32,837 nt of DNA from a bacterium (GTDB lineage: Bacteria; Electryoneota; RPQS01): positions 1-32,837 of the forward strand of contig JAPKYT010000056.1 of NCBI GenBank assembly GCA_026394155.1, in the 5' to 3' direction. Shown here in pieces: positions 1 to 32,837 of this stretch; positions within the stretch are counted from its first letter, which is position 1; the number at the start of each line of letters is the position of its first letter. The notes under the pieces are model-generated. The model did no database searches. It was given only the letters and a program-made list of their open reading frames with translations, and was not told where the DNA came from. Position numbers and translations under genes: made by a program.

Positions 1-449
1 GATTGATCGCGGGCACGGCCTCGGATAAACTCTTCGGCTCGCGCCGTCCTCCGGTGGCCGCGCTCTTTTTCTTCGGACAGGCGGCCGCGCTGGTGGGATT
101 GCACTTCAGTCAGAATTGGGGCCCGTTCGCTTCGATCTGGATGTTCATGCTGGTTTCGATGTGCATTCAGGGCACGCACAGTTTGCTCTCGGGTGTGGCT
201 TCGATGGATTTCGGCGGCAAGCGGGCGGCGGCTTCGGCGGCGGGACTCTTTGACGGCTGTCAATATCTGGCGGGCGGCGTGGTGGGCTGGGGAATGGGTT
301 GGTTTCTCGACAAATTCGGCTGGGGAAGCTGGACATGGGGCATCATCGGATTCAGTTTGTTAGGCGGATTCCTGATGATTTCGCTCTGGGAAGCCCGCCC
401 CGCTCATCAACTCAAGATTCCTTTCCCGAAAGAGAAAAGCGGGCATTGA
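1..449 (+). CDS. MFS transporter, OPA (organophosphate:phosphate antiporter) type, C-terminal part
   Basis: The open frame runs in from the left edge, so only about the last 148 residues are visible; the ORF-track methionine at base 3 is probably internal. The visible part has four or five hydrophobic helices. A loop reading AGTASDKLFGSRRPP precedes the first and resembles the conserved G-x-x-SD-K-x-x-x-x-R loop of GlpT/UhpC-like transporters. Glycine-rich helix-packing motifs follow (GLFDGCQYLAGGVVGWGMG), and the charged cytoplasmic tail ends in PKEKSGH. OPA-family members exchange phosphorylated organic compounds such as glycerol-3-phosphate or hexose phosphate for inorganic phosphate across the inner membrane. 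The substrate cannot be told from this fragment. Assignment to MFS is firm; assignment to OPA is likely. Confidence 0.8.
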   Translation, partial: LIAGTASDKLFGSRRPPVAALFFFGQAAALVGLHFSQNWGPFASIWMFMLVSMCIQGTHSLLSGVASMDFGGKRAAASAAGLFDGCQYLAGGVVGWGMGWFLDKFGWGSWTWGIIGFSLLGGFLMISLWEARPAHQLKIPFPKEKSGH

Positions 450-743
450 TGGGGTTTCCGCCGAGCAGGGTTAAGTCTTCGTACCCTGCCGGAATCTGTG
501 GCACGCGAGGGGTGAGGGCACCCACTCGCGGCGGCAGTCGTCTTCGCCTGCCCCGCGTTCCTTTCGCCGAGCCGGATTCAGTCTTCGTACCCCGGCCGGA
601 ATCTGTTCTTATCCGTCATTCTGGATACCGCGCGCTCTTTGTGGCTTCGCGCGCGGGCGTCCGGAATCTCGATCTTTCGCCGTTGTCGCTCTCCCGAGCG
701 GCAATGGCAAGTGTTCATACAAAGCAAAGTAAGAAAATAGAAC
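450..743. repeat. Intergenic repeat cluster, no gene
   Basis: About 290 nt without a credible gene. It holds two copies of a unit containing gtcttcgtaccc and ccggaatctgt (around 468-499 and 567-606). It also holds a 30-nt unit at 504-533 whose inverted copy, with one mismatch, lies at 8701-8730, and a ~53-nt unit at 619-672 whose inverted copy lies at 8826-8878. The block cgccgttgtcgctctcccga (about 678-697) is related to blocks near 9301-9345 and 16917-16948. The ORFs predicted here are repeat translations. Confidence 0.7.
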
Positions 744-1511
744 ATGAAACTGTATAAGTATCGGCGCGTTAACAACGATACTCTTTCTTCGATTCGCGAA
801 AGCACGCTATGGTTTTCTTCTCCAGCAGATTTTAATGATCCGTACGATTGCCAGTTGAGTATGGACCCGTCTGGAACGAAAGAAGCGTGGCGACTCTTTC
901 TTGTGAATAACCTCCCGTTTGTAAAGAATAGCCCTGTTAGTAAAAATGAATTGATAAGACGTTTTATTGATGACAAGCAAATTCACACACGTCCCGGCTA
1001 TGCCAAAGAGCTATTTCAGCGTGTTATTGATGAAATAAGAAGCAGCATTGGTGTATGTTGCTTCAGTCGAATAGACAACTCTATACCAATGTGGTCGCAC
1101 TATGCGGACGGGCATAAAGGAATCTGTATTGAGTATGATTCCGAGAAAGATATTGGTTTTGGAAATGTCAAAAAAGTTAACTATTCTGAAGAATATCCCA
1201 ATACCAGCATTCGCGACACTAAAGACGAGATAATGAATAAATTAATAACCAGTAAGGCAAGAGCATGGGACTACGAAGATGAATATAGGTTGGTTTCTAA
1301 AACAGGAAAGGTGCCGCTAATGGCAGACAGAAAAAGCATGACAGGTATTATTTTCGGTTGTCTCTGTCCACTGCAAGCCAAAGAAAAAATATTAAACGCA
1401 CTGAAGGCGTATGTCCCAATGCCAAAGCTCTATGAAGCAAAAGCGAAACAAGACAAATATGAAATTAGTATAGTTGAATGTGATGAAAATTCAATTTTGT
1501 GGCGGTATTAG
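744..1511 (+). CDS. DUF2971 family protein
   Basis: A 255-aa protein with the hallmarks of the DUF2971 family. The N-terminus is LYKYRRVNNDTLSSIRESTLWFSSPADFNDPYDC, a central motif reads CCFSRIDNSIPMWSHYADGH followed by KGICIEYD, and a late motif is WDYEDEYRLV. The family has no established biochemical role; members are common in variable genome regions. There is no signal peptide or membrane segment, so it is probably cytoplasmic. The gene is visibly AT-rich (many AAA, AAT, ATA codons) compared with the GC-rich genes around it, and it is flanked by repeats on both sides, which suggests recent horizontal acquisition. No clear Shine-Dalgarno precedes the ATG. It has no obvious operon partner. 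Family call confident; function unknown. Confidence 0.85.
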   Translation: MKLYKYRRVNNDTLSSIRESTLWFSSPADFNDPYDCQLSMDPSGTKEAWRLFLVNNLPFVKNSPVSKNELIRRFIDDKQIHTRPGYAKELFQRVIDEIRSSIGVCCFSRIDNSIPMWSHYADGHKGICIEYDSEKDIGFGNVKKVNYSEEYPNTSIRDTKDEIMNKLITSKARAWDYEDEYRLVSKTGKVPLMADRKSMTGIIFGCLCPLQAKEKILNALKAYVPMPKLYEAKAKQDKYEISIVECDENSILWRY

Positions 1512-1517
1512 TTATCT

Positions 1518-1541
1518 GATCGCACTGCCGTGCGCGGCTAC
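1518..1541 (-). repeat. cacggcagtgcg-family repeat, copy 1
   Basis: The block gatcgcactgccgtgcgcgg continuing into ctac is identical to the copy at 9454-9477. It matches the inverse of copies at 8797-8820, 8940-8963, 16653-16677 and 32635-32658. Always intergenic. Confidence 0.75.
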
Positions 1542-1597
1542 GGCGATCACAACATAGACTACCTCCCTGCTGTGTCGCCCGTTTGGAGCCATCCGCG

Positions 1598-1650
1598 CTG
1601 CCCTCCCCCCTTTGCCAAAAGGGGGGACAGTGGGGGGCTCTTGAGAGGCG
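1598..1650. repeat. C-rich foldback repeat
   Basis: The inverted repeat ccccccttt-gccaaa-aggggggac is followed by a further ggggggctc arm. It is the same family as the C/G foldback elements at 1883-1930, 3717-3755, 8894-8932, 8976-9070, 11231-11270, 16677-16716, 16870-16912, 27207-27285, 29673-29708 and 32556-32595. Confidence 0.7.
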
Positions 1651-1723
1651 GGCCAAGCATCTCAACCACTTACTAATCTCTTATTATACAATCAATAAAC
1701 TCTAACTTCAGTAACTCTGCCCC

Positions 1724-1752
1724 TTGACTCTTAAGGTTTTCTGTTGTATATT
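1724..1752 (+). promoter_or_regulatory. Sigma70-like promoter upstream of the amidohydrolase gene
   Basis: TTGACT at 1724-1729 and TATATT at 1747-1752 are separated by exactly 17 nt. This is a near-consensus housekeeping promoter, with the same -10 and spacing as the groES promoter at 11771-11799. It would give an untranslated leader of roughly 190 nt before the ATG at 1952, within which a C-rich foldback repeat lies. The sites are visible directly; activity is inferred. Confidence 0.6.
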
Positions 1753-1882
1753 TGGAACAATTCGTCTCCCGGTAGGCCAGACTCAAATGCAGCCCGTTTT
1801 CTTCCTGATTTTCGCGCATAAAAACACGTACAAGCCATTAAAAATATTCCCGTAAGGCAGTTCGTTTGGTCAAAAAATATTT

Positions 1883-1930
1883 CCCCCTCCAGTCCCCCCC
1901 CCCGTTCACGGGGGGAACAAGGGGGGTCAC
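1883..1930. repeat. C-rich foldback repeat in the leader of the amidohydrolase gene
   Basis: The core ccccccg-ttca-cgggggg forms a short-loop hairpin, flanked by additional C-run and G-run arms (tttccccctcc and aaggggggtca). It ends about 20 nt before the start codon at 1952, so in RNA it could affect ribosome access. Confidence 0.65.
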
Positions 1931-1951
1931 CTTTCCTTCATCCTTTGACCC

Positions 1952-2743
1952 ATGCGCTTAGGCATCGTCCAATCATCACCGCAGTTTGGCAAGAAGCAGG
2001 AAAATCGCAAGCAGATTGAAGAGCTTGTCGGCGATCAACAGGCGGATTTGTGGATCATGCCCGAGCTCGCGCTCACCGGCTACGAGTTCAAGAACCACGC
2101 CGAAGCGCACGACGTGGCCGAAGCGATTCCGCACGATGACAGCACCAAGTGGCTGGCCGATTTTTGCGGCGAGCGCAATTGCTCGGCGGTTTTGGGCCTG
2201 GCCGAGCGCGACGGACGGCACGTGTACAACACGGCCATTCTCTGCGGGCCGCACCGCTACGTGGGCCGCTACCGCAAGATTCATCTCTTCGACAAGGAAA
2301 AAGAGCGCTTCGACGTCGGCAACTTACCTTTCCCGGTGTTCAACATTGGGCTGGCGCGCGTGGGACTCATGATCTGTTTCGACTGGCGCTATCCCGAAGC
2401 GGCGCGCGCGCTGACTCTGCGCGGAGCACAAGTCATCGCGCATCCCTCCAATCTGGTGATGCCCTTTTGTCAACAGGCAATGATCACCCGCGCTTTGGAG
2501 AACCGCGTGTTCTGCGCGACCGCCAACCGCGTGGGCAGCGAGCGGCACGCGGGCCGCACCGTGCATTTCACCGGCGAATCGCAGATCGTGTCACCCGACG
2601 GCGCGATTCTGCTGACCGCCGCCAAGGACAAGCCGCAGTGCATCGTGACCGAGATGGACCCGCAGACCGCCGACGACAAGCACGCCACGCCGTTCAATGA
2701 TCTTCTGAAAGACCGCCATCCGGAGTTCTACGCGCGTCAGTAA
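1952..2743 (+). CDS. Carbon-nitrogen hydrolase (nitrilase superfamily amidohydrolase)
   Basis: A 263-aa cytosolic enzyme with the complete Glu-Lys-Cys triad of the nitrilase superfamily: Glu38 in MPELALTGYEF, Lys109 in GRYRKIHLFDKE, and Cys142 in GLMICFDWRYPEAAR. The length matches single-domain amidases of this fold (about 260-280 aa). Family members hydrolyse amides such as N-carbamoylputrescine, omega-amides of 2-oxoglutaramate type, or deaminated glutathione; the substrate cannot be fixed from sequence alone. The YRK-hLF and CFDWRYPE motifs are of the amidase rather than true nitrilase kind. It stands alone, with a near-consensus promoter about 200 nt upstream and a different gene family following after 121 nt. 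No signal peptide is visible. Superfamily certain, substrate unknown. Confidence 0.9.
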   Translation: MRLGIVQSSPQFGKKQENRKQIEELVGDQQADLWIMPELALTGYEFKNHAEAHDVAEAIPHDDSTKWLADFCGERNCSAVLGLAERDGRHVYNTAILCGPHRYVGRYRKIHLFDKEKERFDVGNLPFPVFNIGLARVGLMICFDWRYPEAARALTLRGAQVIAHPSNLVMPFCQQAMITRALENRVFCATANRVGSERHAGRTVHFTGESQIVSPDGAILLTAAKDKPQCIVTEMDPQTADDKHATPFNDLLKDRHPEFYARQ

Positions 2744-2864
2744 CTCGATTCGCCGACGGGGAAGAGCGGCACGTTGCGAAGTCACGACAAACCTCTGGCA
2801 TTGCTTTTGTGTAGGAGCACGATGACAAGATCAAGATTTCTTACGCAAGGTGAGCGAGGATGCC

Positions 2865-3716
2865 ATGAAGGTCAATCGTGTGATGAAATCCGCCGTCGCG
2901 GCCGCACTGCTGATGACCGCTTTTGCCTTGATGGCGGCGGAGTTGGGGCCGGTGATGGACCGCGACGAGGCGCTGGCTCGCCTGCGCGACGGCAACGCCC
3001 GCTTCGTGGCATCGGAGCCGCAGGCATGGAACGCGGGTTCGGAGAGGCGGCAAGAACTTGCCGCCGTGGGTCAGCATCCCATCGCCTGCATTGTCACCTG
3101 CTCGGATGCGCGCGTGCCGCCGGAGATTCTGTTTGACCAGTCGTTAGGCGATTTGTTTGTGGTGCGTCTGGCGGGAAACGTGGTGACGCCGGAAGTGGCC
3201 GCTTCGGTGGAATATGCGGTGGAACATCTGCGCGTGCCGGTGGTGATCGTGTTGGGTCATACGCATTGTGGCGCGATGCAGGCCGCGCTGGAAGCGGGCG
3301 ATCGGGAGACGGCCGGGCCGATGGGCGCATTGTTGGCACGTCTGCGCCGGGCCATCGAATCCGTGCGCGCCAAAGGTTTTGCGGAAGCGGAGCTGTATGA
3401 GGCGGCCATTAATGAGAATGCGCGGCTGGGCGCCGAAGAGCTCTTGCGCAGTTCGCGGGTGGTGGATGAAGCGGCGCAGTCGGGGCGCGTGACCCTGCTC
3501 AGCGCGGTCTATAATCTTTCTGACGGCACGGTTCAATGGCAGATGCAGCTCATGGCGGCGGTGGCTCCCGCCAAAGCCACGCCGCCCAGCGCGCGCGCGG
3601 AGATTCACGCCGACGAAACCAGCAAGCCGCCACAGGTGAGCGCAGTCAAGAACGAGGCCAAGCCGCAACGCAAAGCGGCGGAAGAGCCCGACACCTACGC
3701 GCGGCGTCATCGCTGA
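2865..3716 (+). CDS. Beta-class carbonic anhydrase, probably exported to the periplasm
   Basis: A 283-aa beta-carbonic anhydrase that interconverts CO2 and bicarbonate. The zinc ligands are visible: Cys79 in the TCSDARVPPE motif (with the Asp81/Arg83 dyad), and His132 and Cys135 in GHTHCGAM. The ORF track begins at a GTG at 2850, but the ATG at 2865 is preferred. The sequence gcgagga lies a suitable distance upstream, and the product then begins with a classical signal peptide (MKVNRVMKSA followed by a hydrophobic stretch ending ALMAAE). Export to the periplasm is therefore likely. A poorly conserved, Ala/Lys/Pro-rich tail of about 50 residues follows the catalytic domain. The stop codon is followed within a few bases by a C-rich foldback repeat. 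Family certain; localisation inferred. Confidence 0.9.
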   Translation: MKVNRVMKSAVAAALLMTAFALMAAELGPVMDRDEALARLRDGNARFVASEPQAWNAGSERRQELAAVGQHPIACIVTCSDARVPPEILFDQSLGDLFVVRLAGNVVTPEVAASVEYAVEHLRVPVVIVLGHTHCGAMQAALEAGDRETAGPMGALLARLRRAIESVRAKGFAEAELYEAAINENARLGAEELLRSSRVVDEAAQSGRVTLLSAVYNLSDGTVQWQMQLMAAVAPAKATPPSARAEIHADETSKPPQVSAVKNEAKPQRKAAEEPDTYARRHR

Positions 3717-3755
3717 AGAGACCCCCCTTTTATCCCCCCGCGAGCAGGGGGAGAC
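3717..3755. repeat. C-rich foldback repeat
   Basis: A gagacccccctttta arm is followed by tccccccgcgagcaggggga. It starts directly after the carbonic anhydrase stop codon, as at the CheA-like gene (32556), so it may act as a transcript end for the upstream gene. Confidence 0.65.
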
Positions 3756-3760
3756 GATGC

Positions 3761-4033
3761 ATGCGGGCGGCCCGATGGCCGCCCTTGACTTTTTTCCCTG
3801 TGGGCTCTATCTTTGAGACATGCGCTGAGCAGAACAGGCGCGTATCGCAGTCTGCTCTCGCTCACGAGTTCGGACATACAGTGGGAATGATGGATACCTT
3901 GGACAGCCAGCATACCACGGGCATCATATGTGGTCGACGCAGAGACAGTCACGGCTTCGTGGTTGTGGCATCGGATTCGGCGTACTCGGACACAAGCAGA
4001 TCGGAATTCAGCGTGAAGGAGAGACAGCCATGA
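3761..4033 (+). pseudogene. Remnant of a zinc metalloprotease-like gene (HEFGH motif)
   Basis: An open frame of about 90 codons, starting at or before the ATG at 3761, encodes LAHEFGHTVGMMDTLDSQH. The HEFGHTVGMMD segment (3863-3895) fits the extended metzincin zinc site HExxHxxGxxD/H, and an Ile-rich GIICG follows about ten residues later, where a Met-turn could have been. No catalytic-domain fold can be recognised on either side, and the remainder has low-complexity, unfamiliar composition. It is therefore best read as a degraded 3' piece of a protease gene. Its stop codon TGA overlaps the ATG of the next gene at 4030 (ATGA), the coupling seen in real operons of this window. Chance occurrence of the motif cannot be excluded. 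Confidence 0.4.
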
Positions 4034-5007
4034 AAACGCAATCTCAGATTTGCAGCTGCTACCGCAGCTGTCATATGCTCCTGTGTCTGATCGCACTGCT
4101 GTTGTCCAAAGGCATCGTGTCCGGGCAGACTTTCGGGGATGCCGTTATGGGCTATGAACCGGAGGATGGGTTGGACGTCCCAGCGGCCGCAGCCTGCGCG
4201 TCGCCAAGCTGGCCCGATTCGGGATGCTTCAGTTTTCCGATCATGCTGCGAGGGCATCTACCGGGCATGGGCTATCCTATGCGCTGGGCCATCTTCGCCG
4301 GGCTGAACGACACAGTGGCGGCTTGGATCAATTTCTTCAATCGGACAGACAAGTCATACGCCCTGTCCGATAAGGATTGCGAGCACTGGTATGTTCCGCG
4401 TCTCTATCTCCTCGAAGCCATCGGGCCGGGGGCTGCACCTTTGGCTCAATCCGATAGTCTCGGTTACCGTGTCCGGGGATGGTTCGTGGGAAACGAAAGG
4501 GGCGAGCCACAATCGAAACTCCCGCCACTCCCCGACGGAGGCATGGGTCTGATGATGGACGTTTGGAATCTACCGCAGGGCCGCTTTCAGGTCTGCTTTG
4601 AACCCACTGAGAAGGTGCCGTCGGACTTCCGGGCGATGGGGGGCGGGCTGACCTACGAGTTCTATCCGCCGCGGTCTCTGGCCGACAGCGTCAACGCCTA
4701 TGAGGGGTGCTTCTGGCGGGCGATTTGGGACAAGGACTACGACGCTGCGGAAAAATGGGTGGATGCCATGCTGACAATCAACCCTACCTCCGTGCCCGGA
4801 AACTGGTTCAAGGCTTTTCGAGCGCTGGAAGTTCAGGATACCGCCACGGCCAAACAGGCTCTGGATGATGCCTTGAAGTACCTCAACGACCGCAGCGATC
4901 CGGCCATGCCCGATTCCACCGTGCGGCCCTTATTTCAGGCGGAGAAACTCTACTTGCAGGAGATGGAGAGAGTTCTGAGCGACAATCGCCGCAGGCTCGG
5001 CCCGTGA
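4030..5007 (+). CDS. Hypothetical exported protein
   Basis: A 325-aa protein I do not recognise. The ORF track opens at 3928, but the ATG at 4030 follows a good ribosome site (gaaggagagaca) and gives an N-terminus with a hydrophobic segment (HMLLCLIALLLSKGIVSGQ) typical of a signal peptide, so it is probably secreted or periplasmic. After cleavage a domain of about 190 residues is rich in Trp, Gly, Pro and Cys (Cys pairs near CASPSWPDSGC). The C-terminal third (from about YEGCFWRAIWDKDYDAAEKW) looks helical and TPR-like: alternating A/W/Y/L positions, ending in an acidic-basic helix. The start overlaps the stop of the protease-like remnant by four bases. A strong GC hairpin follows 28 nt after the stop. 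Coding status is secure; function unknown. Confidence 0.75.
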   Translation: MKTQSQICSCYRSCHMLLCLIALLLSKGIVSGQTFGDAVMGYEPEDGLDVPAAAACASPSWPDSGCFSFPIMLRGHLPGMGYPMRWAIFAGLNDTVAAWINFFNRTDKSYALSDKDCEHWYVPRLYLLEAIGPGAAPLAQSDSLGYRVRGWFVGNERGEPQSKLPPLPDGGMGLMMDVWNLPQGRFQVCFEPTEKVPSDFRAMGGGLTYEFYPPRSLADSVNAYEGCFWRAIWDKDYDAAEKWVDAMLTINPTSVPGNWFKAFRALEVQDTATAKQALDDALKYLNDRSDPAMPDSTVRPLFQAEKLYLQEMERVLSDNRRRLGP

Positions 5008-5034
5008 GGCCACGCCAACTTCGCATTAAAACGC

Positions 5035-5068
5035 GCGGGCGGCTCTCAAGGCCGCCCGCATTGTGTTT
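5035..5068 (+). terminator. Hairpin, probable terminator of the exported-protein gene
   Basis: A perfect 9-bp stem, GCGGGCGGC / GCCGCCCGC, with a 7-nt loop begins 28 nt after the stop at 5007 and is followed by attgtgttt. The T-rich tail is weak, so terminator function is moderately supported. Confidence 0.55.
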
Positions 5069-5108
5069 GAGAGACTCCGTTCGATGACGAAGCGAAGGAC
5101 ACGCGCGA

Positions 5109-5285
5109 CTATGCATTCATGTCCGACCACTTCCTGGCCATGCGGGCGAAGAGGATGAGCGCCAGCACCGCCTTGTCGCCGTATTGGCCGCAGAAGCAGC
5201 CCGCCAATTTCGAACCCACAAAGCCGCCAATGCCCACCGGGACGTTCACGTAGCCGAGTTAGAGACCTTTCTGCCCACGCGGGTC
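5109..5285 (-). pseudogene. Fragment of an MFS transporter gene with an in-frame stop
   Basis: On the minus strand this stretch translates as DPRGQKGL, a stop, then LGYVNVPVGIGGFVGSKLAG and further into YGDKAVLALILFARMARKW before another stop. The pattern of a GQ-x-GLY-x-GY loop leading into a small-residue-rich helix resembles the late helices of MFS drug/peptide transporters, and the in-frame TAA stands where a TAC tyrosine codon would be expected. No start or upstream domains are present on either side, so this is debris of a lost gene. The ORF-track entry 5026-5295 is a different, meaningless frame over the same bases. The rest of the gap, up to the gene at 5539, shows nothing recognisable. 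Confidence 0.5.
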
Positions 5286-5538
5286 GAAGGCACACCGGGG
5301 AATGCGCTGAAAGGACCTGCCACTAATCTAAGCTGCAAGTCAGGGAAAAGCAACCGGGAATCGGCAGGTTCTAAGACGCGGTCGCGAGGCAGCGTCCCGG
5401 CCGGATAACCCACTAAACTTTGCGGTCTAAGAGCTGTCTAATCAGCAAGAGACGGAATCGTCTTGACGTGCATCGAAACTTTTCGCACTTTGAGGCGTTA
5501 ATTCTGAGTACCAAAGCAATTGGGCTGGAAAAGACTCC
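5286..5538. other. Gene-free spacer upstream of the efflux operon
   Basis: No reading frame with family resemblance is seen. A TTGACG near 5464 has no good -10 partner at 17 nt. The purine stretch ggaaaag about 9 nt before the ATG at 5539 probably serves as the ribosome site for the adaptor gene. Confidence 0.5.
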
Positions 5539-6774
5539 ATGAAACGCTGGATTTTCATCCTCATCGCCGCGCTGGCCGTTGTCGCGGCGGTCGTCTGGTG
5601 GCTCGGCTCCTCCTCCCAGAAACGGCAGGCCACTCCCTATCGCATGGGCGTGGCGGATCGCGGGACCGTGCAGACGGTGGTGAGCGCCACCGGTACGGCC
5701 AGTGCCGTGACCACCGTTTCGGTGGGATCGCAGGTTTCGGGCACGATCTTACACATCTACGTGGACTTCAATTCGCCGGTCAAGCAGGGACAGGTCATTG
5801 CCCGCATTGACCCCACGTTCCTGCAAGCCGCGGTCTCCGAAGCCGAAGCCTCTCTGGAGAAAGCCCGGGCCTCGCTTTCGCAAGCGCAGCGGGATTCAAC
5901 CCGGGTGCGCGATCTTTTCGCGCAGAACCTCGCGGCACAGGCGGACTACGACAACGCCCTGACCTCGGTGGAACTGGCGCGGGCGGGCATGCAGCAGGCG
6001 CAGGCGCAGCTTTCGCGGGCGCGCACGAATCTGGCGTATTCGGTCATCACCTCCCCCATTGACGGCGTGGTGATTGCGCGCAACGTGGACGCGGGACAAA
6101 CCGTGGCCGCCAGCTTACAGGCTCCGACGCTTTTCTCCATCGCGCAGGACCTTCACAAGATGCAGATCGAGACGTCCATTGACGAAGCCGACATCGGCGG
6201 TTTGCGCGAGGGCATGAAAGCGAACTTCACCGTAGACAGCTATCCCGACGAGCGCTTTGAAGGAATCATCCGGCAGGTGCGCTTTGCGGCCAAGGTGGAT
6301 CAGAACGTGGTCACCTACCCGGTGATCATTGACGTGGACAATCCTGACCTCAAGTTGATGCCGGGCATGACCGCCAATGTGACCATTGTGACCGCCCGCC
6401 GCGACGACGTGCTGCGCGTGCCGGCCACGGCGCTGCGTTTCAAGCCTTTGGGTACGCAGAACGAAAACAGCAAGAGCGCTTCCACCGGCGGAGCGAGCGG
6501 AAGCGACGGCGCGCGGCGCGCTTCGAGCGGAAAGAACCTGAAACCGCAAGCGGATTCAACGGCAGGCACGAGCGGAACCGCGTATGTCAAGGGCCCGGGC
6601 GGAGTGCCGCAGCCGCGGAGCGTGAGGGCGGGCCTGAACGACGGAACGCGTGCCGAGATTCTCAGCGGTGAAATCTCCCCGGGAGATTCGGTAATTGTCG
6701 GCATGGCGGCGATCACCTCTTCGTCCGCCAGCACCGCGCCCGGCATGACTCCCATGAGACCAGGCGGCCATTGA
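5539..6774 (+). CDS. macA: MacA-like periplasmic adaptor of a tripartite efflux system (membrane fusion protein)
   Basis: A 411-aa membrane fusion protein. An N-terminal membrane anchor (residues about 3-23) is followed by the first half of a biotinyl-lipoyl domain (VGSQVSGTILHIYVDFNSPVKQGQ), then a coiled-coil hairpin rich in Ala/Gln/Glu (about 90-165). The second lipoyl half follows (ITSPIDGVVIARNVDAGQTV), then a beta-barrel domain (about 195-300). A low-complexity Ser/Gly/Ala/Lys insert (about 310-345) interrupts the C-terminal membrane-proximal domain, which is longer than usual. MacA proteins link an inner-membrane MacB transporter to an outer-membrane TolC-like channel. The stop overlaps the next start by one base (TGATG). 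No TolC homologue is in the window. The symbol reflects the family; the true substrate (lipopeptide, macrolide or protein) is unknown. Confidence 0.9.
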   Translation: MKRWIFILIAALAVVAAVVWWLGSSSQKRQATPYRMGVADRGTVQTVVSATGTASAVTTVSVGSQVSGTILHIYVDFNSPVKQGQVIARIDPTFLQAAVSEAEASLEKARASLSQAQRDSTRVRDLFAQNLAAQADYDNALTSVELARAGMQQAQAQLSRARTNLAYSVITSPIDGVVIARNVDAGQTVAASLQAPTLFSIAQDLHKMQIETSIDEADIGGLREGMKANFTVDSYPDERFEGIIRQVRFAAKVDQNVVTYPVIIDVDNPDLKLMPGMTANVTIVTARRDDVLRVPATALRFKPLGTQNENSKSASTGGASGSDGARRASSGKNLKPQADSTAGTSGTAYVKGPGGVPQPRSVRAGLNDGTRAEILSGEISPGDSVIVGMAAITSSSASTAPGMTPMRPGGH

Positions 6775-7475
6775 TGAGCGGCAGCAACCACAAAATCGTC
6801 ATTTCCGCCCGCGATCTGACCAAAGTCTATCACATGGGCGACGTGGACGTTCATGCGCTGCGCGGCGTGACACTCGAGGTGCAGGCGGGCGAGTTCATCG
6901 CCATCCTCGGTGCGTCGGGTTCCGGCAAGTCCACGCTCATGCACATCATCGGCTGCCTCGACCGGCCGAGCGGCGGCGAGTACGTGCTGAACGGCGAGCA
7001 GGTGTCGCACCTGTCGCGCTCGGCTCTGGCGGGAGTGCGCAACCGCTTCATCGGTTTCGTGTTTCAGGGATTCAATCTGCTGGCGCGCACCTCCGCCGTC
7101 GAAAACGTGGAGCTGCCGCTGATCTACAGCGGCTTGGGAACGCAGGAACGGCACCGGCGCGCGCGCGAAGCCCTCGAACGGGTGGGACTGGCAGATCGCA
7201 TGGATCATCATCCCTCGCAGCTTTCCGGCGGTCAGCAGCAGCGCGTGGCCATCGCCCGCTCTCTGGTCAACAAGCCGGCGCTGCTTTTGGCCGACGAGCC
7301 CACGGGAAATCTGGACACCAAGACGAGCCTTGAGATCATGGATCTTTTTCACGAACTGAACGCCGAGGGCATGACCATCGTTCTCATCACGCACGAAGCG
7401 GACATCGGCGCGCATGCGCGGCGGCGGATTACACTGCGCGACGGGCTGATCGTCGGCGAGGAGGGTACGCGATGA
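6774..7475 (+). CDS. MacB/LolD-type ABC transporter ATP-binding protein
   Basis: A 233-aa ATPase. Walker A is GASGSGKST, the Q-loop lies in VFQGFNLL, the signature is LSGGQQQR, Walker B is LLLADEPTGNLD, and the H-loop is in LITHEADIG. The length and the VYHMGDVDVHALRGVTL start are typical of the LolD/MacB-N subgroup that pairs with FtsX-like permeases. The ORF track begins at TTG 6771, but the ATG at 6774 overlapping the previous stop is the natural start. It overlaps the downstream permease gene by four bases (ATGA), so the three genes are one operon. Escherichia coli MacB carries this ATPase fused to its permease; here the two are separate proteins, which is common outside Proteobacteria. 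It energises the MacB-like mechanotransmission cycle. Confidence 0.93.
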   Translation: MSGSNHKIVISARDLTKVYHMGDVDVHALRGVTLEVQAGEFIAILGASGSGKSTLMHIIGCLDRPSGGEYVLNGEQVSHLSRSALAGVRNRFIGFVFQGFNLLARTSAVENVELPLIYSGLGTQERHRRAREALERVGLADRMDHHPSQLSGGQQQRVAIARSLVNKPALLLADEPTGNLDTKTSLEIMDLFHELNAEGMTIVLITHEADIGAHARRRITLRDGLIVGEEGTR

Positions 7476-8692
7476 ACGTTCTGGTGTTGCTGCGCGTCTG
7501 CCTGCGCGCGCTGCTGCGCAACAAGATGCGCTCGTTTCTCACCATGTTAGGCATCGTCATCGGCGTGGCGGCGGTGATTTCCATGGTCGGAATCACCAGC
7601 GGCGCGCGGGAATCGGTCAATCAGCAGATCGCCTCGCTCGGCGACAACGTGTTCATGATTTTTTCCGGCAGCACCAATCGCAGCGGCACGCGCACGGGCT
7701 GGGGCAGCCGCTCGAATATCACCAGCGACGACGTGGAGGCGCTGCGCACGCAGTGCCCGAGCGTGCGTTACGTCACGCCCTCGGTGCGCGTGAGCTCGCA
7801 AATCCTTTACGGCAGTCAGAATTGGTCTTCGCAGGTCATGGGCGTTACTCCCGAATTCAACGACATCCGCCGCTACGAAGTGGTGAACGGGCGCATGTTC
7901 AACGACACCGACGTGCGCGGCGCGGCCAAGGTGTGCGTGATCGGCCAGACGGTGGTGGACAACCTGTTTCAGGGAAGCGACCCGGTGGGGCAGACGATCC
8001 GCATCCGCCGCCTGCCGTTTGAGGTCATCGGGGTGTTAGGGGCGAAGGGGCAGGCGGCCATGGGACAGGATCAGGACGACGTCGTTCTCATTCCCAACAC
8101 CACGGCCTCCAAGAAATTCTACGGCGGCGACACGCGGGTGAACATGGTCTTCGGCTCGGCCGCCAGTGCCGCGGCCATCGCCAATGCGCAGCAGGAAATG
8201 ACGGACATTCTGCGCATGCGGCACCGCATCGGGCCAAGCGACGACGACGATTTCGTGATTCGCACGCAGGCCGACATCGCGAGCACGGTGGAGCAATCGT
8301 CGCGCACCATGACGATTCTTTTGGGATCGGTGGCGCTGGTCTCGCTCTTGGTGGGCGGCATCGGGATTATGAACATCATGCTGGTGAGCGTGACCGAGCG
8401 CACGCGCGAGATCGGCATTCGCATGTCGGTGGGCGCGCGGCAGAGCGACATTCTGTGGCAGTTCCTGCTTGAATCGCTGATGCTGGCCGCGCTCGGCGGC
8501 TTGTTGGGAGTGCTGTTAGGGGTTGGAGTTTCCGCCACCATCAGCAAGTTTGCCGGCTGGGTGACGGAAGTTTCGCCGGTGGCCGCGGTGGTGGCGGTCT
8601 CGTTTGCGGGGCTGGTGGGCATTTTCTTCGGTTTCTATCCGGCACGCAAGGCCTCGCTCTTAGATCCGATTGAAGCGCTGAGATACGAGTAG
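7472..8692 (+). CDS. MacB-like ABC transporter permease (FtsX family)
   Basis: A 406-aa inner-membrane permease. It has an N-terminal transmembrane helix in KMRSFLTMLGIVIGVAAVISMV, a large periplasmic MacB-type domain (about 45-270), then three helices making the FtsX domain (about 285-400). The hallmark LVGGIGIMNIMLVSVTERTREIGIRMSVGAR loop lies between them, and the protein ends YPARKASLLDPIEALRYE, exactly as in MacB/YknZ-type permeases. It forms the transport unit with the preceding ATPase and uses the MacA-like adaptor. The start overlaps the ATPase stop by four bases. After the stop there is no recognisable intrinsic terminator, only a repeat-packed spacer. Confidence 0.93.
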   Translation: MNVLVLLRVCLRALLRNKMRSFLTMLGIVIGVAAVISMVGITSGARESVNQQIASLGDNVFMIFSGSTNRSGTRTGWGSRSNITSDDVEALRTQCPSVRYVTPSVRVSSQILYGSQNWSSQVMGVTPEFNDIRRYEVVNGRMFNDTDVRGAAKVCVIGQTVVDNLFQGSDPVGQTIRIRRLPFEVIGVLGAKGQAAMGQDQDDVVLIPNTTASKKFYGGDTRVNMVFGSAASAAAIANAQQEMTDILRMRHRIGPSDDDDFVIRTQADIASTVEQSSRTMTILLGSVALVSLLVGGIGIMNIMLVSVTERTREIGIRMSVGARQSDILWQFLLESLMLAALGGLLGVLLGVGVSATISKFAGWVTEVSPVAAVVAVSFAGLVGIFFGFYPARKASLLDPIEALRYE

Positions 8693-8893
8693 GCAATATT
8701 CGCCGCGAGCGGGTGCCCTCACCCCTCGCGGCTCGCACCGATTGCGTCGCGGGACGAATCTCCGGATTTGCCCCGCGATTTTCGTTTTCCTCTTCCGTAG
8801 CCGCGCACGGCAGTGCAGACTTGCGTCGAGATTCTGGACGCCCGCGCGCAAAGCCCAAAGAGCGCGCGGTGTCCAGAACGACATCCAAGACGA

Positions 8894-8932
8894 GACCCCC
8901 CTTACCCCCCTACTAAAGTAGGGGGGTAACTC
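8894..8932. repeat. C-rich foldback repeat
   Basis: A gacccccc arm is followed by ttacccccctact-aa-agtaggggggtaa, a nearly perfect 13-bp inverted repeat with a tiny loop. Confidence 0.7.
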
Positions 8933-8975
8933 CATAAGTTAGCCGCGTACGGCAGTGCGCTCCTACGTGCCGCAA

Positions 8976-9070
8976 AGAAACCCCCCACTGTCCCCCCTTA
9001 TTCTAAGGGGGGAAGGTACTCGCCGAGACCTTCCCTCCTTTGCCAAAAGGGGGGAATTGAAGGGGGGTTC
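8976..9070. repeat. Long C-rich foldback repeat with two inner hairpins
   Basis: The outer arms are gaaacccccc at the left and ggggggttc at the right. Between them are ccccccttat-tcta-aggggggaa and cctcctttg-cca-aaaggggggaa. This is the most complete copy of the family and shows the element is a compound foldback, not a simple hairpin. Confidence 0.65.
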
Positions 9071-9365
9071 TGTCCGGTAAGTGCAGGCGGCCGGAGGCCG
9101 CCGGTAGTAGAACAGAAAAACTACGGGCGGTCTCCGACCGTCCGTGAAGTCATCGTCTGTGTCATGAACCCCCAGCCGGGCGGCTGGGGGTAGTGTTTTC
9201 TCGCGGCGGCGCGTGTCTTCATGTGCCCCGCGAAGACCCACACCCCGGAGGGTGCGGGCTAGTAGAGAGAAATGGTTGCCGCCGTTGTGACTCTCCTGAG
9301 TCGCAATGGCGCCATTGCCGGTCGGGAGACCGACAACGGCGAGAGAATGATATCGGAAAAAGAGA

Positions 9366-9397
9366 AAGGCGGAAGGAGTGTTTCATCCTTCCGCCTT
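9366..9397 (-). terminator. Probable groEL terminator
   Basis: A perfect 12-bp stem AAGGCGGAAGGA / TCCTTCCGCCTT has an 8-nt loop. Read on the minus strand it is followed by tctctttttcc. It lies about 147 nt beyond the groEL stop and is the best intrinsic terminator candidate for the groES-groEL transcript. Confidence 0.55.
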
Positions 9398-9453
9398 CTG
9401 ATTTTCCAGATTCCTACGGGATCAGCGACCCCACTCGGCGGATGGGAGATCAA

Positions 9454-9477
9454 GATCGCACTGCCGTGCGCGGCTAC
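9454..9477 (-). repeat. cacggcagtgcg-family repeat copy
   Basis: Identical over 24 nt to the copy at 1518-1541, in the same orientation; intergenic. Confidence 0.75.
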
Positions 9478-9543
9478 GAGACCCCGAGGACACAGCAAGC
9501 TGTGTCGCTACAATCCGCCTCGGGATTCATCCCTCATCCCTTC

Positions 9544-11181
<1,638 letters not shown>

Positions 11182-11230
11182 CTATCGCACCTCGTTGCTT
11201 GCGTTGTTGAAACTGTTTTTCGATTCCGGA

Positions 11231-11330
11231 AGAGACCCCCCTTTTATCCCCCCGTAAACGGAGGGAAAACCGAAACCCGAGTCCCACACCACGGAGGGTG
11301 TGGGCTAGTAATTTAGGGGTGTGGATCAGT
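11231..11330. repeat. C-rich foldback and gggctag repeat between groES and groEL
   Basis: gagaccccccttttatcccc followed by a degenerate G arm, then a cccacaccacggagggtgtggg hairpin also found in variant form at 9238-9262. Both lie inside the groES-groEL intergenic space. Confidence 0.6.
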
Positions 11331-11356
11331 ATTCGGAAGCAAGGGGAGTCCGCTCG

Positions 11357-11389
11357 GGTTTCATCCCTCATCCCTCCGCCCTCATCCCT
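11357..11389. repeat. 7-bp-period tandem repeat, copy A
   Basis: Units atccctc-atccctc-cgccctc-atccct repeat with a 7-nt period. The whole 33-nt block recurs exactly at 11890-11922, and a shorter relative (catccctcatccctt) sits at 9530-9543. This copy abuts the groES stop codon; the short copy abuts the groEL stop codon. Confidence 0.75.
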
Positions 11390-11685
11390 TACTTCTGCAC
11401 GACGGCGAGAATGTCGCTGCGGCCGACGAGGAGATATTCTTCGTTGTCCATCTTGAATTCGGTGCCGCCGTAGCGGGCGTAGACCACGCGGTCACCGGCC
11501 TTGACGATGTCGGACAGCTTGCGCTGTTTGCGATCCGAAAACTCGATGTCGTCACCGAGGGCCATCACTTCCCCCATTTGGGGGCGTTCCTTGGCGGTGT
11601 CGGGGATGATGATGCCGCCGACTTTTCGCTCCTCTTCCTTGAGGGGCTTGATCAGAATTCGCTCGTCAACGGGACGGATTTTCAT
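11389..11685 (-). CDS. groES: Co-chaperonin GroES (Cpn10)
   Basis: A 98-aa Cpn10 of standard length. It begins MKIRPVDERILIKPLKEEER, has the mobile-loop region VGGIIIPDTAKERPQMGEV, then GDRVVYARYGGTEF, and ends YLLVGRSDILAVV. It caps the GroEL ring during protein folding. A strong ribosome site (ccGGAGG, 8 nt before ATG) supports the start. It is first in the operon, transcribed leftwards from a near-consensus promoter overlapped on its downstream side by a CIRCE operator, so heat induction through HrcA is expected. The next gene on this transcript is groEL. Confidence 0.98.
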   Translation of the reverse strand: MKIRPVDERILIKPLKEEERKVGGIIIPDTAKERPQMGEVMALGDDIEFSDRKQRKLSDIVKAGDRVVYARYGGTEFKMDNEEYLLVGRSDILAVVQK

Positions 11686-11734
11686 TGGTCAACCTCCGGT
11701 TGTTCAGTATGTTAGGTTTCCTATGTGGCCACAA

Positions 11735-11761
11735 TCAGCACTCGCCGCCGGTGAGTGCTAA
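11735..11761 (-). promoter_or_regulatory. CIRCE operator (HrcA-binding site) of groES-groEL
   Basis: TCAGCACTC, a 9-nt spacer, then GAGTGCTAA. This matches the 27-nt CIRCE consensus with one mismatch (C for T at position 2). It lies just downstream of the predicted transcription start and about 50 nt before the groES ATG, the classical position for HrcA repression. No hrcA gene is in the window. Confidence 0.93.
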
Positions 11762-11770
11762 ACGTTACAC

Positions 11771-11799
11771 AATATACGTGTGGACAGGTTCCCGGTCAA
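11771..11799 (-). promoter_or_regulatory. Sigma70-like promoter of groES-groEL
   Basis: On the minus strand, TTGACC (11799-11794) and TATATT (11776-11771) are separated by exactly 17 nt. The CIRCE element begins about ten bases further on, so transcription would start at its edge. Confidence 0.8.
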
Positions 11800-11889
11800 G
11801 CCACTATGCCATTTTGACATACTGATTATCATGGAAATACGCATAAGCATCTCGATTCTCGCAGCGAGTCCTCTCGTCTTGCACCCTCA

Positions 11890-11922
11890 GGTTTCATCCC
11901 TCATCCCTCCGCCCTCATCCCT
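11890..11922. repeat. 7-bp-period tandem repeat, copy B
   Basis: Exact 33-nt duplicate of 11357-11389 in direct orientation, so the two copies bracket groES and its control region. It lies about 45 nt before the menF start. A TTGACA at 11814-11819 lies upstream, but no good -10 partner was found, so the menF promoter stays undefined. Confidence 0.7.
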
Positions 11923-11967
11923 CTCTTCATTGCGTTTGTGACGAGGATTCGTTAAACTGCCAAGGTC

Positions 11968-13227
11968 ATGGCTGATAGCAAAATAGAGTTTGTCGCGCGC
12001 TCGTGCGACTGTTCGTGCCCCGATCCGCTGACATTTTTCGAACACGCCAGCGAACAGACATCATGCTCATTTTTCTGGAAGGGCCGGGACGACGAGGCGA
12101 TGTGGATGGGGTTCGGCTGCGTGGACAGCCTGAATTCCCTTGCGGAGTGCCGGGACGCTCTGAAGCGAATCGCACTCGACGACGCTCCTTTTGCAGCGCG
12201 CGGCTTTTGCGCCGTTCCTTTTGACTGCGATTTCCGGCCGGTCGCTCCGTGGGAATCCTTTCCGTCACGGCTGTTTATCGTGCCGCAGATTCAGGTGTGC
12301 TGGACGAACCAATCCGCGTCGCTTCTCTCTTTGCTGCCCGAGCCGGAAATCGAGACGTTGCGCAAGGCTCTGTCGAAGAGTCCGCCAGCCACGCCGCACC
12401 GCCTGTCCGTTCGAACCGTTTTGCAGACTCAGCACGGCGAATGGCGGCGCATGCTAAGCGCAATTCTGCCGGAACTGGAGCGGGGAGCGTTGCGAAAAGT
12501 GGTGCTGGCGCGCTCGGCCTCCGCGTTTGCCGACGAACCGATTCGCATGGGCGCGGTGCTGGCCGGACTGCTCGCGCAGGAAAGCTGTTCCGTCTTCGCA
12601 CTCCGCTCGGGCAACGACGTTTTTTTGGGAGCGTCACCGGAGCGGCTTTTTGCGCTGGACGGAGATAAGCTGACGACCGAAAGCCTTGCCGGAACGCGTC
12701 CCCGCGGGCGAACCGACCGCGAAGACCGGAAGCTGGCCGATGCGCTCTTAGAATCCGAGAAGGAACGGCGCGAGCACGACATTGTTCGCGAGTTCATCGC
12801 CTCGCGCCTCAATGCGCTCTGCGCGGCGCACGAAACGGATCAACCCGCCGTCCGCAAGCTGGCCACCGTGCAGCATCTCTATACCACCTTGCGCGGCACG
12901 CTTCGCGAAGGCGTGGGGCCCGATGAGGTGCTGAATGCGCTTCACCCGACACCGGCCGTGTGCGGCGATCCGCGCGACGCCGCAAGAGAACTGATCCGCC
13001 GGCTGGAAGCGACTCCACGCGGCTATTATGCGGGCGCGATCGGGTGGGTGGATGCAGGCCGGGCCGAGATGGCGGTGGCCATTCGCTGCGGACTTGTCAA
13101 AGGCAAGCGGGCGATTGTGTTCGCGGGCGCAGGCATCGTGGCCGGTTCGGATCCCGACGCGGAGTGGGAGGAGACCGAGAACAAGATGAGACCCTACTTG
13201 CAGGCGCTGGGCGGAGCGGACTCGTGA
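11968..13227 (+). CDS. menF: Isochorismate synthase MenF
   Basis: A 419-aa chorismate-utilising enzyme converting chorismate to isochorismate, the first committed step of menaquinone synthesis. The conserved C-terminal chorismate-binding domain (about 150-415) shows RKVVLARS and FLGASPERLF, then the TESLAGTRPRGRTDREDRKL block. HDIVREFI, LHPTPAVCG, YAGAIGWVD and AIRCGLVKG follow, and it ends GIVAGSDPDAEWEETENKM, with the Mg-binding glutamates in the last motif. The SLAGTRPRG and HPTPAVCG forms are those of isochorismate synthases rather than anthranilate synthases, and the menD neighbour confirms the role. The last codon overlaps the menD start by four bases (GTGA), indicating translational coupling. 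First gene of the men operon. Confidence 0.95.
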   Translation: MADSKIEFVARSCDCSCPDPLTFFEHASEQTSCSFFWKGRDDEAMWMGFGCVDSLNSLAECRDALKRIALDDAPFAARGFCAVPFDCDFRPVAPWESFPSRLFIVPQIQVCWTNQSASLLSLLPEPEIETLRKALSKSPPATPHRLSVRTVLQTQHGEWRRMLSAILPELERGALRKVVLARSASAFADEPIRMGAVLAGLLAQESCSVFALRSGNDVFLGASPERLFALDGDKLTTESLAGTRPRGRTDREDRKLADALLESEKERREHDIVREFIASRLNALCAAHETDQPAVRKLATVQHLYTTLRGTLREGVGPDEVLNALHPTPAVCGDPRDAARELIRRLEATPRGYYAGAIGWVDAGRAEMAVAIRCGLVKGKRAIVFAGAGIVAGSDPDAEWEETENKMRPYLQALGGADS

Positions 13228-14957
13228 ATATCGTCAACGTCAATTTGCTGCAGGCGGCGGTTCTGCTGCGGCAACTGGTCGCGTGCGGCGCCAAGCGCGC
13301 GGTGATTTCGCCCGGCTCGCGCTCCACACCACTCGCGCTGACCGCGCACAACATGCCCGAGCTGCAAACGTACGTGCTCACCGATGAGCGCGCGGCGGGC
13401 TTCTTTGCACTCGGGCTTTCCAAGGCCGACGGCGCGCCCGCGATTCTCATCTGCACTTCGGGCACGGCGGCGGCCAATTATTTTCCCGCGATCATCGAGG
13501 CGGCTCAGTCCTGCGTGCCCCTGATCGCTCTCACCGCTGACCGCCCGGTGGCGCTGCGTGGACGCGGCGCGCCGCAGACCATCGAGCAAGTGCATCTCTA
13601 CGGCGGCTATCCGCGCTTCTTTGCCGACGTGCCGGAGGCGCGGCTCACGCTCGATCACATGCGATGCGTGCGCACGCTCTCATCGCAGGCGTATGCGGCG
13701 GCGATGTCCGTTCCGGCCGGGCCCGCGCATCTGAACGTGCCTATGGACGAGCCGATCGCGCCGATTCCGGAGCATCGAGACGAGGCCGAAGAGATTTGGC
13801 GGCAGATTGTGCTGGAGAGCGACATGCCTTTTCATCTGCAAACGTCGCAGCCGCCTGCGCAAGACACCGTGACCACCGCTTTGAAGCGCGTGAGCGCGGC
13901 TTTGTGCGGACTGATCGTCGCCGGACCCGACGCTGCGCGCACAGAGGACGAAGCTCAGGCGATTCATTTTCTCAGCCGCCGCTTGGGCTGGCCTGTGTTG
14001 GCCGACGTCACGAGCGGTTTGCGCTTTTTCGGCGAGCCGGTTCTGCCGTTTTATGATGTGTTTCTGCGCGAAGATTCGCTGGCCGCGCTTGCGCCGGATG
14101 TGGTGTTGGCTTTCGGCGCGCATCCGGTTTCGAATGCTTTGAATGCGTATCTCGACCGGCATCGCGTCGCTCACACCTTGCGCGTGCAACCGGATGCGCG
14201 GGGACGCGATCCCAATGCGCGCGCCCAAGAAACCGTGGTCGCCGATGTGGCCGCTTTCTGTCACGCGCTTTCCGCTCTGCTGCCCGTGTCGCGTGATTCC
14301 CTGCTTTACGAGCCATTCCGCGCGGCCTCGACGCGCCTTCGCGCTGCGCTGAACGCGGCCGATCCCGTGCTGTGTGAGGCGCATTTCGTCCGCGCCGCCG
14401 TGCGCTCGATGCCCGCGGATGCGAACGTCATTCTCGCCAACAGCCTTTCCGTTCGCTATGCGGATGCGCTTTGCGCCGCGGAAGGACAGGCGCATCGAGT
14501 GTTCGGCATGCGCGGAGCGAGCGGGATTGACGGCACGATCTCGCATGCTATGGGAATCGCCGCCGCCTCGCAGGTGCCCTCGCTTTTAGTGTGCGGCGAT
14601 CTGGCGTTTCTACATGATCTGAACGCTTTGGCCGCGGCGCGCTTGGCTGCCAACTTGACGATTTTGCTTCTCAACAATGACGGCGGCGGCATTTTCCACT
14701 TCTTGCCGCTGCACGGATGCGAAAACCGCGAGGTTTTCGAGGCGATCCACGGCACGCCGCATGGCTTGAATCTCGCGGCGGCGGCGGATCTCTTTGATGT
14801 GGAGTGGATGACCGCGCGATTCCCCGCTGATTTGCGCTCCCTGTTCGACCGTTCAAGGTCTCGATTGCGCGTGATCGAAGTGCGGACGTCGCGCGAAACG
14901 AATGCGCGGGCGCATGCCGCCCTGCTCAAACGTCTGCAGAAGGCTGCCGTGTCATGA
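13224..14957 (+). CDS. menD: 2-succinyl-5-enolpyruvyl-6-hydroxy-3-cyclohexene-1-carboxylate synthase MenD
   Basis: A 577-aa thiamine-diphosphate enzyme joining isochorismate and 2-oxoglutarate (decarboxylated) to give SEPHCHC. The ORF track opens at 12960, but the true start is the GTG at 13224, which overlaps the menF stop and gives the typical MenD N-terminus NIVNVNLLQAAVLLRQLV. Visible motifs are AVISPGSRSTPLALTAH, the ThDP-activating glutamate in TDERAAGFFALGLSKA, CTSGTAAANYFPAIIEA, and the cofactor motif GDLAFLHDLNAL followed by LLNNDGGGIFHFLP. The length fits the family. It overlaps menH by four bases (ATGA). Confidence 0.96.
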   Translation: MNIVNVNLLQAAVLLRQLVACGAKRAVISPGSRSTPLALTAHNMPELQTYVLTDERAAGFFALGLSKADGAPAILICTSGTAAANYFPAIIEAAQSCVPLIALTADRPVALRGRGAPQTIEQVHLYGGYPRFFADVPEARLTLDHMRCVRTLSSQAYAAAMSVPAGPAHLNVPMDEPIAPIPEHRDEAEEIWRQIVLESDMPFHLQTSQPPAQDTVTTALKRVSAALCGLIVAGPDAARTEDEAQAIHFLSRRLGWPVLADVTSGLRFFGEPVLPFYDVFLREDSLAALAPDVVLAFGAHPVSNALNAYLDRHRVAHTLRVQPDARGRDPNARAQETVVADVAAFCHALSALLPVSRDSLLYEPFRAASTRLRAALNAADPVLCEAHFVRAAVRSMPADANVILANSLSVRYADALCAAEGQAHRVFGMRGASGIDGTISHAMGIAAASQVPSLLVCGDLAFLHDLNALAAARLAANLTILLLNNDGGGIFHFLPLHGCENREVFEAIHGTPHGLNLAAAADLFDVEWMTARFPADLRSLFDRSRSRLRVIEVRTSRETNARAHAALLKRLQKAAVS

Positions 14958-15784
14958 GGCACGCAAGCCCCGGCGGCATCGAGTGGAACTGCGAATGGCG
15001 CGGCCGCGAGTCCAAGCCGCTGCTGGCTCTGGTGCACGGCTTTGCGGGTTCTCTGAAAAGCTGGGACGATTTGACGCGGCATCTTGAGCAGCACTTTCGC
15101 TTGCTGCTTGTGGACCTCCCCGGACATGGTGGCACGCCGGTACCCGAGACAGCGATGACGCTCCGGGAACTCGGCACAACGTTAGGCGAATTTGTGCGCT
15201 CCGTCGCCGATGGAGCTGCGATGATGTGCGGCTACAGCATGGGCGGGCGCGTCACGTTGCACACGGCTCTCTTTTCACCCGAAGCGGTGTCTGCGCTTGT
15301 CCTCATGGGAGCCTCACCCGGAATTGAGGATGCGCGCGAACGCAAGGAGCGGCAGGCGAGCGATCAGGCGCTGGCGGAGAAGATTCTCGCCAACGGTATC
15401 GAACGGTTTGCGGACTATTGGGGATCATTGCCCTTGTTCGCATCACAGAACATGCTGCCGCCGGACATGCAAGCCGAACTGCGCGCGTCGCGTCTGGCCT
15501 GTGACCCGCAAGGGCTTGCGTACTGCCTCAAGAACTTCGGCACGGGCGAGCAGGAATTTCTCGCACGTAAACTGCATCGTCTTTCCTGTCCGGTTCTGCT
15601 GATGGCGGGCGCGCTCGACGAGAATTTTTCGCGCCTCAATCATCACATGGCGGCATCCATCGGCACACCGGCGGTTCGCGTGGTGGAGATTCCCAGAGCC
15701 GGGCACGCCGCGCACATTGAGAACCCCAAAGCTGTGGCGCGCGAGATCCTTTCATTTTCAGAAAACCTCAGGATAGAATCATGA
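14954..15784 (+). CDS. menH: 2-succinyl-6-hydroxy-2,4-cyclohexadiene-1-carboxylate synthase MenH (alpha/beta hydrolase)
   Basis: A 276-aa alpha/beta-hydrolase expected to eliminate pyruvate from SEPHCHC to give SHCHC. The oxyanion region [28 protein letters not shown], the nucleophile elbow [10 protein letters not shown], the acid in MAGALDENF, and the catalytic histidine in [11 protein letters not shown] are all present and in family order. The GHG-x-T/S-P and GYSMGGR forms match MenH closely. It is coupled by ATGA overlaps to menD upstream and to menB downstream. Alternative hydrolase functions are possible in isolation, but the position makes MenH very likely. Confidence 0.92.
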
Positions 15785-16602
15785 AATCATTCCCGTGGAA
15801 GTCCGCCGGAGAGTTTGCGGACATCTTGTACGAGAAGTGGAACGGCATCGCCAAAATCACCATCAACCGCCCCAAAGTGCGCAATGCTTTCCGGCCGCAA
15901 ACCATCGCCGACATGCAATGTGCGTTCTTGGATGCGCGCGAGGATCCGGAGATCGGCGTGGTGATTCTTACCGGCGCGGGAACGGCAGCGTTTTGTTCGG
16001 GCGGCGATCAGAAAATTCGCGGCGATCAGGGCTACGTGGGCGAGGACAAGGTGCCGCGCTTGAACGTGCTCGATCTGCAAAGGCAAATCCGCAGCCTGCC
16101 GAAAGTGGTGATTGCGATGGTGGCGGGTTATGCGATTGGCGGCGGGCACGTGCTGCACGTGGTGTGCGACCTCACCATTGCCGCCGACAACGCACGGTTT
16201 GGTCAAACCGGGCCGAAGGTCGGATCATTCGACGGCGGTTTCGGCGCGGGCTATCTGGCGCGCATTGTCGGTCACAAAAAGGCCAAGGAGATCTGGTTCT
16301 TGGGTCGTCACTACAGCGCAGAGGACGCTCTGGCGATGGGATTGGTGAACGCCGTCGTGCCGCTTGCGAAATTGGAGGAGACGACCGTGCAGTGGTGCCG
16401 CGAGATAATGGAAAAATCTCCGATGGCGATTCGCTGCTTGAAGGCGGCCTTCAACGCGGAAACCGACGGCGAGGCGGGGATTCAAGAGCTGGCCGGCAAC
16501 ACGACTCTCCTTTATTACATGACCGAAGAAGCGCAGGAAGGCCGCGAAGCGTTCAAACAAAAACGCAAGCCGGATTTTAAGAAGTTCAAGCGAGTGCCGT
16601 GA
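15781..16602 (+). CDS. menB: 1,4-dihydroxy-2-naphthoyl-CoA synthase MenB
   Basis: A 273-aa crotonase-fold enzyme that cyclises o-succinylbenzoyl-CoA to DHNA-CoA. Hallmarks are [12 protein letters not shown], the oxyanion-hole [14 protein letters not shown] block, [23 protein letters not shown] and the [20 protein letters not shown] motif, which is diagnostic for MenB. It ends [17 protein letters not shown]. The length is standard. The start overlaps menH by four bases. It closes the first half of the men cluster; the next men gene (menA) is about 3.6 kb away, beyond the RecQ/DprA pair. Confidence 0.97.
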
Positions 16603-17006
16603 AAAACAAAAGCTGAAAGCTGAAAGCTGAAAGCTGAAAGGGGAGCCGGCAGGTAGTGCCGCACGGCAGTGCGCTCCAGAGACCCCCTTTTGTCCCCCTA
16701 CTGAAGTAGGGGGAGAGAGACTGTCCATGAAAGAGAACCAAGCGGGGCAGGCGAAGAACGAAGACGCGTGCCACCGCGAGTGAAGACCTTAACCCGGCTC
16801 GGCGCACCTGGCGGTGTTCGCGTTGCTCGGACTCGGGTTCCATCGTTCATCATTCATCGTTCATCATTTCAGAGACCCCCTTTTGTCCCCCCACTGAAGT
16901 AGGGGGAGAGAGATCTTCGCCGTTGTCGGTCTACAGACCGGCAATGGCCCAGAGATGAACTGTCGGTAAAGAAAATCGAAAAACGGTTAAGCCAACGGAA
17001 AGCAGC
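16603..17006. repeat. Gene-free tract with tandem and foldback repeats
   Basis: About 400 nt with no gene. It contains agctgaa repeated four times (16611-16640); a cacggcagtgcg copy (16653-16677); two C-rich foldbacks (16677-16716, 16870-16912); an aacccggctcggcgcac unit related to those at 567-606 and 32768-32790; a second 7-nt-period tandem (gttcatc/attcatc, about 16845-16865); and a cgccgttgtcggtctacaga block. These break the men operon before recQ. Confidence 0.7.
16611..16640 (+). repeat. Heptamer tandem repeat (agctgaa)4
   Basis: Four perfect copies of agctgaa begin 9 nt after the menB stop and continue into ag. Same 7-nt period, different unit, as at 11357, 11890 and 16845. Confidence 0.85.
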
Positions 17007-19094
17007 GTGACGCTTTGTGACGAGTGCCTCGCGTTTTTGCGGCGCGGACTGAATGACAAGACCGCGTCCTTTCGCGACGGACAATGGGAGGCCATTGCCG
17101 GCGTGGTGGAGAAGCGCGCAAAGCTCTTAGTCGTGCAGCGCACCGGCTGGGGTAAGAGCATGGTCTACTTCGTGGCCACGCGCGTGCTGCGCGACCGCTC
17201 CGCCGGACCGACGCTGCTCATTTCGCCGCTGCTCGCTCTCATGCGCAATCAGATTCTGGCCGCCGAGCGACTGCAACTTCGCGCCGCCACCATCAACTCG
17301 AGCAATCCTGAAGACTGGCCCGAGGTGATGAACAGCCTGAATCGAAACGAAGTGGATTTGTTGATGGTGTCCCCGGAACGGCTCGCCAATGAGCAGTTCA
17401 GCCGCGATGTCCTACCGGGTCTCATCCGCCGCACCGGCTTGCTGGTCATTGACGAAGCTCACTGCATTTCCGACTGGGGACATGACTTTCGTCCGGATTA
17501 CCGGCGCATCGTCAAGATCGTGAAGTCGTTGCCGCCGGGCATTCCCGTTCTGGCCACGACGGCCACCGCCAACGACCGGGTGATCGAGGACATCGTCGCG
17601 CAACTTGGCAAAGAGTTAGTGGTGTCGCACGGGCATCTGGCCCGAGACTCGCTCCGCCTGCAGGTCATTCGCCTTCCCGGTCAGGCCGCGCGCATGGCGT
17701 GGCTGGCGGATACGCTTCCTTATCTGAGCGGCAGCGGCATCGTTTACACGCTGACCGTGCGCGACGCGAAGCATGTGGCGGAGTGGTTGCGAACGCGCGG
17801 CGTCAACGCACATGCCTATTACGGCGAGTTGGAAACCGCGCGGCGCGAAGAGTTAGAAACGCAGCTGCTCGACAACCGGGTCAAAGCGCTGGTGGCGACG
17901 TCGGCGCTGGGCATGGGCTACGACAAGCCCGATCTGACTTTCGTTATTCACTTCCAGCGGCCGGCCTCGGTGGTGCATTACTATCAGCAGGTGGGACGAG
18001 CGGGGCGCGCGGTGGAGAACGCCTACGGCATTCTCCTCTGCGGCGAAGAGGATGACGAAATCGCCGAATATTTCATGCGCACCGCTTTGCCGCCGCGCGA
18101 GCACGTGGACATGCTTCTGGCCGCGCTGGCCGTCGAGAAGGATGGTGCAAGCATGCGAACTCTCGAACGGCGGCTCAATCTCTCGTACACCCAAATTCAG
18201 AAGGTACTCACTTTGTTGGCGGTCGAAGAGCCGCCGGTGGTGGTGAAGAAGGACGCGCAGTGGATTCTCAAGCGCCGTGACTACGTGGCGAACTCAGAGT
18301 TGTGGGACCGGCTGTTAGCGATCAGACGGCGCGAGCAGGAGCGCATGCAGACGTATATGACCACGCGCGAGTGCCTGATGATGTTTCTGCGCTCGGAGCT
18401 TGACGATCCCGCCGCGACTCCCTGCGGCAAGTGCGCGAATTGCACGAGCCAGCCGGTGCTGGCGGAGAGCTATTCCATGAAAGAGGCGACGGCGGCCGTG
18501 CAATTCCTGCGACATTGCGAGGAGCCCATCGAGGCGCGAAAAATCTGGCCGCAGGATGCGCTGGCCGCCCATGAATGGAAGGGCAAGATTGCTCCCGAGC
18601 TTCTCGCCGAGGATGGACGGGTGTTGTGTCGCTGGGGAGATGCGGGCTGGGGCGAGATGGTGGCACGAGACAAGATATTCGGCGCAAAGTTCGACGAGGC
18701 TCTGGTGGACGGCGCGGCCGCCATGATCCGTGATCGCTGGAAGCCGCGGCCTTTTCCGGAATGGGTGACCTGCGTGCCGTCGCTTCGTCGCGCCGAATTA
18801 GTGCCGGATTTCGCCGCACGTCTCGCGGGAAAGTTGAGCCTTCCCTTTGTGGACTGTGTGCGGAAGATGCGCGAGAATCCGCCGCAAAAAGCCATGCAGA
18901 ACAGCTATCAGCAATCGCGCAATCTGGCCGGCGTGTTCGGCGTTGACCCGGCCAAGGTTCGCTCGTCGCCGCTCCTTTTGGTAGATGACATGGTGGACTC
19001 GGGTTGGACGTTTACCGTTATTGCCGCGCTGCTGCGTCAGGCCGGAAGCGGTGCTGTTTTCCCGCTGGCTCTGGCGCGTTCCACATCCAAGTAA
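17007..19094 (+). CDS. RecQ-family DNA helicase fused to a ComF-like phosphoribosyltransferase domain
   Basis: A 695-aa protein with a GTG start. Residues 1-200 form the first RecA-like domain: Walker A QRTGWGKS (44-51), DEAH at 149-152 and the RecQ loop HCISDWGHDFRPDYRRI. Residues 210-350 form the second, with motif VI QQVGRAGR. The RecQ zinc site is formed by Cys456, 473, 476 and 479 (CGKCANC). In place of an HRDC domain, the last ~130 residues resemble ComF-type phosphoribosyltransferases: a CVPSLRR strand, a VRKMRENPPQKAM loop, SRNLAGVF, and the PRPP-loop motif LLLVDDMVDSGWT. RecQ helicases unwind DNA with 3'-5' polarity; the PRTase part may bind a nucleotide or PRPP. A DprA-like gene follows after 4 nt. 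The pair lies inside the men cluster with no metabolic link, suggesting a DNA-processing or defence cassette. Domain calls are confident; role inferred. Confidence 0.9.
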   Translation: MTLCDECLAFLRRGLNDKTASFRDGQWEAIAGVVEKRAKLLVVQRTGWGKSMVYFVATRVLRDRSAGPTLLISPLLALMRNQILAAERLQLRAATINSSNPEDWPEVMNSLNRNEVDLLMVSPERLANEQFSRDVLPGLIRRTGLLVIDEAHCISDWGHDFRPDYRRIVKIVKSLPPGIPVLATTATANDRVIEDIVAQLGKELVVSHGHLARDSLRLQVIRLPGQAARMAWLADTLPYLSGSGIVYTLTVRDAKHVAEWLRTRGVNAHAYYGELETARREELETQLLDNRVKALVATSALGMGYDKPDLTFVIHFQRPASVVHYYQQVGRAGRAVENAYGILLCGEEDDEIAEYFMRTALPPREHVDMLLAALAVEKDGASMRTLERRLNLSYTQIQKVLTLLAVEEPPVVVKKDAQWILKRRDYVANSELWDRLLAIRRREQERMQTYMTTRECLMMFLRSELDDPAATPCGKCANCTSQPVLAESYSMKEATAAVQFLRHCEEPIEARKIWPQDALAAHEWKGKIAPELLAEDGRVLCRWGDAGWGEMVARDKIFGAKFDEALVDGAAAMIRDRWKPRPFPEWVTCVPSLRRAELVPDFAARLAGKLSLPFVDCVRKMRENPPQKAMQNSYQQSRNLAGVFGVDPAKVRSSPLLLVDDMVDSGWTFTVIAALLRQAGSGAVFPLALARSTSK

Positions 19095-19098
19095 GATC

Positions 19099-20073
19099 GT
19101 GAGAGCATCTGTGATAAACGATTCTACGCGCGCATCCCTGCTGCTGTGTGCAGTGCTTGCGGGTGACAAACAACTTCCGCTTGCTCCCCTCTCAACGGGG
19201 GAGTATCATCGCTTGCTGGTGGCTCTCAAAGCAATCGAGAGTGAGGTTGCGTCGCTCATCGGCGAGGGTGGTCTGCCGACTCTCGAAGGACTGGCCGCGG
19301 CCGGTTGGGATCGCGAAAGGCTCTCCTTGCTTCTGGCGCGCGAGGCGGAGTTGGACAGAGCCATCGAGCTTTGGGCGCAGATCGAATTGAAAGTCATTTG
19401 TTGCCTTGACGAAGAGTACCCCGCTCGCTTGCGCGAGCGCCTGCGCACAGCGGCTCCTCCGGTGCTTTTCGTCGTGGGGAGCGGTGAGCTTCTGGCGCGC
19501 GGAGGATTAGCCATTGTCGGTTCGCGGAACACGGATGAAGCAGCTTTGAAATTTACCGCTGAGCTGGCAAGTCTTTGCGCGGAGCAGGACGTGACCGTGA
19601 TTTCAGGCGGCGCGCGCGGCGTGGATCAGACGGCGATGCTGGCTACTCTCGAAGCGAACGGCTCTGCCCTCGGAATCTTGGCGGATAGTCTGGCCCGCGA
19701 AGCCGTCTCGGAGAAATACGCGGTGCACCTTGACCGCGGTCATGTGACGCTTGCCTCATCGTGTTCGCCCGAGGCTCCGTTCTCGGTGGGAAACGCGATG
19801 AGCCGCAACAAGCTCATCTACGCGCTGTCGGACGCCGCCTTGGTGGTGAGTGCGGAAGCGCAGACCGGTGGCACGTGGCACGGCGCGGTGGAGAATCTAA
19901 AGCAAAAGTGGACGCCTTTGATTGTGCGGCGTGACGATTCGACGCCTCGCGGCAACGATCTTCTCATCCGGCGCGGCGGCATCGCCTTCGATCCGGAGGA
20001 ACTCAACTCGAAGTTGGACATTCGCGCGTGGTTTGCGGCGCGTCCCGACGCTGGCGGATTGTCGCTGTTTTAA
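19099..20073 (+). CDS. Divergent DprA/Smf-like DNA-processing protein
   Basis: A protein of about 324 aa. The start is GTG 19099 (or GTG 19111), both inside the ORF-track frame. The N-terminal helical part (about 1-95) and the LDEEYPARLRERL segment resemble DprA. The Rossmann core has GLAIVGSRNTDEAAL, VISGGARGVDQTAM, a variant LASSCSPEAPFSVGNAMSRNKLIYALSDAALVV block, and AQTGGTWHGAVENL. Canonical DprA would read SGxAxGID-xxAH and G-x-LITA at these sites, so this is a divergent subfamily, and the C-terminal winged-helix is absent. DprA loads RecA on incoming single-stranded DNA; the Rossmann fold is also related to nucleotide-processing LOG enzymes. The 4-nt gap after the RecQ/PRTase gene indicates one operon. 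Family confident, function uncertain. Confidence 0.85.
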   Translation: MRASVINDSTRASLLLCAVLAGDKQLPLAPLSTGEYHRLLVALKAIESEVASLIGEGGLPTLEGLAAAGWDRERLSLLLAREAELDRAIELWAQIELKVICCLDEEYPARLRERLRTAAPPVLFVVGSGELLARGGLAIVGSRNTDEAALKFTAELASLCAEQDVTVISGGARGVDQTAMLATLEANGSALGILADSLAREAVSEKYAVHLDRGHVTLASSCSPEAPFSVGNAMSRNKLIYALSDAALVVSAEAQTGGTWHGAVENLKQKWTPLIVRRDDSTPRGNDLLIRRGGIAFDPEELNSKLDIRAWFAARPDAGGLSLF

Positions 20074-20086
20074 GAATAAGTAAGAC

Positions 20087-20196
20087 GGGCGCATCGCCAT
20101 GCGCCCCTACAGTGGTTTGATCATATGTTGTAGGGGCGGAAGGCGTTCCGCCCGCCATGAATCAATCCTCAACAACGGGCGCATCGCCATGCGCCC
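20087..20196. repeat. Cluster of three REP-like hairpins
   Basis: GGGCGCAT-CGCC-ATGCGCCC occurs at 20087-20106 and again at 20177-20196. Between them is GGGCGGAA-GGCG-TTCCGCCC (20134-20153). All are perfect 8-bp stems with 4-nt loops. They separate dprA from menA and may stop or stabilise the dprA transcript. Confidence 0.8.
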
Positions 20197-20205
20197 CACA
20201 AGAAA

Positions 20206-21084
20206 ATGCCTTCTCTCGATAATTGGATTCTGGCCGCGAGGCCGAAGACGTTGGTGGCGGCGGTGGTGCCGGTGATCGTGGGAGCCGCGTATGCCAAGCA
20301 AGCCGCGCTCGAACACTGGCCGTTTGCGCTGTGCGCGGCTCTGTCGGCTCTGTGTATTCAAATCGGAACGAACCTCGCCAACGACTACAGCGATTTCAGA
20401 CGCGGGGCCGACACATCGCAGCGCATCGGGCCGGTGCGCGTGACGCAAGCCGGACTCATCGCACCGCAGCACGTGAAGAACGGAGCGATTCTATCTTTTT
20501 CGCTGGCGGTGGGATTCGGAATTCCGCTCATCGCGCGCGGCGGTCTCCCCATTCTGCTCATCGGCGTGCTTAGCATTCTCTGCGGTTGGCTTTACACCGG
20601 CGGCCCGTTTCCTCTCGGTTACAACGGACTCGGGGAGCTCTTTGTGCTGCTCTTTTTCGGATTCGCGGCGGTAGCGGGCACGCATTTTGTTCTCACACTC
20701 GAGTGGAATCCGCTGGCGCTCTTCATCGCACTGGCTCCGGGACTGCATGCCTCGGCGCTGTTGGCCGTGAACAACGTGCGCGACCTCGAGACCGACCGCG
20801 CGGCAGGGAAACGCACGCTGGCAGCGCACTTCGGCAGGACCTTCGGACGCGCGGAGTTTGCGCTGCTGACACTCCTCCCCTTCTTCGTGCCGGTAGCCCT
20901 GTTTTTCATTTTTCATTTCTCCTATCTCGTTTTGCTTCCCGTGCTTTCGTTGCCGCTGGCCATGCCGCCCTTGCTTACAGCCCTGACGCGTGAGGACGGG
21001 CCGAGTTTGATTTCCGCTCTGGCCGGAACTGCGCGTTTGCAGCTCGTGTTCGGAGTTCTTCTTGCCGCCGGGCTTGTGTTGTGA
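20206..21084 (+). CDS. menA: 1,4-dihydroxy-2-naphthoate polyprenyltransferase MenA
   Basis: A 292-aa UbiA-superfamily integral membrane protein with about eight or nine hydrophobic helices. It attaches the isoprenoid chain to DHNA, giving demethylmenaquinone. The MenA pattern is clear: NWILAARPKTLVAAVVPVIVG at the N-terminus, the first Asp-rich motif NLANDYSDFRRGADT (prenyl diphosphate/Mg binding), RVTQAGLI, and the second motif NNVRDLETDRAAGKRTLA. No ribosome site is obvious before the ATG; a repeat cluster lies directly upstream. The stop overlaps the GTG start of menC by four bases, so menA-menC-menE form the second men transcription unit. Confidence 0.96.
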   Translation: MPSLDNWILAARPKTLVAAVVPVIVGAAYAKQAALEHWPFALCAALSALCIQIGTNLANDYSDFRRGADTSQRIGPVRVTQAGLIAPQHVKNGAILSFSLAVGFGIPLIARGGLPILLIGVLSILCGWLYTGGPFPLGYNGLGELFVLLFFGFAAVAGTHFVLTLEWNPLALFIALAPGLHASALLAVNNVRDLETDRAAGKRTLAAHFGRTFGRAEFALLTLLPFFVPVALFFIFHFSYLVLLPVLSLPLAMPPLLTALTREDGPSLISALAGTARLQLVFGVLLAAGLVL

Positions 21085-22151
21085 TTATCACTCACCTCAC
21101 GTTCTCGGCCGCCGAGCTGCCGTTGATCACGCCGCTGCTCACTGCGCGCGGAGCGATGAGGTCGCGGCGGATTCTCCTGGTGACTTTGCACAGCGGAGAT
21201 CTCTACGGCACGGGCGAGGCAGCTCCGCTGCCGGAGCACGGAACGGAGCCGTTTGATTTGGCCTTCGATATCATCGCGCGACTGGCGAACCGCCGCCACT
21301 TTCCTCCCTTGCCGCGCGGGCTCGGCGCTTTCGACGGGTGGCTGACAGAAGTGGGCGTATCGCGCGCGTTCGCGCCCACCGCGGCGTGGGCCGTGGAGTG
21401 CGCGATGGCCTCGCTTTTGGCGCAGAATCGCCGCACGCAAATCTGTTCTCTTCTGAGCGCTTCTGTTGTCCGACGTATTCCGGTCGCGCGGCTGATCAGC
21501 GGCGAGACAAGCGGCGAGATAGTATGGGCCGTGGAACAGGCCGTGAAGCTCGGCTACGGAACGGTCAAGATCAAGCTGGGTCGGCGTTCGGTGGTGCAAG
21601 AGATTGATACGATCCGAAAACTCCGCGAGCGTTTTGAAGACCGCGTCGCCATCCGCGTGGACGCCAACGAGGAATGGTCGCTGGGACATGCGCTGGAGTT
21701 CTGCCGAGGAGTACTCGACTGCCGGCTCGAATACATCGAGGATCCGCTGCGCGAGCCGACGCCCGAGAGACTGCTCCTGCTCAAAGCCGCTTCGCCGGTG
21801 CCGATCGCTCTCGATCAGTTTGCCAACGATCCGGAGCGGTTCGAACAGATTCTTGCGCAGCGACTTTGCCGCGTGGTGGTGCTTAAGCCCGCGGTGATTG
21901 GTTCCTTCTCTCTGGTCAAGCGCATGGTGCGCAAAGCGCGTGGGCGCAAGATCTCCGTGGTGTTCTCCAATCTGATCGAATCGAGCATCGGCCTCGGCTA
22001 TGCGGCGGCGTGCGCGGCGGCTCTGGGAAGCCGCCGCTATGCGCATGGGCTGGCTACGGCGAGCCTGTTGGCCAAAGACACGGTGGAGCGGCCGCTGACA
22101 CCTCTGCGCGGCATGATCCGGCTGTCCGATTTGCGGTTGCTCACGAGCTGA
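21081..22151 (+). CDS. menC: o-Succinylbenzoate synthase MenC (enolase superfamily)
   Basis: A 356-aa enolase-superfamily dehydratase converting SHCHC to o-succinylbenzoate. It has the capping domain (1-110; GTGEAAPLPEHGTE) and the KxK base pair in TVKIKLGRR. The metal ligands are Asp in IRVDANEEWS, Glu in YIEDPLREP and Asp in IALDQF, and the opposing lysine is in VVLKPAVIGS. GTG start at 21081, sharing four bases with the menA stop. Alternative enolase-family activities (dipeptide epimerase, N-acylamino-acid racemase) exist, but the men context makes MenC the natural call. menE begins 11 nt downstream. Confidence 0.94.
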   Translation: MIITHLTFSAAELPLITPLLTARGAMRSRRILLVTLHSGDLYGTGEAAPLPEHGTEPFDLAFDIIARLANRRHFPPLPRGLGAFDGWLTEVGVSRAFAPTAAWAVECAMASLLAQNRRTQICSLLSASVVRRIPVARLISGETSGEIVWAVEQAVKLGYGTVKIKLGRRSVVQEIDTIRKLRERFEDRVAIRVDANEEWSLGHALEFCRGVLDCRLEYIEDPLREPTPERLLLLKAASPVPIALDQFANDPERFEQILAQRLCRVVVLKPAVIGSFSLVKRMVRKARGRKISVVFSNLIESSIGLGYAAACAAALGSRRYAHGLATASLLAKDTVERPLTPLRGMIRLSDLRLLTS

Positions 22152-22162
22152 CGGCGATCACA

Positions 22163-23578
22163 ATGCTGACCTTTGCATCAACCGCGCTGCCCGACGAGCA
22201 GTTCAATCACAAGACCGAGCAGATGGCGATGCTTCTCGCCGAGCGCTTTCCCGAACGCGGATCGCACGTCGGGCTGTGGGGCGAGAATAGTCCGGACTAT
22301 TTGGTGGCGCTCTTTGCGCTGATGCGGGCCGGGCACGTGGCGGTGCCGCTGCAAACGCGTCTAACGGCGCGGGAATTAGCGGACGTCGTGCGCAGCGCGG
22401 GCTTGCAGGGAATTCTGGCCGCGCGCGCGTTTCCGCAAACGCATCGCGACGTGTTGGGCGACGTGCCCGTGCATCCACTGCCCCCGAGCTTCGAAAGTCC
22501 CCCGCCGCTCAATGAATTGAAGGTGCTCGGCAAGGAGGAGGTGGCGGTTATCTTGTGCAGCAGCGGCAGCGCAGGACAGGCAAAGATGATTCCGCTCACA
22601 CTGCGTTCACTGCTCGATCATGCGCGCGCGGTCTGCGAACATCTCAAAGTAACGCGGCACGACACATGGCTGGTGTGTTTGCCTTTCTATCATATCGGCG
22701 GCCTTGCCATCGCCTTTCGCTGTCTGTTGTCGGAAGCATCGCTGGTCATTGCGGAGAGCGCCGATGCGGGCGAGATCAACCGTATCCTTGACAACGGCGA
22801 CGCGAGCCTCGTCTCCGTGGTGCCGACGTTGTTAGAGCGCATGCTGACCGCGCGCCAAGGTGCGCCTTACCCGAAATCCCTGCGGGCCATTATCGTGGGA
22901 GGCGGGCCGGTGCCGGCGGAACTTCTAACACGCTGTCCGCAGGCCTACGCGACCTACGGTCTCACCGAAGCGGGTTCGATGGTGACCGGCGCGCGGCCGG
23001 GTTGCGGCGATAAGGAGCGCAAGACCTGCGGGCCGCCGATCCCGCAAACGCAAATCCGAATTTTGAACGAAGCGGGAGAAGAGGCGAAGCGGGGGGGGGC
23101 AGGAGAGATTGTGGTGCGGGGAGCGGGAGCAGCGCAGACCTATTGGGGAGACCGGGAAGCCGCCGCCCAGACATTTCGCGCCGGGTGGATTCACACGGGC
23201 GATCTGGGCCGCTTGGATGAGAATGGTTTTCTGACTGTCGAAGCGCGGCGCACGAATTTGATCGTATCCGGCGGAGAGAACATGTATCCGGCGGAGATCG
23301 AGGCCGCCTTGTGCGAGCACCCGCGCATCGTGGAGGCGGCGGTGCTGCCGGTGGACGATGCAAAATGGGGGCAGACCCCGGGAGCTTTGGTCGTGCTATC
23401 GCCGGGCCCTCTCCTGCAAAAGAGTCACATCTACAGTTTTCTTGCCGGGCGGCTGGCGCGCTACAAGTTTCCGCGCAAAATCGTCATCGCCGAAAAGATT
23501 CCGCGGCTGGGCAACGGCAAACCTGACTTGAGAGAGGTGCGAAAGCTGCTCACGGAAGGAGAAGACGCACCGGCCTGA
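22163..23578 (+). CDS. menE: o-Succinylbenzoate-CoA ligase MenE
   Basis: A 471-aa acyl-adenylate-forming enzyme activating o-succinylbenzoate to its CoA thioester. Motifs are the P-loop-like VILCSSGSAGQAKMIPLT, LVCLPFYHIGGLA, YGLTEAGSMV, GWIHTGDLGRLDENGFL with the adenylate-binding Asp, and RRTNLIVSGGENMYPAEIEAAL. The catalytic-lysine motif is PRLGNGKPDLREV. The ORF track starts at 22010 within menC, but the ATG at 22163 fits the family N-terminus and falls 11 nt after the menC stop. A run of nine G at 23091-23099 lies within the coding region (encoding an Arg-Gly-Gly stretch) and is a candidate slippage site. The stop is only 2 nt from the convergent thioesterase stop. Confidence 0.95.
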   Translation: MLTFASTALPDEQFNHKTEQMAMLLAERFPERGSHVGLWGENSPDYLVALFALMRAGHVAVPLQTRLTARELADVVRSAGLQGILAARAFPQTHRDVLGDVPVHPLPPSFESPPPLNELKVLGKEEVAVILCSSGSAGQAKMIPLTLRSLLDHARAVCEHLKVTRHDTWLVCLPFYHIGGLAIAFRCLLSEASLVIAESADAGEINRILDNGDASLVSVVPTLLERMLTARQGAPYPKSLRAIIVGGGPVPAELLTRCPQAYATYGLTEAGSMVTGARPGCGDKERKTCGPPIPQTQIRILNEAGEEAKRGGAGEIVVRGAGAAQTYWGDREAAAQTFRAGWIHTGDLGRLDENGFLTVEARRTNLIVSGGENMYPAEIEAALCEHPRIVEAAVLPVDDAKWGQTPGALVVLSPGPLLQKSHIYSFLAGRLARYKFPRKIVIAEKIPRLGNGKPDLREVRKLLTEGEDAPA

Positions 23579-23580
23579 TT

Positions 23581-24009
23581 TCACGCGTACTTCATCAGCG
23601 CGGCGCGGAACTCGTCGGGAAGGGACATCGGGTCACGCGTGCGCGGATCCACGCATACGTGCACGGTGGCGGCCGTGGCGCAGACTTCATCCGATGCATC
23701 GCGCAGCTCGTAGGTCATGCGATACGAGGTCCGGCCGAGATGCGCCACGCGGGCGAGAATCTCCACCTTGCTGCCGACCGTGAGCGGGCGAACAAAATCG
23801 GCCTCGACATGAACGATGGGAAGTCCCATCGTTTTTTGTTCAAAGAGCCGCGCCATGCCGAAGCCGATCTCTTCGAGCAGCGCTTCGTAGGCGTGATGGC
23901 AGATGCGGATGATGTTGGCCGAAAAAATCAGCCCGGCGGCATCCGTGTCGTACAGGCCGATGGTGTAGGGAAAGCGGAAAACTTTGGACATGGTCTGGTC
24001 AGAATTCAT
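23581..24009 (-). CDS. menI: Hotdog-fold (4HBT) acyl-CoA thioesterase, probable DHNA-CoA hydrolase (MenI)
   Basis: A 142-aa single-domain hotdog protein. The active-site loop GLYDTDAAGLIFSANIIRICHHAYE matches the 4HBT family (the Asp in DTDAAG is the usual catalytic residue) and resembles the DHNA-CoA thioesterases of cyanobacteria and plants. VHVEADFVRPLTVGSKVEI, the second strand motif, follows. The ORF track begins at 24081, but the conserved fold starts near SKVFRF, so the ATG at 24009 (or 23991) is preferred. DHNA-CoA hydrolysis is the step between MenB and MenA, and the gene faces menE with stops 2 nt apart, so a men role is likely. A tol-pal type YbgC thioesterase is the main alternative. 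Confidence 0.8.
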   Translation of the reverse strand: MNSDQTMSKVFRFPYTIGLYDTDAAGLIFSANIIRICHHAYEALLEEIGFGMARLFEQKTMGLPIVHVEADFVRPLTVGSKVEILARVAHLGRTSYRMTYELRDASDEVCATAATVHVCVDPRTRDPMSLPDEFRAALMKYA

Positions 24010-24229
24010 GCAGTCGGTCTTGGAGTTCCCTGTTAACGTCTTCGTTGCGGCCGATCCAACAAACAGGAGTCCGCATCTCATCCCAGCAGGATGGCGTCAA
24101 CCGTGCCACGCCACACACTCGCCGTGGCTCAAGCTCATTAGACTCCGGGAGATCGGGCTCAGATAGGCTCTGGCGTTTCCGAACCTTTGGCATTGGATTT
24201 GCTACAGTTAGAAGAAGACGGTTGCAGAT
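24010..24229. other. Gene-free spacer upstream of the candidate small RNA
   Basis: No ORF with family resemblance and no repeat of the types seen elsewhere in the window. It lies upstream of menI on the minus strand and upstream of the small RNA on the plus strand. No convincing menI promoter was found. Confidence 0.45.
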
Positions 24230-24258
24230 TTGACTTTTCGGCCGTGAAGCATTAGATT
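24230..24258 (+). promoter_or_regulatory. Sigma70-like promoter of the candidate small RNA
   Basis: TTGACT (24230-24235), a 17-nt spacer, then TAGATT (24253-24258). A start near A24264 is predicted. The only thing downstream on this strand before the terminator is about 70 nt of non-coding sequence. Confidence 0.65.
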
Positions 24259-24263
24259 GTAAC

Positions 24264-24334
24264 AGTGGCTTTGAAAGGATCGGGGTGTCCCCGGTCGACA
24301 GAGGGTCTTCAGAAATGAAGACTCTCTGTTTTTT
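24264..24334 (+). ncRNA. Candidate small structured RNA adjacent to the DUF3800 gene
   Basis: A transcript of about 70 nt from the promoter at 24230-24258 would contain two hairpins. The first is GATCGGGG-TGT-CCCCGGTC (24278-24296; 8 bp with one G-U). The second is a 14-bp stem, ACAGAGGGTCTTCA / TGAAGACTCTCTGT, closed by a GAAA tetraloop (24298-24329; one G-U) and followed by six T. GNRA-type closure and the T-run fix the plus strand. There is no ORF inside. The T-run overlaps the stop codon of the convergent DUF3800 gene. From memory, a 2017 comparative survey by Weinberg and colleagues described several RNA motifs recurring next to DUF3800 genes; whether this one belongs to them cannot be tested here. 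Structure is clear; transcription and function are inferred. Confidence 0.6.
24298..24334 (+). terminator. Very strong intrinsic terminator
   Basis: A 14-bp stem with a GAAA loop and a TTTTTT tail. No plus-strand protein gene ends nearby (menE ends 720 nt upstream beyond an opposing gene), so it most simply ends the small RNA. Confidence 0.9.
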
Positions 24335-25076
24335 ATGGGAATAGCTTCAGCCCCCAACCCTCAGTCTGACCCTTGGGGGAACAGTAGAGTTTGCCTCTGA
24401 TAATGTCAAAGGGGACGTAGGGCTCTGCGGGGTTGATTACATGACGGGCCAAGGGGTAGGCGCACATATCGGCAAGCTGTAACCCCACGATGTTCTCTTT
24501 CTTGGCGTGAAAGCTCAGTCGCCGGACTCTCGCCTTGAAGTTCCCAGAAGGCACATAGTACGTTCCTTGGTCCAGGATCGAGTTGAAGTGGGCCAGCAAC
24601 TGCCCGTCTTCCCGTTTCCCGCGCTGTTCCACCAGGATCTCCACTGTGCTGGTCTTGTCCGCGGTGTTCAGGTAGAAAATAGTCCTTTCCAGCACAAAGA
24701 GGAGCGACAACGCGTAGGGGTCCCGGGCCCCTTTGCCGTACCTCTTCACGTGCTCCTCTTTGTTCACGCCCGAGCCGATGAGACAGTACTGTCCCTGCCC
24801 GAGGATCCGGTTCAGATCCTTGTAGAATCTTGCCTTCAACTCCAAGTCAAAAAGGATTTGAAATGCGCCCTCGCACTTGCGAATCTCGCGCGAGTGAAGA
24901 ATGACGCCGGTGGTCTTGAAATAGTCGCGTTTGAACTGACTGATGCGAGCTTCAATGTCCCTCAGCGCGTCCTCTCTGATCAGGCAGCCGCACAAGAGAA
25001 AGATTGGGAAGTTCTTGTCTATGAAGGCCAACCCGTGGTCGCCGGTCTCGTCTAAGAAAAAGAAATAGTTTGCCAT
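24333..25076 (-). CDS. DUF3800 domain protein
   Basis: A 247-aa protein. The ORF track extends to 25400, but that part overlaps the neighbouring gene's end; the ATG at 25076 gives the family N-terminus ANYFFFLDETGDHG. The DUF3800 hallmarks are the initial LDETG acidic motif, ILHSREIRK, an acidic LVEQRGKREDGQ segment and the late GLQLADMCAYPLARH motif. The spaced acidic residues suggest an RNase H-like nuclease fold, as proposed for the family, but activity is unproven. Codon use is somewhat AT-richer than the neighbours. It has its own promoter (TTGACA-N17-TACGTT), and its stop codon lies in the T-run of a convergent small RNA. DUF3800 genes are frequent on mobile elements. Family confident; function unknown. 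Confidence 0.88.
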   Translation of the reverse strand: MANYFFFLDETGDHGLAFIDKNFPIFLLCGCLIREDALRDIEARISQFKRDYFKTTGVILHSREIRKCEGAFQILFDLELKARFYKDLNRILGQGQYCLIGSGVNKEEHVKRYGKGARDPYALSLLFVLERTIFYLNTADKTSTVEILVEQRGKREDGQLLAHFNSILDQGTYYVPSGNFKARVRRLSFHAKKENIVGLQLADMCAYPLARHVINPAEPYVPFDIIRGKLYCSPKGQTEGWGLKLFP

Positions 25077-25134
25077 GGGGTGAAATCTGTTTGGCCTTGA
25101 TCTCGGTGATTGGGGCGCAGAGCGGTGTGGAAAC

Positions 25135-25163
25135 AACGTAACGATTTTGGACCCGATTGTCAA
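25135..25163 (-). promoter_or_regulatory. Promoter of the DUF3800 gene
   Basis: On the minus strand, a perfect TTGACA (25163-25158), a 17-nt spacer, then TACGTT (25140-25135), about 60 nt before the ATG at 25076. Confidence 0.6.
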
Positions 25164-25177
25164 CGGCCCCAAACAAA

Positions 25178-25207
25178 CAGGCCGCGGCCCCAAGAAGCCG
25201 CGGCCTG
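25178..25207 (-). terminator. Terminator of the secreted-protein gene
   Basis: An 11-bp GC stem CAGGCCGCGGC / GCCGCGGCCTG with an 8-nt loop. It begins about 24 nt after the stop at 25231 and on the minus strand is followed by tttgtttgg. It separates this transcript from the DUF3800 promoter. Confidence 0.8.
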
Positions 25208-25230
25208 TGCCGTATTCGAACCGGAAGACC

Positions 25231-26994
25231 TTAGCGCAGGAGCAGGAGCTTGCCTGTGGTGAGGCGGCCAGCGGCTTCCAAGCGGACCAGATACATGCCG
25301 GTGGCGGCGTCCATCCCGCGGGCGTCGCGGCCGTCCCAAATCGCTCGGTGCTCGCCGGCGGCCATCGGGGCCGAGACCAGCGTGCGCACCTCTTGACCAA
25401 GCGTGTTGTAGAGCGTCAAATTCACCGCCGCTTCGCGCGGCAGCACATAGCGAAGAGTGGTGGAACTGTTGAAGGGATTCGGATACCCGTCCAGAAGGGC
25501 GAAGTTCTCCGCGCCGCCGAGCGCGGGTTCGGGAGCCGCCGCGGGAGGAGCGACATGGATTTCCCAGCTCACTAACTCGCCTTCGTCGCCGAACTCCCAG
25601 TCGTAGATCACCAGCCGCCACGTCCCCTGCGCATTCTGACCGTCAACAACGGAAAGCGGCTCCTCGGGAATGAAAGAACCGGTGAAGGGGGGAGTCCCAT
25701 CTCCGATAGGAGTCGTGGCTTCATCGTCGAAGATGGTGTTGGTGTAGTTCGCGCTGTCCGCACCGTGGTGGGCGGAAAGCACAACCGTGTCGTTCTGCGG
25801 TGAGACCAGCGCCAGCCAGAGATCGCTGTCGTAGGAGTGCAAGATATTCAGTTGCACGTCCAGATCGCTAATGGTCAAAGAGGTGTCCACCTGCAGGGTG
25901 GAAACCGTGGTGTCCTGATCCGTGATAGTCTGGGGCACATCGCTGGAAACAAAGATGAACATGCCTTGCCACGCGAGTGTGAAGTTCATCTCGGTCGAAC
26001 CGCCGCTGTTCACGGTTACGTTGGGGATCGTATGGCTGAGGTAACCGGCGCGGGAGGCGGTCATGCTGTAGGTGCCCACGCCGACCATCGGAAAGGCGTA
26101 GTCGCCGTCGGTGTCGGTTTGGGTGCTAATGGCAAGTTCGTTGATGGTGACGGTTGCCAGCGAAACCGGCAGGCTGCGGTCGTCATGCACCACGCCGAAG
26201 ATGACGCCGGTCGGTCCGGGGTAGAACCAGATCGCCAAATTATTCACCGGCTGATGGCCGGTGGCGTTGCAAACGTACTGGAGCCTCGGGCCGGTGCCGC
26301 CGCTCTGAAGACCGATGGTCTGCGACTGTGGTTCGAGGTTGAAAAGCCGGTTGTACTGCATCTTGATGAGGCCATCAGCCCAGAGAATGACCTCAAACTT
26401 GTAGGATGTGTTGTCGGCCAAGGCATGCCCCACCGAGTCCCACTCCACCACGATGTGGTCTCCGAAGTCCCGGAAGGCGATCGTGCGGTCGCCGCCCGGA
26501 TCGTAGCCGCCGTTGTCGAGATGCAGATCGTCCCACAGAACGCAGATCATCCGCCCGCCGATGGCCTCCGAGGACAGACAGTCATTGCTGTAGGCGGTGT
26601 TCAACGTTTGAAACTGAAGGTTGCCGTTGGTACTGACCACGATCTGACGATAGGACAGGCCGTAGATGGGGAAATCGAAGGTGAGCGGGACGATCGTCAC
26701 ATTGTCGTCCGGATCGTTACTGAAGTCCAGCCACGTGGCGGCCGGATCGCCCCGCAGCTCGACCCAACTGTAAGTGGCGGTGTCGCCGCCCTGATTGTCC
26801 ACGTAGTGATAGCCGAATGCGTCGGGCCCGCCCTGATTATCCAGAGAGTGACCGCCACGCGCATCCGGCCTCAAGGTCGCAGCCTGACGCGGGTGCTTGG
26901 AAGTGCTAATCTTCGACGGAGCTGCAAATAGGCTGGTGGCGGTCACCAGCCCCAAAATCGCGGTCCACAGCGCGAGCTTATGCGCGATCCTCAA
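25231..26994 (-). CDS. Secreted multidomain protein with P-domain and Por/T9SS-like C-terminal sorting domain
   Basis: A 587-aa protein. The start is TTG at 26994, preceded by GGAGG five bases upstream. A signal peptide (1 to about 25, ending SLFAAP) leads to a beta-rich domain (about 60-260) with repeated NQGG and WxDL motifs. A carboxypeptidase-regulatory-like module follows (about 265-345; IFGVVHDDRSLPVSLATVTI, DTDGDYAFPMVGVGTYSM). Next is a proprotein-convertase-type P-domain (about 350-485; LTISDLDVQLNILHSYDSDL, AQGTWRLVIYDWEFGDEGEL). The last ~80 residues (FALLDGYPNPFNSSTTLRY, then GQEVRTL, ending TTGKLLLLR) form the sorting/FlgD-like domain typical of FCB-group secreted proteins. No catalytic motif is visible, so adhesive, structural or binding roles are likely. 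The plus-strand ORF 25837-26931 is a shadow. Confidence 0.85.
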   Translation of the reverse strand: MRIAHKLALWTAILGLVTATSLFAAPSKISTSKHPRQAATLRPDARGGHSLDNQGGPDAFGYHYVDNQGGDTATYSWVELRGDPAATWLDFSNDPDDNVTIVPLTFDFPIYGLSYRQIVVSTNGNLQFQTLNTAYSNDCLSSEAIGGRMICVLWDDLHLDNGGYDPGGDRTIAFRDFGDHIVVEWDSVGHALADNTSYKFEVILWADGLIKMQYNRLFNLEPQSQTIGLQSGGTGPRLQYVCNATGHQPVNNLAIWFYPGPTGVIFGVVHDDRSLPVSLATVTINELAISTQTDTDGDYAFPMVGVGTYSMTASRAGYLSHTIPNVTVNSGGSTEMNFTLAWQGMFIFVSSDVPQTITDQDTTVSTLQVDTSLTISDLDVQLNILHSYDSDLWLALVSPQNDTVVLSAHHGADSANYTNTIFDDEATTPIGDGTPPFTGSFIPEEPLSVVDGQNAQGTWRLVIYDWEFGDEGELVSWEIHVAPPAAAPEPALGGAENFALLDGYPNPFNSSTTLRYVLPREAAVNLTLYNTLGQEVRTLVSAPMAAGEHRAIWDGRDARGMDAATGMYLVRLEAAGRLTTGKLLLLR

Positions 26995-27303
26995 GATAAC
27001 CTCCGTATATTTTGTAGTTTAGGTGTCAAACGAACACCCCGCAGGCCCGCAGTGTCAATACGACCGTTCAAGTCAAGCCGGGGGGGTCAGTGGACATGGG
27101 AGCAAGTTCAGTGCCGGGAGGCTTTCCGCCGCATGGCCCTTGGCGGCCTGCTTTGCCTTAGCAAGAAGCTATCTTGGAATGGGCCCTCGCACGATCTCAT
27201 CGAGCCGACCCCCCTTTTGTCCCCCCGTGAACGGGGGGAGACTGCCATCCCCCCCTGCTCGCGGGGGGGATAGGGGGGGGTCTCGGGTCATTCCGAGATG
27301 GCT
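26995..27303. repeat. Intergenic gap with a compound C-rich foldback
   Basis: Between the secreted-protein gene and the end of the glycosyltransferase. The foldback at 27207-27285 has gacccccc / gggggggtc outer arms and two inner hairpins (ccccccgtgaacgggggg and ccccccctgctcgcgggggg). It is one of the largest copies and lies where the glycosyltransferase transcript should end. The plus-strand ORFs here are repeat translations. Confidence 0.65.
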
Positions 27304-28482
27304 TCAAGACAACAGAACTTCAGCATACTGGCCGTCGTACTCGTGCGCGCAGCGGGACAGAGTCAAATAGCCGGAAGCTCTTGCCCATGCCGCCTTGCCC
27401 AGAGACTCCCGCAGCGCCTTGTCGTTGAGCAGAATCTCCAGATTGGCGGCCAAATCCGCGATGTTCCGGGACTGGAACACCAGGGACTCGCGCCCCGGCC
27501 GGGCGGCCTCGATGCATCCTCCCGCGGATGTGACCAAAGAGGGCTTGCCGTGCCACATTGCTTCGAGAAGAACCAAAGGCATCCCTTCGCTGCGCGAGGC
27601 GACGACGAAAAGATCGAGGGCCGACATGAAGCCGGCGCGTGGATCTTGGGCAGCGAAAAGCTGCACTTGGCCGCCGATTCCCAAGCGCGCGATGAGCCGC
27701 TCGAGGCCGCGGCGAGGTCGGTCATTGCCCAAGACATCTCCGCCGGCAATGAGAAGGCGGGCGTGGGGATGACGCGGCATGACACGGGCAAAGGCGCGCG
27801 AGAGAAGATCGAAACCCTTGACCGGAGCATGATAGCCCATCGAACCGATGAGAATCGCATCGGCGGGCAGACCCAGTCGGGCGCGCGCTTCGCTTTGTGA
27901 GAGAACCGAAGCGGGCGGCTCAAGGCCGTTGTGAATGGTGACGATGCGGCGCGGCCTGACGCCCATGCTCTGTAAGTCACGCTTCACGGAATCGGCCACC
28001 GCCACTATGCGCGCCGCGCTGCGCGTGGCGATGAGATCTCCGAACGCGTGCCGCGCTAACAGCAAAGGCCGCAAGTATGGCCGGCCGAAGGTTTGAGGAG
28101 CATAAGCAAACTGCCGCCACGAACCGTGGATGGTGGCGATCCACGGAATGGGGATGCGCGGCAGCACACGATTGCAGACCAGATGCGTCAGCGGCACATG
28201 CGAATGCACAAGTTGCGGCCGGAGCTGCCCGGCGGCGCGCTCCAACTCGCGGGCGACGGCTTTCCAGCGGCGGGAGCGGCAAGAACTGGTGACGTCCGCC
28301 GAGGCGGCCACCGTGAAGGGGATTCCTTCTTGTTCCGCATGCCTGCTGCCCGCGCCGGTGAACATAAACAGAATGCAAACCTCGTGGCCCGAAGCGATTT
28401 GGGACTTGGCCAGATCCAAACAGACCCGCTCGGCGCCGCCCATGTGCGGTGATGACAGCACGTGGAGCAATCTTAGGCTCAT
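27304..28482 (-). CDS. Glycosyltransferase, GT4/GT1-like (GT-B fold)
   Basis: A 392-aa GT-B enzyme. The N-terminal acceptor domain begins SLRLLHVLSSPHMGGAERVC, with the usual GG-A-E motif. The C-terminal nucleotide-sugar domain has LIGSMGYHAPVKGFDLL, ARLLIAGGD, LFVVASRSEGMPLVLLEAMW and GGCIEAAR, matching the E-x7-E donor-binding motif of GT4. It probably transfers a sugar in the assembly of a surface glycan at the inner membrane. The ORF-track start (28587) lies upstream; the ATG at 28482, overlapping the stop of the preceding glycosyltransferase by four bases (ATGA), is preferred. Donor and acceptor are unknown. Confidence 0.9.
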   Translation of the reverse strand: MSLRLLHVLSSPHMGGAERVCLDLAKSQIASGHEVCILFMFTGAGSRHAEQEGIPFTVAASADVTSSCRSRRWKAVARELERAAGQLRPQLVHSHVPLTHLVCNRVLPRIPIPWIATIHGSWRQFAYAPQTFGRPYLRPLLLARHAFGDLIATRSAARIVAVADSVKRDLQSMGVRPRRIVTIHNGLEPPASVLSQSEARARLGLPADAILIGSMGYHAPVKGFDLLSRAFARVMPRHPHARLLIAGGDVLGNDRPRRGLERLIARLGIGGQVQLFAAQDPRAGFMSALDLFVVASRSEGMPLVLLEAMWHGKPSLVTSAGGCIEAARPGRESLVFQSRNIADLAANLEILLNDKALRESLGKAAWARASGYLTLSRCAHEYDGQYAEVLLS

Positions 28483-29417
28483 GAGCGGAGCCCGCGGCGA
28501 TAAACTTCCCACTCCGCCCGCGCACCCGCCAGACGCAGCCGCGCCAATTCCCGCTTCCCGAAAAGACTCAGGCATGCCGTCGCGCACTGCCGAAACAGCA
28601 AGGCCGCGAGCATCCAGCGCCGCAGGCTTCTTGCTCCTCTGCTGCCATAGTGCTTCTCAAAATAAGTCAGCGCGCTGCGGGCATTGGCGCGGCGCGATTC
28701 GACATAGAACCGCGACATGGTTGTGGCGCGCCGATGACGCACCACTGCATCCTGAACGACGCGCACCTCGAAACCCGCTTCGCGGACCCGCTTGCACCAG
28801 TCCACCTCTTCAAAGAAGAGGAAGAAGCGCTCATCCAAAGGCCCCACGGCCCGGAGAGCTTGACCGCTGATCATCAGCGCGCTGCCCTCGATCTGATCCA
28901 CGCGGCCGAGGGAATTTTGCTCGCTGCCGCCGTAAAAATAACCCGCAAACAGCTTGGAGCGGGGAAAGAGATAGACCAGACGGGTGCATTCGCAGAAGAG
29001 AAAGAAAGGAGTCGGCAAGCGGCGGGCGGAAGGATAAGGCCGATTCTCCTGATCCACCATGCGCGGCCCGACAATGCCCCACCGCGGATGCTGATCCAGA
29101 GCTTGGACCAGACTTGTCAGGCTGTGGGGAAGAACCTCCGTGTCCGGGTTCAAGAGCATCGCATGGCGGCCCTGCGCCTCCGCAAGGGCGCGATTGCACG
29201 CCGCCGCGAAGCCCAGATTCCGCCCCGCCTCGATGATCCGCACCCACGGGAAGCGGCTCGCCACGGCCTCGATGCTGCCGTCGGTCGAGCCGTTATCCAC
29301 CATCAGCACTTCAACGGCGAGTTCATCTCGCGCCAATTCCAATGACCCCAAACAGGCCAACAGGTCATCTTTGCCGTCGTAGTTGACGATGATAATGGAA
29401 ATGTCCGAGGATTGCAT
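28479..29417 (-). CDS. Glycosyltransferase family 2 (GT-A), rhamnosyltransferase/WbbL-like
   Basis: A 312-aa GT-A enzyme. SDISIIIVNYDGKDDLLACL opens the fold, MVDNGSTDGSIEAV is the typical GT2 nucleotide site, LLNPDTEVLP carries the metal-binding Asp motif, and the EGSALMISGQAL and ERFFLFFEEVDWCKRVREAG segments are those of the rhamnosyltransferase-like GT2 group. The ORF track begins at 29591, adding about 58 residues unlike the family; the ATG at 29417 is preferred. A basic C-terminal segment with possible membrane-associated helices (RRWMLAALLFRQCATACLSLFG) follows. It forms an operon with the GT4 gene through an ATGA overlap. Likely role: surface polysaccharide synthesis; the sugar is unknown. 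Confidence 0.88.
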   Translation of the reverse strand: MQSSDISIIIVNYDGKDDLLACLGSLELARDELAVEVLMVDNGSTDGSIEAVASRFPWVRIIEAGRNLGFAAACNRALAEAQGRHAMLLNPDTEVLPHSLTSLVQALDQHPRWGIVGPRMVDQENRPYPSARRLPTPFFLFCECTRLVYLFPRSKLFAGYFYGGSEQNSLGRVDQIEGSALMISGQALRAVGPLDERFFLFFEEVDWCKRVREAGFEVRVVQDAVVRHRRATTMSRFYVESRRANARSALTYFEKHYGSRGARSLRRWMLAALLFRQCATACLSLFGKRELARLRLAGARAEWEVYRRGLRS

Positions 29418-29672
29418 CGGGAAGGCCGTGTGCTCCAAGTCGGAAAGCCGGACGAACGCAAGAGGATTCGCGACCCAACGGAAGTTACCAATTTCTTTCC
29501 AAGGGTGCAAGAGCACATACCTTAACCTCACATGGACCGGAATTGCTGCGCGGGCCAAACGTATCCGAAATGCGACACGGTGCGAGGCCACATCGTGGCA
29601 GGGAAGTTGCTCGCTTTTGGGGAGCTAAGACATGAAGCTATCGTGAAGGGATACTTGGGTGCTTCCCGACCC

Positions 29673-29708
29673 GAACCCCCCTTTTGTCCCCCCGTGAACG
29701 GGGGGAAA
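29673..29708. repeat. C-rich foldback repeat upstream of the response regulator
   Basis: aaccccccttttgtcccccc then gtgaac then gggggg. It ends about 20 nt before the ATG at 29729 and makes the ORF-track frame look longer (from 29684). Confidence 0.65.
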
Positions 29709-29728
29709 ACGCCAATTCAGAGTTGTCC

Positions 29729-30871
29729 ATGAGCTTTCAGGTGCTTGTTTGTGAACATGATGCCGCCACGCGGCAGCGGCTGGCCGAATGTCTTGCCCGC
29801 CGGGGAATGTCCGTGGTCCACGCGAGAACAGGTCTCGAAGTGGTTCGTCTGGCGTGCAGCTCGCCGCCGGACCTGATTCTGCTCGACATGGTGCTGCCGG
29901 ATGTGGACAGTCGGGCGGTAGTACGCAAGCTGTCCACGGAGGCCAGGACGGCTGCGGTGCCGGTCATCGCCCTTGCGCCTTCCGGGTGGATTGCCGATCA
30001 ACTTTCCGGGGTGCGGGTGGCCGGTGTGATTCCAAAACCGATTGCCGAGAAGGCTCTCGAAGAAACTCTGCGCGCAGTCTGTCCGGCGGTTTTCCCGCTC
30101 ACGCCGCCGGCGGCCAGCGTGCTCGTTTACGACGAGAGCGGCGAACTTGGCCTGGAACTCGAGGGCTGCCTGAAAGAGGCCGGTATGCGGATGACATGCG
30201 CGGCCACTGAATCCGAGGTGGCAGAGGCTTCTTCCCGGCCTGAGATCAAGGCCGCTATCGTGATGCTGCGCAAAGGCATCGCCGGGGCGCAGAATGCGCT
30301 GCGACGGCTGGCGGCCCGGCAACCACGGATCAGAGTCGTGGCCATTGCGAACCGCTTGGAGCCTCAGGAAGTGCGCGCACTCGGCGGCTTCGGAGTGCAC
30401 GAGATTCTGGTGCGACCGTTCACGAACTCTCGCTTGTCGCGCGCGGTGCAGAGTGCGCTTGAAGCGCCCGGCGATTCTCCGGCCGGCGACGCCAAGCGCG
30501 TGCTGTTAGTGGAAGATGCGGCGCTGGTGGCCAAGACCATGTGCGCGCTCTTGGAGCAGGCCGGCTATTGCGTAGTTCACGCCGCCAACGCCGAGAGCGC
30601 ATTGCAACTTCTGCGGCACAGTCGCCCGCAGTTCATGCTCTTGGACGTGATCCTGCCGGGCATGGACGGCGTGCAGTTCGTGCACCAGATTCAACAGTCC
30701 GATTTGTACATTCCGTTCGCGGTGGTCACCGGCGCGCACGATCCGCGGCGGACGTCGGCGCTTCAGTCCCTGGGCGCGCTGCGGGTATTCGAGAAACCCA
30801 TTCACAGCGATGAGCTGCTGGGCTTTATGGACGACTTTTTCGCGCGCCGGGAGACCACGCCGCAAGAGTAG
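29729..30871 (+). CDS. Triple-receiver response regulator (middle receiver degenerate)
   Basis: A 380-aa protein built of three CheY-like receiver domains and no output domain. The first (about 4-120) keeps the phosphoacceptor Asp53 in LILLDMVLPDVD and the lysine in IPKPIAEK. The second (about 130-245) has the fold, but the position of the acceptor reads AAIVMLRKGI, so it has no Asp and is probably a pseudo-receiver. The third (about 257-375) is complete: acid pair VEDA, Asp306 in LLDVILPGMDG, switch residue in VVTGAHD, and Lys in VFEKPIHSDEL. The ATG at 29729 is preferred over the ORF-track start, whose first codons are repeat sequence. The next gene is a CheA-like kinase 18 nt downstream, so a phosphorelay pair is likely. 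Confidence 0.88.
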   Translation: MSFQVLVCEHDAATRQRLAECLARRGMSVVHARTGLEVVRLACSSPPDLILLDMVLPDVDSRAVVRKLSTEARTAAVPVIALAPSGWIADQLSGVRVAGVIPKPIAEKALEETLRAVCPAVFPLTPPAASVLVYDESGELGLELEGCLKEAGMRMTCAATESEVAEASSRPEIKAAIVMLRKGIAGAQNALRRLAARQPRIRVVAIANRLEPQEVRALGGFGVHEILVRPFTNSRLSRAVQSALEAPGDSPAGDAKRVLLVEDAALVAKTMCALLEQAGYCVVHAANAESALQLLRHSRPQFMLLDVILPGMDGVQFVHQIQQSDLYIPFAVVTGAHDPRRTSALQSLGALRVFEKPIHSDELLGFMDDFFARRETTPQE

Positions 30872-30889
30872 GATGTTGGTCGGGAAAGG

Positions 30890-32638
30890 ATGAGGCGGAG
30901 GCCGGTGGACAAGCACGTGCCTTCTCTGAAACAAATCGCTTCCGAAGTTGTCGCGCTTTCGCCCGCAGACGGCGCGCCTCTTTTGCACGTGGAGAAACTG
31001 TTGCGCGAACTGGCGCAGGCCGGATCCGCGCCCGAGGCCGTGCGCGAGCTGGCGTGGCAGGCGCTGACGGCGACCCAGCGCCTTCAACAGTCGAAGAACA
31101 GCGACGCCGGCTTGCGCCGGCTCAATCGGCTTGTCGAGCGCATGCGGCGCGCCGAGAACGCCTTGCCACCCGAGGGCAAGACGCGGGATTTCGTGTTACC
31201 CTCTGAGATTGACCTCGCTCTGCTGCAGGAGTTCTGCGCCGAATCCGCGGAACACATTCAGCGGTCGGAAGTGGCGCTGATGGCGTTGGAGAGCGATCCC
31301 GGCGACCGCGAGTCGGTGAACACCCTGTTCCGCGCCTTCCATACCATCAAGGGAGTGGCGGGATTCGTGGGCCTTTCGTGCGTGACCGAGATCGCGCATC
31401 AGGCGGAGACGTTGTTCGACCGATTCCGCAAGGGCACGCTGGTCATGCACGGCGTTTACACCGATCTGGCCTTTGAAGCGCTGGACATGCTGAAGGTGCT
31501 GTTAGCGGGATTAAGCAACAGCGTCACCGCCGGACGGATGCGGCTGCCGGAGACCTATGACGATCTCATCCGGCGCTTGGAGAATGTGCATCAGCTCGAA
31601 GATGTAATCGCAGGCCAACAAGCGCAGCGGGCCGAAGGGAAGGTGGGCGAGATTCTGGTGCGCGAGGGCAAGGCCGCCGCCGAGGACGTGGAACGGGCTC
31701 TGGTCCGGCAGGCGGCGGGCGATGCGCGGCCGGTCGGCGAGATTTTAGTCGAGCAGCAAGCCGTGAAGGCTTGCGACGTGGCGCACGCGCTGCGCACGCA
31801 GCAGGACGGAGACCGCGAAGGCACGGTGAAAATCTGCACCGCACGGCTCGACAACCTCATCAACTTGGTGGGCGAGTTGGTGATCGCAGAGTCCGTTCTC
31901 CGGCAGGAGCAGGCGGGGCAGGACGGGGCGAATCCGCGGCTGCTGCGCGCCGTCTCGCAGCTCGGCGAGATTATGCGCTCGCTGCAGGAAGCAGCCCTCT
32001 CCATGCGCGTGGTCTCGGTGAAAGTCACTTTCCAGAAGATGGCGCGGCTGGTGCGCGATCTGTCCCGCAAGTCCCGCAAGGAGATTCTGTTCGAGACGGA
32101 AGGCGACGAGACCGAACTTGATCGCCACCTGGTGGACGCCATCGCCGATCCGCTGATGCACATGGTGCGCAACGCGGCCGACCACGGCATCGAACCGCCG
32201 GAGGAGCGCGAGCGGGCGGGAAAACCGCGCGCTGGCCGCATTCTGCTCCGCGCCGCGCATGAAGACGGTTCGGTGGTCATCACGCTGCGCGACGACGGCC
32301 GCGGCCTTGACCGGCGGAGGATTCTCGCCAAGGCGGTGGAGCGTGGGCTGGCGGAATCGGGTGCGCAGCTTGGCGATGATGAAATTCACAAACTAATTTT
32401 CCTCCCCGGCTTTTCCACTGCTGACAATGTGACCGATGTGTCGGGGCGGGGCGTAGGCTTGGACGTGGTGCGCACCAACGTGGAAGCGCTGCGCGGCTCG
32501 GTGGAGATTCTTTCGAAGGAAGGCGAAGGCTGTGTGTTCTCCATCCATCTGCCGCGAAGAGACCCCCCTTTTGTCCCCCCGTCCACGGGGGGAGATGAAT
32601 CATGTAGCGCCCAGCTTGCTGGGCTCCGATCCTTGTAG
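30890..32638 (+). CDS. CheA-like histidine kinase lacking a CheW domain; C-terminus runs into a repeat
   Basis: A 582-aa kinase. Residues 1-95 are helical. An Hpt (P1) domain (about 105-235) has His151 in FRAFHTIKGVAGFVGL. Two repeats follow (about 250-303), EGKVGEILVREGKAAAEDVERAL and VGEILVEQQAVKACDVAHAL, resembling MshEN/T2SS-E N-terminal motifs. A dimerisation domain (about 310-395) and a CheA-type ATPase domain (about 400-555) come next: N-box HMVRNAADHGIEPPEER, DDGRGLD, FLPGFSTADNVTDVSGRGVGLDVV. Typical CheA continues after SIHLP into the regulatory CheW domain. Here the frame passes straight into a C-rich foldback repeat, adding a foreign tail of about 27 residues (RRDPPFVPPSTGG...) before the stop. 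Either the CheW domain was lost by repeat insertion or the kinase never had one. Gene family certain; integrity doubtful. Confidence 0.85.
   Translation: MRRRPVDKHVPSLKQIASEVVALSPADGAPLLHVEKLLRELAQAGSAPEAVRELAWQALTATQRLQQSKNSDAGLRRLNRLVERMRRAENALPPEGKTRDFVLPSEIDLALLQEFCAESAEHIQRSEVALMALESDPGDRESVNTLFRAFHTIKGVAGFVGLSCVTEIAHQAETLFDRFRKGTLVMHGVYTDLAFEALDMLKVLLAGLSNSVTAGRMRLPETYDDLIRRLENVHQLEDVIAGQQAQRAEGKVGEILVREGKAAAEDVERALVRQAAGDARPVGEILVEQQAVKACDVAHALRTQQDGDREGTVKICTARLDNLINLVGELVIAESVLRQEQAGQDGANPRLLRAVSQLGEIMRSLQEAALSMRVVSVKVTFQKMARLVRDLSRKSRKEILFETEGDETELDRHLVDAIADPLMHMVRNAADHGIEPPEERERAGKPRAGRILLRAAHEDGSVVITLRDDGRGLDRRRILAKAVERGLAESGAQLGDDEIHKLIFLPGFSTADNVTDVSGRGVGLDVVRTNVEALRGSVEILSKEGEGCVFSIHLPRRDPPFVPPSTGGDESCSAQLAGLRSL
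32556..32595. repeat. C-rich foldback repeat at the 3' end of the kinase gene
   Basis: gagaccccccttttgtcccc continuing into ccgtccacggggggagatga. It is read in frame by the kinase gene and supplies its last codons. Confidence 0.75.
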
Positions 32639-32837
32639 TGCCGCACGGCAGTGCGCTCTTGTGTGCCGCGAAGAGACCCCCCCTGCCCCCCTACTAAAGT
32701 CACTACTGTCTCAATGTTTTTGGGGTTGGAAAGTGGGGTAAAGGCTCAACTTGTGGCGATCCAGTCCGCCGAGCCGGGTTCAGCGCCACGCAACGTCTCC
32801 GCTGATGAACATCTGACCGCGCGTAACCCGGCCGGAA
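32635..32837. repeat. Repeat-packed right end, no gene
   Basis: Contains a cacggcagtgcg copy (32635-32658), a partial C-rich element (32666-32699) cut off after ctactaaagt, and a gccgagccgggttcagcgcc unit plus a cgtaacccggccggaa end resembling the 450-606 repeats. No CheW-like sequence resumes within the window. Confidence 0.6.

Follow-up and report, generated by a model that had tools for sequence, protein, structure and literature searches.

To our knowledge, several structured RNAs have been reported beside DUF3800 genes, and we know of a function for none of them. Rfam holds such motifs as DUF3800-I (RF02969), DUF3800-IX (RF02968) and others. For the protein an RNase H fold has previously been proposed, and DUF3800 has been found with Cas12a2 and other class 2 CRISPR systems (PMC10910872; PMC12669027). 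In a Legionella strain analysed by Tn-seq, a DUF3800 gene of unspecified subfamily is listed, next to antitoxins, among the strain-specific essential genes (PMC7811196). In type III toxin-antitoxin systems such as ToxIN, a ribonuclease-type toxin with the ToxN fold is directly inhibited by a structured RNA made of tandem repeats, encoded upstream of and codirectionally with the toxin gene, and phages mimic this RNA with pseudo-ToxI elements (PMC3475682). In type I systems a small hydrophobic toxin is controlled by an antisense RNA. RNA mimicry by phages extends to CRISPR repeats, which are imitated by RNA anti-CRISPRs (Racrs; PMC10651486). A nuclease nested in restriction-modification loci, of type Ic, is the anticodon nuclease PrrC (PMC2610378).

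The locus described here lies in a stretch of 32,837 nucleotides (contig JAPKYT010000056.1, phylum Electryoneota), referred to as the window. Like the Rfam motifs it combines a structured RNA with an adjacent DUF3800 gene, its RNA family having about 58 model positions compared with 115 in DUF3800-I, an example of which was sought as a yardstick in 386 genomes and found in none. It shares with ToxIN a ribonuclease-type protein and a structured RNA partner. However, the RNA is single, convergent and located at the 3′ end of the gene, the protein has a predicted RNase H fold instead of the ToxN fold, and its inhibition by the RNA is what we infer. A 247-aa predicted enzyme also differs from the small hydrophobic toxin of type I systems.

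The putative promoter of the RNA consists of a -35 box TTGACT (24230-24235) and a -10 box TAGATT (24253-24258) with a spacer of 17 nt (Table 1). The RNA, whose 5′ end was placed from the -10 box and whose 3′ end from the T-run, forms two hairpins. In hairpin 1, GATCGGGG (24278-24285) pairs with CCCCGGTC (24289-24296) across a TGT loop, with one U-G pair, while hairpin 2 (24297-24330) has 14-15 pairs and a GAAA loop and runs into T6 (24329-24334). This T-run overlaps the DUF3800 stop codon (TTA on the forward strand, 24333-24335); RNA and gene are thus arranged tail to tail and the transcript overlaps the coding region at the stop codon alone. The fold energy of -37.4 kcal/mol, compared with -19.6 +/- 2.9 for shuffled sequences (z=-6.2), was not reached by any of 200 shuffles. 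This is the layout that an earlier note, made from the sequence alone, had described, i.e., the promoter ahead of an RNA of about 70 nt, the 14-bp GAAA-capped hairpin with six T preceded by a second hairpin, and the two transcripts meeting at the DUF3800 stop. That observation is confirmed in each of these points, and its extent is larger than the note saw.

Table 1. Features of the DUF3800 locus; positions are those of the window.
Feature	Position	Strand	Basis
Insert with RNA and DUF3800 gene	24010..25171		Not found at the corresponding place in 9 relatives of the family
Direct repeat AACAAACAGG, near the insert's left edge	24058..24067	+	10-mer search
RNA promoter TTGACT-N17-TAGATT	24230..24258	+	Consensus match; same-place promoters in homologous loci
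Small structured RNA, about 70 nt	24265..24334	+	Fold z=-6.2, covariance model match
Core hairpin GGATCGGGGTGTCCCCGGTCG	24277..24297	+	Sequence-conserved part, found alone in phages
Terminator hairpin and T-run	24297..24334	+	12 modelled pairs, all two-sidedly changed among homologues
DUF3800 gene, 247 aa, predicted RNase H-fold nuclease	24333..25076	-	PF12686 E=7.6e-18, alignment, AlphaFold, Foldseek
Direct repeat AACAAACAGG, insert's right edge, adjoining the neighbour's ancestral terminator	25172..25181	+	10-mer search
Ancestral terminator of P-domain gene	25177..25208	-	Also in most relatives

Consensus scans by themselves are insufficient to identify such an RNA. In a 3.5-kb region the promoter consensus occurs once against 0.9 expected from shuffles and the terminator consensus four times against 3.5, neither being above chance alone. 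Such counts are what an ordinary terminator of a convergent gene would give if promoter and hairpin had come together by chance, but that explanation is refuted, with next to no probability left to it, because sequence, structure, position and strand are kept across phyla, with covariation. Promoter and terminator are credible because the layout is kept in every judgeable homologous locus.

The closest relatives within the phylum and six plasmid loci gave the first sign of the pattern, an antisense RNA whose terminator lies immediately beyond the DUF3800 stop. For the wider comparison, 154 DUF3800 loci (80 genomic and 74 viral) were gathered by protein alignment alone, with the RNA disregarded; they span Proteobacteria, Nitrospinae, Omnitrophota, Planctomycetota, Patescibacteria, Bacteroidota, Actinomycetes and others, at identities of up to 71%. 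A covariance model of the RNA built from 19 sequences matches 141 of these 154 loci; with few exceptions, the match is on the strand opposite to the gene, 0-30 nt beyond the DUF3800 stop. Its match to the window (24274-24333, 75.6 bits, E=6e-17) is not independent evidence, since the window is one of the 19 seed sequences. The RNA was recognized by eye in nine further loci (L115, L123, L125, L130, L145, L147, L173, L191 and L193), and a convergent RNA is present at the 3′ end of the DUF3800 gene in all 150 evaluable loci, a count of mutually related loci and not of independent events. The four loci left out lie at a contig edge (L100, L206, L207) or lack the C-terminus of the gene (L089).

The pairing shows strong covariation. 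In the alignment of 84 matches, which is fitted to the structure, 96.1% of the cells are paired and two-sided changes affect 14 of the 20 pairs (278 cells); in the MAFFT seed alignment there are already 10 pairs with such changes. None of 500 shuffles reaches any of the covariation measures, and structures slid out of register fall far below the real one. The sequence of hairpin 1 is itself conserved, with exchanges, e.g., GATCGTG/CACGATC in L098 and L101 and GGTTGCG/CGCGGCC in Pseudomonas phages; hairpin 2 is kept mostly as structure. Variants of the basic design include two RNA copies in tandem behind one DUF3800 gene (L117:4728-4861) and a further hairpin that enlarges the loop of the core hairpin (L205:4738-4818 and L175). 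Distances between proteins and those between hairpins are correlated (r=0.45; 0 of 2000 permutations), which is the expectation if both travel together. Moreover, the type of promoter follows the host phylum, an argument that the RNA is really transcribed. Of 34 Bacteroidota loci, 27 have the -7 box TAnnTTTG of that phylum no more than 50 nt ahead of the hairpin (1.1 expected), and 13 of 38 loci from elsewhere have the strict sigma-70 pair TTGAY-N17-19-TAnnnT (0.2 expected). The earlier note had proposed a protein-RNA pair, and had stated that hairpins neither conserved nor covarying next to other DUF3800 genes would count against it; the model built from homologous loci, one of the checks it suggested, found the opposite.

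The other suggested check, a scan with the Rfam DUF3800 covariance models, gave no match to a DUF3800 family in the window or in 26 DUF3800 loci, also at permissive thresholds, and the RNA therefore falls outside the existing Rfam families. A DNA-level search of the phylum matched the window's genome alone because the relatives are too diverged, which is why a covariance model was needed; likewise, a search of genome contigs with a single sequence returned no match, whereas an alignment query succeeded. Of 39 genomes of the host phylum, only the two that have a DUF3800 gene of the window's clade carry the RNA, and the other 37 lack it. At the cut-off used, one copy is found in 43 of 49 genomes, two copies in one genome and no copy in five. 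Of these five, G001 has no DUF3800 of the window's clade, and the other four (L098, L101, L117 and L131) have divergent, weakly scoring RNAs. A genome's second copy (L209:2191-2244) is surrounded by phage-like genes without DUF3800, the DUF3800-RNA pair of that genome being elsewhere (L072).

Other DUF3800 clades have other RNAs. In the same phylum two further kinds of convergent promoter-to-terminator RNA occur (L040-L043 and L044-L047, L009), and the inspected RNAs of these loci have no Rfam match. One such locus (L045, contig C9, 16624-17325) is a second, divergent DUF3800 gene of the window's own genome, with an RNA of another kind at its 3′ end. DUF3800 genes of Lactobacillales (L212, L213, L221) have no convergent RNA and are followed by a small gene in the same direction, annotated as a PemK/MazF toxin in L212 and L213.

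In the window, RNA and DUF3800 gene are exactly what is carried by an insert of about 1.1 kb with a GC content of about 0.54 compared with 0.61. The gene order menA-menC-menE-thioesterase-P-domain or glycosyltransferase gene is kept, within contig reach, in nine relatives of the same family, in which DUF3800 is absent and the terminator or coding end of the next gene directly follows the thioesterase. The window contains the 10-mer AACAAACAGG only at the two edges of the insert, once at each; 1 of 100 shuffles has two copies, and the repeat pair is possibly a target-site duplication. Direct repeats of 10 bp on either side of an insert, together with phage hairpins at very different places (see below), would be expected if DUF3800 were an RNase H-like transposase that moves the hairpin. 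We consider this very unlikely, as one RNA copy per genome is typical and the window's genome has a single one, no constant ends surround the solo hairpins, and these are mostly in or beside stable RNAs and terminators and not at random sites. No mobility gene is present in the insert. Thus, from the earlier suggestion that the pair might be mobile, horizontal acquisition is supported by the comparison with the nine relatives, while nothing shows self-movement.

The DUF3800 protein is a predicted RNase H-fold nuclease. Its AlphaFold model (pLDDT 97.3) has RNase H2 and RNase HI as best Foldseek matches in the PDB (E=1.2e-4, probability 1.00), with a TM-score of only 0.4-0.5, and D9, E10, H61, E150 and D203 are invariant in an alignment of 56 homologues. 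The predicted likeness to the RNase H superfamily includes the N-terminal DE motif and further acidic residues, in line with the acidic motifs that the earlier note had named. PADLOC, PHROGs and NCBIfam gave no name for the window's protein, and a sequence search returned no solved structure. The RNA is intact beside broken DUF3800 genes in L055, L106, L127, L196-L199 and L204, some of whose frameshifts may be assembly errors, and among the judgeable loci there is no intact DUF3800 gene without RNA. A broken protein with its RNA is thus tolerated and an intact protein without RNA is unseen, which fits an RNA inhibitor and nearly as well an RNA cofactor. The same broken genes with adjacent intact RNAs, as well as the occurrence of the hairpin alone in phages and in many contexts, make it very unlikely that the roles are reversed and DUF3800 restrains or degrades a harmful RNA, as the strain-specific essentiality of the Legionella gene (PMC7811196) might suggest. 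Essentiality of that gene is odd for a plain toxin and hard to fit.

Outside the window, the genomic neighbourhood of DUF3800 points to defence. Restriction-modification genes were found by tblastn within 4 kb in 24 of the 80 genomic loci (about 30%) and in 0 of 9 control loci, a rate of roughly 1% being expected as estimated from genome sizes. In the closest relative (L054, 71% identical protein) 4 bp separate a type III modification gene from the DUF3800 locus that follows it, the restriction gene comes after, and this Mod-DUF3800/RNA-Res order is common to L054, L059 and L065. L060 adjoins hsdM and L069, from Mesonia hippocampi, adjoins hsdR, and in several loci (L067, L071, L072, L092, L120) restriction-modification genes are located on both sides. 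Other homologues are found on plasmids and phages, e.g., Pseudomonas phage JBD68. A nuclease gene inside a restriction-modification operon, as in L054, L059, L065 and others, is reminiscent of PrrC, with which homology is not claimed; unlike PrrC, DUF3800 has an RNA partner, and the window's own copy lies outside such an operon, with no restriction-modification gene beside it.

An additional layer of evidence comes from phages, in which the core hairpin often occurs alone. The pattern GGAYYGNGGTGTCCNCGRTYG, which stands for one allele group, is present in 54 viral stretches, compared with four for the reversed pattern, and 46 of the 54 pair at both free positions, including A-T, T-A and C-G versions. 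The other eight, with unpaired free positions in GC-rich context, were set aside as likely chance matches. An intact DUF3800 gene is beside the hairpin in only two of the 54 stretches. Alleles differ in this respect: GGACCGGGGATTCCCAGTCGGC occurs alone in nine contigs, two of which have a tRNA-Arg 52 nt downstream, and the Pseudomonas allele GGGTTGCGACTACGCGGCCGG alone in 43, while GGAYTGGGCATTCCCGGTCGGC always has DUF3800 adjacent. Correspondence between phage and host alleles was judged roughly, for Pseudomonas and, by phage similarity, for Acinetobacter. A model in which the RNA acts solely as antisense was dropped, since the sequence of the core hairpin is kept across phyla and the hairpin also occurs away from the gene.

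According to their flanks, the solo hairpins represent 58 distinct contexts (tRNA-like D-loops, tRNA arrays, terminators, and sites near tmRNA), in 14 of which a tRNA or tmRNA on the same strand lies within 300 nt (3.3 expected). The exact 21-nt core hairpin of the window also occurs in phage tRNA-like genes (L226, L254, L266). In L268 the unconstrained fold is a cloverleaf with the hairpin in the D-loop, and the joined flanks are recognized as a tRNA by ARAGORN; a D-arm of the tRNA-Leu type houses the hairpin in L226, L254, L266, L238 and L256, the last two within tRNA clusters with tmRNA. As ARAGORN recognizes a tRNA in only three contigs after the flanks are joined, the D-loop claim depends mainly on L268, L266 and the Leu-type D-arms. 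The cluster of L238 (803-1384) combines the hairpin-bearing tRNA-Leu-like gene with GOLLD RNA and tmRNA. In L326, L345 and L353 the hairpin is about 20 nt ahead of a tmRNA-like gene, and further solo hairpins are located in terminators or 3′ ends. In 47 named Pseudomonas phages, including PMG1, PAJU2, YA3, Haboob and Marin, the hairpin belongs to a stretch of about 96 nt (L316:880-975) that is present whole or in part, and some copies are in tRNA arrays. The flanks of this stretch differ among the phages, and the stretch itself is often unannotated.

Phages thus carry the RNA element on its own, without the DUF3800 protein, as with phage RNA mimics of the Racr or pseudo-ToxI type. Racrs, likewise, are solitary phage copies of the RNA element of a defence system, with the difference that they mimic a CRISPR repeat, while the element described here is a DUF3800-linked hairpin, often within tRNA-like genes, tRNA arrays and terminators. 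Together with the restriction-modification neighbours, the solo hairpins strengthen the idea, raised in the earlier note, of a defence-related or toxin-antitoxin-like system. A solo hairpin would be useless to a phage unless a host factor reads it, and DUF3800 is a candidate for this reader; we know of no other.

The following mechanism is proposed, in which we infer binding, direction of control, toxicity, trigger and substrate. RNA and DUF3800 gene would constitute a horizontally acquired two-part module, in which an RNase H-fold nuclease and a matching small RNA are transcribed convergently, the latter from its own promoter and up to its own terminator. The protein would recognize the core hairpin and thereby be kept inactive, so that the pair would behave like a toxin with its RNA antitoxin. 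In other hosts, where the pair resides in restriction-modification operons, prophages and plasmids, it might serve in anti-phage or inter-element defence, with the nuclease being freed upon infection (e.g., by host transcription shut-off or loss of the linked restriction system). Phages could counter by producing the core hairpin alone within stable RNAs as a decoy. To this reading as a whole, a defence nuclease checked by a hairpin RNA with phage hairpins as decoys, we assign a probability of about 0.52. The main rival, serious though rather unlikely, is a ribonucleoprotein effector in which the DUF3800 nuclease needs the RNA as cofactor or scaffold and the phage hairpins, binding the protein on their own, would jam it as Racrs jam Cas proteins. 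Such an effector fits the constant co-occurrence of RNA and protein, the many phage copies that keep the core hairpin alone without the terminator of the module, the presence of DUF3800 domains in CRISPR loci (PMC10910872; PMC12669027) and the precedent of solitary repeat mimics that act on Cas proteins (PMC10651486). Conversely, no variable guide-like segment is evident in the RNA, and its own promoter is as for an inhibitor made in excess.

In all, DUF3800 is probably part of a widespread defence module in which an RNase H-fold nuclease is under the control of a short convergent hairpin RNA, and which phages counter with the hairpin in stable RNAs, including the D-loops of tRNA-like genes. 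The puzzle of the DUF3800 RNAs now has a defined RNA family, a protein partner, a defence setting and a phage counterpart, and the open question of their function thereby becomes directly testable. If the decoy reading is true, the solo hairpins would represent another class of phage counter-defence RNA mimicry after pseudo-ToxI and Racrs, and part of the tRNA arrays of phages would have a new role as carriers of decoy hairpins. Phages would then possess natural tRNA-scaffolded RNA decoys.
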